Source: Bacteroides fragilis (GTDB taxonomy: Bacteria; Bacteroidota; Bacteroidia; Bacteroidales; DTGW01). Taken from it: a stretch of DNA of 64,000 bases. Below the pieces are notes generated by a model. The model did no database searches. It had not been told where the DNA came from and worked only from the letters and a program-made list of their open reading frames with translations. A program made the translations under genes and the position numbers. The first letter of the stretch is position 1; the number at the start of each line of letters is the position of its first letter. The stretch spans positions 62,001 to 126,000 of the forward strand of contig CAMDBI010000001.1 in the NCBI GenBank assembly GCA_945889005.1, in the 5' to 3' direction. This document shows positions 1-64,000 of this stretch, piece after piece.

Positions 1-845
1 ACAATCTTATCTTCAATACTTGGACAATATCGTGGACCTACTCCTTTAATTATTCCTGCATAAAGTGGAGAGTCTTTAAAACCCCTTTCTAATATAGAAT
101 GAACTGCAGAACTTGTATAAACAAAATGACAAGGTTTTTGGACAGTACTTACTCCGTGATTAAAAAGAAAAGAAAATTTTCCAGTTTCATCGGCACTTTG
201 AGATTCGAGCAAAGAAAAATCGATAGATCGACCATCGAGACGAGCTGGAGTACCCGTTTTCATTCGACCTACTTCAAAACCATATATTTTTAATTGATCT
301 GAAATACCAATTGAAGCAGGTTCTGAAATTCTGCCTCCTACAATAGTATTTCGTCCTATGTGCATTAATCCATTGTCGAAAGTTCCAGTTGTAAGTATAA
401 CTGATTTGGCATAAAATGTAACACCTATTTGAGTAGTAACACCTTTTACAACATTGTCTTCTAAAACAAGTGAAACAACATTGTCTTGCCAAAAATCTAA
501 ATTTTTAATTGATTCGAGTATATTACGCCACTCTATAGAAAATTTAACTCTATCGCATTGTGCTCTTGGACTCCACATTGCAGGACCTTTTGACAAATTG
601 AGCATACGAAATTGAATCATCGAACGATCGGTAACTATACCGGTATATCCACCCATAGCATCAATTTCGCGAACAATCTGACCCTTTGCTATACCACCAA
701 TAGCAGGATTGCATGACATTTGGCCAAATTTTGTCATATCCATTGTAATTAACAATGTATTTGATCCAAGATTTGCAGCAGCTGAAGCAGCTTCGCAACC
801 TGCATGACCTCCACCTACAACAATTACATCATAATATTGAATCAT
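1..845 (-). CDS. mnmG: MnmG (GidA) tRNA uridine-34 carboxymethylaminomethyl modification enzyme, 3' end cut by window edge
   Basis: This is the N-terminal part (about 281 residues) of the FAD protein that works with MnmE to modify U34 of certain tRNAs. The ATG lies at 845-843 and is followed at once by a dinucleotide-binding glycine motif (VVGGGHAGCEAA). Other recognisable family segments are SCNPAIGGIAKGQIVREIDAMGG split over residues about 43-65, RMLNLSKGPAMWSPRAQ, and KTGTPARLDGR. The gene runs off the left edge, so the C-terminal helical domain is not visible. ybeY starts a short distance upstream on the same strand, so the genes may be co-transcribed. The identification rests on continuous family-like sequence and I consider it safe. 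Confidence 0.96.
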   Translation of the reverse strand, partial: MIQYYDVIVVGGGHAGCEAASAAANLGSNTLLITMDMTKFGQMSCNPAIGGIAKGQIVREIDAMGGYTGIVTDRSMIQFRMLNLSKGPAMWSPRAQCDRVKFSIEWRNILESIKNLDFWQDNVVSLVLEDNVVKGVTTQIGVTFYAKSVILTTGTFDNGLMHIGRNTIVGGRISEPASIGISDQLKIYGFEVGRMKTGTPARLDGRSIDFSLLESQSADETGKFSFLFNHGVSTVQKPCHFVYTSSAVHSILERGFKDSPLYAGIIKGVGPRYCPSIEDKI

Positions 846-877
846 ACAATAAATAAAAGTAATATTGATTAAATTAT

Positions 878-1306
878 TTAAAATTGAGAAGTTTTAAAAA
901 TATTTAAAGCTTCATCTTCTTTAGAACGCATAATAAGCTGTTCTTGTTCACTAGAATCGTTGAAACCAATTAAATGAAGAATTCCATGAATAATAACTCG
1001 ATTCATTTCATCTTCTCTAGTGGTATTGTATAAAACACTATTTTTAAAAACAATTTCTGAACAAATAAAAATATCACCTGATATTATATTATTGGTACAA
1101 TAATCGAATGTAATGATATCTGTAGGATAATAGTGCTTAAGATATGTATTATTAATTTCAATAATTTCATTGATAGATACAAAAATAAAATTAATTGAAC
1201 CAGATTTCTTGGAATATAAATTAATAATTTTTATAATCCAGCTCCTAATTTTTAACTTGGACTTTAAAGTAAAATTTTGATCTTCTATATTAAAAGAAAT
1301 TGACAC
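878..1306 (-). CDS. ybeY: YbeY endoribonuclease, rRNA maturation and ribosome quality control
   Basis: The 142-residue product has the size of YbeY, a metal-dependent RNase for 16S rRNA 3' processing. The metal motif HGILHLIGFND is visible near residue 110. The third metal ligand, His in proteobacterial YbeY (GYDH), is replaced by Asn-Asp here; from what I know of the family a Lys-Asp or similar pair is usual in Bacteroidota, so I do not read this as inactivation. The start is GTG, and its G is the last base of the TAG stop of the upstream RsbW-like gene, which suggests translational coupling. mnmG follows 33 bases downstream. Confidence 0.93.
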   Translation of the reverse strand: MSISFNIEDQNFTLKSKLKIRSWIIKIINLYSKKSGSINFIFVSINEIIEINNTYLKHYYPTDIITFDYCTNNIISGDIFICSEIVFKNSVLYNTTREDEMNRVIIHGILHLIGFNDSSEQEQLIMRSKEDEALNIFKTSQF

Positions 1307-1701
1307 TAAAGCTTAAAATGAATTTCTACATAAGCTCCGTTTTTTTCGAAAATAACATTGTCTGATAATTTTCTCATTAAAAATACTCCACGACCTGAAA
1401 TATTTTCGATATTTTCGGGAGATGTAGGATCAGGTATATTAGAATAATCAAAACCTGGACCTTCGTCTTCCATCGATATTATTAAATGAGTATTATTAGA
1501 AATTGCTTTTATAATAACATTCTTTTTTTCATCTAATTTATTTCCATGAACTATTGCATTATTAGCGGCTTCTAACATTGCTATAAGAACATTTCCATAT
1601 AGTTCTGAGCTTAACTTTACATCAGAAGATATTTGATCGATAAACTTTTCAATGTGTCTAAGATTATCGATTTTTGCAGAAACTATTAGTTCTTTTTCCA
1701 T
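1306..1701 (-). CDS. RsbW-like ATP-binding protein (anti-sigma / HATPase_c family)
   Basis: The 131-residue protein is a single GHKL-type ATPase domain like RsbW and SpoIIAB anti-sigma kinases. An N box is visible as EAANNAIVHGN (about residues 44-54), a G1 box as MEDEGPGFDYSNIPDPT, and a G2-like GRGVFLMRKLSD. Such proteins usually control sigma factors or STAS anti-anti-sigma partners by phosphorylation. No STAS protein or PP2C phosphatase lies nearby, so the partner is unknown. The stop overlaps the ybeY start by one base. The family is clear; the physiological role is not. Confidence 0.85.
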   Translation of the reverse strand: MEKELIVSAKIDNLRHIEKFIDQISSDVKLSSELYGNVLIAMLEAANNAIVHGNKLDEKKNVIIKAISNNTHLIISMEDEGPGFDYSNIPDPTSPENIENISGRGVFLMRKLSDNVIFEKNGAYVEIHFKL

Positions 1702-1782
1702 TTTATTGAAATCTTATTTTTTTATAAAATTAATAAATTTTAATTTATACTGAAAATATTATAAAATAGTTTCTAAAAAATA

Positions 1783-2994
1783 TTATTTTATTAACCATTC
1801 GATTGGATTTAACTTATTAAAATTGTCCCATAACTCGAAGTGAATATGTGAAGAATTGTCGTCGGAATTTTCATCGGTTAAACCAATGATTTGTTTGGTC
1901 TGCACAACGTCTCCAATATTAACCTTAATATTTATCACATTTTGATAAACACTCATATAATTGCCATGACGAATTATAATTGTATAGTTAGTTCCTTTTA
2001 TTGCAAAAATACGAGAAACCACACCATTAAAAATACATCTAACATTTGTTCCACTATTTGTAGCAATATCTATTCCATTATTTTTAATTTTAATTCCCTT
2101 ATATAGTGGATGAGGATGTTCGCCAAAATGAGAAGTAACAATACCTTTTTCGACAGGCCAAGGAAGTTTAAGTTTATTTTTTTTAAGATCGTCGGAAAGT
2201 ATTTTATCTTCTTTAGATAATGATTGAAAAATATCGGACTTACTTTTAGTTTGCTTATCGGATTTTGATTTTAATTTAGCAGCTTCTTGTTCAATAATTT
2301 TTTTTATTTCATTCTCTATTAATAAAGTTGCTTTTTCATTCTCCTTTAATTTTTTTCGATATTCTTTTTCTTTTATTTTTAAATTTTTAATTAAAATATT
2401 CTGATCATTTTCTTCTTTTAATAAATTAGATTTTTCAGATATACTTTCTTCAAATAATTTTTGCTTACTGTTTTTTTCTATTTCTAAAATAAGAACTTTT
2501 TGTTGAATAGTATCTTTTAAATTTAAAATTTCTAATTTTTGTTTCTTACGATAATCAATATATTGTTGCAAATATTTAATTCGTGTATACGTTTGATTTA
2601 TATCATTAGATGATAGAATATAAATTAATTTTTTCTTGTTATTATTAATTTTATGAAAGTTGTAAATAGTTTTCGCATATTCGACTTTTAAATTAAAAAT
2701 AATAGAGTCTAAATATTTAATTTCATTTGATTTTGAATAAATATTTAAGTTTAATAACTCTATTTGTTGCGATATTTGATCAACTATTTGATTTCGAAGT
2801 TCAATTTTACTTTTAAGTAAAATGATATTATTTAAAGAACCTTTTTGTTTATTTTCAATTTTTTTAAGTAAAACATTAATATATTCAATTTCCTTATACT
2901 TTTCACTTTTCTTTTTTTCTAAATCGGAAATAGATCTAGCAAAAGAGCTTATAGAAAATAAAAGTAAAAATATATGTATATGAAAATTTTTCAA
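1783..2994 (-). CDS. EnvC-like murein hydrolase activator, coiled coil plus degenerate M23/LytM domain
   Basis: The 403-residue protein starts with a signal peptide (cleavage near SISSFARS). A long, lysine- and glutamate-rich coiled coil covers about residues 25-270, followed by a C-terminal LytM/M23 domain (about 285-403). The HxH motif is kept (SSHIHFELW), but the first zinc-ligand position reads NNGIDIAT instead of HxGIDI. A lost first His is known in EnvC and NlpD proteins, which activate amidases rather than cut peptidoglycan. I therefore infer a septal amidase activator in the periplasm. It lies 4 bases after rpiB on the same strand. Confidence 0.88.
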   Translation of the reverse strand: MKNFHIHIFLLLFSISSFARSISDLEKKKSEKYKEIEYINVLLKKIENKQKGSLNNIILLKSKIELRNQIVDQISQQIELLNLNIYSKSNEIKYLDSIIFNLKVEYAKTIYNFHKINNNKKKLIYILSSNDINQTYTRIKYLQQYIDYRKKQKLEILNLKDTIQQKVLILEIEKNSKQKLFEESISEKSNLLKEENDQNILIKNLKIKEKEYRKKLKENEKATLLIENEIKKIIEQEAAKLKSKSDKQTKSKSDIFQSLSKEDKILSDDLKKNKLKLPWPVEKGIVTSHFGEHPHPLYKGIKIKNNGIDIATNSGTNVRCIFNGVVSRIFAIKGTNYTIIIRHGNYMSVYQNVINIKVNIGDVVQTKQIIGLTDENSDDNSSHIHFELWDNFNKLNPIEWLIK

Positions 2995-2998
2995 AATA

Positions 2999-3439
2999 CT
3001 ATGAAATTGGGATTTTGTTAATTCTGTTTAGATGACGCCCTCCGTCAAAAGGAGTAATTAAAAAAGATCTGATAATGTCAAAAGCTTCATCGTTAGAAAT
3101 AAAACGAGCCGGTAAAGAACAAACATTGGCATTGTTATGAGCACGGGCTAAAATAGCAATCTCACGATTCCAACATAAAGCAGCTCTAATACCTTTGTGT
3201 TTATTTACAGTCATATTAATACCATTACCACTACCACAAACAGAAATACCAATTAAATTTTCCATTTTTTCGACAGAATTGGCCATTGGGTGAGCAAAAT
3301 CTGCATAATCACATGATTCTGAACTATTTGTTCCAAAATCTGTAACTATATAATTATTTTCGAGAAGCCAAACTTTTAATAATTCTTTTAAAGAATATCC
3401 GGCATGATCTGCAGCAATAGCAATTTTTGTTCGTTCCAT
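2999..3439 (-). CDS. rpiB: Ribose-5-phosphate isomerase B
   Basis: The 146-residue length fits RpiB, which interconverts ribose 5-phosphate and ribulose 5-phosphate in the pentose phosphate pathway. The N-terminus KIAIAADHAGYSLKE carries the family Asp-His pair. The active-site loop CGSGNGINMTVNKHKGIRAA contains the catalytic Cys and the anion-binding glycines. The C-terminal helix ends in GGRHLNRINKI. It appears to be the first gene of a minus-strand run that continues with the EnvC-like gene. The family also includes LacA/LacB, but their sequences are more divergent. Confidence 0.95.
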   Translation of the reverse strand: MERTKIAIAADHAGYSLKELLKVWLLENNYIVTDFGTNSSESCDYADFAHPMANSVEKMENLIGISVCGSGNGINMTVNKHKGIRAALCWNREIAILARAHNNANVCSLPARFISNDEAFDIIRSFLITPFDGGRHLNRINKIPIS

Positions 3440-3803
3440 ATTAAAATACTATTAATAAAAAGTGTATATTATGTTAAAACATTTAATAAAATAATGTGTC
3501 TAATTTAAATTATGATATTCATTACAATTTTTTTTTAATAAAAAAATAAAATTTTGTAATATTAATATTGATTTAATTAACCATTAAACCAATATTTACA
3601 TCTGTAAACTTATAAACAAAATTAAGATATGAACGTTTGTTAATAATCATTATAAAATTTTAATTTTCAATAATATATTAAAATAATTGAATGTTAATAA
3701 ACAAGAAAAAAAAATAAAAAATTCAAAAGCAAGAATAATCAAAAAATTTTTTAAACCATTTAACAAGCTATATATATTTACATAAAAAAGAGATTTTTAA
3801 ACA
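3440..3803. other. AT-rich divergent intergenic region without recognisable gene
   Basis: This 364-bp stretch separates the divergent rpiB and nadA genes. It is almost purely A and T, with many short A or T runs. I see no open frame, no strong hairpin and no good TAnnTTTG promoter copy on either strand, although promoters for both neighbours must lie here. Confidence 0.6.
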
Positions 3804-4748
3804 ATGAATAATAATAATTATATAGAGGCAATAACAAAATTGCGAAAAGAAAAGAATGCAATAATTTTGGCACATTATTATCAGGAAGGAGAAATACAAG
3901 ATATTGCCGATTTTGTGGGTGATAGTTTGGGCTTATCTCAACAAGCAGCAAAAACTAAAGCTGATATAATCGTATTTGCAGGAGTACATTTTATGGCAGA
4001 AACAGCTAAAATAATATGTCCTGAAAAAAAGGTATTAATTCCCGATTTAATGGCAGGTTGTTCATTGGCCGACTCTTGCCCGGCCGATATATTTGAAAAA
4101 TTTGTCAAAGAACATCCCGATCATTTGGTAATATCGTATGTAAATACAACAGCAGAAATAAAAGCATTGACCGATATAGTATGTACATCGTCCAATGCAA
4201 TTGAAATAGTTGAAAGTTTACCAAAGGAACAAAAAATACTATTTGGTCCCGATAGAAATTTAGGAAATTATATTAACAGCATTACAAACAGAAATATGCT
4301 TGTTTGGGATGGTGCTTGTCATGTACACGAAGAATTTTCGTTTGAACGTATTTTGGAGCTTAAAAAGGCAAATAAAGATGCTAAAATAATATCACATCCG
4401 GAATGTAAAAAACCAATATTGTTAATTTCTGATCATATTGGATCAACCGCATCGTTGTTGAAATTTGTTAGGAGCGATAATGCAAAGGAATATATAGTAG
4501 CAACAGAATCGGGAATACTGCATCAAATGCAAAAATCGTGTCCAGAAAAAAAATTTTTTCCGGCTCCGCCGATCGATGTAACTTGTGGTTGCAACGACTG
4601 TAAATTTATGAAAATGATAAATTTAAAAAAAATTTATGATTGTTTGGAAAACGAAAAGCCAGAAATACTTATAGAAGAAAGATTGCGAAATAAAGCAGAA
4701 AAATCGATTATGAGAATGCTCGAAATTTCTGAAAAATTAGGGCTTTAA
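3804..4748 (+). CDS. nadA: Quinolinate synthase A
   Basis: NadA condenses iminoaspartate with dihydroxyacetone phosphate to quinolinate, using a 4Fe-4S cluster, in de novo NAD synthesis. The 314-residue product begins with the typical LRKEKNAIILAHYYQEGEIQ segment split around residues 13-32. Cysteines placed as in the family are seen in LMAGCSLADSCPAD, WDGACHVHEE and VTCGCNDCKFMK; the last supplies one cluster ligand. Its partner nadB lies about 58 kb away at 61963, so the pathway genes are not an operon here. The stop overlaps the end of the convergent VanZ-like gene by 4 bases. Confidence 0.97.
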   Translation: MNNNNYIEAITKLRKEKNAIILAHYYQEGEIQDIADFVGDSLGLSQQAAKTKADIIVFAGVHFMAETAKIICPEKKVLIPDLMAGCSLADSCPADIFEKFVKEHPDHLVISYVNTTAEIKALTDIVCTSSNAIEIVESLPKEQKILFGPDRNLGNYINSITNRNMLVWDGACHVHEEFSFERILELKKANKDAKIISHPECKKPILLISDHIGSTASLLKFVRSDNAKEYIVATESGILHQMQKSCPEKKFFPAPPIDVTCGCNDCKFMKMINLKKIYDCLENEKPEILIEERLRNKAEKSIMRMLEISEKLGL

Positions 4749-5140
4749 TAAATGTTTTTATAAATATTTGGGAAAGATTTTAGTAAAAAAAATGCCAAAA
4801 TGCCAAAAACAGAACCTAAAACATTTGCAATAAAATCGGACCAATCTGCACCTCGATTTACAAATACTGCATTTTGAAGCATTTCGATTGAACCACCATA
4901 AATGGCAGAAATATTAAGAGGGTATATGTAAGTTCGTTTTCGTACTTTGGAGTGAAATTTGACATATCCTATCATTAAAAGAAAAGAGAATACAAAGTAA
5001 AAACCGAAATGGACTATTTTGTCGAAATAAGGAATACTGATAAGTGATACTTTATTGAGCTCATTACCTGGAATAGCACATGCTACTAAAATAAGAGCTG
5101 CCCAAAGAAGAGAAATCCAAAAATTTTTAAATAATTTCAT
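4745..5140 (-). CDS. VanZ-like family membrane protein
   Basis: The 131-residue protein has four predicted membrane segments (about residues 8-23, 45-60, 75-95 and 108-125). It shows the VanZ-like pattern DKIVHFGFYFVFSFLL, a later IYGGSIEMLQ and a closing RGADWSDFIANVLGSVFG. VanZ is named for low-level teicoplanin resistance, but most chromosomal members have no known function, and I do not assign one. It converges with nadA, overlapping by 4 bases, and diverges from hemW. Confidence 0.85.
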   Translation of the reverse strand: MKLFKNFWISLLWAALILVACAIPGNELNKVSLISIPYFDKIVHFGFYFVFSFLLMIGYVKFHSKVRKRTYIYPLNISAIYGGSIEMLQNAVFVNRGADWSDFIANVLGSVFGILAFFLLKSFPNIYKNIY

Positions 5141-5183
5141 TGATTATTTTTTTTCAAAGTAAAACATTTTTTAATAGATAACA

Positions 5184-6299
5184 ATGGCCGGAATATACAT
5201 ACACATACCTTTTTGTAAGTCCAAATGTGGCTATTGCGATTTTTATTCGGACAATCAATTGAATTTGAGGAAAGAATATGTAGAATCTGTACTTAAAGAA
5301 ATAGAACAGCAATATTGTTTTTTAAGTGAAAGAGAAATTTCAAGTATTTATTTTGGAGGAGGAACCCCAAGTCAAATGACGATTGATGACTGTCAATTGA
5401 TTATTGAAAAAATAAAGTCATATTTTTTTATAAAAAAAGAAGCAGAAATAACATTTGAAGCAAATCCGGACGATTTGAATACAAACTATCTGAGAGATTT
5501 GATAAAAATTGGAATAAACAGAATAAGTCTAGGTGTTCAAACATTTGATGATGCAGGTTTGAAATTAATGAATCGTAGGCATTCATCATCACAGGCGATT
5601 GACACAGTTATAATGGCTCAGGCTGCAGGTTTTGAAAATATTACACTGGATTTAATATATGGATACCCCGGTTTATCTGAAGAATTATGGATAAAAAACT
5701 TGGAAATAGCGTTTTTATTAACAATAAAACATTTATCGGCTTACCATTTGATATTTGAACAAGGAACGCCATTTTACAAATTAAAAAAGAACAAAAAGTT
5801 GATAGAGGTAGATGAATCGGTCAGCGAAAAACATTATGATATATTATGTAACGAGGCTTTAAAAAATGGATTTGAACATTACGAGATTTCAAATTTTTGC
5901 TTGCCTGGTTATGAATCGAAGCATAATAGTAATTACTGGAATGGAACACCATATTTGGGATTAGGACCTTCGGCACATTCGTTCGATGGAAAAATTAGAC
6001 GATTCAATATTGCGAATACTAAACAATATATTGAACTTGTCTGTAACCAAGGACAATATTGGCAAGACGAAATACTCACTGAGAAAGATAGGGTCAATGA
6101 ATATATAATGATTCACCTGAGAACTTCAAATGGAATCGATTTGGATGAGTTTGATCAAATATTTGGTAAAAAACATTTAGATAGGTTAATTGAAGTAGCA
6201 AAAACACATAAAAAACCTGAAAAAATGGGTCAATACCTTAGAATTTCTGAAAAAGATTTATTGGTTTCAGATCCAATTATTTTGGATTTGTTTCTTTAA
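5184..6299 (+). CDS. hemW: HemW-type radical SAM protein (heme chaperone, coproporphyrinogen oxidase-like)
   Basis: The 371-residue protein has the radical SAM motif CKSKCGYC with cysteines at residues 11, 15 and 18. An SAM-binding YFGGGTPSQM follows near residue 58. It matches the HemW/HemN family; the one-residue extension typical of HemW (C-x3-C-x2-C then DF) and the lack of an N-terminal extension favour HemW, a heme-binding chaperone, over the true oxidase HemN. The C-terminal HemN_C domain is present (YIMIHLRTSNGIDLDEF). The gene overlaps the end of the convergent MFS gene by 4 bases. Confidence 0.92.
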   Translation: MAGIYIHIPFCKSKCGYCDFYSDNQLNLRKEYVESVLKEIEQQYCFLSEREISSIYFGGGTPSQMTIDDCQLIIEKIKSYFFIKKEAEITFEANPDDLNTNYLRDLIKIGINRISLGVQTFDDAGLKLMNRRHSSSQAIDTVIMAQAAGFENITLDLIYGYPGLSEELWIKNLEIAFLLTIKHLSAYHLIFEQGTPFYKLKKNKKLIEVDESVSEKHYDILCNEALKNGFEHYEISNFCLPGYESKHNSNYWNGTPYLGLGPSAHSFDGKIRRFNIANTKQYIELVCNQGQYWQDEILTEKDRVNEYIMIHLRTSNGIDLDEFDQIFGKKHLDRLIEVAKTHKKPEKMGQYLRISEKDLLVSDPIILDLFL

Positions 6300-7597
6300 C
6301 TTGTAACAACCTGTTTCTTTTTTATTAAAGCATATAAAAGTATCAAAAAAGCAAATACAAAATAAATAGAAAGCATTACAATGCTAATTCTCATATTTCC
6401 GGTAATGTGTTCGAGCAATCCAAAACTAAACATACCAAGCACAATTCCAATTTTCTCAGTGATGTCGTAAAAAGAGAAATAGGAAGCAGTATCGATAGTA
6501 TCATTAGGTATAAGTTTTGAATATGTGGCTCGTGCTTGCGATTGAATACCACCCATAACCAAACCTACCATAGCAGCTAAAATATAAAACTGGTTAGCTG
6601 TTTGAACATAATAAGCAATAGTGCAGATAACAACCCAAATTCCGAGCATAATTAGTAATGAGACGAAGTTGCCCAAGGTGTTAGAAACTTTAGCAAATGT
6701 GAAAGAACCAACCACTGCAAGTATTTGAATAAGAAAGACTGTAATAATTAATTCGGAGTCGCCAATACCTAACTCGCTGCTTCCAAACAATGCTGCAACA
6801 AGCATTACCGTTTGAACCCCCATGCTAAGGAAAAAGAAAGAAACCAAAAACAGGTTCATGGTCTTCATGTGAATTACATTACGGAAAACTTTTGCAATTT
6901 CTTGAAAACCTTTAGCAAACAAATGAGTTTTGAAAGTGAATTCGCCCTTGTATTCTTTAAGGTTGAAAAAAGCAATTTGAGCCATTGCAATCCACCAAAT
7001 ACCCACCAAAAGAAAAGAAAAGCGAAGAGCTTCTAATTTATTGGGGAAACCCCATATTTGCCACGTTTCGATGGTTATAATATTGAGTAAAAATAAAATC
7101 ATGCTACCCATATAACCCCATGCGAAGCCTTTTGCACTAATTGAATTGTGACGGTCTGGTGTAGCAATTATTGGCAAAAATGAATTGTAATACACAAAAG
7201 AACCAGCCCAACCAACCACAGCAAGAGCAATGAGTATTAAACCGAATTCCATATTGTAGCCATTGAAGAAATACAAAGAACTACAAGCAGTTGCACCTAT
7301 GATGGTAAAGAAAATCATAAAACGTTTGCGGTAACCACCCATGTCGGCAATACCCGAAAGTAAAGGCGTAAGAAAGATCACAATAGCGTAGCCAATGGCA
7401 ATGGTAAAATCGTAAAGAACCGTATTTTTGAACGATAAACCAAAAATACTCACCATATCGCCGCCAAAAGCACGTTGTGTGACTTGCTTGTAATAAATAG
7501 GAAAAAGTACAGAAGTTATTATCAGATTATAAACAGAATTAGCAGCATCGAACGAACACCATGCATTGATGGTTTTTTTATTGTTTTTCTTTAGCAT
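6296..7597 (-). CDS. MFS transporter, UMF1 (Atg22-like) family
   Basis: An 11-12 helix major facilitator protein of about 433 residues. The N-terminal INAWCSFDAANSVYNLI is typical of the UMF1 subgroup of bacterial transporters related to yeast Atg22. I chose the ATG at 7597 because a longer frame to 7675 would add a low-complexity, non-family N-terminus. The loop QSQARATYSKLIP (about residue 355) and the later FSFYDITEKIG are also family-like. The substrate is unknown; relatives are suggested to export amino acids or sugars, but nothing here decides it. Confidence 0.85.
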   Translation of the reverse strand: MLKKNNKKTINAWCSFDAANSVYNLIITSVLFPIYYKQVTQRAFGGDMVSIFGLSFKNTVLYDFTIAIGYAIVIFLTPLLSGIADMGGYRKRFMIFFTIIGATACSSLYFFNGYNMEFGLILIALAVVGWAGSFVYYNSFLPIIATPDRHNSISAKGFAWGYMGSMILFLLNIITIETWQIWGFPNKLEALRFSFLLVGIWWIAMAQIAFFNLKEYKGEFTFKTHLFAKGFQEIAKVFRNVIHMKTMNLFLVSFFFLSMGVQTVMLVAALFGSSELGIGDSELIITVFLIQILAVVGSFTFAKVSNTLGNFVSLLIMLGIWVVICTIAYYVQTANQFYILAAMVGLVMGGIQSQARATYSKLIPNDTIDTASYFSFYDITEKIGIVLGMFSFGLLEHITGNMRISIVMLSIYFVFAFLILLYALIKKKQVVTS

Positions 7598-7721
7598 TAT
7601 TTTTAAATTTAGATGTGTAAAAGTATTAAAATAATGAAAAAGTGAATGATTGTAGAAAAAAAATAAAAATTTCAAGTTTACTATAGTTATTAAAATATAT
7701 AATTATTATGTAAAAATTACA

Positions 7722-7729
7722 TATTTTTG
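7722..7729 (+). promoter_or_regulatory. Possible -7 promoter element of the BrnT/BrnA pair
   Basis: TATTTTTG fits the Bacteroidota -7 consensus TAnnTTTG and ends 11 bases before the first ATG of brnT. No TTG -33 box is seen at the usual spacing, so support is modest. Such a short leader could be regulated by BrnA binding, but no operator palindrome is obvious. Confidence 0.4.
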
Positions 7730-7740
7730 CTATAATAAAT

Positions 7741-8010
7741 ATGGTTATGGCTTTCGAATTTGATGAACAAAAAAGTTCGGGAAACTTACAAAAACATGGA
7801 ATTGATTTTATAGAAGCCCAAAAATTATGGGACGATGTAAATATGATTGTTATTCCAGCAAGAACAATAGATGAGTCGAGATATTTATTAATAGCCATGC
7901 TTGGGAAATCTACTTGGTCGGCTATTTATACCATTAGAGATAACAATATCAGGATAATATCAGTTAGAAAAGCTAGAGAAAATGAAAAAGAAATCTATTT
8001 TGGCAAATGA
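7741..8010 (+). CDS. brnT: BrnT family toxin (RelE-fold ribonuclease)
   Basis: The 89-residue protein carries the BrnT pattern: an N-terminal FEFDEQKSSGNLQKHGIDF, a central DESRYLLIAMLGKSTWSAIYT, and a C-terminal IRIISVRKARENEKEIY that matches the conserved ISxRxAxxxExxxY ending. BrnT inhibits translation by mRNA cleavage and is neutralised by BrnA. There are two possible starts, ATG at 7741 and at 7747; the second (MAFEFDEQ) may be the real one. The gene overlaps the downstream antitoxin by 29 bases, the usual toxin-first order of this module. Confidence 0.9.
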   Translation: MVMAFEFDEQKSSGNLQKHGIDFIEAQKLWDDVNMIVIPARTIDESRYLLIAMLGKSTWSAIYTIRDNNIRIISVRKARENEKEIYFGK

Positions 8011-8224
8011 TTTTGATGCTGCATTCGATGGGGGAGAAGATATTGTTGCACATCTTGACAAATCAAAAGCTGTAAGACCAGTATTGAAACAACATCGTGT
8101 AACGGTAGATTTCCCTGCATGGATGGTTAACCAGCTCGATAGTGTTGCGCAACGACTAGGAATTCCCCGTCAATCGGTTATTAAGGTATTTATATCCGAA
8201 AAACTGAAAGAAAGTACTTTGTAA
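7982..8224 (+). CDS. brnA: BrnA family antitoxin, ribbon-helix-helix
   Basis: The 80-residue protein has the N-terminal FDAAFDGGEDIVAHLD toxin-binding region. A C-terminal ribbon-helix-helix follows: strand RVTVDFPAWMVNQLD, then helices ending in IPRQSVIKVFISEKL. BrnA binds BrnT and represses its own operon. The start ATG is the one that overlaps the brnT end. A 65-bp repeat element lies 75 bases downstream. Confidence 0.88.
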   Translation: MKKKSILANDFDAAFDGGEDIVAHLDKSKAVRPVLKQHRVTVDFPAWMVNQLDSVAQRLGIPRQSVIKVFISEKLKESTL

Positions 8225-8298
8225 AGTATATTATTCGGCCAATTTTTCTTTTTTTGTAGTGAAGAACTTTAGCTTCGATATTGAAAATAATTAACATA

Positions 8299-8363
8299 TT
8301 TATTACAATTATGGAAGGTCTACGACCTTCAAAACCTCGTAGAGGTATCATAATTGTAATAAA
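8299..8363. repeat. 65-bp element: 15-bp perfect terminal inverted repeats around two mini-hairpins
   Basis: The ends TTTATTACAATTATG (8299-8313) and CATAATTGTAATAAA (8349-8363) are perfect reverse complements. Between them lie GAAGGTC-TAC-GACCTTC and ACCTC-GTA-GAGGT, two hairpins with 3-nt loops. The loop style is shared with the larger element at 39655-39913. It sits between brnA and the end of pstS and could also act as a two-way terminator, but it lacks a clean T-run. Confidence 0.75.
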
Positions 8364-8400
8364 ACAGAGAGATATCTATACGAATATACCTAATTTTTAA

Positions 8401-9231
8401 CTATTTTACGGGAATAAAACCAACTTTTGCTACAATTGCCTGACCTTCGGACGATAATACAAAATCTATATAAGAATTAACTTTTGCTTCGTTTTCTTTG
8501 AGGTAATAGTATAATAATGGACGAGTTACCGGGTATGATTTGTTTTTAGCATTGTTAAAGTTTGGTTCAACAAATGTTTTTCCTTTATCGTATGATACAT
8601 TAATAGTTTTAATATTTTTATCGACATAAGCTAAACCAACATAGCCAATAGCTCCTTTAGTTTCACTTACAGATTTCACAATAGCACCAGTTGCAGGTAA
8701 AAGAAGCGCAAAAGCAGCAAAATTATTTTTATTTAAAACGTGTTCTTTAAAGAACTCGTAGGTACCTGAACTTGTTTCGCGCGAATAAAGAACAATTTTA
8801 AGATCTTCGCCACCAACTTCTTTCCAGTTTGTAATATTACCTGTAAAAATACCTTCTAATTGTTCGCGGGTAAGTTGGTCTAATTTATTGTTTTTGTTGA
8901 CAATAACAGCAAGAGCATCGTATGCAACAACAACTTCTTGTAAGGTTTTACCAGATTCTTTTATTTTAAGTGTTTCATCCAATTTAATATTGCGCGAAGC
9001 ATCAGCAATATCGGTAGATCCATTGATTAAAGCAGCAATACCGACACTAGTACCACCACTAGATATCGAAATTACAGTACTAGAATCTTTTTTCATAAAC
9101 GATTCAGCTTCTTTCTGAGAAAGAGGCAAACAAGTATCGCTACCTTTAATTTTAAAGCTTTTGTTTTGAGCGTTAATGCAAATGATACTACTAAATAGAA
9201 TAGCAGATAATGTTAATACTTTCTTATTCAT
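8401..9231 (-). CDS. pstS: PstS-like periplasmic phosphate-binding protein
   Basis: The 276-residue protein has a signal peptide (about residues 1-21) and the PBP-like fold of phosphate-binding proteins. Phosphate-contacting segments are seen: KIKGSDTCLPL, SSGGTSVGIAALINGSTDIADASR, and YSRETSSGTYEFFKEHVL. The C-terminal RPLLYYYLKENEAKVNSYIDFVLSSEGQ is also typical. The membrane and ATPase parts of the transporter (pstC, pstA, pstB) are not in this window. The neighbour upstream is a TonB-dependent receptor, so a link to outer-membrane phosphate uptake is possible but inferred. Confidence 0.92.
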   Translation of the reverse strand: MNKKVLTLSAILFSSIICINAQNKSFKIKGSDTCLPLSQKEAESFMKKDSSTVISISSGGTSVGIAALINGSTDIADASRNIKLDETLKIKESGKTLQEVVVAYDALAVIVNKNNKLDQLTREQLEGIFTGNITNWKEVGGEDLKIVLYSRETSSGTYEFFKEHVLNKNNFAAFALLLPATGAIVKSVSETKGAIGYVGLAYVDKNIKTINVSYDKGKTFVEPNFNNAKNKSYPVTRPLLYYYLKENEAKVNSYIDFVLSSEGQAIVAKVGFIPVK

Positions 9232-9356
9232 ATCGATAGAGATTTAAAAAATTCAATATTAAAAAATGTTATTTTATACAAATCAACAATTTAGATGTTT
9301 CTTAAATGTTAAATTAGGATTAACTTAATGTTAACAAAATTTATATGTTGATATTA

Positions 9357-9364
9357 CAAATATA
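9357..9364 (-). promoter_or_regulatory. Possible -7 element for pstS
   Basis: On the minus strand this reads TATATTTG, a full match to TAnnTTTG, with a TTG 15 bases upstream, slightly shorter than usual spacing. It lies about 125 bases before the pstS start, just beyond the terminator of the TonB receptor gene. Confidence 0.4.
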
Positions 9365-9384
9365 AATGAAGTTATTGAACAAAA

Positions 9385-9414
9385 AAAAGGCGCTTTTGAG
9401 AAAAAGCGCCTTTT
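9385..9414 (-). terminator. Rho-independent terminator of the TonB receptor gene
   Basis: A 13-bp perfect stem (AAAAGGCGCTTTT / AAAAGCGCCTTTT) with a short loop lies 23 bases after the receptor stop. The A-run on its left gives a U-tract for minus-strand transcripts. It could work in both directions. Confidence 0.85.
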
Positions 9415-9436
9415 GTAAATATTGAGGAAAAAACTT

Positions 9437-12337
9437 TTAGAAAAAAGAATAACTAAATCTTAATTGAAAAACTCTACCTGGCTCAATTTTTGAGAAGTAT
9501 TGATCATCAGTGTTATATGATTTGTAAACCAATTCGTTTTTCTGATTTAGAATATTGTCGATTTTAAAACCAATTTGAATTTTATTTGTAAAAGTTTTGT
9601 TTAGGTTAAAATTTAAAGCATGAAATGGCATAGTATAAACATCAGGATTGTCGAGAGCACCAACATAATATAAAGTTTGACCTTGAACATTGTAATAAAA
9701 ACCGGCTTCAAAACCTTTCCAAAAAGAATTATCTGAGCCATTGTATGACATCCCGGCATTCAATAAATATGGAGCTTGTCCTGCCATATCGCGATATTCG
9801 CCTATTGTTTGTCCTAATCGAGCATATGCTAACCTCCCGACAAACTCTGTTTTGCTCATTTTTATGCGCGATTTGGTAAAGGTAAAATTTGACGAAATAC
9901 TGAAATTGTCGAGCGAAGCAATAATTTGGCTCAAATTTTGTCTAAACTCCAATTCTGCTCCAAATACCTGACCGTCTCCTACATTACGTGGCTGAATCGA
10001 GAGTTTTTGGGTTACTGTATGTAGTACGTTTTCTATTGGTGAATAAAACTTTTTATAAAAAGTACTTAAAGAAACTGTTTGACCTTTTTCTTGGAATAAT
10101 TCCCATCTAAGATCAAAATTGTCAATATCTGTAGTAATTAAATTCCCGCTCCAATTAGCATCTTCAAATGGGTAAAGACCTCCTATAAATGTTGAACCAC
10201 TAAGTGGATCTTGAATATTGGCAAATGACATTTCTTTAAAAGAAGGTCGAGCTATAGTTCTTGCGTAAGAGAAGCGAAAATTCTGATTTTCAGTAAAATT
10301 GTAGACAGTATTTAAAGAAGGAAAAAAGTTGAGTATATCAATTACTTTTTTATTGTTGTATGAAAAATTCTCATCTTTAGTTACGCCAGTATAGAATTGA
10401 TCAAATTTTTCGGCCCTGACACCTATAATAGTTTTTAGCTTTTTAGTAATAGCAAGTTCAGTAGATATATATCCGGCGATATTATTTGATGATGCATTAT
10501 ATTTATTGGTATGTTTTGGAACAAAATCTGCTTCATATCTAACACCATTTACATTTCCATTATCGATAGGCCATAAATTATCTGGATTTTCGTTGCTAAA
10601 CAATTCGTCTGGATTTCCGGTAAGATTACCAACATTAACAACAGCTAAATTGAATCGTCTAATGGCATAATCACGTTCTTTTATGGTGTATGCACCTCCA
10701 AATAAAAGTTTACTATTATTACCTCTGAATTCGAATTCTTTAGTCAAATGCAATTGTGCAACAAAATTTATTTCTTCCAAATCGCGCCAAATACGAGTAG
10801 GCATACCAGATTCGCCAGATCCTATACTTGGGTTTGTTCTTTGCTTATCATCAGAATTAACAGCATATTCGGTGTGTCTAATGTCGGGGTTCGAGAGTTT
10901 TGATAGCGTAGGTGATAGTTTCCAAACCATTTCCCACTTATTGATAGGAAATGTATGCTTACCATCTAATAATACATTACTTAGAGAACGTTGGTTGTAA
11001 TCTATATCGTGCATGAAACTGTAAAAGTTTGAACCTTTGTCGGTGCTGTTACGATCAAAAATACTTGCTTGAGCCTCACCATTTTGCAAGTGCAATAAGT
11101 TCAATCTTATTTTTGAATTTTGAGATTTGAAGGCTAATCCTCCTAAACCACTAACAAGTACATCATTAGTTCCATAATCGCCTGTTAGTAGCATTTTTCT
11201 GCTCAAAGGCATTACGGCATTATCGGTATTAATTTCATATCTGCCATATTCTGCATTTTTTATATAATCAGCATTATTTTTATACGAAAATGCTAAATTA
11301 TAACCTATTGTATATCTACTAACAGGTATTTGATTTCCATAAGTTGCACCGATGTTGTAATCCATGAAACTTTTTTCTTTAATAGCACTCATGGTAGGAC
11401 TGAAACTATTCAATATTTCTGAATATCTTTTAGCTTTAGCATCGTTACCGATAATTTCTGCGAATTGAGGTACATTTTCAGTAGCAGGAATTTCGCGTGT
11501 TCCATCGTCATATCCTAAATAATCTGTTTTACCGCCTTTGTATGTCAGGTAGTCGTTATTAAAATGTGAACCATGATTATATCCACCGCTTAATGAAATA
11601 CTCGACTTTTTTTCTTCAGGAAAATCTTTAGTTGCAATATCGATAATTCCACCTGTAAAATCGGCAGGTAGGTCGGCACTGAAAGATTTGTGAACAATAA
11701 TATTGTCGATAACGTTTGTTGGGAAAATATCCATTTGGAGGGCATTTCTGTCGGGGTCGAGACCCGGTATATCTACACCATTAAGAATGGTCTTGGTATA
11801 ACGGTCGCCCAATCCGCGAACAAAAACATATTTGCCTCCGGAAACTGATACTCCGGGTACACGTTTCATAGAAGAAGCAGCATCGGAATCGCCAATTTTT
11901 TTAAAATTGCTTGCCGAAATTCCATCCATTACATTGACAGAAACTCTTTTAAGCGACAACATAGCTGTTTCAGTAGAACGGATTTTTTGCGCAGTTACTA
12001 CTACTTCATTAATTTGTACTGAAGCTTCCTTCATTCTTAAATTATCGAGAAGTGCTGTTTCGCTCGCTTTAACTTCAATATCGTTTACTGTTATGGCTTC
12101 GAAAGAAATATATGAAATTTTCATGGAATAATTTCCTGGTTGCAGACTGAAGCTGAATTTCCCGTCTAAATCGGTAAAAGTTCCTAAGTTTGTACCGACA
12201 ATGGTAACTGTAACACCAGGTAATGTTTCACCTGTTGCATCTTCAAAAATAGTTCCTCTTAAAAAGCCTTTTTGAGCATGTGCTACTTCAATTAGCAAGA
12301 AAAATGAAATTAACAAATATATTTTTAACGATTGCAT
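9437..12337 (-). CDS. TonB-dependent outer-membrane receptor with CarboxypepD_reg-like N-terminal domain
   Basis: The 966-residue protein has a signal peptide ending near VAHAQ. A carboxypeptidase-regulatory-like beta-sandwich follows (about 22-105, LRGTIFEDATGETLPGVTV), then a plug domain (VPGVSVSGGKYVFVRGLGDRYTKTILNGV, split over about 155-190) and a beta-barrel ending in the aromatic FSYSFF. It takes up a ligand across the outer membrane using TonB energy. The ligand is unknown. The gene upstream codes for a beta-helix lipoprotein and the one downstream for PstS. A SusD partner is absent, which argues against a standard polysaccharide-utilisation locus. Confidence 0.93.
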   Translation of the reverse strand: MQSLKIYLLISFFLLIEVAHAQKGFLRGTIFEDATGETLPGVTVTIVGTNLGTFTDLDGKFSFSLQPGNYSMKISYISFEAITVNDIEVKASETALLDNLRMKEASVQINEVVVTAQKIRSTETAMLSLKRVSVNVMDGISASNFKKIGDSDAASSMKRVPGVSVSGGKYVFVRGLGDRYTKTILNGVDIPGLDPDRNALQMDIFPTNVIDNIIVHKSFSADLPADFTGGIIDIATKDFPEEKKSSISLSGGYNHGSHFNNDYLTYKGGKTDYLGYDDGTREIPATENVPQFAEIIGNDAKAKRYSEILNSFSPTMSAIKEKSFMDYNIGATYGNQIPVSRYTIGYNLAFSYKNNADYIKNAEYGRYEINTDNAVMPLSRKMLLTGDYGTNDVLVSGLGGLAFKSQNSKIRLNLLHLQNGEAQASIFDRNSTDKGSNFYSFMHDIDYNQRSLSNVLLDGKHTFPINKWEMVWKLSPTLSKLSNPDIRHTEYAVNSDDKQRTNPSIGSGESGMPTRIWRDLEEINFVAQLHLTKEFEFRGNNSKLLFGGAYTIKERDYAIRRFNLAVVNVGNLTGNPDELFSNENPDNLWPIDNGNVNGVRYEADFVPKHTNKYNASSNNIAGYISTELAITKKLKTIIGVRAEKFDQFYTGVTKDENFSYNNKKVIDILNFFPSLNTVYNFTENQNFRFSYARTIARPSFKEMSFANIQDPLSGSTFIGGLYPFEDANWSGNLITTDIDNFDLRWELFQEKGQTVSLSTFYKKFYSPIENVLHTVTQKLSIQPRNVGDGQVFGAELEFRQNLSQIIASLDNFSISSNFTFTKSRIKMSKTEFVGRLAYARLGQTIGEYRDMAGQAPYLLNAGMSYNGSDNSFWKGFEAGFYYNVQGQTLYYVGALDNPDVYTMPFHALNFNLNKTFTNKIQIGFKIDNILNQKNELVYKSYNTDDQYFSKIEPGRVFQLRFSYSFF

Positions 12338-12368
12338 ATTAGAATTTTAGTTTTGGTTTAAATAAAAC

Positions 12369-12395
12369 AAACTCGCGGAATTTTTCCGCGAGTTT
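12369..12395 (-). terminator. Hairpin between beta-helix lipoprotein and TonB receptor genes
   Basis: The stem AAACTCGCGGAA / TTCCGCGAGTTT is perfect over 12 bp with a loop of about three T. It lies 30 bases after the lipoprotein stop and 32 bases before the receptor start, so it may limit read-through between the two genes. Confidence 0.7.
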
Positions 12396-12424
12396 GATAT
12401 ATAATTTTTATAATCAACAATTTA

Positions 12425-13663
12425 TTATTTATAATCGGCTAATTTGCCATATTTGTCAGCCATTGTCCAACCAACAAATTTCGATTTATCAGCACCTTTT
12501 GTATTTGCTTTTAATTCAACTTTTGTTACAACAGCGTCAGTTCCTTTTTTGAAGTAATTTTTTGTAACAGCTTTAGAGCTTTTAAATGTAGCTTCTAAAT
12601 CTGTAATTACACAACCAACTGGGTTGTCATCAAAATCTTGTGCACCAATTGAAGTACTATCTACATTAAAGAAATAGATATTTTTCATAGTTACAAATGA
12701 AGTAGCATTACGTTTTGTAGTATCAAGTGCATCTAAGTCAGCTAAACCTTCAGCTCCAATTGCATCGATCGAACCATTCATAATAGTATGCATTGCGTTG
12801 AAAGAACCTTCGCCACCATCTAATTCGAAACATTCGTCTCCTGGGCTGATAACGATAAAGTTATCCAATGTTCCACTCCAAGCTTGGTCAGTATCGATAG
12901 CATCGTCGCCAGCATTCCAAACCAAAGCATTTTTAACGCTAACACTTCCTCCAAACCATTCGATACCATCATCTTGGTTTCCAACGATTTCTACGTTTTC
13001 AATTACTGTACCTGAACCAACACCTCCTAAAGTAAGACCATTGATTTCGTTACCTTCTCCAATGTTTGCTCCACCGAAGCGAATTGAAACATATTTGATA
13101 ACACCTGAGTTGTCATCGTCTTTGTCACCACCATAAAGTCCGTTTATATCAGAGGCAGGTATACCTTCAATTTGCAAAGAAGCTGATTTACCAGAAATTT
13201 TGGCATTTCCTAATACGATTAGACCACCCCAAAGACCGTTTAAATCTTCAGATAATTTTGCTGAACCAATTACTTCACCTGGTTTGATGTTGTCGGCTGA
13301 TGCAGTAAATACGATAGGACTGGTTGCAGTACCTTCTGCCATAATTTTAGCGCCACGAGCAATAATAAGCGCAGTAGCATTTTCGGCATTACCTGCATTA
13401 CCTTTAACAATAACACCTGGTTGAATTGTAAGTGTAACTCCCGCAATAACAGCAACACGTGTAGTTAAAACATAAGTTTTGCCTGTTTTCCAAGTAGTGT
13501 TTTCAGTAATGTTTGCAGATACTTCAATCATAGTAGTGTCTTTAATTGTTACTACTTTTACAATTGTATCAGTCTCTTTTTCATCTTCACAAGAAGTGAA
13601 AACTGTTTGGCTGCTGAATAATACTACCGCAGCAAAAATTGATGTAAAAAATAATTTCTTCAT
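12425..13663 (-). CDS. Secreted lipoprotein with right-handed parallel beta-helix
   Basis: The 412-residue protein starts with a lipoprotein signal (lipobox FTSC, Cys at residue 25), followed by an acidic spacer rich in Asp, Glu and Thr. Residues about 50-360 contain repeated short strands and glycine turns (TLTIQPGVIVKGN, LIIARGAKIMAEG, GTVIENVEIVGNQDDGIEWFGG, KNALVWNAGDDAIDTD), the pattern of pectate-lyase-like beta-helices. Lyase catalytic residues are not evident. It is first in line upstream of the TonB receptor and likely surface-exposed as a ligand-binding partner; this role is an inference. Confidence 0.8.
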   Translation of the reverse strand: MKKLFFTSIFAAVVLFSSQTVFTSCEDEKETDTIVKVVTIKDTTMIEVSANITENTTWKTGKTYVLTTRVAVIAGVTLTIQPGVIVKGNAGNAENATALIIARGAKIMAEGTATSPIVFTASADNIKPGEVIGSAKLSEDLNGLWGGLIVLGNAKISGKSASLQIEGIPASDINGLYGGDKDDDNSGVIKYVSIRFGGANIGEGNEINGLTLGGVGSGTVIENVEIVGNQDDGIEWFGGSVSVKNALVWNAGDDAIDTDQAWSGTLDNFIVISPGDECFELDGGEGSFNAMHTIMNGSIDAIGAEGLADLDALDTTKRNATSFVTMKNIYFFNVDSTSIGAQDFDDNPVGCVITDLEATFKSSKAVTKNYFKKGTDAVVTKVELKANTKGADKSKFVGWTMADKYGKLADYK

Positions 13664-13915
13664 AATTTTATGTTTTTAAAAATTTATACAAAGAAAAAGA
13701 TATAATATAAAGTAAAAATTAAATTAATATTAATTTAATGTTACTTAATGAATAATGATATGATTATTTAAAAATTTATAGTAAATGTTCTAATTTTGAT
13801 AAGTTAAGCAACAATTTTTTGTACTTTGAAGTTAGATATTTATTTAAAAAATCAAATAATCTACAAAAACGAAACTAAAGTCGCAGTTGAATAATCTTAA
13901 TTAAACAACCATAGT

Positions 13916-14377
13916 TTAATCAAAATTCATTTTGTCTAGCAAAGCACCAGCTTCATCGTATTTTTTCCATATACCGGTTTTTTGACCCATTTTGTAAAGC
14001 ATTTCGAAACGTAGTGTTCCATTGTCGTCCCAAATACGCCATACACCATCTTTTTGATCGTCGAAATAATTGGCTTCGGCGGTTTTTATGCCACTTTCGT
14101 TATAAACTTGCCATAGACCATGTTTTTTACCATTTTTATATGATCTTAATTCGTGTAATTTACCATTTTCATAATAAGTATTGGTACTACTATCTTTCAA
14201 ACCATTTTTTAAAATGATTGAAATTTTTAATTGACCATCTTCATAATATTCTTTCCAGGTTCCATTATAAGGCATATCGTCGGAGCCAATATACACACCA
14301 TCTTTGTTAGAAGAAATTTGACTCCAGATAACTGTTACTAAAGTCAAAACTGAAATAAAAAGTATAAGTCTTTTCAT
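13916..14377 (-). CDS. MORN-repeat (YwqK-like) secreted protein
   Basis: The 153-residue protein has a signal peptide (about residues 1-19) and five or six repeats of roughly 23 residues with the pattern G-x-W-x-x-Y-x-x-x-G-x-L. Examples are NGTWKEYYEDGQLK, KHGLWQVYNESGIK, KDGVWRIWDDNGTLR and KTGIWKKYDEAGALL. Such MORN-like repeats are common in Bacteroidota periplasmic or surface proteins and in the YwqK family annotated as antitoxins. No matching toxin is present, so I give no specific function. Confidence 0.75.
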   Translation of the reverse strand: MKRLILFISVLTLVTVIWSQISSNKDGVYIGSDDMPYNGTWKEYYEDGQLKISIILKNGLKDSSTNTYYENGKLHELRSYKNGKKHGLWQVYNESGIKTAEANYFDDQKDGVWRIWDDNGTLRFEMLYKMGQKTGIWKKYDEAGALLDKMNFD

Positions 14378-14465
14378 TTTTAATTTTATTTTTAAAAATT
14401 ATACAAATAAAATCTGTATATACTAATTGTATATTAAGCTAATGTTAATTTATTTTTTACTGAAA

Positions 14466-14493
14466 AACAAAAAAGTCCGTTTAATCGGACTTT
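14466..14493 (-). terminator. Terminator of the small carboxypeptidase-like domain gene
   Basis: Stem AAAGTCCG / CGGACTTT with a 6-nt loop, preceded on the plus strand by an A-run that becomes a U-tract on the minus transcript. It lies about 30 bases after the stop of the gene at 14526-14885. Confidence 0.75.
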
Positions 14494-14525
14494 AATATAT
14501 AATAATATAGTGTATTTGAAAAGTA

Positions 14526-14885
14526 TTAGTCTTTGTGATTCAAAGAGATATCAACTACATTGTCTTTTTCGGAGTTGATAAACACGTTTTCAACTTTTTG
14601 TTGGTACGATATATAATTAACTACAATTGCTTGAGCACCAGTAGATAAATCTGGCAATTCGAAATTGCCATTGAAATCGGTATACGTTTTAATATCTGTT
14701 CCATATACTTTAACTTCGACTCCGGCTAAACCATCTTTAGAACTTTGGTCAACTATTTTACCTGTAATAGTTTTAACAGATATGCTTTTTGCTGCTTTTG
14801 TACTTTTCGATGAAGTACTTTTTTCACTAGAAAAAGCTTGCATACTTAATAATAGTGATGCTAATACAATTATAATTTTTTTCAT
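14526..14885 (-). CDS. Small secreted protein with a single CarboxypepD_reg-like domain
   Basis: The 119-residue protein has a signal peptide (about 1-19), a Ser/Lys-rich linker and one beta-sandwich like those found at the N-terminus of TonB receptors (ITGKIVDQSSKDGLAGVEVKVYGTD, split over about 41-65, then TYTDFNGNFELPDL). It is not fused to a barrel. In Bacteroidota, free-standing copies occur near receptor genes and have no agreed function. The receptor at 9437-12337 carries the same domain type, so a related role at the envelope is possible. Confidence 0.75.
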   Translation of the reverse strand: MKKIIIVLASLLLSMQAFSSEKSTSSKSTKAAKSISVKTITGKIVDQSSKDGLAGVEVKVYGTDIKTYTDFNGNFELPDLSTGAQAIVVNYISYQQKVENVFINSEKDNVVDISLNHKD

Positions 14886-14905
14886 TTTATATTTTTTTAC
14901 AGCTG

Positions 14906-14933
14906 CAAAATTAATAAATCAATGTTAAGCCAA
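14906..14933 (-). promoter_or_regulatory. Bacteroidota-type promoter for the gene at 14526-14885
   Basis: On the minus strand TTG (14933-14931) is followed after 17 bases by TAATTTTG (14913-14906), matching the TTG-N17-23-TAnnTTTG consensus. Transcription would begin around 14899, shortly before the ATG at 14885. Confidence 0.65.
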
Positions 14934-15141
14934 TATTAAGTTATTGTTAAATATTTTTTTGATACAGATTATCATGTGTTTATATAATAAATAAAATTAG
15001 AAAATATTATATTAGAATAATTTATATTAAAATAATACGATATAAATAAATTTCTAAAATAAATAAAGTGTATTTATAAGTTAATTAAACCATATACTTC
15101 ATATATTCTTAACAAATATTTAATATTTAGAATATATTTTT

Positions 15142-16929
15142 GTGACTGTTTTATTTAAAAATTTTATAATTCAGTTTGTTGTGAAGAAAAGTAGAAATTA
15201 TATATTTTCAAAAGAGATAGATGCAACTAGTTTAATACTAAATGCTGCTTCAAATTTGGAAGAAGAAAAAGCTATAGACAAATCAGAAAGCGGGTTAGAG
15301 TTATTTATAGATCAAGTATTAGATAAACTCGAGATTAAAATAGATATTGTAAAAAGCGATTTAACAAGAGTGCCGTTAACAGGAGCTTTTATAATGGTTT
15401 GCAACCGTCCCTTTGGAGGAATGGAAACATTGGCAATTTTAAAATCACTTTTATCTATTCGAAAGGATATTAAAATAATAGGAAGTTTTAATATAAATAC
15501 GCTTGAACCATTGAAATATGCCTTTTTTCAAACCGATTTTTTTCAAACAGGAAAGTACGATACAGAAGGATTGAAAGGAGTTAGTAAGCATTTAATGGAT
15601 GGAAAAGCATTGATAGTTTTTCCGGCAGGTAATGAGACTGAAAAATATTCGTTTGATTGGCAAAAAGTTGATAAAAAATGGAATACAGTTGCATTGAAAC
15701 TAATTAAATATGCAAAAGTACCAGTTATACCAGCAAGTTTTTCGGGCTTAGATAATATAGGTTTTTATTTAACCGGTCCGCTAAACACATTGTTGCAAAA
15801 AACCTTACTTCGATTAGATTCAAAAAACAATGAAGGAAAGACCATCAAAATACGTATTGGTAATGCTATTTCGGTAACAGAGCAAGCCGAATTTTCGGAA
15901 GTATCGAGATATGGACGTTATATAAGGTCAAAAGTATATACACTCGAAAGTCAGGCAGAAGTTAAAAAGTACTTTACACCCTTGTTTCATTATCCGCAGA
16001 AGGTAGAAGAAATTATAGCCCCTATCGATCAGAGTGCAATATTAAATGAAATAAATAATTTACCATCATCGTGTTTGCTGTTTAAGCATACAAATTATAC
16101 CGTATATTGTGCCCCTCATTCGTATATACCATCTATAGTTATGGAATTGGGTCGATTGCGCGAGCAAACATTTCGCGATGTAGGAGAAGGAACAAACAAG
16201 AAAATAGATATTGACGAGTATGACCTATATTATAGGCATTTGTTTATATGGGACAACACCAAACAATGTATTGTAGGTTCGTATCGCATAGGAATGGGAA
16301 GTGAAATAATGCAAAAATATGGCGTAAAGGGCTTTTATGTAAGAAGTTTGTTTAAACTCAACAAGAAAATGAACCCCATGTTGCATGAAGCACTCGAATT
16401 GGGACGTTCGTTTATCGTAAAAGATTACCAGCGCAATCCGGTAACCTTGTTACTGTTGTGGAAGGGAATTCTATATTTTTTACTTCAAAATGAGTCGTAC
16501 AGGTATTTGTTTGGTCCTGTAAGTATCAGTAATAATTTCTCGAATATATCTAAAGCACTTATCACCGGGTTTTTTATCAAAAACCATTTCGATAGCGAAA
16601 AAGCCAAATGGGTAAAACCTCGAAAAATGTTTAAGGTTAACTTTTCGAAAGTTGATACAGAGATTATTCACGACAAAATGCCCGATATGAACAGTCTCGA
16701 CAAGATTATTCGCGAAATTGAGCCTGACAACAATCGTGTACCAGTTCTTTTGAAGAAATACTTGCAATTGGGAGGCAAAATTGTATGTTTCAATATAGAT
16801 CCAAAATTTAATGATGCATTGGATGGTCTCATGATACTCGATTTGTACACTATACCCAATGAACAATTGAAATTGTTATCGAAAGAGCTCGATATTGATG
16901 TTGTTGGAAAAAGAATGAATAAAAAATAA
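15142..16929 (+). CDS. OlsF-like bifunctional acyltransferase (PlsC-like plus GNAT-like), ornithine/aminolipid synthesis
   Basis: The 595-residue protein has an N-terminal lysophospholipid-acyltransferase-like half (about 60-280) and a C-terminal GNAT or hemolysin-like half (about 310-520, with LELGRSFIVKDYQRNP). The same fusion is known as OlsF in Flavobacterium and Serratia, where it makes ornithine lipids. In the acyltransferase motif, where relatives have NHPxGGxD, this protein reads CNRPFGGMET: His becomes Arg and Asp becomes Glu. Later blocks VFPAGNE and VPVIPASFSG are intact. The start is uncertain: the GTG at 15142 coincides with a TATTTTTG promoter-like box, so the GTG at 15181 may be the true start. 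Confidence 0.78.
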   Translation: MTVLFKNFIIQFVVKKSRNYIFSKEIDATSLILNAASNLEEEKAIDKSESGLELFIDQVLDKLEIKIDIVKSDLTRVPLTGAFIMVCNRPFGGMETLAILKSLLSIRKDIKIIGSFNINTLEPLKYAFFQTDFFQTGKYDTEGLKGVSKHLMDGKALIVFPAGNETEKYSFDWQKVDKKWNTVALKLIKYAKVPVIPASFSGLDNIGFYLTGPLNTLLQKTLLRLDSKNNEGKTIKIRIGNAISVTEQAEFSEVSRYGRYIRSKVYTLESQAEVKKYFTPLFHYPQKVEEIIAPIDQSAILNEINNLPSSCLLFKHTNYTVYCAPHSYIPSIVMELGRLREQTFRDVGEGTNKKIDIDEYDLYYRHLFIWDNTKQCIVGSYRIGMGSEIMQKYGVKGFYVRSLFKLNKKMNPMLHEALELGRSFIVKDYQRNPVTLLLLWKGILYFLLQNESYRYLFGPVSISNNFSNISKALITGFFIKNHFDSEKAKWVKPRKMFKVNFSKVDTEIIHDKMPDMNSLDKIIREIEPDNNRVPVLLKKYLQLGGKIVCFNIDPKFNDALDGLMILDLYTIPNEQLKLLSKELDIDVVGKRMNKK

Positions 16930-17017
16930 AAATACGTAATTGAATTTTTTAGTATTAAAATAATACAGTACAATATAAAATTAAGATTTGATTAATACTG
17001 TTGTTAAAATTCAAAAG

Positions 17018-17025
17018 TAATTTTG
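17018..17025 (+). promoter_or_regulatory. Possible -7 element for the histidine kinase
   Basis: TAATTTTG matches TAnnTTTG, 45 bases before the kinase ATG. The nearest TTG is 14 bases upstream, shorter than usual. Confidence 0.35.
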
Positions 17026-17070
17026 TAATCAAATAATTAACATTGTTTTTTTATTTCTTATTTTTTAATC

Positions 17071-18915
17071 ATGACTGTTAGTTTAAGAAAAAAACTTATA
17101 TTTTGGTTTCTCACCTTTACAGCATTATCGTTTGTACTTGTAATACCTTTTAATATTATATACTTCAATAAGAGAGAAAAAATTTCAAGTATTGTAAATG
17201 AAGTTCAACTTTTGAATTTATCGTTGCTCAAAAATAGAAATTTGGAGAACGAAATATATACTATTGATACCAAAAATTCGGCGTTTTTTTTAAACCACAA
17301 TTCTGAGAATTTAATAAAGCTTAAGAAAGAAAAGCTTAAACTATATAAAACAATAGAGAAATTAGAGAAAAGCAAATTTATTAGTAACCATGTAATAGAT
17401 AAGGATATAAAAGAAATACATCGTTTAGTTACATTAAGCGATAAATGTTCTGATAAGATATTGTCGAGTATATTTGCAATAGGATTTAAAAACGAAGGTA
17501 TAGTAGGAGAAATGCGTAAAAGCATACATGCCATCGAAGAAATTGTCAATATAGATAAAGAATCGGTGTTGATGCTTCGCCGACACGAAAAAGACTATAT
17601 GCTTCGATCAGAAAAAGAATATATTTCGAAACTTAATAATTTGGTTGATAAGTTTAAACAAGAGATTCAAAAAGATACACGCTATTCGAATAAAAAAAGA
17701 CAAGAAATTTTAAGTTTACTCGCTAATTATAAAGAGAACTTCAATAAAATGGTCATACTCGATAAAATATCGGGTTTAAAAAATTACACAGGATTAAAGC
17801 AAAAACAAGATGAGTGCTTTCATCAAATAGCAACAATACAACAAAATATAATTGTAAAAGCTGAAGCAGAAAAAGCCGAGTTGTTTAGAAATTTGGAAAT
17901 AATATATATTCTGTTTTTTTGTATTTTAATGATCATGGCATTGTTGCTTTGTCTCTATATTTCGAAAATAATAGCTAACCCTCTCAAAGAATTAACCTCG
18001 TATATTTTAAAAATGAAAAGGGAAAATTTGAAATTTGATAAAATACCTGAAATCAAACAAAACTACACTGAAGCAAAAGTATTGACTTACGAATTTTGTC
18101 AAATGTTTTTTCAGCTCGAGCAACGAGAAGAGGAACATCACAAATATGTTGAACAATTGATAGAAGCCCGGAAAAAAGCCGAAATAAGCGACAAACTTAA
18201 AACATCGTTTTTGGCCAATATGAGCCACGAGATAAGAACACCAATGAATGCCATAATAGGTTTTTCGTCCTTGCTCGAATTAGATTCAAAGAGTGAAGAG
18301 TCGAAAAATGAATATATAAAACATATACAGAACTCGGGAAAACATTTGTTAAAACTAATAGATGATATTATTGACATAGCAAAAATAGAAGCTGGAGAAG
18401 TTGTAATTGAAAATAAAGCTATGAATATTAATAGTTTGATGGACGAACTATTAATATATTTCAGTTATTTGAATAAAAAGAATATAAAACTAATAGTTTC
18501 AAATTATTTTGAATGTAGCCATTCGGCAATATTGGCCGACGAATCGCGATTGCGACAAATAATGATAAACCTGATAAATAATGCGATGAAATTTACCCAC
18601 ACCGGAAGCATAGAGTTTGGGTATATATGTACAGGCAAATATTTGCAATTTTATGTAAAAGACACCGGAATAGGCATACCTGAAAATATGCAACAAACCA
18701 TATTTGAACGTTTTAGACAAGTCGATCATAATCACAAATATTATGGAGGAGCCGGATTGGGATTGACCATAACACAAAACTTATTAAAACTTATGGGCGG
18801 ACATATATGGTTAGTATCAGAAGTAAACCAAGGATCAACCTTTTACTTTACATTGCCATATATTTTGGCAGAAAGTAATATATATTCATCGAAGAATGTG
18901 TTTATTGAAAATTAA
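17071..18915 (+). CDS. Membrane-bound hybrid-free sensor histidine kinase
   Basis: The 614-residue protein has one N-terminal membrane helix (about 10-30), a mostly helical sensor region (about 31-275) and a second membrane helix (IIYILFFCILMIMALLLCLY). A HAMP-like linker follows. The dimerisation domain has the phospho-acceptor His at about residue 386 in NMSHEIRTPMNAIIGF. The HATPase domain shows the N box LINNAMKFTH, the G1 box VKDTGIGIP and the G2 box GGAGLGLTIT. No receiver domain or partner regulator is adjacent, so its output is unknown. The helical sensor resembles four-helix bundle ligand sensors in character only. Confidence 0.9.
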   Translation: MTVSLRKKLIFWFLTFTALSFVLVIPFNIIYFNKREKISSIVNEVQLLNLSLLKNRNLENEIYTIDTKNSAFFLNHNSENLIKLKKEKLKLYKTIEKLEKSKFISNHVIDKDIKEIHRLVTLSDKCSDKILSSIFAIGFKNEGIVGEMRKSIHAIEEIVNIDKESVLMLRRHEKDYMLRSEKEYISKLNNLVDKFKQEIQKDTRYSNKKRQEILSLLANYKENFNKMVILDKISGLKNYTGLKQKQDECFHQIATIQQNIIVKAEAEKAELFRNLEIIYILFFCILMIMALLLCLYISKIIANPLKELTSYILKMKRENLKFDKIPEIKQNYTEAKVLTYEFCQMFFQLEQREEEHHKYVEQLIEARKKAEISDKLKTSFLANMSHEIRTPMNAIIGFSSLLELDSKSEESKNEYIKHIQNSGKHLLKLIDDIIDIAKIEAGEVVIENKAMNINSLMDELLIYFSYLNKKNIKLIVSNYFECSHSAILADESRLRQIMINLINNAMKFTHTGSIEFGYICTGKYLQFYVKDTGIGIPENMQQTIFERFRQVDHNHKYYGGAGLGLTITQNLLKLMGGHIWLVSEVNQGSTFYFTLPYILAESNIYSSKNVFIEN

Positions 18916-18935
18916 TGATGAATAAAAGGTAGTAA

Positions 18936-19121
18936 CAGGGCAAATGCATAAAATTAAATATTTAATGATTTATGTATTTTTTGAATTTTAAAACCTCCCA
19001 ACCCTCCTTAAAAAGGAGGGCTAACAGAGCAGTCATCTATAAAAGCACAAATCTGTTATTGCCTTTTTTGAAGGGTTAGGGGGTTTATTGTATTTGCTAA
19101 ATTTTTAATGTGTTTGCCCTG
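18936..19121. repeat. 186-bp imperfect inverted-repeat element with internal hairpin
   Basis: The ends CAGGGCAAA (18936-18944) and TTTGCCCTG (19113-19121) are perfect inverted repeats. Further inside, AAACCTCCCAACCCTCC (from 18991) faces GAAGGGTTAGGGGGTTT (ending about 19085) with few mismatches. A tight hairpin, CCCTCCTT / AAGGAGGG, sits at 19002-19020. It is non-coding and has the shape of a MITE-like dispersed repeat. It fills most of the 375-bp gap between the kinase and RRM genes. Confidence 0.65.
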
Positions 19122-19162
19122 AAGGATGTAATAAAATATTTTTTATTTACAACTTAATTGTT

Positions 19163-19170
19163 TACATTTG
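19163..19170 (+). promoter_or_regulatory. Probable -7 element for the RRM gene
   Basis: TACATTTG matches TAnnTTTG and is followed by CAG, similar to the TTTGCA context of other promoters here. No -33 TTG is seen at usual spacing. It implies a 5' leader of about 115 bases rich in CAGTC repeats (CAGTCAG, AGTCAG, CAGTCTGTCAG), which could be a regulatory leader. Confidence 0.5.
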
Positions 19171-19290
19171 CAGTCAGTTGAGTTTAGTTAATTTCAAGTC
19201 AGTTCCTTCCGATTTATTACAGTCTGTCAGTAACAGCCCTTTGAAGAACATTAACTCATATTTTTAGTATTTATAATCAAATTTTATCAA

Positions 19291-19638
19291 ATGAACATTT
19301 ACATTGCCAATTTGAGCTACGGTGTAACAGACCAAGACTTGAAACAACTGTTTGAAGAGTACGGAGACATTACTTCGGCAAAAGTTATTATGGACCGCTA
19401 CACAGGCAAGTCACGCGGATTCGGATTTGTAGAAATGTCTGACGACGAAGCTGCAAAGAAAGCTATTGAAGAACTCGATCGCGCCGAGTTTGATGGAAAA
19501 ACCATCAATGTATCGGTTGCAAAACCAAAGACTGATGCACCTCGCAGAAGCAACAACTTTAGCCGCGGTGGTGGCGAAAGAAGTAACAGCGGCGGCGGTG
19601 GCGGCTACGGCGAACGTCGTAGAGAAAAAAGCTGGTAA
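19291..19638 (+). CDS. RRM-type RNA-binding protein with glycine-rich tail
   Basis: The 115-residue protein is a single RNA recognition motif (about residues 1-78) with RNP2 IYIANL and RNP1 KSRGFGFVEM. The basic Gly/Arg/Ser-rich tail has GGGGGYGERRR. This is the type found in cyanobacterial Rbp and Bacteroidota RNA-binding proteins, often linked to cold response or post-transcriptional control. It is G+C richer in codon choice than its neighbours, consistent with high expression. It has a long leader and its own terminator, so it is a single-gene unit. Confidence 0.93.
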   Translation: MNIYIANLSYGVTDQDLKQLFEEYGDITSAKVIMDRYTGKSRGFGFVEMSDDEAAKKAIEELDRAEFDGKTINVSVAKPKTDAPRRSNNFSRGGGERSNSGGGGGYGERRREKSW

Positions 19639-19648
19639 AAATATTAAA

Positions 19649-19680
19649 ATCTCCCTTTGAAAAAAGGGAGATTTTTTTTT
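19649..19680 (+). terminator. Terminator of the RRM gene
   Basis: Stem AATCTCCCTTT / AAAGGGAGATT with a 3-4 nt loop followed by nine T. It is a textbook intrinsic terminator 11 bases after the stop. Confidence 0.92.
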
Positions 19681-19714
19681 GTGTATCTGCGGTACTTCAA
19701 ATTACTTTAATGTA

Positions 19715-19722
19715 TATATTTG
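19715..19722 (+). promoter_or_regulatory. Possible -7 element for the lipoprotein gene
   Basis: TATATTTG is a full match to TAnnTTTG about 80 bases before the ATG at 19802; no -33 TTG is seen at the right distance. Confidence 0.4.
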
Positions 19723-19801
19723 TGTGATTAAAAAAAACAGTTTTTTAATTACTAATCTATTGAATTCAATATATTTATTATAAATATCAAAAAAAGTAAC
19801 T

Positions 19802-20629
19802 ATGTATACCAAAAAACTATCTAATTCAGTTTTAATTGTTGCATCTGTATGGGCAATGTTGATCGGAGTTTCGTGTCAAAGTGGAAACCAAAATACCCAA
19901 CAACAAGTAGCAGATAGCTCTGCTATGAGCGGTGTTTCGCAAGATGTGAAAGATATTGTAAATCCACTTCCTACACCATTTGAACTTACTCAAACACTCA
20001 AAGACATTGGAGCTCAATACAACTCAAAAATTTTGAACCTACCGTCCAATATAGAAAAATACTTTAAAGAAAGTAGCAAAGCTATAAACCTAGGTGTGTA
20101 TGTTGCCGATTTGGCTTATGCCGCATCGTACGATCAAAAACAAGATATCAATATTTATTCGAAAACAGTTAAAGATTTAGTCGATCAATTGGGAATAAAA
20201 ATTGATTATAGCTTAATGATGAGCGATGAATTTAAGAGTAAAGTGAATAATAAAGATTCGCTAGTAAAAATTATATCAAACACTTATATTGAAACTTATA
20301 ATTTTTTAGAAGAAAAAAGCAATCCCGATTATTCGCTTATGATGATTTCGGGTATGTGGATCGAACTTATGTATATAGCAACCAATATTTCGGAAGACAC
20401 CTACAACTTTTCGGGTATGGTAAATATTATAAGCAATCAAGGTAAATCGTACAAAAAACTTATGAGTTTGTTAGCTGCACGAAATGCCAATGCAGATATT
20501 AAAAATTTGGAAACAAAACTTATTGTATTACAACCAGTATTCGAAAAGGCTGAACAAGGTTTAACAGAACAAGATTATTCAATAATTTTGAAAACCATTC
20601 AAAATGTGAGAAAATCGTTGGTCTTGTAA
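19802..20629 (+). CDS. Hypothetical lipoprotein
   Basis: The 275-residue protein has a lipoprotein signal with lipobox IGVSC (Cys at residue 25), then a Gln/Ser-rich spacer. The rest (about 50-275) appears all-helical. Notable segments are NLGVYVADLAYAASYDQKQDINIYSK split over about 96-121 and GMWIELMYIATNI. I do not recognise a named domain. It stands alone between the terminators at 19649 and 20656, so it is probably monocistronic. Location would be the periplasmic side of the inner or outer membrane. Confidence 0.8.
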   Translation: MYTKKLSNSVLIVASVWAMLIGVSCQSGNQNTQQQVADSSAMSGVSQDVKDIVNPLPTPFELTQTLKDIGAQYNSKILNLPSNIEKYFKESSKAINLGVYVADLAYAASYDQKQDINIYSKTVKDLVDQLGIKIDYSLMMSDEFKSKVNNKDSLVKIISNTYIETYNFLEEKSNPDYSLMMISGMWIELMYIATNISEDTYNFSGMVNIISNQGKSYKKLMSLLAARNANADIKNLETKLIVLQPVFEKAEQGLTEQDYSIILKTIQNVRKSLVL

Positions 20630-20655
20630 GAAAAAATGAAATAATATAAAACAAG

Positions 20656-20689
20656 AGACGTAGTTTGATAAAGGCTACGTCTTTTTTTT
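20656..20689 (+). terminator. Terminator of the lipoprotein gene
   Basis: Stem AGACGTAG / CTACGTCT around an 11-nt loop, followed by about eight T. Confidence 0.88.
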
Positions 20690-20751
20690 GATAGATAATA
20701 TACTTTTAATAAATTTGATTTTTAAAAAATAAACAATAGTCGGTTAAATAA

Positions 20752-20832
20752 TTTGGCTAAAGTTCACAATTTTCTGTTATTCATTGCCGACGGATAAAAA
20801 CCGACGGCAATGAATAGCGCACTTTAGCCAAA
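20752..20832. repeat. 81-bp nested inverted repeat
   Basis: The outer arms TTTGGCTAAAGT (20752-20763) and ACTTTAGCCAAA (20821-20832) are perfect inverted repeats. Inner arms TTCATTGCCGACGG and CCGACGGCAATGAA pair with one mismatch around a short A-rich loop. It is non-coding and could form a long cruciform or RNA hairpin. Confidence 0.7.
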
Positions 20833-20860
20833 GCTATACGGGACTTTAAGAATTAACATT

Positions 20861-21005
20861 AGGACATCTCTAAAAACTGCTTTTTAGCTACGCTGAGCCC
20901 TTCGGGGTTCTTTGTTGGACATCATTTTTAAACTCTTCATTTACAGTAGTAAACTCAGGGTTTAAAAATTTGCCCGCTTCAAAAAATTGGTTTTTAGAGA
21001 CGCCC
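20861..21005. repeat. 145-bp element with inverted ends
   Basis: ACATCTCTAAAAAC near 20864 faces GTTTTTAGAGACGC ending about 21003, an imperfect inverted repeat of 12-14 bp. The interior contains a small AGCCCTTCGGGGTT hairpin. Together with 20752-20832 it fills the 411-bp gap between the lipoprotein and ABC transporter genes. The right end lies only 36 bases before the ABC transporter ATG. Confidence 0.55.
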
Positions 21006-21040
21006 ATTAATATCTGTATTCAATTTGAAAAAAAATATTT

Positions 21041-24000
21041 ATGAATGAGTCTATACTCAAAGCATTGATGCGATTGTTTGCTATTGTTGCCAATTTGGGA
21101 AAAATGCCTAATTCGGGAAACGAAAGAGAAATAGTAGTCGATTACCTCGAACGTCAATATAGCAATGAAATAGTTCAAAAATTTATTCAATATTTCGACG
21201 AGCAGGTTACATTTTATCATTCTAATAATAAGGATAATGTTGATTCAGAAAACACGACTCCCTATCAATCGATCATTGATATTTGCACACAAATAAATTT
21301 GGAACTTGAACAGGAACAAAAACTCATTGTACTTATTTATTTGATCGATTGCTTGAATCGGAGCAACGAGTTTAGCGAAGATGAGTCGCGTTTCTTATAC
21401 ACTTTGGTTGGAGAGTTAAAGCTCGATAGAGCAGAATTTATAGATTTACAGTATTTTACTTTAAATAAAAATTCGAATGTTGTTAATAAAGACCGTTTAT
21501 TGTTTATCGATGCTGAAGGTAAAAATGAAGATCCAGAAATAAAGCATTTTCCTAGTGGCAAACTCGATGGTCGAATAGTTGTATTGCATTTACCTGGGAC
21601 AAACACATACGTATTTCGTTATTATGGGCCAATGGTTTTATATATTAACGGACAGAGTATTAAATCGAACCGTTCGTATATTTGGCCAGGTGGAGCAGTT
21701 ATAAAAAATTCGAAGATTGGACCACTGTATTTCAACCGTATTTCGGGTAAATTTATAAATGCCAATATAGAAAATAAATTTGTATTTACAGCCGAAGATA
21801 TTGAGTATAGCTATCGAAACAGTGGTAATGGATTGAAAAGATTTACCCTCAATGAAGAATCGGGGCGTTTGATTGGGATAATTGGGGGTAGCGGTTCGGG
21901 CAAATCGACTCTACTCAATGTACTTAATGGAAATATTAAGCCAAAAAGTGGCATTATAAGAATCAATGGTTTCGATATACATGAAAATAAAGAACTACTC
22001 AAAGGGGTAATTGGGTTTTCGCCTCAGGACGATGTATTGATTAAAGAATTGACCGTTTACCAAAACTTGTACTTCAATGCTCGTTTGTGTTTTAGCGATA
22101 TGAGCGAAGAAGACTTAAAAAAGATTGTAGACAATGCACTTATAGATTTTGACCTTGTAGAAGCTCGGAATCTCAATGTTGGTGATTCGTTTACTACCAT
22201 TTTAAGTGGAGGACAACGCAAACGGCTCAATATCGCCTTGGAGCTAATTCGCGAGCCATCCATACTTTTTGTCGACGAACCAACCTCGGGCTTATCGTCG
22301 GCCGATTCCGAAAAAATTATTACATTGCTCAAACGACAGGCATTAAAAGGGAAATTGGTTATTACCAACATACACCAACCATCGTCCGATGTATTTAAAA
22401 TGTTCGATAAATTGTTGGTAATGGATCAAGGGGGTCGAATTATTTATTACGGCAACCCGATGAGTTCTATTTCGTATTTTAAAAGAGCAGCCAAGCAACC
22501 CGATGCCGAAGAGGCCGAATGTAATGAATGTGGAAACATAAATTCTGATCAGATATTGCGTGTGGTCGAAGCACGAGTTGTTGGTACCAATGGTCGATTG
22601 ACTCGTAAGCGAAAGACATCGCCCGAGGAATGGTATCAGTCATATATGAAGAATATCGATGTAAAAGTTCGTCGTACCCTTAGGGCACACGACTCGTCGG
22701 TACCAAAAAACAATTTTAAAATACCCGGTCATGCCAAGCAGTTTCGTATATTTTTGGAGCGCGACCTGTTAGCCAAATTGCACAATCAACAATATCTTTT
22801 TATTACTGCATTGGAAGCACCAGTATTGGCATTAATCTTATCGTTTTTTACCAAAAAATACATTTTCACAAACGGCATACCAACTTATTTTTTTAGTGAA
22901 AATCTCAATATACCTGCTTTCATTTTTATGGCTATAATAGTGGCTATTTTTATGGGACTGGTAATAAGTGCCGAGGAATTGTTTAAAGATCAGAAAATAC
23001 TCAAGCGCGAGAAGTTTTTAAATTTAAGTCGTTCGAGTTATTTGTTTTCCAAAATAGGCATATTATTTAGTATTTCGGCAATACAAACATTGGTCTTTGT
23101 ATTGATAAGTAGTATGATGCTCGATATTCGAGGTATGTGGTATTATTATTGGATCATATTGTTTTCTGTATCGTGTTGGGCCAATTTGGTTGGTCTAATA
23201 CTTTCGTCTGGTTTTAAGACAGTTGTAACTATTTACATATTGGTTCCTATTGTTTTGGTTCCACAATTGTTATTGAGTGGAGTTGTAGTCAATTTTAACG
23301 ACATGCACCGACGCATTGCATCGCAAAAGGAAGTGCCCGTTATTGGCGATCTAATGACTTGCCGATGGGCTTATGAGGCACTTATGGTAAGTCAGTTTAA
23401 ATACAACAGGTTTGAGCGAAATTTTTACGATGCCGAACAAGATATTCATCAATCGACCTATTACAAATCGTTTGCCATACCCGAGCTAGAAAAAATAAAT
23501 AATGAAGTCCAGCAATTATTGATAGATGGTAAAGATACCAGTCGAATAATTAACAAGTTAGAAATACTGCAACATGGAGTCAATAAAATAGCCGTCGATT
23601 TAATGGAGCCTATTCCCGCATTTTCCGATTCGTTGAATATTGCATTATGTAAACCAAGCGTATTGTTAGCTGTCGATCAATATTTCGATCGTGCAACACG
23701 TAGCTTTGTGAAACATAGCAATAATTCCATTGCCATAAAAGATCAAACGTACAATCGAATGGTTGAAAAGCTGGGCAGTCACGACGATTTTTTAAAACTA
23801 CGACAGCACTATCATAACAAACAGGTATCACTGGTAGTAACCAATGCCAACGAGTTATACGAAACAGCCATTATTGGAAACGAGCTTGTACCATTGAAAG
23901 ATGCCATTTATCATATTCCCGATGCAAAAAATGGTCGATCGCATTATTATGCCCCTGTAAAACGGGTATCAAATATATTAATAGATACCTTTTGGTTTAA

Positions 24001-24181
24001 CCTCATTATTATTTGGTTATACAGTATCTTGATGTTTGTAATACTTTATTTCGACGTATTGAAACGTTCAATCAGTTATGTAGAAACGCTCTTGTTGGTT
24101 CGCCGCAATCGAATCAGACTGCTCAGACTACTTAAAGTATACGAACAAACAGAGAATTTTTTTACCGGGAAAAAGAAATAG
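21041..24181 (+). CDS. ABCG-type ABC transporter with N-terminal TerB-like and FHA-like regions
   Basis: The 1046-residue protein combines several parts. Residues about 1-145 form a helical TerB-like domain. About 160-245 look like an FHA-type beta-sandwich (VLYINGQSIKSNRSYIW). The ATPase domain (about 255-480) has Walker A GGSGSGKST (about 282), signature LSGGQRKRLN (about 389) and Walker B ILFVDEPTSGL. Five membrane helices (about 587-765), a soluble region (about 770-965), and a last helix (FNLIIIWLYSILMFVILYF) follow. ABCG-type half transporters export lipids or small molecules; this substrate is unknown. The domain set suggests control by phosphoprotein binding, which is inference. Confidence 0.85.
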   Translation: MNESILKALMRLFAIVANLGKMPNSGNEREIVVDYLERQYSNEIVQKFIQYFDEQVTFYHSNNKDNVDSENTTPYQSIIDICTQINLELEQEQKLIVLIYLIDCLNRSNEFSEDESRFLYTLVGELKLDRAEFIDLQYFTLNKNSNVVNKDRLLFIDAEGKNEDPEIKHFPSGKLDGRIVVLHLPGTNTYVFRYYGPMVLYINGQSIKSNRSYIWPGGAVIKNSKIGPLYFNRISGKFINANIENKFVFTAEDIEYSYRNSGNGLKRFTLNEESGRLIGIIGGSGSGKSTLLNVLNGNIKPKSGIIRINGFDIHENKELLKGVIGFSPQDDVLIKELTVYQNLYFNARLCFSDMSEEDLKKIVDNALIDFDLVEARNLNVGDSFTTILSGGQRKRLNIALELIREPSILFVDEPTSGLSSADSEKIITLLKRQALKGKLVITNIHQPSSDVFKMFDKLLVMDQGGRIIYYGNPMSSISYFKRAAKQPDAEEAECNECGNINSDQILRVVEARVVGTNGRLTRKRKTSPEEWYQSYMKNIDVKVRRTLRAHDSSVPKNNFKIPGHAKQFRIFLERDLLAKLHNQQYLFITALEAPVLALILSFFTKKYIFTNGIPTYFFSENLNIPAFIFMAIIVAIFMGLVISAEELFKDQKILKREKFLNLSRSSYLFSKIGILFSISAIQTLVFVLISSMMLDIRGMWYYYWIILFSVSCWANLVGLILSSGFKTVVTIYILVPIVLVPQLLLSGVVVNFNDMHRRIASQKEVPVIGDLMTCRWAYEALMVSQFKYNRFERNFYDAEQDIHQSTYYKSFAIPELEKINNEVQQLLIDGKDTSRIINKLEILQHGVNKIAVDLMEPIPAFSDSLNIALCKPSVLLAVDQYFDRATRSFVKHSNNSIAIKDQTYNRMVEKLGSHDDFLKLRQHYHNKQVSLVVTNANELYETAIIGNELVPLKDAIYHIPDAKNGRSHYYAPVKRVSNILIDTFWFNLIIIWLYSILMFVILYFDVLKRSISYVETLLLVRRNRIRLLRLLKVYEQTENFFTGKKK

Positions 24182-24409
24182 TTTTTTATAAAAAAGAAAG
24201 GCTGAAATGAAAATAAAGCTTAGCGGGATGTTTCAATTTAATATTAAGCCTTATTTGTTGGATAATTAGGCGGTTTTAATAGTGTGTTTTAGTAAGCATT
24301 TAACAATAAATTTCAATAATTTTGGTGATGAAAAATTTAAAGAATATGTTACCTTGAACAATTCGAGTTTTAGTTATAATTTTAAATTTTTATTAAAATT
24401 CTAAAAACA

Positions 24410-24685
24410 ATGGCAGCTTACACAATAGAAGTAAACGAAAGAAGCACAAAGGCGAAGCACTTTGTGCAATTCATCGAAGATTATGCCAAGGACAATGCAT
24501 TTATTTCAATCGAGAAATCACCCAAAAATGATATTCGAAAATCTACGAAAATAGCAAGAAATGAGCGTTCACAACCTGAACAAAATACCGACCCCGAATG
24601 GAATAATGCCCTAACTCCAAAGTCATTCCGGAAAAAAGTACATACAATGCTTAAGAATAAATTTAATGAAAGTAAAGTACACTAA
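24410..24685 (+). CDS. Small hypothetical protein, possible orphan antitoxin
   Basis: The 91-residue protein is charged and soluble. The first half (AAYTIEVNERSTKAKHFVQFIEDYAK) resembles the short beta-strand plus helix seen in small Bacteroidota antitoxin-type proteins. The second half is basic and unfamiliar. No RelE or ParE gene follows in the 228 bases before gldA. I cannot assign a function; the antitoxin idea is weak. Confidence 0.5.
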   Translation: MAAYTIEVNERSTKAKHFVQFIEDYAKDNAFISIEKSPKNDIRKSTKIARNERSQPEQNTDPEWNNALTPKSFRKKVHTMLKNKFNESKVH

Positions 24686-24852
24686 GCTTGTATCATTCAG
24701 AAGGTCAATATATAGTCAAGTAATTTCTTTTTTCAAAAGAAACTGCGATATTTCAACGATTCTCGTTCAGAATAATTTTTAATTTAACGAAATAAGCACA
24801 AATATGCAAAAGCCGTTAAAATTTCTTAAATACTGTTAACCAATTTTAAAGC

Positions 24853-24886
24853 TTGTGTAAATACTATTTTCAATTCTATATATTTG
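24853..24886 (+). promoter_or_regulatory. Promoter of the gldA cluster
   Basis: TTG at 24853-24855 is followed after 23 bases by TATATTTG (24879-24886), matching TTG-N17-23-TAnnTTTG. Transcription would start around 24893, which excludes an upstream ATG at 24884 and supports the gldA start at 24914. Confidence 0.65.
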
Positions 24887-24913
24887 ATGTCGTTTTTAAA
24901 TAAACTTCAAATT

Positions 24914-25843
24914 ATGAATATAAGAATTGAAAAACTAACCAAAAAATACGGTGTTCACAAGGCAGTCGACGATATTTCGTTCGAAGTGAAGACCGGTGAA
25001 ATTGTTGGTTTTCTAGGTCCCAATGGAGCCGGAAAAACCACTACCATGAAAATCATTACCAATTATTTAGCATCCGATGGTGGCGATGTTTTTGTTGGCG
25101 ATCTTTCGATTCGCGACAATGCCGATGCTGTGAAACGCAACATTGGTTACTTGCCAGAGAACAATCCATTGTATTACGACATGCCTGTCTTGGATTATCT
25201 TGCATATTGTGCGGCACTTCAAGGAGTCGAAAAATCGAACGTACAGAACCGTGTTCGCGAAATGGTAAGGCTTACCGGGCTCAATGCCGAAAAACACAAA
25301 AAGATTGGAGAATTGAGTAAAGGTTATCGTCAACGTGTAGGCTTGGCGCAAGCCATGATTCACGACCCAAAAGTGCTTGTACTTGATGAACCTACCACCG
25401 GATTGGATCCTAACCAAATAGTAGAAATTCGCCGTTTGATTCGCGAATTGGGTCGCGAAAAAACCGTAATTCTTAGTACGCATATACTACCCGAAGTTGA
25501 AGCTACCTGCGATCGAATTTTGATTATAAATAAAGGTAAAATTGTTGCCGATGGCACCGCCCAATCGTTGCGCACCCAGTCGCAAGGACAGGAAATTTTA
25601 ACTGTTAAAATAGAAGATGGCGAAGTAAACACCATTTATGACGCTTTGCAATCGCTGTCGACTGTAGGTATTGTCGATTTTATGGATCGAAGCAAAAATC
25701 GTTTCGAAATACAAAGTCGTTCCGGACTTTCGGCCAAACGCGATGTGTTCAAACTCTGTGTCGAAAAAGGCTGGGTACTTACCGAACTTGCAGGTGTCGA
25801 AACACGTTTAGAAGATATCTTTAGAGATTTAACGGTAAATTAA
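24914..25843 (+). CDS. gldA: GldA, ABC transporter ATP-binding protein for gliding motility
   Basis: The 309-residue ATPase has Walker A GPNGAGKTTTMK (about residue 35), the signature LSKGYRQRVGLAQAM, and Walker B VLVLDEPTTGLDP. The C-terminal extension after residue 220 is typical of GldA. GldA with GldF and GldG forms an ABC complex linked to gliding and Type IX secretion in Bacteroidota. I chose ATG 24914 because the earlier ATG at 24884 lies inside the promoter. gldF follows after a 113-bp gap filled with heptamer repeats. Confidence 0.92.
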   Translation: MNIRIEKLTKKYGVHKAVDDISFEVKTGEIVGFLGPNGAGKTTTMKIITNYLASDGGDVFVGDLSIRDNADAVKRNIGYLPENNPLYYDMPVLDYLAYCAALQGVEKSNVQNRVREMVRLTGLNAEKHKKIGELSKGYRQRVGLAQAMIHDPKVLVLDEPTTGLDPNQIVEIRRLIRELGREKTVILSTHILPEVEATCDRILIINKGKIVADGTAQSLRTQSQGQEILTVKIEDGEVNTIYDALQSLSTVGIVDFMDRSKNRFEIQSRSGLSAKRDVFKLCVEKGWVLTELAGVETRLEDIFRDLTVN

Positions 25844-25845
25844 TC

Positions 25846-25908
25846 GTGGACAGTGAACCGTGAACCGTGAACCGTGGACCGTGAACCGTGGACCGTGGAC
25901 AGTGAACC
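25846..25908. repeat. Tandem heptamer array, nine units of GTGAACC/GTGGACC
   Basis: Nine consecutive 7-nt units fit without a gap: GTGGACA, three GTGAACC, GTGGACC, GTGAACC, GTGGACC, GTGGACA, GTGAACC. The array begins 3 bases after the gldA stop. A second heptamer block of another sequence follows at 25918. Confidence 0.95.
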
Positions 25909-25917
25909 GTAAATAAA

Positions 25918-25945
25918 TTAGTAATCAGTAATTAGTCATTAGTAA
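25918..25945. repeat. Tandem heptamer array, four units of TTAGTAA type
   Basis: Four 7-nt units: TTAGTAA, TCAGTAA, TTAGTCA, TTAGTAA. It lies 10 bases before the gldF ATG and may overlap its ribosome-binding region. The same heptamer recurs at 45971 (reverse) and 52692. Confidence 0.85.
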
Positions 25946-25955
25946 TTAAAATAGT

Positions 25956-26681
25956 ATGAACTCAATTTGGATCATAGCAAAACGCGAACTCAATGCGTAT
26001 TTCGATTCGCTTATAGCCTATTTCATGTTAATATTGTTTTTGGGCTTTAGTGGATTTTTTACCTGGCTTTATGGCAACGATATATTTTTGATCAATCAGG
26101 CCACATTGCAAGGATTTTTTGGCATAGCATATTGGACCTTGTTTTTCTTTATTCCGGCTATTACCATGCGTCTTATAGCAGAAGAAAAGAAGACAGGAAC
26201 TATAGAACTTCTTTTAACCAAATCTATAACCGACCGACAAGTGATACTTGGAAAATTTTTTTCGGCTGTTTTACTCATTGGAATTGCATTGGTTTGCACC
26301 CTTCCTTATGTTGTTACAGTTGCTTCGCTCGGAAACCTCGACAACGGAGAAGTTATAAATGGTTATATCGGTTTAATGCTTATAAGTGCAACATATATTA
26401 GCATAGGTATTTATGCAAGCAGCATTACATCGAACCAAATAATTGCTTTTCTTTCGGCATTGTTTATCGGGCTTATGTTTCACATTATATTTGGTGTTAT
26501 ATCGAGCAATTTAACAGGTTTTGTCGGCGAATTATTTAATATGTTAAGCGTTTCGACACATTTCGAAAGCATTCAACGAGGTGTAATCGACAGCAAAGAC
26601 CTGGTATATTTTATAAGCATCATTGTTTTGGGTCTTTTTATGGCCGAAGTGAGCCTTTCGAAACGAAAAATTGCCGGGTGA
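25956..26681 (+). CDS. gldF: GldF, ABC transporter permease for gliding motility
   Basis: The 241-residue protein has six membrane helices and the ABC-2 permease pattern. The N-terminal IAKRELNAYFDSLIAYFMLILF and the loop AEEKKTGTIELLLTKSITDRQVILGKF are characteristic of GldF. It should pair with GldA as ATPase and GldG as accessory subunit. Its stop is followed by a second GTGAACC-type heptamer array. Confidence 0.92.
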   Translation: MNSIWIIAKRELNAYFDSLIAYFMLILFLGFSGFFTWLYGNDIFLINQATLQGFFGIAYWTLFFFIPAITMRLIAEEKKTGTIELLLTKSITDRQVILGKFFSAVLLIGIALVCTLPYVVTVASLGNLDNGEVINGYIGLMLISATYISIGIYASSITSNQIIAFLSALFIGLMFHIIFGVISSNLTGFVGELFNMLSVSTHFESIQRGVIDSKDLVYFISIIVLGLFMAEVSLSKRKIAG

Positions 26682-26688
26682 TAAAAAC

Positions 26689-26737
26689 GTGAACCGTGAA
26701 CCGTGGATCGTGAACCGTGGATCGTGAACCGTGAATC
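26689..26737. repeat. Tandem heptamer array, seven units of GTGAACC/GTGGATC
   Basis: Seven units fit exactly: GTGAACC twice, GTGGATC, GTGAACC, GTGGATC, GTGAACC, GTGAATC, then a degenerate GTGGAAT. It starts 8 bases after the gldF stop and resembles the array at 25846. Confidence 0.95.
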
Positions 26738-26818
26738 GTGGAATATTAAAAAAAAAAGTTGAATGGAAAAAAGTTGATTGAAAAAAAATATTTTCAAACA
26801 CACAAAAAATAAAAAATA

Positions 26819-28333
26819 ATGAAAAATAAAGCAAGCATAAGCATAGCATTGGTTGCACTTATAGTGTTGGTAGCCAATCTAATTTCGCTCGATTTCTTTT
26901 TTCGGATCGATCTTTCTGAAAATAAGAATTTTACTTTGAGCAAAGCCACCAAAGATATTTTGAAGAATTTACAAGAACCAATTACTATAAAGGCATATTA
27001 TTCAGAGAATCTTCCTCCCGATATAGCAGCTGGAAGAAAGAATATGAAAGACATGCTCATAGAGTATACCAATATTTCGAATGGAATGTTTGTGTATGAA
27101 TTTATCAATCCAAATGTCGATGAACAAACCGAGGCAGAAGCACAACAAAAACGTGTACAACCAGTAATGATCAATGTGCGCGAAAAAGACCAGATGAAAC
27201 AACAGCGCGCTTACATGGGTTTGGTCATTTCTATGGGCGAACGCGAAGAGGTTATTCCCTTTCTGAATCCTCAAAAATCGATAGAATACGAAGTAACAAA
27301 GGCAATTAAAAAATTAACAATCGAAAACAAGCCTGTTGTTGGACTTTTACAAGGACATGGAGAGCCCGGTTTGCAAGAAATGCAACAGCTTTATTCGGAA
27401 TTGACAATTCTTTACGAAGTAGAGCCTTTGACTTTGACCGATACAACAAGCATTCCTGACCGAATAAAGTCAATTGCAATTATTAGACCAAAAGATACCA
27501 TTAATGAAACTCAATTGGCTCAATTAGATGGATTTTTGAATAAAGGAGGCAGAATATTTGTAGCACTTAACAGGATTGATGCCGATTTGCAGAATCAGTA
27601 CGCTCAACCACAAAACAACAGGTTCGAACAATGGCTTTTGTCAAAAGGTATTGTTGTAAATCCCGATTTGGTTATCGATATTCGTTGTGGTGCCGTACAA
27701 GTTCAACAGCAACAAGCAGGTTTTAGCTTTGTAACCAACGTAAATGTTCCCTTTATTCCTGTTGTTTCAAACTTTAGTAAACACCCGGCAGCTAGTGGTT
27801 TAGAGGCAGTTGTATTGCCATTTGCTAGTAGCATAAGTTTCAATGGCGATTCGTCGACGAGTACCTTTAAAAGTATTTTGTTAACTTCAGAAAAATCGAA
27901 TGTTATGTCTGCGCCTATGTATATGGACATTGGTCGCCAATGGACAGAAGCCGATTTTACAAAAAAGAGTTTAGTGTTGGCAGCCAGTATAGAAGGCAAA
28001 AACAATATGGGCAATAACTGGAAAATGATTGTAGTAGGCGATGGCGATTTTGTGGTAAATGGCGCTGGCGAACGCAGACAACAATTGTCGCCCGACAATA
28101 TAAATTTTGCGGTAAACAGTATCGACTGGCTTTCGGACGATACCGGTTTGGTTGAGTTACGTACCAAAGGCGTTACATCGCGTCCATTAGATACTATAGA
28201 AGATGGCACAAAAACATTTTTGAAGTATTTGAACCTCTTGTTGCCAATTTTAATAGTGTTGGGATATGGTTTTTACCGTTTCCAAAGAAACCGATCGATA
28301 CGTATGCAACGATTGGAAGAAAACTATGCATAA
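26819..28333 (+). CDS. gldG: GldG, gliding motility ABC transporter auxiliary protein
   Basis: The 504-residue protein has an N-terminal membrane anchor (about 6-24), the family start DLSENKNFTLSKATKDIL, a large extracytoplasmic domain and a C-terminal membrane helix (YLNLLLPILIVLGYGFYRF). These features match GldG of the uncharacterised ABC-transport accessory family. The internal GGRIFVALNRIDADL and VVGDGDFVVNG segments are typical of its ABC-type periplasmic part. It follows gldF with only a heptamer array and a short A-rich stretch between. Confidence 0.92.
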   Translation: MKNKASISIALVALIVLVANLISLDFFFRIDLSENKNFTLSKATKDILKNLQEPITIKAYYSENLPPDIAAGRKNMKDMLIEYTNISNGMFVYEFINPNVDEQTEAEAQQKRVQPVMINVREKDQMKQQRAYMGLVISMGEREEVIPFLNPQKSIEYEVTKAIKKLTIENKPVVGLLQGHGEPGLQEMQQLYSELTILYEVEPLTLTDTTSIPDRIKSIAIIRPKDTINETQLAQLDGFLNKGGRIFVALNRIDADLQNQYAQPQNNRFEQWLLSKGIVVNPDLVIDIRCGAVQVQQQQAGFSFVTNVNVPFIPVVSNFSKHPAASGLEAVVLPFASSISFNGDSSTSTFKSILLTSEKSNVMSAPMYMDIGRQWTEADFTKKSLVLAASIEGKNNMGNNWKMIVVGDGDFVVNGAGERRQQLSPDNINFAVNSIDWLSDDTGLVELRTKGVTSRPLDTIEDGTKTFLKYLNLLLPILIVLGYGFYRFQRNRSIRMQRLEENYA

Positions 28334-28352
28334 TGCAAGATTTTAAAAATAT

Positions 28353-28373
28353 AGATATTAGACAATAGACTAA
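28353..28373. repeat. Short, degenerate heptamer stretch (AGACAAT type)
   Basis: AGATATT, AGACAAT and AGACTAA are three adjacent 7-nt units in the 51-bp gap between gldG and the DUF4340 gene. With only three imperfect units, this could be chance. Confidence 0.45.
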
Positions 28374-28384
28374 AAAATAGAAAT

Positions 28385-29350
28385 ATGTCGAAGAAATTGA
28401 ATAATCGCAACCTGATTATAATATTGGTTGTATTAATTGGAGTATTTGTTTTTATAAGATTTTACAGAGCATCTCGATCCGATAGTTCTATGAGAACCGA
28501 TATAGTTGAGGTCGATACAGCAAAAGTATCGTCGATACTCATTTATCCTAATTCGCAAAAAGGAACTGAAATAAAAATTTACAAAGAAGGCAAAAATTGG
28601 AAAGTCACCAATGGCAAAATTGTATCGGATATGGAGTCCGATATGGTTCAAAACCTAAGCAATACCATAATTGGTATGAAAGCCTTGCGATTGGCAGCAC
28701 GCAGCAAGGACAAATGGGGCGAATTTCAGGTCAACGACTCAGCCGGAACACGTGTAAAAGTACTTGAAGGCAAGAAAATAGTTGCCGACTTCGTAGTTGG
28801 TAAATTTACTTACCAACAATCGCCAAACCCTTATGGACAATATGGAGGTGGTGGGGGAGGAGTTACCGGAACAACATTTGTTCGTAACTACGACGAGGAC
28901 GAAATATATGCCGTCAATGGGTTTTTAACATTTACTTTCAATCAAGAGTTTAATTCGTGGCGCACCCGAAAGCTTTCGAAAGTCAATACCAGTGATGTTT
29001 CAAAAGTAATATTTAAAAATCTCGGCGATTCGAGTGCTACTTTAACTTTTGATGGCTCAAAACCAATGGTTAACGGACAGCTTGCCGATTCGACTAAAGT
29101 GGCAAGTTACCTGCAATCGCTTTCAAACAAAAATGGCGATGCTTTTAATGATGAATTTATTGCAAATGCAGCTTTTCCTGTGTACGAGCTTACCGTAGAA
29201 GGTAAAAATATGCTTCCAATCAATATTAAAGCTTATGCAAAGGATAGCATGTTTGTAGTGAATTCGAGTGCCAATCCCAAAGCGTTTTTCAATATGGATG
29301 TTGCTTCAGTTGCTCAACTATTTAAAGGATCAAAAGCGTTTGAGAAATAA
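28385..29350 (+). CDS. DUF4340 domain-containing membrane-anchored protein
   Basis: The 321-residue protein has an N-terminal membrane helix (about 10-26). A DUF4340-like extracytoplasmic domain follows, with VDTAKVSSILIYPN, the segment EGKNWKVTNGKIVSD, a glycine-rich loop (QYGGGGGGVTGTTF) and FNSWRTRKLSKVN. DUF4340 genes often sit next to GldG-like genes in ABC-type clusters. I infer a role with the GldAFG complex. It ends the cluster, followed by a terminator. Confidence 0.85.
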   Translation: MSKKLNNRNLIIILVVLIGVFVFIRFYRASRSDSSMRTDIVEVDTAKVSSILIYPNSQKGTEIKIYKEGKNWKVTNGKIVSDMESDMVQNLSNTIIGMKALRLAARSKDKWGEFQVNDSAGTRVKVLEGKKIVADFVVGKFTYQQSPNPYGQYGGGGGGVTGTTFVRNYDEDEIYAVNGFLTFTFNQEFNSWRTRKLSKVNTSDVSKVIFKNLGDSSATLTFDGSKPMVNGQLADSTKVASYLQSLSNKNGDAFNDEFIANAAFPVYELTVEGKNMLPINIKAYAKDSMFVVNSSANPKAFFNMDVASVAQLFKGSKAFEK

Positions 29351-29385
29351 TAAATATAGCGAATAATTAATTATAAGCATATAGA

Positions 29386-29431
29386 AAGCCAGGAATAAAC
29401 GAATTAAAATTTCGAATTTCTGGCTTTTTTG
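29386..29431 (+). terminator. Terminator of the gld cluster
   Basis: Stem AAAGCCAG / CTGGCTTT, extended internally by AATT/TTCGAATT pairing, followed by a T-run. Confidence 0.85.
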
Positions 29432-29465
29432 TTTATAGAAATTTTATGACAAAGACTATCTGAAA

Positions 29466-29505
29466 AACAAAAAAGCCATTCAAAATCTATGTTTTGAATG
29501 GCTTT
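29466..29505 (-). terminator. Terminator of tRNA-Gln
   Basis: A 14-bp perfect stem, AAAGCCATTCAAAA / TTTTGAATGGCTTT, lies 26 bases after the tRNA on the minus strand. An A-run to its left provides the U-tract. Confidence 0.88.
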
Positions 29506-29530
29506 GACAAGTTTTGACTTGCTTCAAATG

Positions 29531-29601
29531 TTGTCCCACCAGGATTCGAACCTAGGCTAACAGAACCAAAATCTGCTGTGCTACCACTACACAATGGGAC
29601 A
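29531..29601 (-). tRNA. tRNA-Gln (anticodon TTG)
   Basis: The acceptor arms TGTCCCA and TGGGACA pair over 7 bp, with discriminator A at 29531. The anticodon stem GCAGA/TCTGT carries loop TTTTGGT, giving anticodon TTG. The T arm contains GGTTCGAATCC. The 3' CCA is not encoded. Confidence 0.95.
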
Positions 29602-29625
29602 ATCCGATTGTTTTTTTTCGTGGTG

Positions 29626-29633
29626 CAAAATTA
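29626..29633 (-). promoter_or_regulatory. -7 element of the tRNA-Gln promoter
   Basis: On the minus strand TAATTTTG is followed by CACCACGAAA. The same TTTG-CACC-GAA context precedes tRNA-Arg and, with one mismatch, tRNA-Asn. No -33 TTG is evident. Confidence 0.6.
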
Positions 29634-29749
29634 TAAATATTTTTAATATTAAAAAGTGTATTGAAAATTTTTAATTAATTTGCCAAAAAATTGATAGAAG
29701 ATTTTTATAAGGCTTTAATAAGAACATTAATTACTAGCACATTAATAAT

Positions 29750-30724
29750 ATGCTCACACTTTCGCAAGCACAAGAAATTTTAGAAAAAGAAATTTCGAAC
29801 ATTTCATTTACCGAAAAGCCCAAAGAATTGTATGAACCTATCAATTATATTTTGTCAATTGGAGGTAAACGCTTGCGGCCAGCACTTTTGTTGTTGGCAA
29901 ACGATATGTTTGGCGGAAAAATTGAAGAAGCTATAAACCCAGCTATAGCCATCGAAGTTTTTCACAACTTTACCCTGTTGCACGACGATATAATGGATAA
30001 TGCTAATCTTCGCCGTAACCAACCAACTGTAAATGCACGTTGGGGTGACAATATAGCCATTCTTTCGGGCGATGCCATGTTTATTAAATCATATCAATAC
30101 TTAATTAATACAAAAAGTTCAAAGATTAATCAAATTATACCAGTTTTTAATCAAACGGCATTGCAGGTCTGCGAAGGGCAACAAATAGATATGAATTTCG
30201 AAACAAACATAGACGTTTCGATAGAAGAGTACCTTGAAATGATAGCCCTTAAAACATCGGTTTTGCTTGGGGCGAGTCTCAAAATTGGTGCAATAATTGG
30301 CAATGCAAGCGAAAGCGAAGCCCAACATATATACGATTTTGGACTCAACATGGGACTAGGTTTTCAGTTGCAAGACGACCTGCTTGATGTATATGGCGAT
30401 CCAATGCTTTTTGGCAAGGAAGTTGGAAAAGATATTGTTTTTAATAAAAAAACATATTTGCTAATAAAAGCCTTAGAATTAGCCAATGGGGAAACATTAG
30501 AAAGTCTCAAAAAATGGACATCGATAATTGATTTTGACAGTAACGAAAAAGTAAAGGCAGTAACAGACATCTTCAATTTACTTCACATACGCGAAATAAC
30601 AATAGATGCCTTAAATCGCTACTTCGAAAATGCATTGAACCATTTAGAAAAGATTAGCATAGCTGATTCTAAAAAATTGGAATTAAGAAATTTTTGCAAT
30701 CAATTGAAGGAAAGGAAGTATTAA
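29750..30724 (+). CDS. Polyprenyl diphosphate synthase
   Basis: The 324-residue trans-isoprenyl synthase has both Asp-rich motifs: LLHDDIMDNANLRR (first DDxxD, about residue 80) and GFQLQDDLLDVYGD (second, about residue 205). The GGKRLRPALLLL segment binds isopentenyl diphosphate. It elongates allylic diphosphates by head-to-tail condensation, probably for menaquinone side chain or carotenoid precursors; product chain length cannot be read safely. It stands between tRNA-Gln and the convergent PorZ-like gene. Confidence 0.9.
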   Translation: MLTLSQAQEILEKEISNISFTEKPKELYEPINYILSIGGKRLRPALLLLANDMFGGKIEEAINPAIAIEVFHNFTLLHDDIMDNANLRRNQPTVNARWGDNIAILSGDAMFIKSYQYLINTKSSKINQIIPVFNQTALQVCEGQQIDMNFETNIDVSIEEYLEMIALKTSVLLGASLKIGAIIGNASESEAQHIYDFGLNMGLGFQLQDDLLDVYGDPMLFGKEVGKDIVFNKKTYLLIKALELANGETLESLKKWTSIIDFDSNEKVKAVTDIFNLLHIREITIDALNRYFENALNHLEKISIADSKKLELRNFCNQLKERKY

Positions 30725-30752
30725 TTGGACTTAATGATTAAGAAAGCCACTA

Positions 30753-33065
30753 TTACTTAAAAACCATAAATTTTGTAATTTTAGTTTTTGAGCCATCTTT
30801 GTTTGTGCAAAAAACAAGATAAATCCCGGTGTTTGCTTTGGCTCCTCTAAAATTTCGACCATTCCATATTGCTTGTCCACCAAGCGATTCAGTTTCGAAC
30901 ACCAAATTGCCCGAAATGTCGGTAATTTTTACATTTATATTGTTGGCAAGTCCTGTAATTACAATGTCTCCATCGTAACCAGGTTTCACAGGGTTTGGAT
31001 ACACATATACTTTCCCAAAGTTTTCGAAATTGTCGGTTGCATAGCCTCTGAATGATATAACTCCTTTATCGGTAGCAAAAAATACTTCACCCGAAACAGC
31101 ATCGACGCCAACATCATTCACATTATTTGAGAGAAGAGGACTATTTTCTTCATTAAAATGGAGCAATTCCTGAGTGCCATCATCCGACAGATAATAAACA
31201 CCTGCTCCACCTGTTGCAATCCATTTGCGGTTGGCACCATCTACAGCAATGCCATTGATTCGTGCTTTTTCGAGCAATATGGTAGCATCTGTCGATTTTT
31301 TACTAACAGGAACTTTAATACGCGAAGCATATATTTCTGTGCTAAATACATCTTGAGGATTGTAATATACCACAGGGCCTTCTTTTGTACCTACCCAAAT
31401 AGAGCCATTTTTATCTTCAGCCATACACAAAACATCGCTCGATACCGAGTTGCCTTCAATTTCAACTATTGAAAAAATTTTGTAATCGTCGTCGGATGTA
31501 TCGTCGAAGGTGCCTTTATCGTTAAATGCTAACAATTTTATATTTGGACCCTCGAGTATATATGTCCATTTGTGACCCCACGAAGTAATATATAGTTGTC
31601 CAAATAATAATAAATTTGAATTCAATTTTTCAAATCCGAAACTATGCCATTTATTATCTTTGTCTAATACTGAAATAGGCTTACTTACACTACTATTTGT
31701 AAACCAAAAGTTTCCATCGGCATCTGTTGCAGATCCAAACACCTGAGTAATTGAATTATTTTTATCATCCAGATAAGAATGCAGAGTACTATTTTTAGAG
31801 TCAAGAATATGTGCAAATTTGTTGTTTTTATACTCGATAACCCCAATACCTGACCATGAAGTTGCAAAGAAATGTTGGTCGTCTCTAGGATCTATGCAAA
31901 CAGTAAGAATATCTCTAACCATATTGGTTTCGTCGTTGTCGTAAATGCTATAAGAATGCCAATTGTTGTTGCTAAACATGGCAGATCCACCATTATTCCA
32001 AGTCATATTCCATGTTTGACCTATCATGCCTGCAGTAACCCACACTTTATTATTGAATGGAAAAATTTTGTATGCACTGTTAAAACCTGGCCCGTTGGGG
32101 GCTAAAGTTTTTTGCTCTGTTCCATTATAAATAAATAATCCTGATATGTTTGCAGAGTAGAAAATGTTGTTTGAAGTAATAGTATATTGAGGTAAATAAA
32201 TTGAAATATTATTTATTTGTTGGAGATTGTCGTTAAATTGAACCGATCGTCTAACGGTTGTTGCAAAAAGTGTGTTGCCCGAAACCGAGATCGACGATAC
32301 GGTTTCGTTGTCAATAATTTGAAGTTCTTCCCAATTATTTGCTCCTTGTTTGGTATATACTTTCCCGCTTGTAGAATTGAGTACAACAAGGTATTTAGAA
32401 TTGAAATTGACTATTTGTTTGTATGTATTATCGGTTGCTGATAAAGAATGATCTATGTTCCAGAACTTATAATTTGCCAAAAATTCATTGTCAACCGAAG
32501 CATAGAACAAGCCCTTTTCGGTGCTAGAATAAAAAATTGAATTGAAAATACAAGAAGAGTACACCTTGTTATTAAGACCATTTGACGACGGGTACCAAGA
32601 GTCAATTATTTCTTTATTAGCAATATTTACTTTCAAGATACCAAAATTGCAATTGAAATAAACGAAATCGTCATTAATTATAAGTGAATTAATAGTTTTG
32701 TCAGAAATTGTAATTTTATTTTTTAGTTGAGGAATATTGTCGGTTTTATTATTTCTAATGAAGTCGATATTACCATTTTTGTATGCAATTATTAAGGTTT
32801 TGTGTTTATCGGAATAGTCCAAATCGGCAATTTCAACATCGTTAAGGCCATTTACTTTCGATATTTTATTGAGAGAGTTGTTGCGTGTATCGTAATAAAA
32901 AAGACTTTGGTCGCCAGCACAGTATATACGGTCGTTTACAGCAAGAACTTTTTTAGAATTTGTATAGTTCAAATGGTCTCTCCATTGACCAGGAGCAACC
33001 TGACAATTGACTTTGAAAAAAATTAATAATGTGATTATAAGCAGAAATAATTTCTTTTTTCCCAT
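30753..33065 (-). CDS. PorZ-like Type IX secretion protein, two beta-propellers with sorting tail
   Basis: The 770-residue protein starts with a signal peptide and, right after it, QVAPGQWRDHLNYTNS, a hallmark of PorZ. Repeated propeller-blade segments follow (VNDRIYCAGDQSLFYYD, GSIWVGTKEGPVVYYN, AVSGEVFFATDKGVISF). The C-terminal 85 residues form a Type IX sorting domain (VYVYPNPVKPG, then ITDISGNLVFE and NTGIYLVF). PorZ is a surface part of the T9SS attachment complex that handles A-LPS delivery. The length is close to that of Porphyromonas PorZ. A generic two-component-propeller protein is the alternative. Confidence 0.82.
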   Translation of the reverse strand: MGKKKLFLLIITLLIFFKVNCQVAPGQWRDHLNYTNSKKVLAVNDRIYCAGDQSLFYYDTRNNSLNKISKVNGLNDVEIADLDYSDKHKTLIIAYKNGNIDFIRNNKTDNIPQLKNKITISDKTINSLIINDDFVYFNCNFGILKVNIANKEIIDSWYPSSNGLNNKVYSSCIFNSIFYSSTEKGLFYASVDNEFLANYKFWNIDHSLSATDNTYKQIVNFNSKYLVVLNSTSGKVYTKQGANNWEELQIIDNETVSSISVSGNTLFATTVRRSVQFNDNLQQINNISIYLPQYTITSNNIFYSANISGLFIYNGTEQKTLAPNGPGFNSAYKIFPFNNKVWVTAGMIGQTWNMTWNNGGSAMFSNNNWHSYSIYDNDETNMVRDILTVCIDPRDDQHFFATSWSGIGVIEYKNNKFAHILDSKNSTLHSYLDDKNNSITQVFGSATDADGNFWFTNSSVSKPISVLDKDNKWHSFGFEKLNSNLLLFGQLYITSWGHKWTYILEGPNIKLLAFNDKGTFDDTSDDDYKIFSIVEIEGNSVSSDVLCMAEDKNGSIWVGTKEGPVVYYNPQDVFSTEIYASRIKVPVSKKSTDATILLEKARINGIAVDGANRKWIATGGAGVYYLSDDGTQELLHFNEENSPLLSNNVNDVGVDAVSGEVFFATDKGVISFRGYATDNFENFGKVYVYPNPVKPGYDGDIVITGLANNINVKITDISGNLVFETESLGGQAIWNGRNFRGAKANTGIYLVFCTNKDGSKTKITKFMVFK

Positions 33066-33137
33066 CGTTTATTTTATATAAATAACGAGGGCTAAAGATA
33101 AAAAATTATAAGGAGTTACTATTAAAACAAAAAATGT

Positions 33138-33737
33138 TTAGCAACGATTTGAAAGAAAATCGTGTAGTTTGTTTACAGCTCTTGCTCTGTGGCTCATGAT
33201 ATTTTTTTCGATATTCGACATTTCAGCAAAAGTTTGACTAAAGCCATCGGGAACGAATATAGGATCGTAACCAAATCCCTCATTTCCGGCTTCTTTTGTT
33301 TTTATTTTACCATCAACAAAACCTTCAAAAAAGAAGTGATTGCCGTCAAGAATTAAGGCTATCACTGTTCTAAAGCGTGCTTTTCGGTTGTCGAAATGCT
33401 GCATTTCATCGAGAAGCTTTTGCATATTGAGCTTAGAGCGTAGTTGGCTTGGTATAGCTTTATCGTCGCCACTGTATCGAGCCGAATAAACACCTGGGCG
33501 ACCATTTAAGGCTTCTACCTCGAGCCCCGTATCGTCGGCAAAGCAATTGCAATGAAATTTGTCGAAAACGTACTGTGCTTTTTGAAGGGCATTATCTTGT
33601 AATGTGTCTTTTTCTTCGGGAAGATCGTCGAAACAATCAATTTCCTTAAGACTTTTTATGAAATATTTGTTTTCAAAAATCTGCCTTATTTCGTCAAGCT
33701 TATGTTTGTTGTTTGTTGCAAATACAAGTGTTTTCAT
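33138..33737 (-). CDS. rdgB: RdgB/HAM1 non-canonical purine NTP pyrophosphatase
   Basis: The enzyme removes ITP, dITP and XTP from the nucleotide pool. The N-terminal [14 protein letters not shown] carries the substrate-binding TNNxxK. The central [23 protein letters not shown], split over about 67-90, carries the catalytic acidic pair, and [13 protein letters not shown] follows. I chose the ATG at 33737 (MKTLVFATN) rather than the one at 33776, because the extra 13 residues are not family-like. The universal stress protein gene ends 8 bases upstream. Confidence 0.95.
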
Positions 33738-33744
33738 ACAAGCA

Positions 33745-34584
33745 TTAACTACCGGTAGAACTAAACCCACCATCAATTTTTTTCTTACGAGGATTTACAA
33801 CCATAACTGGTATTTTGGCCGAATTGGCAATAATAGCCTGTTCATTAGGTCCAATTACATAATCGATAAAAGTGATGCTTTTGCTAGTCATAATGAGTAT
33901 GGCTCCGGCATTTTTTTCCTGAGCAAACGCAACAACATCGTGAGCGAAATTAACCTTCTTTTCTAAGGTAACGATTTCATAGGTAAAACTTGTATTACGG
34001 AAGTGTTTACGGGCAAAATCTATATTGGAGAAAATACGTCCTCTAAAAAGCTTATCGGTTACAGGAGCATGTACCAAATATATTTTCGAATGGTATAAAC
34101 TACATAAGTAATATGCCCATTTTATTTTCTCTTTGTTTTCTTTTTTAAAGTCAACCGGAAAAATTATGCTATCGAATTTTTGTTCGGTAGGGAAATCCTG
34201 AACAACGAAAAAAGGAACTTTTGAGCCCAAAATAACCTTGAGAGCCCGGCTACCTGTGAGTTTTTGCATACCTTTAATGCCATGCGTGCCCATCAATACA
34301 AGTTCTACATTGTTCGATTCAGATGCAAACTTACTGATGTCTTTAAAAATATTGCCTTTAATAACCAATACTAAAGGTTCTACACGGTATTTTCCTTTTA
34401 AATTGGTTTTATCGTTTTCGAGTTTTTGAGTGGCTGCTTCAATTTGTTTTTCGTTGCTTACAATGTGAATAATTGTAATAGATGTTCCAATTATTTTTGA
34501 CAATTTAACAGCATACGCGAAGGCATATTCAGCAACAATGGTGAAATCCCAAGGAACCAAAATAGTACGTTGTTGACTTTCCAT
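33745..34584 (-). CDS. Universal stress protein, two tandem Usp domains
   Basis: The 279-residue protein has two Usp-like halves, about 1-145 and 146-279. The first has [22 protein letters not shown] and [22 protein letters not shown], the second [21 protein letters not shown] and [17 protein letters not shown]. The GxGS nucleotide motif is changed in both halves (GSRALK, GPNEQA), so ATP binding is uncertain. Such tandem forms are common in Bacteroidota stress responses. It is directly upstream of rdgB on the same strand. Confidence 0.85.
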
Positions 34585-34629
34585 ATTTAAAGTTTTTTAA
34601 TAAATTCGGTAAATCATTAAAAAAAGTGC

Positions 34630-34637
34630 TAATTTTG
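34630..34637 (+). promoter_or_regulatory. Possible -7 element for the cyclase/HD sensor gene
   Basis: TAATTTTG matches TAnnTTTG 43 bases before the ATG at 34681; no -33 TTG is visible. Confidence 0.35.
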
Positions 34638-34680
34638 AGAAGATGCTCAAAATTGCTTTTTAAAATCTTGCCCTAAATGT

Positions 34681-37600
34681 ATGAATTTTATTAACAAATA
34701 TATAAAACTTGGTTTATTTTTTTTATTGACTTGCCTCAATATAGATAATCAATATGCTTCAAAGAATCATATTGACCTAGATGGGATGCCATTTATAAAT
34801 AATTATTCTTTACCCGAGCCATTTGGTTATTACAATGTAAACTCTTTGGAGAAAGATAGTAATGGAACCGTTTTTATGGCAGTAAATGATAATATTCTTT
34901 GTATTTATAATAACGATTACGATATTATATCTCTTCCTGGTAAAGTATTGCTTACAGCATCATCTTCAAAAATATTTGTTTCGGCCGATCAGTTTATTGG
35001 TTTTATTCAAATAAACTCTTTGGGAAATCCAATTTTATCGGCTATAGTTAACGATTCTTTAGCCGAATCGTTTAATATATCAACTATCGACAATTTTGCA
35101 TATTGTAATCAATCACTTTATTTTACCAGTAAAAATATTTTGTATCGTTTGAAAAGTAATGTTCCTGAAGTAATCGACTCAAGCAAAGGTGCATATTCTT
35201 TTTTTACTTCGAACAACAAATTATTGATTCATCCACATGGCAAGGAACTATTAATTGCAAGCAACAAAGGTTTAGAGCCTTATTATAAGGCTGCAATTCT
35301 TGGTGCAAAATCTATTGAATGGCTTTTTTCAGAAAAAGATGGTATTACAATGAAGCTTGAAAATGGCATTATATATAATATAGATACTTTAAAACAAATA
35401 AAACTTAATAACAATTTTTTAAATATCGATCGGAATATAAATATCAGTTCGGTGTCGATTTTTAACGATTCGGTTTATATAGTTGTAAGCCCTCAAAAAG
35501 GGATTCAATACTATTTAAAATCTGGAAGACTTATTAATACTATAGATTCGGAAAAAGGATTGCCCGATAGCAAAGTAAAATATGTTTATATTGATATTTT
35601 TAAAAACACGATTGCCGTTTTCGACAATTATATTTCTATTATTAGAACCGGGTTTCCCATGTCGTTTTTTGGTCGCGCAAAAGGTCTGAGTGGTAAAATA
35701 AATGACATTTTGGTTTTTAACGGTTCACATTTTGTAGCTTCTACAAATGGTTTACACAAATTGGTTGAAGATAAGAAAACCAAGTCAATACATTTTGAAC
35801 AAATTAAAAATGTACATGGAATAGGTTTGAAAATTAGAGCTATAGACAGTATCATTTATTATATTTCTTCAAAAGGTATTTACTGTATCGAAAACGAAAA
35901 GGCAGATCAATTAGTAAATGATCCAATTATTTCTGAAGCTTTTTTGGTGTCGGACAGCAATAAACTTATATTGTCGGGAACCGATAAAAAGATTAAGGTT
36001 TTTAAGGTAAATAAAAGAAAACTACAGAAAATAAGAGAATTTAACATCGACGAACCCATTACTAAAATAATACCCGATAATAAAGGATACATTTGGTTCT
36101 TAACAGGACTCAATAAAATAAGCATTCTGCGCGAAGACATGGTATACCATGGAGGTAAATTAAAAAATATTTCGATATTAAAAGCTGCAATAAATAGTAT
36201 TGTCGTAAATAATAATCTTTTATATTTTATTTCGAAGCAAGATATTTATATTTTTGATTATAACAACAATCTTTTTGTAAAAGACAATATCATATCGAAT
36301 TTGGAACAAGGCAAAACATTGAGATTATTTCCAATTTCGACTAACGATACCGATCGGCAGTGGTTTACCTATTCCGATATATCGAACAATAATTATGGTT
36401 TACTACTTTTGAATAACAAAAAGGGCGACAATAGAATACAATTTATCAATATTCCTCATAAACTATCGGGAATAGTATTTGTCGAAAAGAACAATGTATG
36501 GGTCGGAAGTTATAATGGATTGCTGCATTATAGCATAAACGAAGATATTATATCGTATAGCAACTTAAACACCCGTATAAAAGAAATTAAAATAGGGAAC
36601 GATTCGTCGATTTCGCTCAATGGATCTGCAGAGATAGATTTTTCGTTAAATAACATACACTTTTCATACTCAACAAGTCAAATTGAAAATGATTTAATAC
36701 AATATCAATATCGATTGATAAATGCGAATAAACAATGGTCAGACTGGTCGAATCAAACCATAAAAGACTATACGAATTTAAGTCCCGGGTATTATACTTT
36801 TCAGTTACGAAGTCGCAATCTCAATGGAAATATATCGTCGATTGTTGAGTATCAGTTTCAAATAAAACGACCCTTTTATTTGAGTATACCATTCTATATT
36901 TTGTATATATTGATAGGACTAATTATGTTGTTTTTGTTTTTTAGATGGCGCACTTGGGTTTATTTAAAAGAAAACGAAAAACTCGAAAACATTATACATG
37001 AAAGAACCGAAGAATTAATACGGGAAAAAGAAAAGAGCGAACATCTTTTGGCCAATATGTTACCCAAAGGCACAGCCGATGAACTGAAATTGACCGGAAA
37101 GGCAACATCTCAAAAATACACGATGGCAACAGTGTTATTTTCAGATATTCAAGGGTTTACCAAAATAGCAGAACACCTAAATCCCGATACACTTATCGAT
37201 CAGCTCGATTCGTTTTTCTTTCAGTTTGACAGTGTGGTAGAACGCTATAATATAGAGAAAATAAAGACAATAGGCGATGCATACATGTGTGCGGGAGGGA
37301 TTCCCAAAAAAAATATAACAAATCCGGTTGAAGTTGTACTTGCAGCATTAGAAATGCAAGACTATATGCACGATCTGAAAGCAAAAAACACCGATATTTG
37401 GGATCTTCGTATTGGAATTCACACTGGGTCAGTTATTGCCGGAGTAGTGGGTCAAAAGAAACTATCGTACGATATTTGGGGCGATACCGTAAATGTTGCC
37501 AGCCGTATGGAATCGTCGGGCGAGCCCGGGAAAGTTAATGTTTCGGGACAAACATACGAACATATAAAAGAGTTTTTTGTGTGCGAATACCGTGGCAAAA

Positions 37601-38307
37601 TGCCTGTAAAATACAAAGGAGAAATCGATATGTATTTTGTTAAATGCGTAAGACCTGAGCTTTCGCAAAACATGAAAAATATTCCGAATAAAAAATTCCA
37701 AATTAAACTACAATTATTGCGATTGTTCGATCTCGAGGAATTTATGTATGAAAAGTACGAACGAGAATTGCCCGAAAACCTTCATTTTCATAATATAAAT
37801 CATGTAAAAGAAACAGTTAATTATTCTGAATTACTAGCAAAAGCCAACGATTTGACAGTAGAAGAAAACCTCATTTTAATAACATCTGCACTGCTTCACG
37901 ATATTGGTTATATATGGTCGTACGAAAATCACGAAGATTTTAGTGTAAATTTTGTTCGAGAAATTTTGCCACAATTTAGATACACACCCGAACAGATAGA
38001 TCAAATTTGTGAATTGATAAATGTTACACGCCGGGGACAAAAAGCTCAAAATATATTGGAAGAAACCTTGTTGGATTCAATAATGGGCTATATCGGTCGC
38101 CCCGATTTTGTAATACTTTCAGAAAATTTATATAACGAATTATACGATTTTGGCCTAGTCCATTCGAAAGATGAATGGGTAAAAATGCAAATTACATTAT
38201 TGTCTAATCATAAATTTAATACAGAAGCAGCCAATAAACTGCGCGAAGTACCAGCCGATCGACAAATAGAATTACTTTTGAGCACATTTGATAAAAAATC
38301 TTTTTAA
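34681..38307 (+). CDS. Propeller sensor with class III adenylate cyclase and C-terminal HD domain
   Basis: The 1208-residue protein has a signal peptide, a long beta-propeller sensor (about 30-640) and a Y_Y_Y-like domain (about 655-725: LIQYQYRLINANKQWSDWS, LSPGYYTFQLRSRN). A membrane helix at about 731-757 and a short coiled coil lead to a class III cyclase domain (about 810-985). Metal Asp residues are in FSDIQGF and IGDAYM. Lys in KIKTIGDAYM and Asp in YDIWGDTVNVASRM mark it as adenylate rather than guanylate specific. The C-terminus (about 1020-1200) looks like an HD phosphohydrolase (HNINHVKETV, LLHDIGYI). It may make and remove cyclic nucleotide in one chain. Confidence 0.88.
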   Translation: MNFINKYIKLGLFFLLTCLNIDNQYASKNHIDLDGMPFINNYSLPEPFGYYNVNSLEKDSNGTVFMAVNDNILCIYNNDYDIISLPGKVLLTASSSKIFVSADQFIGFIQINSLGNPILSAIVNDSLAESFNISTIDNFAYCNQSLYFTSKNILYRLKSNVPEVIDSSKGAYSFFTSNNKLLIHPHGKELLIASNKGLEPYYKAAILGAKSIEWLFSEKDGITMKLENGIIYNIDTLKQIKLNNNFLNIDRNINISSVSIFNDSVYIVVSPQKGIQYYLKSGRLINTIDSEKGLPDSKVKYVYIDIFKNTIAVFDNYISIIRTGFPMSFFGRAKGLSGKINDILVFNGSHFVASTNGLHKLVEDKKTKSIHFEQIKNVHGIGLKIRAIDSIIYYISSKGIYCIENEKADQLVNDPIISEAFLVSDSNKLILSGTDKKIKVFKVNKRKLQKIREFNIDEPITKIIPDNKGYIWFLTGLNKISILREDMVYHGGKLKNISILKAAINSIVVNNNLLYFISKQDIYIFDYNNNLFVKDNIISNLEQGKTLRLFPISTNDTDRQWFTYSDISNNNYGLLLLNNKKGDNRIQFINIPHKLSGIVFVEKNNVWVGSYNGLLHYSINEDIISYSNLNTRIKEIKIGNDSSISLNGSAEIDFSLNNIHFSYSTSQIENDLIQYQYRLINANKQWSDWSNQTIKDYTNLSPGYYTFQLRSRNLNGNISSIVEYQFQIKRPFYLSIPFYILYILIGLIMLFLFFRWRTWVYLKENEKLENIIHERTEELIREKEKSEHLLANMLPKGTADELKLTGKATSQKYTMATVLFSDIQGFTKIAEHLNPDTLIDQLDSFFFQFDSVVERYNIEKIKTIGDAYMCAGGIPKKNITNPVEVVLAALEMQDYMHDLKAKNTDIWDLRIGIHTGSVIAGVVGQKKLSYDIWGDTVNVASRMESSGEPGKVNVSGQTYEHIKEFFVCEYRGKMPVKYKGEIDMYFVKCVRPELSQNMKNIPNKKFQIKLQLLRLFDLEEFMYEKYERELPENLHFHNINHVKETVNYSELLAKANDLTVEENLILITSALLHDIGYIWSYENHEDFSVNFVREILPQFRYTPEQIDQICELINVTRRGQKAQNILEETLLDSIMGYIGRPDFVILSENLYNELYDFGLVHSKDEWVKMQITLLSNHKFNTEAANKLREVPADRQIELLLSTFDKKSF

Positions 38308-38407
38308 AAAGCCATATAAGTATATAATAAATCAATTATTTTTGAAAAATGCTTTTTTAGGAACAATTTTGAAAAAGTAGGCTGATTACAAATTGAAGAT
38401 TACATAG

Positions 38408-39424
38408 ATGGAAACAATTGATTGGAAGAATTTGGGGTTTGGTTACATGAAGACCGATTTTAATTCGCGTTGTTATTATAAAGAAGGTAAATGGGGCGAA
38501 ATTGAAATTTCCGATTCCGAATATGTAAACATGCACATGGCAGCTACTTGCTTACATTATGGGCAAGAAGCATTTGAAGGTTTAAAAGCATATCGTTGCA
38601 AAGATGGTAAAATTCGTATGTTTCGCATTGCCGACAATGCACAACGTATGTGGGAAACTGCCCAATATATTATGATGCAACCTGTTCCAAAAGAAATCTT
38701 TATCAATTCGGTAATAGAAGTTGTTAAACGCAACGAAAGATTTATACCTCCATATGGTTCAGGAGCATCGTTATATGTACGTCCTTTATTGATTGGTGTT
38801 GGTCCAGAAGTTGGCGTAAAACCATCGAAAGAATACTTATTTATGGTTTTTGTTACACCCGTAGGTCCATATTTCAAAGAAGGTTTTAACCCTGCCAATG
38901 TTATGATTTGTCGCGACTACGATCGTGCAGCCCCACTGGGTACAGGTCATATAAAAGTTGGTGGCAATTATGCAGCCAGTCTTTTATCGCTCAAGAAAGG
39001 CACAGAACTGGGTTATGCTTCAGTACTGTATCTCGATGCACGCGAAAAAAAATATATTGACGAAAGTGGACAAACCAATTTTTTTGGTATCAAAAACAAT
39101 ACATACGTAACACCCGAATCGCGCTCGATATTGCCTTCAATTACCAACAAAAGTATCATGGCACTTGCCGAGGGTATGGGAATGAAAGTTGAAAAGCGTC
39201 GTGTACCATTCGAAGAGCTCGAAACTTTTGAGGAAGTAGGTTCGTGCGGTACGGCTGCTGTTATAAGCCCTATTAAGAAGATCGTTGATCCGGACAACAA
39301 CCGTATTTACGAATATTGTAAAGATGGAAAACCTGGTCCTGTATGCGAAAAATTATATAACAAGTTGCTAGCCATACAGTATGGCGACGAGCCCGATACA
39401 CATGGATGGGTAACGGTGTTGTAA
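38408..39424 (+). CDS. ilvE: Branched-chain amino acid aminotransferase
   Basis: The 338-residue fold-type IV PLP enzyme transfers amino groups between branched-chain amino acids and 2-oxoglutarate. The PLP-binding Lys is in GTGHIKVGGNYAASL. Other family segments are HYGQEAFEGLKAYR, SGASLYVRPLLIG, and DESGQTNFFGI. The C-terminal EEVGSCGTAAVISPI is also typical of the class II IlvE group. It appears to be a single gene ended by a strong terminator. Confidence 0.95.
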   Translation: METIDWKNLGFGYMKTDFNSRCYYKEGKWGEIEISDSEYVNMHMAATCLHYGQEAFEGLKAYRCKDGKIRMFRIADNAQRMWETAQYIMMQPVPKEIFINSVIEVVKRNERFIPPYGSGASLYVRPLLIGVGPEVGVKPSKEYLFMVFVTPVGPYFKEGFNPANVMICRDYDRAAPLGTGHIKVGGNYAASLLSLKKGTELGYASVLYLDAREKKYIDESGQTNFFGIKNNTYVTPESRSILPSITNKSIMALAEGMGMKVEKRRVPFEELETFEEVGSCGTAAVISPIKKIVDPDNNRIYEYCKDGKPGPVCEKLYNKLLAIQYGDEPDTHGWVTVL

Positions 39425-39430
39425 AATCAT

Positions 39431-39466
39431 AAAAAAGCCGCTCGAAAAAATTAAGCGGCTTTTTCT
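39431..39466 (+). terminator. Terminator of ilvE, overlapping the end of the broken toxin gene
   Basis: Stem AGCCGCT / AGCGGCT with an 11-nt loop and a T-run. It also contains the TAA stop (39451-39453) of the toxin on the other strand and can act in both directions. Confidence 0.88.
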
Positions 39467-40052
39467 TTTCTTTTTATTTTATCAGGATTTTGTCTATTAT
39501 CAAAAACGTCGGTTATTATCACTTTCTCATCATGTATCTTGTAGATTATTTTATAGTTTCCGCGTAATAGGTTTCTATGTCCTTCACTTAATTCTTCAAG
39601 AAATATTTCTTTTGCCCCAGAAAAAGGTTGTGTTTCTAATAGTTGGGTACTATTTAATTCAACTTTGACAAATTTGCAATGTCGTTCTAATAGCCGTAGA
39701 GCGGCGAAATATTTGTAGAAAAATGTTATTCAAAATTATTAAGCCACATAGTGGCGAAATATTATTTCGGTGCTACGCACCTTATTGTTTTGGAATATTG
39801 TCTTTCTACAAAGATGTCGCAACTATGTTGCTTTTATAAAACTATGTTTTCGTCTTATTCGATGCTATGTATATAGTATTCAGTTTGTTTATTCTGTCAA
39901 AGTAGAATTAAAATACTATTTTTAATATTAACAGCAATTTTAACACTAACATTTGTTTTGTAAAATTTAAATATCTCATAAAGTGAATCCAATGAAAATT
40001 TTGTCCATTGAACTTTTATTTTACCATGATTGAGATTGTTTTTCAACGTCAT
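39451..40052 (-). pseudogene. ParE/RelE-type toxin gene interrupted by a 259-bp repeat element
   Basis: The gene is in two parts. The N-terminal part begins with ATG at 40052, inside the antitoxin end, and codes for about 46 toxin-like residues (IKVQWTKFSLDSLYEIFKFY). The C-terminal part, 39654-39451, codes for TQLLETQPFSGAKEIF, then HRNLLRGNYKIIYKI and VFDNRQNP, a clear RelE/ParE ending. Between them lies the element 39655-39913, which brings a TGA stop at 39897. Both parts carry the codons AAT AGT at their inner end; joining there gives an in-frame protein of about 111 residues. The toxin is therefore likely inactive. Confidence 0.85.
39655..39913. mobile_element. MITE-like element with terminal inverted repeats and a chain of mini-hairpins
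   Basis: The ends TAATTCAACTTTGACA (39655-39670) and TGTCAAAGTAGAATTA (39895-39910) are inverted repeats with one mismatch. TACTATT at 39648-39654 and 39914-39920 flanks it as a direct repeat. Inside are hairpins GCCG-CGGC (39693-39705), GCCAC-ATA-GTGGC (39743-39755), GGTGC-TAC-GCACC (39769-39781) and GCAAC-TAT-GTTGC (39819-39831). The segment after the first hairpin (TTTGTAGAAA...) recurs in reverse complement before the last one. It has no open frame, so it must have been moved by a factor encoded elsewhere. Confidence 0.8.
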
Positions 40053-40263
40053 CTTGAGATATTAAATTGCCATTTTTAATATCCATATTTGATTTTTTAG
40101 CTCTGTTTTTCAATTCCGTCATTGATAACATAGAAATAGTTGGTCTATTAAGAGAATTATTAATAATATCTTCAACTTGCTGAAAAACTGCATCGTCATT
40201 CAATATAATTAATTGCTCAATTATGTTTAACTTTCTATTTCGAATCTCATGTATTCTCTTCAT
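40021..40263 (-). CDS. Antitoxin of the broken ParE/RelE-type pair
   Basis: The 80-residue protein is helical and charged. The ending (SMTELKNRAKKSNMDIKNGNLISQDDVEKQSQSW) follows the common Bacteroidota antitoxin pattern in which a helix is followed by a short acidic toxin-binding tail ending near a Trp. Its last 32 bases overlap the start of the toxin frame. With the toxin disrupted, it is an orphan that may still repress its promoter or counter related toxins. Confidence 0.75.
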   Translation of the reverse strand: MKRIHEIRNRKLNIIEQLIILNDDAVFQQVEDIINNSLNRPTISMLSMTELKNRAKKSNMDIKNGNLISQDDVEKQSQSW

Positions 40264-40342
40264 TTTCTACTTTTGAATATAGGTATCCAAAGTAATATTT
40301 TTTTCAAAAAAAAAGTTAATACATAGTGGTTTCAGCATCATT

Positions 40343-40369
40343 TTGAATTAATATTGTACATTAATTTTG
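40343..40369 (+). promoter_or_regulatory. Promoter of the ftsX operon
   Basis: TTG (40343-40345, in TTTTG) is followed after 16 bases by TAATTTTG (40362-40369). The start would be near 40376, only a few bases before the ftsX ATG at 40380, implying a very short leader. Confidence 0.55.
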
Positions 40370-40379
40370 TGAACATTAC

Positions 40380-41255
40380 ATGCCAATCAAAGATAGCCCT
40401 GTAAATCAGCGACGTATACAAAGCTCATATATAACCTCTACCATTAGTATTTCTTTGGTATTGCTTATGCTTAGTCTATTGGGTTTTTTGGTTATCAATG
40501 CGCGTATGTTGTCAGATTTTGTTAAAGAAAGTATCAATTTTTCGGTAATCATAAAGCCCAATACCGATGAGCTCGAAATACTGCGTTTTCAAAAAGAGCT
40601 CGATGCCAATGAGTTTATAAAATCGACCGAATACATTACAGCCGAGAAAGCAGCTGCCGAATTTAAAAAATCGCTCGGCGAAGATTTTATCGACTTTTTG
40701 GGGTTCAATCCATTGCTTCCGACCATAGAAGTGAAGCTCAATGCCCAATATGCCAACGATGCCACTATCGAAATGTTTGAGAAAAAATATAAAAACAGGC
40801 TTTTCATTAAGGAATTTGTATTTGAAAAAAACCTCATCAATTTACTCAACGACAATATTAAACGAATTAGTATAATAATTCTTGCGTTTTGTGGTTTATT
40901 GTTATTAATAGCAGTTGCTCTGATGAACAATACTATAAGGCTAGTAATTTTTTCGAAGCGATTTCTTATTCGAACCATGCAATTGGTCGGTGCCACACGT
41001 TTTTTTATTCGTAAACCATTTTTGTTGAGAAGTATATGGCAAGGCATAATTTCGTCGACCTTGGCATTTATTATGTTTGCTGGTTTATTGTATTTGGCTC
41101 AAAAACAAATGCATGAAGTTGTGTTTATAGTCGATTTGAAAATGATTGGTATGCTGTTTGGACTTATTGCCTTGGTTGGCATATTTATTAATCTTGTTAG
41201 TACCTATTTTGCTGTAAATAAGTATTTAAGTATTAAAGTTGACGATTTATATTAA
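40380..41255 (+). CDS. ftsX: FtsX-like cell division permease
   Basis: The 291-residue protein has an N-terminal cytoplasmic stretch, a first membrane helix (ISISLVLLMLSLLGFLVINA), an extracytoplasmic domain (about 45-160) and three C-terminal helices. The order and size match FtsX, which with FtsE controls peptidoglycan hydrolysis at the septum. The segment FLIRTMQLVGATRFFIRKPFLLRS is typical. ftsE is not adjacent, as is usual in Bacteroidota. An EnvC-like activator, a possible partner, is at 1783-2994. Confidence 0.9.
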   Translation: MPIKDSPVNQRRIQSSYITSTISISLVLLMLSLLGFLVINARMLSDFVKESINFSVIIKPNTDELEILRFQKELDANEFIKSTEYITAEKAAAEFKKSLGEDFIDFLGFNPLLPTIEVKLNAQYANDATIEMFEKKYKNRLFIKEFVFEKNLINLLNDNIKRISIIILAFCGLLLLIAVALMNNTIRLVIFSKRFLIRTMQLVGATRFFIRKPFLLRSIWQGIISSTLAFIMFAGLLYLAQKQMHEVVFIVDLKMIGMLFGLIALVGIFINLVSTYFAVNKYLSIKVDDLY

Positions 41256-41264
41256 ATTCATATT

Positions 41265-41543
41265 ATGAAAAACGAAAAAAATTTAATTAAGAAAGATGAA
41301 AACTCCAGCGGGGGTTTTCCAATGCCAAAAATGAATTATTACTTACTGGCAATTGCTTTTGTTGTTGTAGTGATAGGCTTTTTATTGATGATTGGTGGAA
41401 AAAGCGAAAATCCCGATGTGTTTAACTACGAAATGTTTAGTTTCAGACGTATTACACTAGCTCCAATAGTTGTTTTATTGGGTTTTGCTTTTGCCGGTTA
41501 TGCAATCATGCGTAATCCCAAAGGTACAGAAGAAGCAAAATAA
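41265..41543 (+). CDS. DUF3098 membrane protein
   Basis: The 92-residue protein has two membrane helices (about 28-46 and 65-82) and the DUF3098 pattern around PKMNYYLLAIAFVVVVIGFLLM, split over about 22-42, followed by FNYEMFSFRRITLAPIVVLLGF. In Bacteroidota it commonly lies between ftsX and uppP, as here. Its function is unknown; the location suggests cell-envelope growth. Confidence 0.88.
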   Translation: MKNEKNLIKKDENSSGGFPMPKMNYYLLAIAFVVVVIGFLLMIGGKSENPDVFNYEMFSFRRITLAPIVVLLGFAFAGYAIMRNPKGTEEAK

Positions 41544-41568
41544 ATGGAAATAGTAATGAAAAAAACCG

Positions 41569-41576
41569 TAATTTTG
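41569..41576 (+). promoter_or_regulatory. Possible internal -7 element before uppP
   Basis: TAATTTTG followed by CAACCCC matches the TTTG-CA context of strong promoters here and lies 20 bases before the uppP ATG; no -33 TTG is seen. Confidence 0.4.
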
Positions 41577-41596
41577 CAACCCCAAAAATTTAAAAA

Positions 41597-42388
41597 ATGA
41601 GTTATATTGAAGCGATTATCCTTGGTATTGTTCAAGGCATAAGTGAGTTTCTTCCAATTTCGTCGACAGGTCATATGGTTGTGACTTCAAGTCTAATGGG
41701 TATACAGCACGATAGTTTTACAAAACTATTTATTGTTGCTATTCAACTGGGGTCGATACTTTCGGTACTTGTACTTTACTGGAACAGATTTTTGCAATCG
41801 TTGAATTTTTATTATAAATTGGGTTTTGCGTTTATTCCTTCGGCAATAATAGGCTTATTGTTTAGCAAACAAATTGATGCTATGCTCGAAAGTGCATTGG
41901 TTGTTGGCATTATGCTTTTGGTGGGCGGAGTATTCTTTCTGTTTGTCGACAAATTGTTTCAAGACAAAGATGCTAGCGTAAGCGAAACTCCAAGTTTTAA
42001 AAAATCGTTTATTATTGGTTGTTTTCAATGTATTGCAATGATTCCAGGAGTATCGCGTTCGGCTGCAACCATTATTGGAGGATTGTCGCAAAAGCTTACT
42101 CGAAAAGCAGCTGCTGAATTTTCGTTTTTTTTGGCAGTACCTACCATGTTTGCTGCTACCGCCAAAAAAATGCTAGATTTTTATCAAGAAGGTGTTAGTT
42201 TAGATGCTACACAGATAAAATTATTGGCAGTAGGCAACATTGTTGCTTTTATTGTTGCCATGATAGCCATCAAAACCTTTATTGGCTTTTTAACAAAGCA
42301 TGGGTTTAAAGTGTTTGGCTATTACCGAATAGTTGTAGGTATCGTTATTTTAGTAATGATATATAAAGGCTTTCATTTAACTGTATAA
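41597..42388 (+). CDS. uppP: Undecaprenyl-diphosphate phosphatase
   Basis: The 263-residue, eight-helix protein recycles undecaprenyl diphosphate to the lipid carrier used for peptidoglycan and O-antigen. Both catalytic motifs are visible: [15 protein letters not shown] (about residues 14-28) and [14 protein letters not shown] (about 150-163). It could also confer bacitracin tolerance. truB starts 5 bases after its stop, so they are likely co-transcribed. Confidence 0.96.
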
Positions 42389-42393
42389 AATAA

Positions 42394-43158
42394 ATGGATA
42401 AGCAATTGGTCGAAGGTAAAGTATTGCTATTCGACAAACCTTATGAATGGACATCGTTCGATGTTGTTGGTCGAGTAAGATCAATGATTCGTAAGGCCTA
42501 CGGATTAAAAAAGCTAAAAGTGGGTCATGCAGGCACACTCGATCCCTTGGCAACAGGTTTGATGATTGTGTGTACAGGTAAATGCACCAAACAGATTGAT
42601 TTGATCCAACAAGGTGAAAAAGAATATGTTGCAACAATAGAGCTTGGCAAAACCACTCCTTCGTTCGACAAAGAAACGCAAATAGATGGGACTTATCCTT
42701 TCGAGCACATTACACAAAGTCTCATAAACGACGTTCTTAGCAAATTTATTGGCACTATTCAACAGATACCTCCTGTTTTTTCGGCAAAAATGATAGACGG
42801 TAAGCGTGCCTATGAAAGTGCACGTAACGGAAAAGAAGTTGAAATGAAAGCATCGACTATTGAAATTAAAAAAATGGAATTTTTGAAATTTGAAATGCCA
42901 TTTTTGGAACTTAAAATTGTTTGCAGCAGAGGAACATACATACGTTCATTGGCTCGCGATATTGGTTTTGAACTTGGTAGTGGTGCATATCTTACCGCAC
43001 TGCGAAGAACCAAAAGTGGAGAATACAAAGTTGAAAATGCGCTTTCAATAGAAGCTTTCGAAAATCAACTTAGGCTCAACGACGATATAAATAATAATTT
43101 AGAAGAAAAGAAACTTTTTACAAAAACATATAACAGACATGAAACTTTCACAGTTTAA
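42394..43158 (+). CDS. truB: tRNA pseudouridine-55 synthase
   Basis: The 254-residue enzyme makes pseudouridine at U55 in the T loop of tRNAs. The catalytic Asp is residue 50 in [13 protein letters not shown]. Other motifs are [18 protein letters not shown] and [13 protein letters not shown]. The C-terminal PUA domain is short, as is usual outside proteobacteria. It overlaps queA by 20 bases, a sign of coupled expression of two tRNA modification genes. Confidence 0.96.
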
Positions 43159-44188
43159 ATACGCTCTTCCGCCCGAACTTATTGCAAAATATCCTTCTCA
43201 AAATAGAGACGAATCGAGACTTATGGTAGTCGATCGTGCAACAGGTGAGATTGAACATAAAGTTTTTAAAGAAGTTTTGAATTATTTTGGCGAAAACGAC
43301 GTTATGGTATTTAACAATACCAAGGTTTTCCCAGCACGTCTTTATGGCAATAAAGAAAAAACCGGAGCCGAGATAGAAGTGTTTTTGTTGCGTGAGTTAA
43401 ACCGCGAACAACGTTTGTGGGACGTATTGGTTGACCCTGCTCGAAAAATTCGTATAGGCAATAAATTATATTTTGGCGACGACGATATATTGGTTGCCGA
43501 AGTAATCGACAATACAACCTCTCGAGGACGTACCCTTCGCTTTTTGTTTGATGGAGATTACGATTCGTTTAAGGATACATTGTATAGCTTAGGCGAAACA
43601 CCACTTCCAAAGTTTATTAAACGACCGGTTGAGCCCGAAGACCGCGATCGATATCAAACGGTATTTGCTCAGTACGAAGGTGCTGTGGCTGCTCCAACTG
43701 CTGGTATGCACTTTAGTCGCGAATTGCTCAAACGTTTGGAAATTAAAGGTCTTGAGTTTGCATTTATTACCATGCACGTAGGTTTGGGCAATTTTCGTAC
43801 GGTAGATGTTGAAGATCTTACAAAGCACAAAATGGATTCGGAACGCATGATTATTACAGAAGAAGCCGTGCGTATAGTCAATAACGCAAGAGACAATAAA
43901 CAGAAAATTTGTGCAGTTGGAACCTCTGTACTGCGTACGCTCGAAAGTTCAGTTACAACAACTGGCAATCTCACACCATACGATGGGTGGACCAATAAAT
44001 TTATTTTTCCTCCATACGATTTCAATGCACCTACAAGCTTAATTTCGAATTTTCATTTGCCACTTTCTACATTACTTATGACAGTATCGGCATTTGCCGG
44101 ATACGATCTTCTTTTCAAAGCATACAAAGAAGCTGTTAAGCACAAGTACAATTTTGGCACTTATGGCGATGCAATGTTGATTTTGTAG
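43139..44188 (+). CDS. queA: S-adenosylmethionine:tRNA ribosyltransferase-isomerase
   Basis: QueA transfers the ribosyl part of SAM to 7-aminomethyl-7-deazaguanine in tRNA, the step before queuosine. The 349-residue length is typical. Visible motifs are [19 protein letters not shown] near the start, [23 protein letters not shown], and [10 protein letters not shown]. Its start overlaps the end of truB. No other queuosine genes are in the window. Confidence 0.96.
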
Positions 44189-44300
44189 AAATTTCGGTAA
44201 CTACATAGAACTCAGAGACACAAAGTGTTATAATGCAAAATACAAAGGTTTTATTACTATTTTTTTGGAAAGATTTTTGCTTTGTTAATTTAATTGCTTG

Positions 44301-44350
44301 AAGACGGAAGACCGAAGTCGGAAGTAACTACACTTCCGACTTCGGTCTTC
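44301..44350. repeat. Heptamer array forming a 19-bp perfect palindrome
   Basis: AAGACGG, AAGACCG, AAGTCGG, AAGTAAC are four 7-nt units, and the reverse arm (CCGACTT, CGGTCTT) keeps the period. GAAGACCGAAGTCGGAAGT (44307-44325) and ACTTCCGACTTCGGTCTTC (44332-44350) are perfectly complementary around a 6-nt loop. It lies between convergent queA and the YkgJ-like gene and may act as a two-way terminator. Confidence 0.9.
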
Positions 44351-44387
44351 TAACAATATTGTTAATAACAAAATTTCAAAATATTTT

Positions 44388-44891
44388 TTACCACTCATTA
44401 GTTTTCAGAGTATTGACAATGTTGTATACAACTGGACATACTTCGCAGTTTTTAAATGTAAGATCGAGTATTTGGTAAAAACGAGCTCTATCGGTATGCG
44501 GATATTCGCGACATGCTTTTGGTCTATTTTCATAGATGATACAGTAATTGTCGTGCATCAAAAATGGGCACGGCGACGATTTGAAAACATAATCCTGATC
44601 TTCGTCAATTTTAAGATATTTAGCAATAAAATCAACAGCTTTAATTTTCATTGAGTGCGAAATTCGCTCAATATCTTTATCTGTAATTATTGGACTAATA
44701 GTTTTACAACAGTTAGCACAGGTAAGACAGTCGAATTTGCTAAAAGCTTCGATATGCAATTCATGCACAACATCGTCGAGCTTTTTAGGTTTTTTCTTTT
44801 TGAGCTTTTGTATAAAAGAATTGATACTAAGTTCATTTTTTTTAAATTGCTCTTTTAGCTTTTCAAGATTTTCGTATTGGGGTATGTTCAT
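44388..44891 (-). CDS. YkgJ-like zinc/iron-chelating cysteine cluster protein
   Basis: The 167-residue protein has an N-terminal helical part and a Cys-rich core. The clusters are FDCLTCANCCKTISPIITDKDIER (cysteines about residues 54-62), SSPCPFLMHDNYCIIYENRPKACREYP split over about 103-130, and NCEVCPVVY. This matches the CxxxCxxCC family (YkgJ, UPF0153), presumed to bind a metal or Fe-S cluster. The function is unknown. ruvB is the next gene upstream on the same strand. Confidence 0.88.
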   Translation of the reverse strand: MNIPQYENLEKLKEQFKKNELSINSFIQKLKKKKPKKLDDVVHELHIEAFSKFDCLTCANCCKTISPIITDKDIERISHSMKIKAVDFIAKYLKIDEDQDYVFKSSPCPFLMHDNYCIIYENRPKACREYPHTDRARFYQILDLTFKNCEVCPVVYNIVNTLKTNEW

Positions 44892-44944
44892 GATTTAAAT
44901 TTTCCCATTTGGATAGCGATTCGACACGTAACTTGTCCTAAAAA

Positions 44945-45964
44945 CTAATCAAAAAGCTTTGTTTGCGAGTTAAAATCTTTAATTTTTCCTAAATGGCGAT
45001 AAGCTTGCTCGGTTGCTTCGCGACCTCGAGGAGTACGATTGATAAAGCCTTGCATAATTAGATAAGGTTCATATACTTCTTCTATTGTTCCTGCATCGTC
45101 GCCCACAGCAGTCGCAATGGTATTGAGACCTACTGGACCACCATTAAACTTGTCGATAAGCGTGTTCAAAATTTTGTGATCCATTTCGTCCAATCCGTAC
45201 TTATCGATATTCAAAGCATTGAGAGCATATCGGGTAATCTCGATGTCGATACTGCCATTGCCTTTTACTTGAGCAAAATCACGAACACGACGGAGTAGCG
45301 CATTTGCAATACGCGGCGTTCCTCGACTACGCGATGCTATTTCGACAGCAGCAGAGGTATCGATACTCACCTTTAAAATCTGAGCTGAACGAACAATAAT
45401 ACCCTGCAATACCTTAATATCGTAATATTCTAAATGAGCTGTAATGCCAAACCTAGCTCTAAGAGGACTTGTAAGTAGCCCCGAACGAGTAGTAGCTCCA
45501 ATTAAAGTGAAAGGGTTGAGAGTAATTTGTATGGAACGTGCACTAGCTCCCTTGTCGATCATAATATCGATAGAGTAGTCTTCCATTGCTGAATAGAGGT
45601 ATTCTTCTACAACGGGCGATAAACGATGAATTTCGTCGATAAACAGCACATCGCCTTTTTCGAGATTGGTAAGAATTCCAGCCAAGTCGCCGGGTTTGTC
45701 CAACACCGGACCAGACGTTAGTTTAAGAGTAACACCAAGCTCCGAAGCAATAATATTGGCAAGAGTAGTTTTGCCTAGTCCCGGAGGACCATGTAAAAGA
45801 ACATGGTCAAGCGCTTCACCGCGTTGGCGAGCTGCTTGAACAAAGATGCGCAGATTTTCGACTGTTTTGTCTTGACCACGGAAATCGCCAAACTCTATCG
45901 GTCTGAGCTTTTTCTCATAATCGGCATCTTTAAAATTTTTTGTATCGTGTACGTTGAAATCCAA
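44945..45964 (-). CDS. ruvB: Holliday junction branch migration helicase RuvB
   Basis: The 339-residue AAA+ ATPase drives branch migration with RuvA. Visible motifs: Walker [16 protein letters not shown] (about residue 60), Walker [13 protein letters not shown], sensor 1 [19 protein letters not shown], and the C-terminal winged helix ending in [17 protein letters not shown]. The start [11 protein letters not shown] is typical of Bacteroidota RuvB. Upstream lies an AT-rich heptamer array. Confidence 0.97.
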
Positions 45965-45970
45965 AATATA

Positions 45971-46019
45971 ATTACTAATGGCAAATAATTAATTACTAAT
46001 TACTAATGACAAATTACTA
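45971..46019. repeat. Tandem heptamer array, seven units of ATTACTA/ATGACAA
   Basis: Seven exact 7-nt steps: ATTACTA, ATGGCAA, ATAATTA, ATTACTA, ATTACTA, ATGACAA, ATTACTA. This is the reverse complement family of the TTAGTAA/TTAGTCA arrays at 25918 and 52692. It begins 7 bases upstream of the ruvB start on the minus strand, in the divergent gap. Confidence 0.88.
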
Positions 46020-46119
46020 ATAGAAATAAAATGAGATTCAAAGTAAGTAAGTAATGAACCAAAAGTACAATATTTTTCAATCACTAAAAACAAAGGGAAC
46101 AATTTGCAAAACTTTATGT

Positions 46120-46127
46120 TAATTTTG
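46120..46127 (+). promoter_or_regulatory. Possible -7 element for the PLP enzyme gene
   Basis: TAATTTTG fits TAnnTTTG 21 bases before the ATG at 46148; the nearest TTG is 13 bases upstream, shorter than usual. Confidence 0.4.
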
Positions 46128-46147
46128 AGGTTTATAAAATATATGTA

Positions 46148-47371
46148 ATGAAAGGACTCAATTCACGGCTTATACATGGCGAGAGCGGCATAGCGCCTTT
46201 TGGAACTCTGAAACCTTCTATTTACCAATCGGCAGCATTCGAATTTGAAAGTGCCGAGGCTATCGAACAATCGTTTGCAGGACTCAATAAGCTACCTGCC
46301 TATTCGAGAAGTGCCAATCCAACTGTGTTGGAGCTCGAGAGTAGGCTCAAGATATTATCGGGTGCCCGAAATGCAATATGTGTAAGTTCGGGTATGGCAG
46401 CCATAAGCAATTTGGTTTTTGCTTTGTGCAAAACAGGCGACAACATTATTACATCTCGTTTTCTATTTGGCAATAGCTTAGCATTCTTTGTAAAAACGAT
46501 ACAACCATTTGGAATCGATATAAAATTTGTCGATTTTGATAAACCAGTAACCATTGCATCGCAAATAGACAGTAATACACGCATGATATTTATGGAAAGT
46601 ATTACCAATCCGCAATTGCAGGTAGCCGATTTCGAGAAAGTAACTACAATTGCTTACAGGAATGGTATTTTGACTGTAATTGACAATACTCTGCTTACGT
46701 CATATGTTTTCGATTCAAAGAAATATGGATTTGATATTGAGATCATGTCTACAACCAAATATGTTTCGGGAGGAGCGACTTCAATAGGAGGCGTAACTTT
46801 ATTTTATGAAACTGAAAAATATAAAAACGTAGAAAAACTGAGTGATTTTTATCAAAAATTTGGTCAAGATGCACTTTTTGCAAAGCTTCGACGCGATGTT
46901 TACCGTAATATGGGAGCTTGTCTGAGTTCAGAGTCTGCTTGGTTGCAAATACTTGGTTTAGAAACCATGACGCTTCGAATCGACAAAACCATCGATAACG
47001 CTCTAAAAACGGCTGAATTTTTAACCAAGCACACTGCTGTTATCAAGGTAATATATCCGGGTCTTGAAACAGATCAAAACTATGCTAATGTTCAAAAATA
47101 TTTTGGAGGCAAAGGAGGCTGTATTATAAATTTTGAGTTGGGAAGTCGTCAAGATTGTTTTACATTCTTGAATAAGTTGCAAATGATAAAACGTGCTACA
47201 AATATGTGCGACAATAAATCGCTCATTATTCATCCACATTCGACCATTTTTGGCGAGTTTACCGAAGATGAAAAGACTCGTTGTAGTGTAAATGACCGTC
47301 AAATTCGCTTTTCGGTAGGTATAGAAGATTTACATGATATTTTTAGCGACTTGGAACAAGCTCTCTCATAA
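46148..47371 (+). CDS. Cys/Met metabolism PLP-dependent enzyme (O-acetylhomoserine sulfhydrylase or methionine gamma-lyase type)
   Basis: The 407-residue fold-type I enzyme has the PLP Lys in STTKYVSGGATSIGG (about residue 197). The start (SRLIHGESGIAPFGTLKPSIYQSAAF) and SSGMAAISNLVFAL are of the trans-sulfuration group. Relatives make homocysteine from O-acetylhomoserine and sulfide, or break down methionine; I cannot separate these by eye. No other sulfur-amino-acid gene is adjacent. Confidence 0.85.
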   Translation: MKGLNSRLIHGESGIAPFGTLKPSIYQSAAFEFESAEAIEQSFAGLNKLPAYSRSANPTVLELESRLKILSGARNAICVSSGMAAISNLVFALCKTGDNIITSRFLFGNSLAFFVKTIQPFGIDIKFVDFDKPVTIASQIDSNTRMIFMESITNPQLQVADFEKVTTIAYRNGILTVIDNTLLTSYVFDSKKYGFDIEIMSTTKYVSGGATSIGGVTLFYETEKYKNVEKLSDFYQKFGQDALFAKLRRDVYRNMGACLSSESAWLQILGLETMTLRIDKTIDNALKTAEFLTKHTAVIKVIYPGLETDQNYANVQKYFGGKGGCIINFELGSRQDCFTFLNKLQMIKRATNMCDNKSLIIHPHSTIFGEFTEDEKTRCSVNDRQIRFSVGIEDLHDIFSDLEQALS

Positions 47372-47424
47372 ATATTAGATTATAAATGAAATAAAAAATA
47401 AATAAGAATTCATTTTTTTAGTCT

Positions 47425-47454
47425 TTGACGCAAATTGAAAAAATATTACTTTTG
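47425..47454 (+). promoter_or_regulatory. Promoter of the small protein gene at 47479
   Basis: TTG (47425-47427) is followed after 19 bases by TACTTTTG (47447-47454), an excellent match to the Bacteroidota consensus. Transcription would start near 47461, so the coding start must be the ATG at 47479 and not upstream. Confidence 0.7.
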
Positions 47455-47478
47455 TCTACAAACATAAAAAATGATCAA

Positions 47479-47835
47479 ATGGCTGAAAATGTAACATTCC
47501 CTAAGGTTGTAGTAAAAAAGAAACAAGTACAAACAATAATAGACTTTTGTTTGGACGAATCGATCGAAATAGGCGTTAAGCAACAAGCATTTCCTGGAAC
47601 TGACTATGAAATTGAGATGAAAATCAAAGAAATGAAAATAGCAGTTTTGCTTGGTATGTATTTGCGCGAAAACAAAATAGAAATGGAAGGTATCGATCCT
47701 CAACGATACAAGAAATCGTCGCCAGCACCAGCTACTCCAAAGAAAGCAGAAGAAAAAGTTGAAAAGGAGTCTAAAGTTGAAAAAGCAGAAGAAAAGATAG
47801 AACCCATTATCGAAAGTCCTGGTTTGTCGTTCTAA
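47479..47835 (+). CDS. Small conserved-looking hypothetical protein with charged tail
   Basis: About 118 residues from the ATG at 47479 (MAENVTFPK). A mixed N-terminal domain (about 1-80) contains VVVKKKQVQTIIDFCLDESIEIGV and a helix. The tail is rich in Ala, Pro, Lys and Glu (APATPKKAEEKVEKE). I do not recognise a family. A frame to 47425 exists but overlaps the promoter. A strong terminator follows, so it is a single-gene unit with likely high expression. Confidence 0.7.
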   Translation: MAENVTFPKVVVKKKQVQTIIDFCLDESIEIGVKQQAFPGTDYEIEMKIKEMKIAVLLGMYLRENKIEMEGIDPQRYKKSSPAPATPKKAEEKVEKESKVEKAEEKIEPIIESPGLSF

Positions 47836-47851
47836 CAATCAAATAAAGATC

Positions 47852-47899
47852 AAAAGCCCTAAGTCTCTAAACTTATAGTTTAGGATTTAGGGCTTTTTT
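47852..47899 (+). terminator. Terminator after the small protein gene
   Basis: A long stem begins AAAAGCCCTAA and ends TTTAGGGCTTTT, with an inner stem TAAAC / GTTTA, followed by a T-run. It may also serve the convergent lipoprotein gene. Confidence 0.85.
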
Positions 47900-47916
47900 A
47901 GTTTATATTTTCAATA

Positions 47917-49767
47917 TTATTTAACTTCCCAATCAATTTCATATTCGCTATTGGAACGTAGACTTTTCTTATATCTATAAAAGTCGACCTTTTCTGCTTG
48001 AATTTTCCTTAAAAAATCGCCAGTATCCCATATTCCATTGGCGTTTGTATCGTAGATTAATTTTAAAGAGTATTCTTCGGGGTTGAGATATTTAAAAACT
48101 AATTTTGAATCATTAGAGGTAAATAGCTGTTTATAAACAACATCGCCTTTAAGTAATTGCAGAATTAACGGGCATTTTACATTAGTAAGGTTTACAATTA
48201 TTGATGCATAATAATTGAGAGATTGAGTTTTAAAATAGACAGAAAGCGTATCGTGCTCCAAACCATATATACATTGAGCTGCACCTTGAGGAATTAGAAG
48301 TTTATAGTCTTTATTTTCGTTCTTTTTAAAATCAATTATCCAAGATCTTTTGGCATTTGTATCGATCTTCAAAACAAATTTTTCGGGCAAATAAACAGAA
48401 TCTTTTTTTATACTCAACACTATTTTCGAAGTATCTATATAATTTACAGGATATTGTATAGTAAACTTTACATTGTTGTCCAAGTCGAGAGTTCCATTGA
48501 TATTGCTTGTAATTGACATTTTTTCTTTAATCACTTTAGCTTTTTTATTTTCAATATGCTGAAAACGAAGCATAAGTGTATCGGTTCTGATTGTATCAAT
48601 ATTATTTTTGTTTGTAAAAGGATATTTTACTTTTAATCGCAATGTGTCAGACATTATCAAAGTAGTATCTGTAATCCAGTAAATAATACTATCGGATTTC
48701 GAAAAGAATTCGGGCAAATACCAATTTTGATTATTTTGATAATAAATGGGATTAATTGAAAAAATATTTGTGTCGATAGGGTTGCTATGTTTAAAAGATA
48801 AAGATCGACGGTTTCTTCTTCCAAAATCCTTTAAACGCATAGTTTTTTCATTTTCTTTAAAAAGATACATATCGGCATAAAGAGCGTAAATAGAACCTAA
48901 ATTCATAATAGAATCTATTAGCAAAGTGTCGTTGGCAAGTTTTTTGGATAAATCATGTTCATTGTTTTTACGATTTTTAATAGTTGATTTGACCTTTGGA
49001 TTAATTGGAATTGTTTTGATTTTTTCCAGCGTATCTGTTTTTTTAATTGCTGCAGTATCTTTGTAAATAAATTTTGAGGGGTCGAGGTGTATGAGCGTAT
49101 CTGCAAAAGCAATTTTATCGGATTTTGGGTCGAATTTCAAATTATTGTTAGCATCTTTCAAAGCATAGAGCCTATAAATACCCGGTTTAACATTATTTAT
49201 TGTATAAATTCCATACCTGGAAATTGAAGAAATGTAATCGGGTATTTGTTTGTAAGGAGCAGAATCGTTGAGGTTTGAGTACAAAGCAGCATAGTATCCT
49301 TCATTTTCGGGCTCTAATGTAAAAGCATCATATATTTGACCTTTTATACCCAATGAATCTAAATAACTACCAGTTGAAAATACATATTCAAAATTGCGTA
49401 GAGGATTATTCTCATTTAAATCACAAATTGTATTTCCAAAATTGAAAGTATAAGTTGTATTTTCTTTCAAAGAATCGGAAAATGATACTACAAAAGAACT
49501 TGCTTTAACCAATACACGCGGTTTTTTTTTGAAAGGAGGTGAAATGAATAATTTTGAAGCTATTGCACTACCATTGATATATTCGTTGAAACCAAGTTCA
49601 AATTTCTTCTTATCGAAATTTATCGAATAGTTTGCCGGATTTGCTTTAGTTAAAACTGGAGGAGTAATATCTTTTTCGCCGCCAGTAATTACCCCTTGAC
49701 GAGCACACGATCCATATAAAAAAGCAATACCTACAAGTCCAATAGAGAAATAAATTATTTTTTTCAA
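47917..49767 (-). CDS. Lipoprotein with N-terminal Ig-like (Big_5/SbsA-like) domain
   Basis: The 616-residue protein has a lipobox YGSC (Cys at residue 21). A domain like SbsA_Ig/Big_5 follows (about 35-130: DITPPVLTKANPANYSINF, then LKENTTYTFNFGNTICD). A carboxypeptidase-like segment is near 140-230 (IKGQIYDAF, PGIYRLYALKDANNNLKFD) and another near the C-terminus (YSLKLIYDTNANGIWDTGDF). This layout is seen in Bacteroidota surface lipoproteins. The function is unknown. It is followed on the same strand only by the convergent terminator. Confidence 0.8.
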   Translation of the reverse strand: MKKIIYFSIGLVGIAFLYGSCARQGVITGGEKDITPPVLTKANPANYSINFDKKKFELGFNEYINGSAIASKLFISPPFKKKPRVLVKASSFVVSFSDSLKENTTYTFNFGNTICDLNENNPLRNFEYVFSTGSYLDSLGIKGQIYDAFTLEPENEGYYAALYSNLNDSAPYKQIPDYISSISRYGIYTINNVKPGIYRLYALKDANNNLKFDPKSDKIAFADTLIHLDPSKFIYKDTAAIKKTDTLEKIKTIPINPKVKSTIKNRKNNEHDLSKKLANDTLLIDSIMNLGSIYALYADMYLFKENEKTMRLKDFGRRNRRSLSFKHSNPIDTNIFSINPIYYQNNQNWYLPEFFSKSDSIIYWITDTTLIMSDTLRLKVKYPFTNKNNIDTIRTDTLMLRFQHIENKKAKVIKEKMSITSNINGTLDLDNNVKFTIQYPVNYIDTSKIVLSIKKDSVYLPEKFVLKIDTNAKRSWIIDFKKNENKDYKLLIPQGAAQCIYGLEHDTLSVYFKTQSLNYYASIIVNLTNVKCPLILQLLKGDVVYKQLFTSNDSKLVFKYLNPEEYSLKLIYDTNANGIWDTGDFLRKIQAEKVDFYRYKKSLRSNSEYEIDWEVK

Positions 49768-49804
49768 AGCAAATTGATTAATTGTACAATATTAAAACTA
49801 AGAA

Positions 49805-50530
49805 TTATCGATGTTTGCTCAAAAATAGCATCAATGACAGCCAGTATTCCTCATTACTAGAGTTATTTTCCCAAAGAGCTCTAGAGCCATGTACACCTTT
49901 GTCTTTAGCTGGTTTAAATTGAGTAATCTGGTTCAAAAAAGTTTTGCTTAAAAGAGCTTTCATATAAGGAAATTCGCCTTGCGAGGTTGCCACAAAAGTT
50001 GGAATATTGAGACCAAGCAGTTCGTCTCTCACAATACCGTCTTCGCCAAAGTATTCGCCTGGACTAAATGCTACAACAGCCTTAACTTTAACATTTTTAA
50101 CAGCTTCCATCAAACAAAGAGAAGCTGAATACGAACTTCCAAAAACAATAACACGTTTTCGCGACAATTGATACGCAAAATCTATGGATGCCTGAATGTC
50201 TTGCACTGAATTTAAATACAAAGTACTCAATCTCTTTTCGAGAGCTATATAATAAGTTTCGTTTTTAACAAAATTGCATTCTCCACCCGAACGAAGGTCG
50301 ATAGCCAAGCAATTGAAGCCCAATTTAACAAACTTTGGAGCTGTTTCTCTATATTCGCCTCGGCTATAAGTTGCTTGGTGAAAAAGTAGAATAAAAGTAT
50401 CGTCTTGTTTACCTTCGTACCAGTCGGCTGTTATGGGCAAACCGTCTTTAGATGGAAATGTAATCGTTTTTTGAGAAAAAATATTCATATTCAGCATTAT
50501 CAAACTACAAAATAATAATAAGTTTTTCAT
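49805..50530 (-). CDS. Secreted alpha/beta hydrolase family protein
   Basis: The 241-residue protein has a signal peptide (about 1-19). The alpha/beta hydrolase core includes TFILLFHQATYSRGEY (oxyanion region), NCLAIDLRSGG, and the nucleophile elbow VFGSSYSASL with Ser at the GxSxS centre. A His near GVHGSRAL may complete the triad. It resembles dienelactone hydrolase or esterase-type enzymes; the substrate is unknown. Confidence 0.8.
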   Translation of the reverse strand: MKNLLLFCSLIMLNMNIFSQKTITFPSKDGLPITADWYEGKQDDTFILLFHQATYSRGEYRETAPKFVKLGFNCLAIDLRSGGECNFVKNETYYIALEKRLSTLYLNSVQDIQASIDFAYQLSRKRVIVFGSSYSASLCLMEAVKNVKVKAVVAFSPGEYFGEDGIVRDELLGLNIPTFVATSQGEFPYMKALLSKTFLNQITQFKPAKDKGVHGSRALWENNSSNEEYWLSLMLFLSKHR

Positions 50531-50633
50531 TAGTATAAAGTAAAGTGTTAATTAGTATTTGCTCAATAATAAGATCAATATTTTAATGACACAAAAGTAT
50601 TTTTTAGAAAAATCGAAGAATGCAAAAATACAG

Positions 50634-50669
50634 AAAAGCCCACTATTAAAATCAATAGCGGGCTTTTTT
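50634..50669 (-). terminator. Terminator of atpD-atpC
   Basis: Stem AAAAGCCC-CTATT / AATAG-GGGCTTTT with one mismatch, 23 bases after the atpC stop. The A-run gives a U-tract on the minus transcript. Confidence 0.82.
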
Positions 50670-50691
50670 ATTATAATAAAAGACATTGTTT

Positions 50692-50931
50692 TTATACTTC
50701 AGCCAGTACAATTACTTTGTTGTGAAGTACTTCAATAACACCACCTTTAATATCGAAACTTGTTTTGTCGCCTTGTAGAGGCTTTATCCACAGTTTTCCT
50801 TGTCGGAGTGTAGAGAGAAGAGGAGCATGTTTGTCCATTACTTCAAATTCTCCTTGTGATCCAGGCAGGTGTAGTAATTTTACTTCACCAGCGTAAAGCT
50901 TTTTTTCGGGGCATATTATTTCTAAAAACAT
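50692..50931 (-). CDS. atpC: ATP synthase epsilon subunit, short form
   Basis: The 79-residue protein consists only of the N-terminal beta-sandwich of the F1 epsilon subunit (LEIICPEKKLYAGEVKLLHLPGSQGEFEVMDKHAPLLSTL, split over about 3-42). The C-terminal helical hairpin that inhibits ATP hydrolysis in E. coli is missing. Such short forms are usual in Bacteroidota. It lies 19 bases after atpD. The remaining ATP synthase genes are not in this window. Confidence 0.94.
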   Translation of the reverse strand: MFLEIICPEKKLYAGEVKLLHLPGSQGEFEVMDKHAPLLSTLRQGKLWIKPLQGDKTSFDIKGGVIEVLHNKVIVLAEV

Positions 50932-50950
50932 CTATAATTATTTTTACAAA

Positions 50951-52456
<1,506 letters not shown>

Positions 52457-52492
52457 TTAAGTAAATTTTTTGAGTAATACTTAGTATACATA

Positions 52493-52500
52493 CAAATTTA
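52493..52500 (-). promoter_or_regulatory. Possible -7 element of atpD-atpC
   Basis: On the minus strand TAAATTTG fits TAnnTTTG 37 bases before the atpD start; no -33 TTG is evident. Confidence 0.45.
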
Positions 52501-52624
52501 ATTTTTTTTCCTGATACTTGGTACCGGTTTTTAATTTTTTATTTTTTTTTGAAAAAATATTTTGATCAATTAGATTTTTACTAGATTGATCAAATGATTT
52601 ACCACGATCGACCAATTATATTTA

Positions 52625-52652
52625 TTGGAAACAAAACAATGTTTTATATTTG
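52625..52652 (+). promoter_or_regulatory. Promoter of tRNA-Arg
   Basis: TTG (52625-52627) is followed after 17 bases by TATATTTG (52645-52652) and then CACCGAAAT. This is a complete Bacteroidota promoter, giving a precursor leader of about 70 bases. Confidence 0.75.
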
Positions 52653-52691
52653 CACCGAAATAAGACTAAAGACAAAATATCTATTTTTTCA

Positions 52692-52719
52692 TTAGTAATT
52701 AGTCATTAGTAATTAGTCA
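52692..52719. repeat. Tandem heptamer array, four units of TTAGTAA/TTAGTCA, in the tRNA-Arg leader
   Basis: TTAGTAA, TTAGTCA, TTAGTAA, TTAGTCA alternate exactly. It lies between the promoter and the tRNA, 8 bases before the tRNA 5' end, so it is part of the primary transcript. Confidence 0.9.
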
Positions 52720-52727
52720 TTTATTCT

Positions 52728-52799
52728 GGCTCTGTAGTTCAATGGATAGAACGAAAGTTTCCTAAACTTTAAATTCGGGTTCGATTCCCGGCGGGGCTA
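52728..52799 (+). tRNA. tRNA-Arg (anticodon CCT)
   Basis: Acceptor arms GGCTCTG and CGGGGCT pair with several G-T pairs; D stem GTTC/GAAC; anticodon stem AAAGT/ACTTT with loop TTCCTAA giving CCT; T arm TCGGG-TTCGATT-CCCGG. The 3' CCA is not encoded. Confidence 0.93.
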
Positions 52800-52815
52800 C
52801 AAAATAGTTTACTAG

Positions 52816-52845
52816 GCTCTGTAAATATAAGATTTACAGAGCTTT
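52816..52845 (+). terminator. Hairpin terminator after tRNA-Arg
   Basis: Perfect stem GCTCTGTAAAT / ATTTACAGAGC with a 5-nt loop, followed by TTTATGTTTTTG. Confidence 0.75.
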
Positions 52846-53016
52846 ATGTTTTTGAGTACAGATTAGTGATTTATATTATAAATTATCTAGTCAAAATGTT
52901 TAAAGTAGTTGACCGATTTTTTTAAAGTAGTAAATAAAATAGTTTTAAATTTAAATTGAAATAAACAATAAAAAGTGTATTATTTTGCATTTATGCTAGT
53001 TAGGCTGAAATAAAAA

Positions 53017-53047
53017 TTGCGAATCTGCTTGGTATTATGTAATTTTG
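53017..53047 (+). promoter_or_regulatory. Promoter of the VapBC-like pair
   Basis: TTG (53017-53019) is followed after 20 bases by TAATTTTG (53040-53047), matching the consensus. The start would fall near 53054, just before the antitoxin ATG at 53064. Confidence 0.6.
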
Positions 53048-53063
53048 ATAAAATTTTTAAATT

Positions 53064-53303
53064 ATGAATACTATTGCTTTAAATAATAGGACGATTGATA
53101 ATTTTCTTGGATTTCTTTATAATTTAGATACAAACACTAAGAAAAAATTGATTATTAAACTTACAGAATCTATTGATATGCCAAATAATAATAAAAATGT
53201 AAAGTCGTTGTTTGGATCTTGGAATGATGATAGAGATTCTGATTTAATAATTAAAGAGATTAAGGATTCAAGAACTAAAAATCGAAATATTACTGAATTC
53301 TAA
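53064..53303 (+). CDS. VapB-like antitoxin
   Basis: The 79-residue protein has a helical N-terminal half and the C-terminal pattern LFGSWNDDRDSDLIIKEIKDSR, common in antitoxins of PIN-domain toxins in Bacteroidota. Its stop TAA shares one base with the toxin ATG. It would bind the toxin and repress the promoter. Confidence 0.82.
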   Translation: MNTIALNNRTIDNFLGFLYNLDTNTKKKLIIKLTESIDMPNNNKNVKSLFGSWNDDRDSDLIIKEIKDSRTKNRNITEF

Positions 53304-53701
53304 TGAAATATCTGCTTGATACAAATATCTGCATACATTTTTTTAGAGGTCGTTTTAATTTGCTGCAAAAATTTGATGAAGTAGGATTTGATAATTGTGC
53401 AATTTCTGAAATTACACTCGCAGAATTGGTTTTTGGAGCAGAGAAGAGTCAAAATTCAAAAAATAATCACAAAATTATAAAGGATTTTATTGATCAGGTT
53501 GCTGTATTGCCTATATATAGTGCGATTTTTAAATATGGAAAAGAAAAAGCTCGACTTTCATCTAAAGGTATCATTATAAGCGATTTTGACTTATTGATAG
53601 GTGCAACTGCTATTGAGAATGATTTGATAATGGTAACCGAGAATGTAGGCGAATTCAATAGAATCGAAGGAATAAAAATCGAAAACTGGATTAAGCGATA
53701 A
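53303..53701 (+). CDS. vapC: VapC-like PIN-domain toxin
   Basis: The 132-residue PIN-domain RNase has the acidic active site: Asp in KYLLDTNICIHF (residue 6), Glu in ITLAELVFG, Asp in ISDFDLLIGATAI, and a final acidic residue near TENVGEF. The family cleaves tRNA or rRNA. It forms a tight pair with the upstream antitoxin. Confidence 0.93.
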   Translation: MKYLLDTNICIHFFRGRFNLLQKFDEVGFDNCAISEITLAELVFGAEKSQNSKNNHKIIKDFIDQVAVLPIYSAIFKYGKEKARLSSKGIIISDFDLLIGATAIENDLIMVTENVGEFNRIEGIKIENWIKR

Positions 53702-53726
53702 ATTACTTTTTCCAACAGACATACAA

Positions 53727-54173
53727 ATGAAAGTACAAATTTTAAATCATTGGCAGATTCAAGAAAGCTTACTACAATCATATAGAAGATTATTTTTGAC
53801 ATCTGAAACAATCATATTTTCAGTTGCCTCAATAATTGCGGCAGAATCTCAACCTAATAAGCTCGTATTTCTAATTTTATTGATACTTGGTAGCGTACTT
53901 CTATATTTTTGGTTTCAAATAGGCAAAGCACGCGGACTTGATGTTTCTTACTTTCAAATGCTACTTTTAAGAGCTGAAAAGGGAGAAGAGATTAAGGATT
54001 TATTGACAAATTTCAAAAAATGGCAATTTTTAGATAAAAAAGAAAAAAATAAAATACTCGCAAAATTCAAACTAGAGAAATCAAGAACTCGGACTACAAT
54101 GGAAATATATGTGCCAAGCCTTTTTATAATTTTATGGTTGGGATTAGGTTTGACTATATTTTGTTGTCATTGA
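53727..54173 (+). CDS. Hypothetical membrane protein
   Basis: The 148-residue protein has three likely membrane helices (about residues 27-45, 48-66 and 125-145) with a charged helical loop (about 70-120) between. I do not recognise a family. It follows the VapBC-like pair by 25 bases and could be part of the same accessory patch. Confidence 0.65.
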   Translation: MKVQILNHWQIQESLLQSYRRLFLTSETIIFSVASIIAAESQPNKLVFLILLILGSVLLYFWFQIGKARGLDVSYFQMLLLRAEKGEEIKDLLTNFKKWQFLDKKEKNKILAKFKLEKSRTRTTMEIYVPSLFIILWLGLGLTIFCCH

Positions 54174-54182
54174 CATTTAATA

Positions 54183-54428
54183 ATGATTGACAAAATAAAA
54201 AAAAGAAACATTACTAGATTAATACAACGAACAACATTGGGTTAAGAAGATGAACTTGCGAGTTTTAGAATGATAGAAGATATTGCTGAACATAAAAATA
54301 ATATACGAAAGGTTAAAAAACATCACCGAAATATCCAAAAACACATCGAGAAATTTATCTTAGAGATGGAAGAAAGCCTGCATCAGAAAAAAGAAAAAAC
54401 TGTATTAAGATTTTGTATTGATAAATGA
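54183..54428 (+). pseudogene. Small charged ORF with an in-frame stop
   Basis: A frame from ATG 54183 reads 20 residues, meets TAA at 54243-54245, then stays open to TGA at 54426-54428. The second part has its own ATG at 54270 and codes for 52 residues, very helical and basic (HKNNIRKVKKHHRNIQKHIEK). Either a short gene starts at 54270, or a longer one was cut by a nonsense change. Function unknown. Confidence 0.4.
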
Positions 54429-54439
54429 TAATGAAATTT

Positions 54440-55189
54440 TTATTTGTTCATCCAATTTTTAAAAGAAGTGGCACGTATTTTACTAATAATAAGATCCTTG
54501 TCAATACTAGGATTTAATAAGAGTTTCAGTTTCTGATTTCCAAAGTTGTGAATTTTTACTACCGATTGTGCCGATACAAAAAATTGTCTATTGGCACGGC
54601 AAAAAACTTTTGGGTCGAGTTCGGTTTCAAGTTGATCGAGAGAATCATTGATAATATGGCGCTTTCCGGCATGGGTAACTATGAATGTAGCACCATCTTC
54701 AGAATAAAAATATGCAATATCTTTACAATTTAACGGAATTAAGCTATCAGCAACATATACTAGAAAACGATTTCTGTACTCTTTAGTTAGAAAACAGTTT
54801 AATATTTTTTCAAAATCGTTGGGTTGTTTTTCCTGATGAATGGTTTTAAATTTTTCGATGCTAGCCAGTAAATCAGAAAAATTTATTGGTTTTAGTAAAT
54901 AATCAATGCTATGAAATTTAAAGGCATTGATTGCGTATTCATCATAAGCTGTGGTGAAAATTATAGGTGTTTTAATTTTCAATTCGCTAAAAATTTTAAA
55001 GCTTAAATCGTCTGCTAGCTGGATGTCTGACAGGATTAGATCGGGTGCCTTATTTTTAGAAAACCATTCAAAACCTTCTTTTACACTTTGAATAACCCCA
55101 ACAATTTCGGCTGCCGAGTCACATTCCTGCACAAGCTTAATTATGCGTCGTTGTGCAGGTGTTTCATCTTCAATTAAAAGTATTTTCAT
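54440..55189 (-). CDS. LytTR-type response regulator
   Basis: The 249-residue protein has a receiver domain (about 1-120) with the phospho-acceptor Asp in DLILSDIQLAD and the conserved Lys in IDYLLKPINF, and a C-terminal LytTR DNA-binding domain (about 150-245: CKDIAYFYSEDGATFIVT, FCRANRQFFVSAQSVV). It overlaps the partner kinase gene by 20 bases, a typical LytS/LytR-like pair. Targets are unknown; the TonB receptor next door is a candidate. Confidence 0.92.
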   Translation of the reverse strand: MKILLIEDETPAQRRIIKLVQECDSAAEIVGVIQSVKEGFEWFSKNKAPDLILSDIQLADDLSFKIFSELKIKTPIIFTTAYDEYAINAFKFHSIDYLLKPINFSDLLASIEKFKTIHQEKQPNDFEKILNCFLTKEYRNRFLVYVADSLIPLNCKDIAYFYSEDGATFIVTHAGKRHIINDSLDQLETELDPKVFCRANRQFFVSAQSVVKIHNFGNQKLKLLLNPSIDKDLIISKIRATSFKNWMNK

Positions 55190-56249
55190 TTTTAACTCCT
55201 TTTACCAAAGGTATTTTAACAGTAAATTCGGTTTCGGTTTCAATAACAAGAACTTCTTTATTTACCAATAAACGATAGCGCTCCTTAATATTCTGAAGTC
55301 CAATTTTTGTTGATGATGGTATAATATTACGCTTTTGCTTGATATTCATTACCACAAGCAATTCGTTAGTGCAAAATATTGTCACTTCAAGAGGATGTTG
55401 GTTCGAAATTTCATTGTGTTTTACAGCATTCTCTATTAATAGCTGAATAGTAAGGGGTAAAATGAAAAAAGTGCTATGATGCTCGCAAATTTCTAAATAA
55501 ACTATAAGATTTTCTTCAAATCTCATTTTTAGCAAATTAATATAAGATTTCGAGAATTTTAATTCTGAAGGCAGATCAATCCACGTATCTTTTTGACTAT
55601 TTAATACATACCTATACACTAACGAAAGCTCCTGAATATATGAAACAGCCTTAGGTGCATTTTCCTCAACTATGGTCGTCAAAGTATTGAGAGAGTTAAA
55701 AAGAAAATGAGGGTTGAGTTTGCTATTAAGGTTTTGGTAATTTGCTTCAATACTAACTTTCTTATAATGTTCGGTTTCGAGTGCAGTATGAGAAAGTTTT
55801 AAGAAAATGTAGTAGCCCTCATAAATAGCATTTATCAAAATGGTAAATAATAGGGTAGCTATCATAAAATTTTTAAAATCGAAAGAATTGAGTTCACACA
55901 AAAAACCTTTACTTTCATAGCCATAATTATGATTGAAGTATATAAAAGATATATTAATAATAACTGCAATGCAAGTAGATATTGCAATTTGAAGGCTTAT
56001 TCTGATAAAACTCTGGATTTTTGGAAAATATTTTCTAAAAAAATATATTATGAATCGTATACCGAACCACAACAAAAAAATACCAACAAAAGAAGTGACC
56101 AGGTGATAGAAAAATAACTTATTTAGTAAGATTGGGTATTGAGAAATAAATAGTGCTGAAATTATTGAAAATATAGGAATAGCTATATATTTTAGTTTTT
56201 TCTCAATATTCAAAAATTCTTTCTCAAGATGTTTGTCGCAAAAAAGCAT
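55170..56249 (-). CDS. LytS-type sensor histidine kinase
   Basis: The 359-residue protein has four membrane helices (about 20-145) and then a His_kinase domain with the phospho-acceptor His in NSKLNPHFLFNSLNTL. The ATPase domain shows IQLLIENAVKHNE (N box) and GLQNIKERYRLL. It is likely the cognate kinase of the LytTR regulator. It has no large extracytoplasmic domain, so it may sense a membrane or neighbouring protein signal. Confidence 0.92.
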   Translation of the reverse strand: MLFCDKHLEKEFLNIEKKLKYIAIPIFSIISALFISQYPILLNKLFFYHLVTSFVGIFLLWFGIRFIIYFFRKYFPKIQSFIRISLQIAISTCIAVIINISFIYFNHNYGYESKGFLCELNSFDFKNFMIATLLFTILINAIYEGYYIFLKLSHTALETEHYKKVSIEANYQNLNSKLNPHFLFNSLNTLTTIVEENAPKAVSYIQELSLVYRYVLNSQKDTWIDLPSELKFSKSYINLLKMRFEENLIVYLEICEHHSTFFILPLTIQLLIENAVKHNEISNQHPLEVTIFCTNELLVVMNIKQKRNIIPSSTKIGLQNIKERYRLLVNKEVLVIETETEFTVKIPLVKGVKNENTFN

Positions 56250-56349
56250 AATATTTTGTTGATTATGATTAAAAGTGCTATTTTGAAATTATCAAAGGTA
56301 AAAGAAAAAGTAAAGAATATTTACCAAATGCATTTAGTCGCACTAATTT

Positions 56350-58719
56350 TTAAAAAAATATTTTATACTGAAAAGTCGGGAAAATACCTAATTGGTATAT
56401 ATAACCAAGTTGATTTTTTTTTGAATCGTAAGATTGAGCAAAAATATTTTTATTGTTGAATACGTTGTCGATATTTACAAAAACCTCATGCGCTTTTCCC
56501 AAACCATTAAAGCGATAGGTTATTTTTATATCGGTTCGGTAATAGTTCTTAAATTGTTTTGTGTATGCCTGATTATCTATACGCACTGCTACTCCCTTAG
56601 ATTTAGATGCTTCATAATCAATAGGCGTATAACGTTTACCGCCAGAAGTTGAAAATTTAATATCGAAAAGTAGTTTAGACCGATTGCTAAGTATAAATTC
56701 TTTGCCTCCCAAAACATTGAATACATATTGTCCGTTAAAGGCAGTATTTCTTTGAATTTGGTCGCTTCCTTTATAATTCGAATCGAATAACGAAGTTGTA
56801 AATAAATAATAAAAACCTTTATTAAAGAATCTTTCGAGTGTAAATTCAATTCCAATATTTCTTCCAGTACCATTGTTTATAAGACTATCCTCGTCTGAAA
56901 AAATATACGACATACCTTCGTTAATTGCTGAATAAGAGCTTGAATTTCCAAAACTATTTATAGGAATATCAAACAAATATTGGTAGTAGGTTTCGGCTTT
57001 AAAAGCAATATTACTTGATAAAAGACTACTGTAACCAATTACAAACTGTTGACTTTTACTGAATTCTAAATTTTTGTTAATATTTTCAACACGATTGTTT
57101 ATTTTAGAAGAAACGAAATAAATTGGTAGGACCTGCATTTGGCTGTGCAATCCGTATCCTATTGAGAGCGATTGTTTGGGCTTAAAACTCCATTTTAAAG
57201 CAGTTCTTGGTTCAAACACCTGATCGTCATTTAACTGCAAATATTGGTAATGCATTCCCGAATTTAATGTTAAATTGTCGGTAAATGAAAAATTCCACTG
57301 ACCATAAGCTTGAAGTAAATTAGCTGACCCATTTCCTAGACGCATTTGTATTAAGCTATTATTGATATCGACACCGTATTTTGTATCAAACTTGTAGTTG
57401 TAATTATCGGCAATAAATCCAAATTTTATTTTGTTGCGAGCGTTGATTTTACTTTTTAAATATGAATGAGACGTTAATTTATATTGGTAGTTATTTCCGA
57501 TATAACGAGAATATGATTCGAATGAAGTAAGACCCACTGAATCTTCTTTGCCAAGCTCGCCAATTCCCGAGATACCAGCAATTGTTTTGAAATATGAATT
57601 TTCAGATATCCGATATTGAAAAGATACTCCTCCAACACCTGTAGCCGATTTGTAGAAGTTGTTGGTGTTTAAATAACCACCGGGACTGAAATCTGCTTCT
57701 TTTTTATCTTTATACAAAACTTTATAAATACTATTGCCACCCATTCCAAATAAACCAATAGTAACTTTGTTTGTTACAGGCAAATTGAAATTAAAGGTAA
57801 TATCTTGATAATCTGCTTTCCCAGAATATCCAAAATTGATACCCATAGCTGTTAACACCGATGTAGTTGAAAAGCGATAATTTATCAAATATGAACCATT
57901 ATATTTTTTAGAAAATGGACCTTCGAGCATAAGTTCGGTACCTAAGGCTCCTGCCTGCAGCATATATTCACGCTTTTGGTTATTACCATTTCGAAGTTTA
58001 ATATCAAATACCCCCGATGTGGCATTGCCATATTCGGCAGCAAAAGCACCTGTCATAAAATCGGAATTTGCTATAACATTGTAATTTAACATGCTCACTG
58101 GTCCTCCACTACTACCAACGCTAGTGAAATGGTTTGGACTGGGAATTTCCATTTCCTCAAGTTTCCACAATAAACCAGTAGGAGAATTTCCACGAATAAC
58201 AATGTCGTTACGTGAATCGTCGCCATTTGAAACACCTGCATAATTTGTTGCCATGCGCGATACATCGTTACGTGATCCGGCATACCGGCCAGTTTCTTCA
58301 ACACTAAACGTGCGAGCACTAATGGCACTCATTTCGTTCAATGCCTGTGTTTTATTTCTTTGTCCAACAATGGTAACCTCATTTACTGAAATAACGCTTT
58401 CTTCAATAGCAATATTAATTACTACTTCTTTTCCAGAAGTAACTTCCAAGTTGTTTATTGTTTGTTCTTTATAACCAAGATATGATATTTGGAGATCATA
58501 TCTGCCGGGTTGAACATTTTGTATAGCAAATTCGCCATTGCTATTGGTGTTAGTTCCAAGAATAGGAGTTGTGCCTGGTAAAAAAATACTTACTCCGGGC
58601 AAAGGAGCTTTAGAGTCTTTATCGTATATGTTTCCGCGGATGGTTTGAAACGCTTTTTGTGAAAACACCAAAGCAGTAATGAAAACAAAAAATGTAATAG
58701 TAATACAAATCTTTCTCAT
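56350..58719 (-). CDS. TonB-dependent receptor with CarboxypepD_reg-like domain
   Basis: The 789-residue protein has a signal peptide (about 1-20), a carboxypeptidase-like beta-sandwich (about 25-110: IRGNIYDKDSKAPLPGVSIFLPG), a plug domain (about 130-240: NDIVIRGNSPTGLLWKLE) and a beta-barrel. The barrel ends in FPTFQYKIFF with the usual C-terminal aromatic. No SusD partner is adjacent. It is upstream of the LytTR/LytS pair and downstream of an ABC permease remnant, which suggests a former efflux or uptake locus. Confidence 0.9.
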   Translation of the reverse strand: MRKICITITFFVFITALVFSQKAFQTIRGNIYDKDSKAPLPGVSIFLPGTTPILGTNTNSNGEFAIQNVQPGRYDLQISYLGYKEQTINNLEVTSGKEVVINIAIEESVISVNEVTIVGQRNKTQALNEMSAISARTFSVEETGRYAGSRNDVSRMATNYAGVSNGDDSRNDIVIRGNSPTGLLWKLEEMEIPSPNHFTSVGSSGGPVSMLNYNVIANSDFMTGAFAAEYGNATSGVFDIKLRNGNNQKREYMLQAGALGTELMLEGPFSKKYNGSYLINYRFSTTSVLTAMGINFGYSGKADYQDITFNFNLPVTNKVTIGLFGMGGNSIYKVLYKDKKEADFSPGGYLNTNNFYKSATGVGGVSFQYRISENSYFKTIAGISGIGELGKEDSVGLTSFESYSRYIGNNYQYKLTSHSYLKSKINARNKIKFGFIADNYNYKFDTKYGVDINNSLIQMRLGNGSANLLQAYGQWNFSFTDNLTLNSGMHYQYLQLNDDQVFEPRTALKWSFKPKQSLSIGYGLHSQMQVLPIYFVSSKINNRVENINKNLEFSKSQQFVIGYSSLLSSNIAFKAETYYQYLFDIPINSFGNSSSYSAINEGMSYIFSDEDSLINNGTGRNIGIEFTLERFFNKGFYYLFTTSLFDSNYKGSDQIQRNTAFNGQYVFNVLGGKEFILSNRSKLLFDIKFSTSGGKRYTPIDYEASKSKGVAVRIDNQAYTKQFKNYYRTDIKITYRFNGLGKAHEVFVNIDNVFNNKNIFAQSYDSKKNQLGYIYQLGIFPTFQYKIFF

Positions 58720-58932
58720 TGTTGTAGTTTTTTATGATTCAACAATGCAAAGATTCATCGGTATACCCTCTTCAACAATGATTTATTTATGAATAGGATA
58801 AAATTTGAGGTAAAATGGATATTTTGCGAATAAGTATGTTACCTATTTTGAAATTTCAAATGAAAAATTCGGAATATGATGGCCACATTGTCTTGTTCAT
58901 CAATAAAATATGAAAGTATTAATTTCGATATT

Positions 58933-59307
58933 TTATTCATTCCTCAAGCTCTCCACCGGATTCCGGGTAGCTGCTCGCCAACTTTGCCAGCTTACTGTTA
59001 GTATGGTAATTAGCATAGTAATTCCACCTGCCACTGCAAATATCCACCAACTTAGTTCGGTTTTGTAGGCAAAGTTTTGTAACCATTTATTCATGGTATA
59101 ATATGCGATTGGGCAGGCTATTATAAATGCAATTATTAACCAAACAATAAATTTTGTATTCAATAGAATTAATATTTCACTATTATTTGCACCACACGAT
59201 GCTTTGCGAATGCCTATTTCTTTTATACGATTTTCAGCCATATTTGAAACCAACCCCATCAAACCCAAGCAACAGAGTAAGAAAGCTAAAACGGCTCGGG
59301 TATTGGC
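58933..59307 (-). pseudogene. Remnant of a MacB/FtsX-type ABC transporter permease
   Basis: Only the C-terminal domain survives, about 125 residues beginning right after an in-frame TAA at 59308-59310. It contains NTRAVLAFLLCCLGLMGLV, AENRIKEIGIRKASCGAN (the conserved EIGIRKxxGA of the family, with Gly-Ala altered), two later membrane helices and the ending SWRAATRNPVESLRNE. There is no upstream membrane helix or periplasmic domain within reach, so the gene is truncated. It lies upstream of a TonB receptor and a LytTR/LytS pair. Confidence 0.8.
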
Positions 59308-59430
59308 TTAAGCCTTTCACGACAAATAATTCATCTTCACAATGGATATATAAACTTGGAATCTGATGAAAACTCTACGAAATTTATAATTGTGATTTGA
59401 TGTTTTCAAATTCAAAGTTACTCAAAACAA

Positions 59431-59470
59431 AAAAGCCGAAACGTTCGATTTTACTCGTGTTTCGGCTTTT
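59431..59470 (-). terminator. Terminator of tRNA-Asn
   Basis: Stem AAAAGCCGAAAC / GTTTCGGCTTTT, 12 bp, with an A-run on its left giving the U-tract for the minus strand. It ends 6 bases before the tRNA 3' end. Confidence 0.88.
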
Positions 59471-59475
59471 TTCTG

Positions 59476-59549
59476 CTCCCCCTTCAGGACTTGAACCTGA
59501 GACCCTCTGATTAACAGTCAGATGCTCTAACCAACTGAGCTAAGGAGGA
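59476..59549 (-). tRNA. tRNA-Asn (anticodon GTT)
   Basis: Acceptor arms TCCTCCT / AGGGGGA with discriminator G; D arm TTAGCTCAGTTGGTTAGAGC; anticodon stem and loop TCTGACTGTTAATCAGA giving GTT; T arm AGGTTCAAGTCCT. The 3' CCA is not encoded. Confidence 0.95.
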
Positions 59550-59714
59550 ATAAATCTATAGATACTTTATCAACTCTAATATTAATATCATTGTCGAATG
59601 AAGTATCAAAATTCGTGGTGCGAAAATAATAGCATTTGTCGAATTATACAATATATTTGAAATTATTTTTTCGAAAATATTTTGTAACTTTAATTATCAG
59701 TAAATTAATTTGTG

Positions 59715-60683
59715 ATGAAGAATATCATAGGTATAGGAAATGCATTGGTCGATATTTTGGTAAGAATCGACAACGACAAGGTAATTGAAAAGGCTGGAAT
59801 TCCAAGGGGGTCGATGCAGTTGGTCGATTTAAAAACGCTTCATGCTTTGGAAAAAGCTACAGATAAGTATAAACGTCAATTAACATCGGGTGGTTCGGCT
59901 TCCAATACTATAAATGGATTGGGTCAATTGGGTGTTAAAACCGGTTATATAGGGAAAGTTGGGAAAGACAATTATGCTAGCATTTTTAGAAACGATTTAA
60001 TGCTCAATCGGGTCAATCCAACATTACCCGTTGGTACAACAGAGACCGGACGCGCACTAACATTTATTAGTCCCGATGGCGAACGTACTTTTGCTACATA
60101 TTTAGGCTCTGCAGCCGAAGTTAGCGACAACGATGTGTTGAAAGATGTATTGGCAGATTATCAAATACTATATCTCGAAGGTTATTTGGTTTTCAATAAA
60201 CCCCTTGTCGACAGGGCTGTAAGTGTAGCCAAGGAATTGAATATGGAAATAGCGCTCGACCTCTCGAGTTTCAACGTTGTAGAAGCCAATAAAGATTATT
60301 TACTCGAATTAGCAAAAAATTATATCGACATATTGTTTGCCAACGAAGAAGAGTCAAAAGCATTTACAGGTCAGATACCGGAAGACGCCGTTAACACCAT
60401 TGCCGAAATGTGTAAAATAGCTGTTGTTAAAAAAGGAGTTAAAGGTTCACTGATAAAAACCAATGGAGAAGTTACAAAAATTAAACCTGTAAAAGCTAAT
60501 TGTATTGATACGACTGGCGCAGGCGATTTATTTGCAGCAGGATTTCTTTTTGGTTATTCAAAAGGACTTTCGATGGAAGATTGTGGTTACAATGCTTCGA
60601 TACTTGGAGCTAAGGTTGTTGAAACCATTGGAGCCAAGATTTCGTTGGATATATGGAAACAAGTGAAAACACAATTGAAGTAA
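59715..60683 (+). CDS. PfkB-family kinase, adenosine kinase-like
   Basis: The 322-residue sugar or nucleoside kinase has the ribokinase-fold signatures: IGIGNALVDILVRID at the start, LTSGGSASNTINGLGQLG (about 57-74) and the catalytic DTTGAGDLFAAGFLFG (about 267-282) with the Asp base. The N-terminus and GSAAEVS fit adenosine-kinase-type members in Bacteroidota. The exact substrate cannot be fixed. I chose the ATG at 59715 over the GTG at 59712. The next gene starts at the base after its stop. Confidence 0.88.
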   Translation: MKNIIGIGNALVDILVRIDNDKVIEKAGIPRGSMQLVDLKTLHALEKATDKYKRQLTSGGSASNTINGLGQLGVKTGYIGKVGKDNYASIFRNDLMLNRVNPTLPVGTTETGRALTFISPDGERTFATYLGSAAEVSDNDVLKDVLADYQILYLEGYLVFNKPLVDRAVSVAKELNMEIALDLSSFNVVEANKDYLLELAKNYIDILFANEEESKAFTGQIPEDAVNTIAEMCKIAVVKKGVKGSLIKTNGEVTKIKPVKANCIDTTGAGDLFAAGFLFGYSKGLSMEDCGYNASILGAKVVETIGAKISLDIWKQVKTQLK

Positions 60684-61952
60684 ATGTTTGAAATAATAAA
60701 AGATATACCTCGCGAATTGACCGATTTTATATTGGTTACTATCATTTCGCTTATAATTGGATTAGAGCAACGCAAAGTTCATGAATTGCCCTTAGAAAAA
60801 CATTTGTTTGGCACCGATCGAACTTTTACTTTTATAGGAATGCTCGGTTATATCTTAATTATTGCATTTAAACCGACCTTTACAATTTATATTGTCGGAT
60901 TTATAGTATTATCGGTATTTTTGTCAATATCATATTTTTATAAAATTAAAGAAACGGGCGATTATGGTCTAACTACCATTCTAATAGCTTTACTCACCTA
61001 TTGTATTCCACTTTTATTGGTAACTCAGCCACTTTGGTTGTTTTTGTTGGTGGTAGTAACCATTCTTATTTTTACCGAACTCAAGGAGTCGTTGTTGGTT
61101 TTTAGCCAAAGGTTCGATAGGGAAGAGTTTATAACACTTGCCAAATTTTTGGTAATGGCAGGTGTAATATTGCCAATAGTCCCCAATACGCCAATTGTAC
61201 CATATTTGAGTATTACACCTTATAAGATTTGGGCTGCAGTAGTAGTTATTTCGTCGGTTTCATATATCAGCTATTTACTTCGTAAGTTTGTTTTTAAAGG
61301 ATCGGGCATATTGCTATCGGGCATATTGGGCGGTTTGTATAGCAGTACAGCCACCACGTTTGTATTGTCGCGCAAGTTAAAATTGGCTCAAAGCAACCGT
61401 TTTCATTACATGGGAGCTATTGTTATGGCAACCGGTATGATGTATCTTCGGGTTGGCTTGTTGTTGATCATTTTTAATAAAATGCTGTTTATGGTTTTGA
61501 AAGAAGAGATTTTGATTTTGGTTCTTCTTTCATTCATTACAGGAGGTGCATTGGCTTTTTTTAAAAAAGAAAAACAGTCGGATGTTGAGCAAAGCTTTAC
61601 CGATAAAAACCCTTTGGAGTTCAAGGTTGCCGTAATTTTTACAGTTATTTATGTTGTTTTTACCTATATTACATGGTATGCTATAAATTCGTGGGGCGAA
61701 TCGGGATTAAAACTTTTAGCTGGAATTGTTGGTATTACAGATATTGACCCACTTTTGCTCAGTCTTTTTCAAGGAAAATACAATGTTTCGGTTCATACGA
61801 TTGTATCTGCATCATTTATCGCAATTATAAGCAACAACATTGCAAAGATGTGTTATGCATGCTTTCTTTCGGGTAAAAACAATAGAATACCTTTAATTAT
61901 TGGTTTTTCTTCTGTTATCATTGGCAATATTATTATACTTTTGCTGATCTAA
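60684..61952 (+). CDS. MgtC/SapB and DUF4010 membrane protein
   Basis: The 422-residue protein has about 12 membrane helices. The first third (about 1-140) resembles MgtC/SapB (IISLIIGLEQRKVHELPL, FGTDRTFTFIGMLGYI), and the rest is DUF4010 (LSGILGGLYSSTATTFVLSRKL). Function unknown; MgtC relatives influence magnesium homeostasis and survival in low Mg. It is translationally adjacent to the PfkB kinase and 10 bases before nadB. Confidence 0.88.
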   Translation: MFEIIKDIPRELTDFILVTIISLIIGLEQRKVHELPLEKHLFGTDRTFTFIGMLGYILIIAFKPTFTIYIVGFIVLSVFLSISYFYKIKETGDYGLTTILIALLTYCIPLLLVTQPLWLFLLVVVTILIFTELKESLLVFSQRFDREEFITLAKFLVMAGVILPIVPNTPIVPYLSITPYKIWAAVVVISSVSYISYLLRKFVFKGSGILLSGILGGLYSSTATTFVLSRKLKLAQSNRFHYMGAIVMATGMMYLRVGLLLIIFNKMLFMVLKEEILILVLLSFITGGALAFFKKEKQSDVEQSFTDKNPLEFKVAVIFTVIYVVFTYITWYAINSWGESGLKLLAGIVGITDIDPLLLSLFQGKYNVSVHTIVSASFIAIISNNIAKMCYACFLSGKNNRIPLIIGFSSVIIGNIIILLLI

Positions 61953-61962
61953 GTCGTAAAAA

Positions 61963-63552
61963 ATGAATGAACGATTCGATTTTCTGGTTATAGGTTCGGG
62001 TATTGCCGGCTTGAGTTTTGCTTTGAAAGTAGCCAAACATGGAAAAGTTTGCATTGTTGCCAAATCGAGTATTGATGATACCAATACCGTGTATGCACAA
62101 GGAGGTATTGCGTCTGTATTGTACAATCCCGACAATTTTGAAAAGCATATTGAGGATACTCTCATATGTGGCGATGGGCATTGCACGCGCGAGGTAGTAG
62201 AAATGATTATCAAAAAAGGTCCAAAAGCAATCGACGAATTACTGAGTTATGGAACCGATTTTGATAAGACAGCAGAAGGCTCCTTCGATTTGGCAAAAGA
62301 AGGTGGACATAGCGAACACCGAATACTTCATCACAAAGACAATACCGGATGGGAAATTCAGAGAGTACTATCCAACGAAGTCAGAAAAAATAAGAACATT
62401 GTAGTTTATGAAAATCATTTTGCAGTCGATATTATTACACAGCACAGTTTAGGTAAATTAGTTAAGCGATATTACAACAACATCGAATGTTACGGAGCTT
62501 ATGTATTGGATACAACGAATAATTGCATAAAAACTATTCTTGCACCTGTTACCATGATGGCAACAGGAGGCACCGGAAATCTTTATCATACAACCACCAA
62601 TCCATCGGTAGCAACTGGCGATGGAATAGCAATGGTATACCGTGCCAAGGGAATAATCGATGATATGGAGTTTGTTCAATTTCATCCAACTTCTCTCTAT
62701 TTGCCCGGAGAAAGGCCATCGTTTCTTATAACAGAGGCTATGCGAGGCTTTGGAGCAATTTTGAAAACACAAGCAGGACAGGAATTTATGCACCGTTACG
62801 ATAGCCGTGGTTCGCTTGCTCCTCGCGATATTGTAGCACGTGCTATCGACAATGAGATGAAAATTAGTGGCGACGATTTCGTTTACTTAGACTGTAGTCA
62901 TCTCGATAAACAAGCTTTGATCGATCATTTTCCAAATATATATGAAAAGTGCATGCGCGAAGGCATAGACATTTCGAAAGATATGATACCAGTCGTACCT
63001 GCTGCTCATTTTATTTGTGGAGGTATTAAAGTAGATATGGACGGGTGTTCGAACATTAATCGTTTGTATGCTGCGGGCGAAACCGCTTGTTCGGGTCTTC
63101 ATGGTGCAAACCGATTAGCTTCAAACTCGCTTCTCGAAGCAGTTGTTTTAGCAGAAAATGCAGCTCAACATGCCATTGAGAATTTTAGAAAATATTCTAT
63201 TCCAACAGGAATTCCCGACTGGAACGACGAAGGTACTTCGCACAACGAGGAAATGGTTCTTATTACTCAAAACATGAAAGAAATGCAACAGATTATGAGC
63301 AATTACGTGGGGATTGTTCGTAGCGATATACGTTTGAAGCGTGCCATGGATCGTCTGGAAATTATTTACAACGAAACAGAAGACTTGTACCGTCGTTCGA
63401 AATTATCGAAAATGCTTTGCGAACTTCGTAACCTGATAAATGTTGGTTACCTGATTATAAAAATGGCTCAACAACGCACCGAAAGCATTGGATTGCACTA
63501 TAATATTGATCATCCGAAGAATAAGAATAAGTTGAGGGCAAAAAATTTGTAG
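61963..63552 (+). CDS. nadB: L-aspartate oxidase
   Basis: NadB oxidises L-aspartate to iminoaspartate, the substrate of NadA. The 529-residue flavoprotein has the FAD motif IGSGIAGLSFALKVAKHG near the start, ATGGTGNLYHTTTNPSVATGDGIAM, an active-site SRGSLAPRDIVARAID, and a C-terminal helical domain typical of the fumarate reductase group. Length fits the family. It ends the PfkB-MgtC-nadB run. Confidence 0.96.
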   Translation: MNERFDFLVIGSGIAGLSFALKVAKHGKVCIVAKSSIDDTNTVYAQGGIASVLYNPDNFEKHIEDTLICGDGHCTREVVEMIIKKGPKAIDELLSYGTDFDKTAEGSFDLAKEGGHSEHRILHHKDNTGWEIQRVLSNEVRKNKNIVVYENHFAVDIITQHSLGKLVKRYYNNIECYGAYVLDTTNNCIKTILAPVTMMATGGTGNLYHTTTNPSVATGDGIAMVYRAKGIIDDMEFVQFHPTSLYLPGERPSFLITEAMRGFGAILKTQAGQEFMHRYDSRGSLAPRDIVARAIDNEMKISGDDFVYLDCSHLDKQALIDHFPNIYEKCMREGIDISKDMIPVVPAAHFICGGIKVDMDGCSNINRLYAAGETACSGLHGANRLASNSLLEAVVLAENAAQHAIENFRKYSIPTGIPDWNDEGTSHNEEMVLITQNMKEMQQIMSNYVGIVRSDIRLKRAMDRLEIIYNETEDLYRRSKLSKMLCELRNLINVGYLIIKMAQQRTESIGLHYNIDHPKNKNKLRAKNL

Positions 63553-63732
63553 GAGAGTAAAATTTTCTTGAATTTATTCAGCAGACCACTTTTCAGCTTT
63601 GGCTGTGCCTAAGTCGTTGATAAAATATATTACAAGTAGCTCTATAACCAAAGCTATGTCGAACGGGGGAGATCATAATAAGCGTATTAACATAATTAAC
63701 TAAAAAAAATCAGTTTCATTGTTAGGATTTCA

Positions 63733-64000
63733 TTAAGAACGAGCAAAAGATAATAAAGGTTTTATATCACCCTTATCAGCATTCCTTATTGCTCCAAGAT
63801 AATTGGCTCTGTTATCTCCCCGTTTTGTTAAATTTTTTGCACCCCATGTATATAAAGGCTGTTTAAATATTTTCTCAATAATAATGTCTGCCATTAGTCG
63901 GCTATGCCTTTCGTTACCATTTGGGAAACAGTGAATTTTAACTATGCGGTGTTTAAAGCGAATTGCCTGTTCATCGGGTGTATAGATTTTATTGTATAAC
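63733..64000 (-). CDS. Fic-domain protein, mobile mystery protein B-like, 5' end cut by window edge
   Basis: This is the C-terminal 89 residues of a Fic-family protein, reading minus from the edge. The Fic motif is seen as HCFPNGNERHSR, near the canonical HPFxxGNGR. It is followed by LMADIIIEKIF and YLGAIRNADKGDIKPLLSFARS. This ending resembles the mobile mystery protein B group, often linked to accessory DNA. The position after GN is Glu instead of Gly, which may affect ATP or loop binding. AMP transfer activity is inferred, not seen. Confidence 0.75.
   Translation of the reverse strand, partial: LYNKIYTPDEQAIRFKHRIVKIHCFPNGNERHSRLMADIIIEKIFKQPLYTWGAKNLTKRGDNRANYLGAIRNADKGDIKPLLSFARS

Follow-up and report, generated by a model that had tools for sequence, protein, structure and literature searches.

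The window, a 64,000-nt stretch of DNA, contains three successive genes on the forward strand, encoding a gldA-like ABC ATPase (24914..25843), a gldF-like permease (25956..26681) and a gldG-like protein (26819..28333). The first-pass annotation had named them gldA, gldF and gldG. Their products do match the GldA, GldF and GldG models (TIGR03522, TIGR03518 and TIGR03521), but the scores of 381.4, 221.3 and 229.2 bits were below the curated cut-offs of 402.6, 288.5 and 389.85, respectively, so "gld-like" is the safer name. An array of nine GTGRACM units (array 1, 25846..25908, forward strand) starts 2 nt past the TAA stop codon of the gldA-like gene (25841-25843) and reads outward from it. The units follow each other in the order GTGGACA, three times GTGAACC, GTGGACC, GTGAACC, GTGGACC, GTGGACA and GTGAACC, and they vary only at positions 4 (A or G) and 7 (A or C), with all nine heptamers in register. 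Behind the linker GTAAATAAATTA (25909..25920, forward strand) lies array 2 (25921..25948), in which GTAATCA, GTAATTA, GTCATTA and GTAATTA on the forward strand represent TAATKAC units on the reverse strand. The reverse strand reads outward from the start codon of the gldF-like gene, which is 7 nt away. Four TTAGTAA-type units had been described at 25918-25945, and in that register the sequence does read TTAGTAA, TCAGTAA, TTAGTCA and TTAGTAA. The period was also said to be unbroken, which holds within each array but not between arrays 1 and 2, since the 12 bases of the linker are no multiple of 7 and shift the register. Arrays 1 and 2 are the two outward-reading halves of a single insert at the gldA-like/gldF-like junction, which is the plain case of such an insert, with GTGRACM running out from the stop and TAATKAC running out from the start.

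A twin of array 1 follows the next gene: seven GTGRAYM units (array 3, 26689..26737, forward strand) begin 7 nt past the gldF-like stop and likewise read outward. Two more TTAGTAA-type (GTMATTW) arrays were found in the window, one in a divergent gap (45969..46021, reverse strand) and one, at 52688..52722 on the forward strand, that is among the few not adjoining a gene, its neighbours being 231 and 341 nt distant. These last three arrays were absent from the first-pass annotation. Fixed-lag runs, defined by a length of 30 or more compared positions and an identity of 80% or higher, numbered five at lag 7 and also occurred at lags 14, 21 and 28; otherwise a single run was found, at lag 15. Twenty first-order Markov versions of the window gave no run at lags 5-11, and the nine-unit array, exact and in register as first described, is thus beyond Markov chance. 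The arrays contain sub-repeats of 14 and 21 bases, which look like the product of block slippage.

We searched the source genome (3.26 Mb in 62 contigs, 99.42% complete), which its gld-like genes suggest to be that of a Bacteroidota member, for three successive units of each family. GTGRAYMx3 gave 190 matches and GTMATTWx3, whose unit on one strand is TAATKAC on the other, gave 103, with no match for either backward control; the matches overlap, so the arrays are fewer. A first sample of 464 kb, partly guided by hits, contained 49 period-7 arrays as opposed to 0-5 for the other periods from 4 to 13. Combined with a second sample of 400 kb picked regardless of hits, the 864 kb contained 65 period-7 arrays and 0-9 for the other periods. 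The second sample alone adds 16 arrays, and its density, roughly one array in 25 kb, is the figure to prefer. Period 7 therefore stands well above other periods in the genome scan, and not at background level. Most arrays belonged to two families, 29 being GTGRAYM-like and 23 GTMATTW-like (52 of 65), where random heptamers of the same composition would give 22%. Only eight of the 49 lay mainly within open reading frames (ORFs) of at least 120 aa, though such ORFs cover 87% of the sample. Exact 7-base head-to-tail units at many, mostly extragenic sites are the properties of dispersed intergenic heptanucleotide repeats. Intergenic DNA overall showed no period-7 excess (0.318 at lag 7 and 0.318 at lag 8), so the arrays are local features. 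An 8-base family (TTTCACAT / ATGTGAAA) often adjoins TTAGTAA-type arrays (L214, L073, L221 and L228).

The distribution over contigs was uneven. Based on 59 GTMATTW arrays merged from the listed GTMATTWx3 places, nine contigs (C4, C6, C7, C10, C11, C12, C19, C20 and C22; 880 kb) carried no GTMATTW array, with 15.9 expected. Contamination was rejected as the reason, because tetranucleotide usage agrees between the two groups of contigs (r 0.998).

The arrays were placed closely and one-sidedly with respect to genes. In the 1.10 Mb examined, the gene on the 3' side of a GTMATTW array was no more than 12 nt away in 42 of 49 cases. Uniform placement in the gap would give 13.0, and 20,000 simulations reached at most 23. 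Only 6 of 49 arrays were as close to the gene on the opposite side. When the 3'-side gene was antisense, with its stop facing the array, all 32 arrays abutted it; 15 of these start with the stop codon itself (offset -3), while four extend as far as the following TAA (-10), one to -17 and three to -24. The remaining ten of the 42 abutted a start. They come from 17 arrays with a sense right-hand gene (10 of 17 within 12 nt of its start, 1.9 expected), and the sense arrays end 4-7 nt ahead of many start codons. Of 20 GTGRAYM arrays that could be placed, 13 abutted the 5'-side gene, where 6.3 were expected, and three more arrays lay inside called ORFs. Furthermore, 18 of the 34 GTMATTW gaps that could be tested held a second heptamer array in their remaining sequence, versus 20 of 680 shuffles.

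The strand of the arrays was examined in a set of 224 arrays collected at a looser threshold, from which 33 in ORFs, 4 at edges and 19 without a clear nearest gene were dropped to leave 168. Read away from the nearest gene, GTGRAYM was found 34 times outward versus 7 inward, and TAATKAC 46 times versus 7 with one tie. The other 73 arrays were outside both families, and 48 of them were purine-rich outward. With one vote per gene end, the outward strand was GTGRAYM or TAATKAC by 49 to 2 at stops and by 25 to 7 at starts, where the polarity is weaker, with four ends tied. Gene calling followed a simple ORF rule, and the gene ends of the cell-wall cluster described below were checked against homologues. 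GTGRAYM contains TGA on one strand only, so the ORF rule could bias its count at stops towards outward; in TAATKAC arrays both strands carry stops. The stop just outside a TAATKAC array was TAA in 6 of 8 cases read by hand, against a background of 70% TAA, and microhomology with TAA is not demonstrable from these figures. Priming of TAATKAC arrays on TAA would give the same picture as arrays that supply the stop themselves. A general selective advantage of stops in all frames was rejected, because the outward strand in an acidobacterial genome, GGTTCAC, contains no stop. Several conserved-looking proteins end in array-coded C-terminal tails, namely LLMTNY, TITNY, VMTNYK, LLITND and LLMTND (L199, L276, L234, L239 and L240); LLMTNY is the tail of MurC and TITNY that of MurG.

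We compared the same junctions in four genomes of the same family (G001 to G004). The gldA-like protein showed 72-77% identity over all 309 residues and the gldF-like protein 67-73%. The gldA-gldF gap is 112 nt here versus 8, 40, 44 and 34 nt in the relatives, and the gldF-gldG gap is 137 nt versus 18, 126, 25 and 21 nt. GTGRAYMx3 had no match in any of the four genomes, and GTMATTWx3 matched only in G004 (six matches), which has a unit family in common with the source genome. The first-pass annotation had suggested that the array could balance the expression of gldA, gldF and gldG through RNA stability or translation. This suggestion is not supported, in view of the same unit families at dozens of unrelated junctions and of the four relatives, which keep gldA and gldF together without arrays. 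An RNA-based role found no support in the two window gaps either, which folded no better than their dinucleotide shuffles (z of +1.65 and +0.53). It is unlikely that the array serves to control the gld genes.

The mraZ-ftsZ cluster of cell-wall and division genes showed the same enlargement. Seven of its 11 junctions measure 73-249 nt here versus -11 to +47 nt in the relatives, and the other four measure -16 to +15 nt versus -23 to +49 nt; the murE-mraY junction was omitted from the 11 because of a called ORF in between. MurC and MurG were confirmed, and the names of the other genes in the cluster are inferred from gene order. The enlarged gaps are rich in heptamers, which are TAATKAC units next to the stop and pyrimidine-rich next to the start. 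The ftsL-ftsI gap (249 nt) is partly non-heptameric and also holds an inverted-repeat element. In the ftsA-ftsZ gap (163 nt, L276), purine-rich heptamers are followed by pyrimidine-rich counterparts that, by eye, look able to form a long hairpin. G004 has a TAATKAC insert of its own at the end of murE, and G001 to G003 have none in the cell-wall cluster. The short junctions in the relatives, together with the separate insert in G004, indicate that the inserts are recent and lineage-specific.

Similar units also occur far outside this family. GTGAACCx4 was found in named records of at least about 13 phylum-level groups (80 loci among the matches listed, at least 117 stretches), and the variants in the arrays differ from genome to genome. 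Horizontal transfer was rejected as the cause of this wide spread, because the variants differ and the choice of unit is not common even to the order. Among 393 genomes of the order, GTMATTW was present in 20 versus about 43 for its backward control, and GTGRAYM in 31 versus about 9 (controls by hand count). One member of the order (G334) had 41 backward and no forward GTGRAYM matches, being a genome with another heptamer family. The GTMATTW arrays of other order members abutted genes less strongly (7 of 22 on the right and 4 on the left, several loci coming from one array). The polarity in other phyla was counted on small numbers, with loci chosen by exact pattern and for the GTGAACC/GGTTCAC family only. 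The outward strand was GGTTCAC by 13 to 4 over all 14 loci of one acidobacterial genome and by 22 to 8 over 17 picked loci, mostly desulfobacterial or from unplaced proteobacteria, and it was GTGAACC by 5 to 0 over five gemmatimonad loci. These counts do no more than suggest that each genome may have its own polarity, with a direction that varies. A Desulfohalobiaceae contig (L094, 4296-4498) carries four short GGTTCAC arrays that recur every 43 to 84 bases or so.

Several kinds of short bacterial repeats resemble these arrays. Calothrix and other heterocystous cyanobacteria have heptanucleotide repeats known as short tandemly repeated repetitive sequences (STRR); they are likewise short, tandem and scattered over the genome, but their unit sequences probably differ from ours. 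Phase-variation simple sequence repeats are tandem repeats able to slip, and the present arrays differ from them in their longer unit and their location at housekeeping-gene junctions, with no bias to surface genes among the few genes named. Rehm 2015 (PMC4692102) describes dispersed and mostly intergenic GGGNATC and GGGGA(C/T)T heptamers in Xanthomonas and Nostoc, which formed G-quadruplexes with a preference for four units and whose function was left open. In that study, the heptamers were under-represented between divergent genes, lay on the coding strand near stops and on the non-coding strand near starts, and were closer to the 5' neighbouring ORF whatever its direction. Our arrays are similar to those described there in unit length, dispersal, mostly intergenic location, scarcity between divergent genes, choice of strand near stops and starts, and one-sidedness toward an ORF irrespective of its direction. 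However, GTGRAYM and GTMATTW contain no run of three Gs and so lack the G-tract of the unit, and two families in one genome and inserts with an outward array on both sides set the present repeats apart from that account.

MacGregor 2015 (PMC4679880) reports TAACTGA direct repeats from marine Beggiatoaceae, some cyanobacteria and five Bacteroidetes hosts, and proposes that they regulate translation. As described there, they share with our arrays the 7-base unit, the intergenic location with many sets per genome, the orientation and the proximity to start codons. By inspection, however, our units differ from TAACTGA at two or more positions in every register, and our arrays lie mainly at stops (32 versus 10 for the abutting GTMATTW arrays), whereas the TAACTGA repeats lie mainly upstream of starts. 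Our literature search, older subscription papers excluded, found no published account of the GTGRAYM and GTMATTW families or of two-sided inserts. The closest known kind is the heptanucleotide repeats that are dispersed between genes in Nostoc, Xanthomonas and Beggiatoaceae.

We regard it as somewhat likelier to be right than wrong that the window insert is one of a set of lineage-specific heptanucleotide tandem-repeat inserts that fill gene junctions and originate at the DNA level. The arrays combine a period-7 excess, two dominant families, a location at gene ends, a fixed outward strand and near-absence from the relatives. In the proposed mechanism, 3' ends at a gene junction would gain 7-nt units for which arrays at other places of the genome serve as the template, the new arrays would then lengthen and homogenise through slippage of 7, 14 or 21 bases, and gene junctions would be the places where inserts are tolerated. 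The transcription-independent polarity, the inserts at near-closed junctions, the common families and the sub-repeats fit 3'-end extension followed by slippage. It is from polarity that we infer the extension step, by an enzyme that we leave unnamed; for gain and slippage, the analysis covered one strain of the species. A gld-specific function is not needed, and it is possible that GTMATTW arrays 4-7 nt before start codons acquired a later side effect on translation. The absence of GTMATTW arrays from nine contigs is unexplained by the 3'-extension model. Templating of the repeats by a telomerase or a reverse transcriptase was rejected, because an RVT_1 gene (PF00078) was found in none of the source genome and its four relatives; 3 of 14 controls were positive. 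No Ku gene was found in the same five genomes, which counts against end joining by Ku. A more ambitious version, which we put forward as speculative and consider unlikely, would have arrays grow away from the two genes of a junction through repeated additions of 7 nt to the 3' ends. The geometry would resemble that of a telomere, but existing arrays would be copied by an ordinary DNA polymerase. Repeat inserts would thereby come to divide whole operons, among them essential cell-wall genes overlapping in the relatives, and the polarity described by Rehm in Xanthomonas and Nostoc would reflect a process that bacteria have in general.

The same observations were weighed under other explanations. 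The arrays could be non-autonomous mobile cassettes, MITE- or REP-like, with heptamer ends and inserted whole by a transposase in trans, as the outward arrays at both ends of many inserts and three Y1_Tnp genes in the genome would allow. The end families, however, combine freely (GTGRAYM/TAATKAC, TAATKAC/TAATKAC and GTGRAYM/GTGRAYM), the only non-heptamer sequence common to the flank matches inspected is a separate inverted-repeat element in two flanks, none of the three Y1_Tnp loci has a period-7 array, and GTGRACMx4 is rare in viral contigs (23 stretches), a result with which transport by phages was set aside as well; we think a cassette improbable. Slippage in place from a chance seed, tolerated because the sites are intergenic, agrees with the 14- and 21-base sub-periods and with the frequent formation of heptamers by slippage in bacteria (Mrazek 2007, cited by PMC4679880 and PMC4692102). 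Replication slippage had also been offered in the first-pass annotation, and as a way of lengthening arrays it keeps its place through the sub-repeats. As the sole process at each site, it leaves unexplained the dominance of two families, which had already weakened it, the outward pointing and abutment, and the inserts where relatives have little or no intergenic DNA to act as a seed, and it is unlikely. A regulatory element that binds a protein or the ribosome and sets the translation or stability of the neighbours would account for the sense GTMATTW arrays just before starts and has a precedent in the proposal for TAACTGA repeats in Beggiatoaceae (PMC4679880). Yet most arrays lie at stop codons, their strand is fixed to the gene end and not to transcription, the relatives run the same operons without arrays, and the window gaps lack RNA structure, which makes regulation unlikely. 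Least credible is a hairpin or terminator function of the RNA downstream of genes. Some gaps with inverted heptamer arrays do fold strongly (ftsA-ftsZ, by eye; L073 and L223), but z was below -2 in only 15 of 53 array gaps versus 24 of 60 control gaps and was positive in both window gaps; we rejected RNA structure as the function on these grounds.

In many bacterial genomes, no long simple repeats are commoner than those with a unit of seven bases. On the questions of how they spread and why the unit has seven bases, the present genome offers a handle, with two unit families, an outward rule at both gene ends, clean and short counterpart junctions in relatives, and an essential operon. The present repeats are notable for outward arrays on both sides of an insert and for the essential operon that they have invaded, and they extend a kind of repeat that is known from bacteria but little understood. 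Should other phyla show the same polarity, for which there are hints only, the origin would be narrowed to a directional process at the DNA level, and the occurrence of such repeats at start and stop codons would be explained without regulation.

Two kinds of mobile sequence were seen in the course of these comparisons. RAYT-like Y1_Tnp genes are present at L219 (C8) and L220 (C13); the flanks of the C8 gene, read base by base, contain palindromic repeats instead of heptamers, and the arrays were not assigned to REP/RAYT elements because no period-7 array lies at the Y1_Tnp loci. A MITE-like element with the inverted ends CAATGTCGTTTAGT...ACTAAACGACATTG lies in or beside TTAGTAA-type arrays, at L063 (G000:C2, ~54.8 kb), at L231 (C21, ~57.9 kb) and in the ftsL-ftsI gap in L276, and it seems to have used the arrays as its target.

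Follow-up and report, generated by a model that had tools for sequence, protein, structure and literature searches.

A putative receptor adenylate cyclase with a decayed HD domain, and its soluble paralogue, in Bacteroidota

The gene and its neighbourhood

A single uninterrupted open reading frame for a protein of 1208 amino acids was found in the window (the whole stretch of DNA analysed, 64,000 nucleotides), and its features and the adjoining genes are listed in Table 1. As a preliminary description of this DNA had stated, one polypeptide carried a propeller, a Y_Y_Y domain, an adenylate cyclase domain and an HD domain; the domains were recovered by Pfam, and hydropathy gave one strong transmembrane segment (~733–757). 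Judging from the hydrophobic stretch at the N-terminus, residues ~1–27 would serve as an export signal. The propeller region could be aligned over its full length with those of other propeller cyclases (L004–L007), and its Reg_prop match was weak (21.4 bits, cut-off 20.4). No match to HisKA or HATPase was detected in the protein by Pfam. Residues 740–810 could also be aligned to mammalian adenylate cyclases. Full-length relatives, at 32–40% identity, were present within the same family and order.

Table 1. Features of the cyclase-HD gene and of the genes beside it (positions are those of the window)
Feature	Positions	Strand	Evidence
Whole gene, propeller-Y_Y_Y-transmembrane helix-putative adenylate cyclase-pseudo-HD, 1208 aa	34681..38307	+	ORF, Pfam
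Putative N-terminal export signal (~1–27) and beta-propeller sensor region (~28–640)	34681..36600	+	Weak Reg_prop matches; alignment to L004–L007
Y_Y_Y domain, residues 670–727	36688..36861	+	Pfam PF07495, 5.1e-9, 36 bits
Single transmembrane helix, ~733–754	36877..36942	+	Hydropathy maximum 2.63 at 736–754
Putative helical signalling linker, residues 755–809	36943..37107	+	Helix in predicted model of residues 754–1208
Class III adenylate cyclase catalytic domain, residues 810–988	37108..37644	+	PF00211 (Guanylate_cyc), 2.8e-55; residues intact
HD domain, residues 1003–1205, decayed phosphodiesterase-like fold	37687..38295	+	Model pLDDT 94.7; YpgQ and PDE10A folds; drift
HNxxH motif, residues 1037–1041 (H1037, H1041), kept	37789..37803	+	Residue reading
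HD dyad H1073-D1074, kept	37897..37902	+	Residue reading
D1132-S-I1134, Ile1134 in place of terminal metal Asp	38074..38082	+	Alignment, profile register
PorZ homologue (type IX secretion) of conserved block	30753..33065	-	PF21544, 6.8e-34; synteny
rdgB-like gene of conserved block	33138..33776	-	Synteny
Universal stress protein (usp), conserved block adjoining A-type cyclase-HD	33745..34584	-	PF00582; synteny
Class IV aminotransferase (ilvE-like), directly downstream of cyclase-HD in many relatives	38408..39424	+	PF01063; synteny

Fused cyclase-HD proteins comprised two types, clade A (membrane proteins with propeller and Y_Y_Y, the propeller being absent from some) and clade B (soluble proteins of ~475 aa with a coiled coil); the present protein is of type A. 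The gene order PorZ, presumed rdgB, usp, A-type cyclase-HD and ilvE-like (30753–39424 here) recurred across distant Bacteroidota. Elsewhere in the window, a 616-aa protein (47917–49767, minus strand) contained a Big_5 Ig-like domain and a weak match to DUF2141.

Cyclase and HD domains

The cyclase domain scored 187 bits against PF00211 (cut-off 21.9). Class III cyclases use two metal-binding Asp residues (D822 and D866 here), an adenine-selecting Lys/Asp pair (K862, D931) and a transition-state Asn/Arg pair (N938, R942). All six were in place, as the preliminary description had reported for the metal Asp residues and the adenylate Lys/Asp pair. In a comparison with propeller cyclases that have intact HD domains, the domain scored 339 bits, close to their median of 333. 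Since the metal-binding, adenine-selecting and transition-state residues were all kept, the domain should, from what is known of the family, form an active adenylate cyclase homodimer.

The Pfam HD match (PF01966, residues 1039–1115) was just above threshold, at 25–29 bits against a cut-off of 22. The isolated HD domain was predicted with a pLDDT of 94.7, and the solved folds closest to this model were YpgQ (Z 17.2), a (d)NTP pyrophosphohydrolase (PMC8177086), and mammalian PDE10A (Z 16.8, 195 residues aligned), followed by PDE7 and PDE2. The profile of the cyclase-HD family matched PDE9A by sequence across the HNxxH...HD segment, and weak PDEase_I matches were found in 42 of 57 family members. 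PF00233 (PDEase_I) had no listed match for the present protein; its best score in the genome, and the sole PDEase_I-like match there, was that of the clade B paralogue (19.6 bits, cut-off 24.8). Assignment of the protein as a class I cyclic-nucleotide phosphodiesterase was ruled out by score, the HNxxH motif and the phosphodiesterase-like fold being present. Given the phosphodiesterase/YpgQ fold, the ancestor of this domain plausibly hydrolysed the product of the adjoining cyclase; an activity on cAMP is presumed from the fusion, the operon pairing and the fold. To that extent, the hydrolysis of nucleotides or cyclic nucleotides considered in the preliminary description is plausible for the ancestor, but the present domain has drifted and lacks the fourth metal ligand.

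The preliminary description also had the HD domain keeping its HD dyad and a later Asp. The dyad was confirmed. The later Asp, D1132, was present as well but did not occupy the ligand position. In the tail motif, which read ...IICDADLDYLGR... in intact relatives and ...TLLDSIMGYIGR... here, the segment I-I-C-D-A-D-L-D-Y was replaced by T-L-L-D1132-S-I1134-M-G-Y. In 5 of 5 intact proteins checked, the Pfam HD match ran exactly up to the second Asp of CDADLD, at profile position 111; the match of the present protein ended already at position 84–87. In this register, further HD proteins encoded by the genome had a single Asp after Ala (RelA-like IKLADRLHN, IKIADK and VEADFL). D1132 was found in 71/71 clade A proteins, including 12 without H1041, H1073 and/or D1074; D1134 was absent from all 12 of these, kept in 84/84 clade B proteins and replaced by Ile in the present one. 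From the end of the Pfam match, the HD proteins of the same genome and the invariance of D1132 in dead HD domains, the fourth ligand of this family is, by sequence register, the second Asp (position 1134) and not D1132. The change of Asp to Ile thus removed the terminal metal ligand, and of the four ligands (H...HD...D) of a competent HD phosphohydrolase, H1041, H1073 and D1074 were present, with I1134 at the last position. A criterion with D1132 as the terminal ligand, which scores this HD domain as intact, was dropped because D1132 is invariant even in dead ones. Beside HNxxH, the residues H1084, E1085, Q1105 and Q1170 were retained.

Drift of the whole domain was also apparent. Against a model built on intact HD domains it scored 195 bits, compared with at least 274 bits for held-out intact domains (n=121) and 156–214 for dead ones (n=12), and 23 of 64 strongly conserved positions were altered. 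The ratio of HD to cyclase divergence was 1.03 in HD-intact pairs and 3.23 in HD-dead pairs. Compared with its nearest relative (G001), the protein was 86% identical in the cyclase and 47% in the HD domain, the latter having diverged ~4 times as much as the adjoining cyclase. Most likely, the HD domain no longer hydrolyses and has a regulatory or structural role.

In propeller cyclases of family f15 (G349, G129, G291 and G221), the motif read CDANLDH, with the terminal Asp changed to Asn and H, H and D kept. By its residues, this state looks like a milder stage of the same type of decay.

Distribution and the two paralogues

The preliminary description regarded the joining of a propeller/Y_Y_Y sensor to a cyclase as unusual. 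In a search with a cyclase-HD profile, matches (cyclase-only proteins included) were found in 243 of 393 genomes of the order, and open reading frames of at least 1080 aa gave 43 distinct long fused proteins within one order alone. The propeller-cyclase-HD architecture, with intact HD domains, was also present in Crocinitomicaceae/Flavobacteriales. Because it recurs this widely, the fusion is not rare, and the architecture is common in Bacteroidota. A literature search, with most subscription journals outside its scope, returned nothing on propeller/Y_Y_Y-linked adenylate cyclases or bacterial cyclase-HD fusions. A census of 2005, in which Bacteroidetes were represented by the four genomes available at the time, found no adenylate cyclases in them (PMC1183210).

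Variants of the arrangement were seen. Some clade A members of ~620 aa (L044, L046 and L289) kept Y_Y_Y and the cyclase without a propeller, so their sensor appears to have been trimmed or swapped. At three loci (L013, L028 and L029), a propeller/Y_Y_Y cyclase was followed by a separate intact HD reading frame, overlapping or about a dozen bases away, by its gene order a split version of the fusion.

The protein belonged to a clade of ~20 propeller/Y_Y_Y cyclases, all without D1134. In a clade A tree built solely from cyclase columns (moderate support), all D1134-less proteins, this one among them, grouped together except for two long-branched ones. The tree needed 3 state changes for the four-ligand criterion and 5 when the other three ligands were scored for loss, counts that alone give no direction. 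An early loss of D1134 followed by erosion in steps would fit, with the present protein as an intermediate stage.

Clade B presented the opposite picture: the HD ligands were intact in 84/84 proteins, and 35/84 had lost a cyclase metal Asp; on a tree of the HD domain alone, this took at least 16 changes. The genome studied here encoded a single clade B protein (L002; G000:C5:11473-12873, minus strand, a 486-codon frame on another contig), in which the four HD ligands were intact and the first cyclase metal Asp was replaced by Tyr. Its residues make it the likely cAMP hydrolase of this genome, and synthesis and hydrolysis are most likely borne by two paralogues.

Loss of both halves was seen in none of 142 proteins (scored with D1132 as the terminal HD ligand). 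Both were kept in 16 of 17 genomes with a single fused match, the exception (G318) matching weakly and carrying a TGA in frame. The clade B cyclase was dead in 15/19 genomes with an HD-dead clade A protein versus 9/23 otherwise (Fisher p=0.013, kinship ignored), a comparison for which just one phylogenetically independent pair was available; in 4 genomes, an HD-dead clade A protein stood alongside a clade B protein with intact metal Asps. This pattern of sole copies and mirrored losses is what subfunctionalisation after duplication predicts, and it is statistically unproven. Because the B-type copy lies on the opposite side of PorZ-rdgB-usp in several genomes (L287–L289, L046, L049 and L074), the A/B pair probably arose, or long persisted, at this block.

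A proposed division of labour and its alternatives

We propose, with a probability of about 0.68, that the protein is a receptor adenylate cyclase with a pseudo-phosphodiesterase tail, that its soluble paralogue hydrolyses, and that both came from one bifunctional ancestor. This proposal is built on the anatomy, residues, phylogeny, drift, paralogue pattern and synteny observed, from which we infer catalytic states, cAMP as the HD substrate, sensing and regulation. The extracytoplasmic propeller/Y_Y_Y module would sense a ligand, and the one transmembrane helix and then a coiled linker would relay the signal to a class III cyclase homodimer, which would make cAMP. The C-terminal HD domain would derive from a phosphodiesterase-like domain that hydrolysed the ancestral product; its terminal metal Asp (now Ile1134) would have been lost in the common ancestor of the ~20 related proteins, with drift since. 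Hydrolysis would have been taken over by the soluble coiled-coil paralogue, with Tyr at its cyclase metal Asp, after an ancestral make-and-break cAMP enzyme had duplicated beside PorZ-rdgB-usp-ilvE and the copies had shared out the labour. Against this stands the retention of H1037, H1041, H1073 and D1074, which are partly lost in sister proteins, and D1132, two residues from position 1134, might be a substitute ligand.

The retained residues bear on an alternative that we consider unlikely, in which the HD domain, without hydrolysing, binds cAMP or another nucleotide and feeds the product level back to the adjoining cyclase. HNxxH, H1084, E1085, Q1105 and Q1170 are kept despite the broken metal site and the domain is never deleted within the HD-dead clade, but several of these residues are also lost in sister proteins with dead HD domains, so that a binding function is not shared by the clade as a whole. 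The fold leaves room for a still more doubtful reading, that the substrate of the HD family is another nucleotide (dNTPs, as for YpgQ, or a cyclic dinucleotide) and that this family is joined to the cyclase for a reason other than cAMP breakdown. YpgQ was indeed the closest fold match, but PDE10A, PDE7 and PDE2 matched equally well across ~195/208 residues, the sequence similarities to PDE9A and PDEase_I noted above point the other way, and fusion and operon pairing with an adenylate cyclase recur. Improbable is the self-limiting, make-and-destroy switch of the preliminary description, with cAMP still hydrolysed via D1132 or a water: HNxxH and the HD dyad are kept unlike in sister proteins, the HD fold is predicted with high confidence and full-motif relatives exist, but Ile stands at the terminal ligand position, the drift score lies within the dead range, HD divergence is accelerated, the protein is nested among D1134-less ones, and a review lists the HD-GYP protein Bd1817, with Asn at the terminal Asp, as inactive on c-di-GMP (PMC8177086).

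Such a switch on one chain is plausible for the relatives with intact HD domains, especially in sole-copy genomes. Of more interest than this switch is the mirrored decay of the two paralogues. Under the proposed division of labour, the two paralogues form a natural series (intact, half-decayed and fully decayed) in which sharing of functions after duplication is directly testable, and a cAMP system equipped with receptor cyclases and dedicated hydrolases of its own would be widespread, occurring in many Bacteroidota. A speculative extension is a two-paralogue cAMP circuit of mirror-image pseudo-enzymes around the porZ block, where the dead tail of the membrane cyclases would read cAMP as a feedback signal and the dead cyclase of the soluble phosphodiesterases would read ATP or pair with the membrane partner. 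The case also cautions against taking an Asp for a metal ligand because it lies close to the end of an HD domain and looks conserved.

Several known systems resemble parts of this arrangement. The closest solved cyclase sequences, those of mammalian AC8/AC9 and mycobacterial-type Cya, share the catalytic residues but have neither the propeller sensor nor the HD tail. GGDEF-EAL and GGDEF-HD-GYP composites and RelA/SpoT likewise combine a messenger synthase and a hydrolase in a single polypeptide, of which one half is often degenerate; their messenger and synthase family are different, and here the functions are divided between two cyclase-HD paralogues. The hybrid two-component sensors (HTCS) of Bacteroides (see also PMC3243724) have the same extracytoplasmic propeller, Y_Y_Y and single transmembrane design, but their output is a histidine kinase/receiver/AraC and not a cyclase. 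Assignment as an HTCS agreed with the sensor part (Y_Y_Y, Reg_prop) and failed on the kinase output.

CAPE (combined adenylyl cyclase with phosphodiesterase) of Marchantia and other streptophytes likewise has a class III cyclase and a PDE/HD-fold domain on one membrane polypeptide (PMC5159850, PMC8115329). In the liverwort protein, replacing H199 or H203, which are conserved and four residues apart, abolished activity (PMC5159850); judging by this spacing, H1037 and H1041 look like their counterparts here. The phosphodiesterase of the plant protein is N-terminal and active and there are two transmembrane segments, whereas the HD domain here is C-terminal, shorter, without the terminal Asp and behind a propeller. 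Assignment as CAPE was ruled out by the reversed domain order and the missing metal ligand.

Five proteins with a cNMP-binding domain and of CRP-like length were found in the genome (G000 contigs C15, C3 and C23), candidate cAMP receptors that could receive the signal of the proposed receptor cyclase. For the conserved PorZ block, a connection of cAMP signalling with type IX secretion is conceivable.
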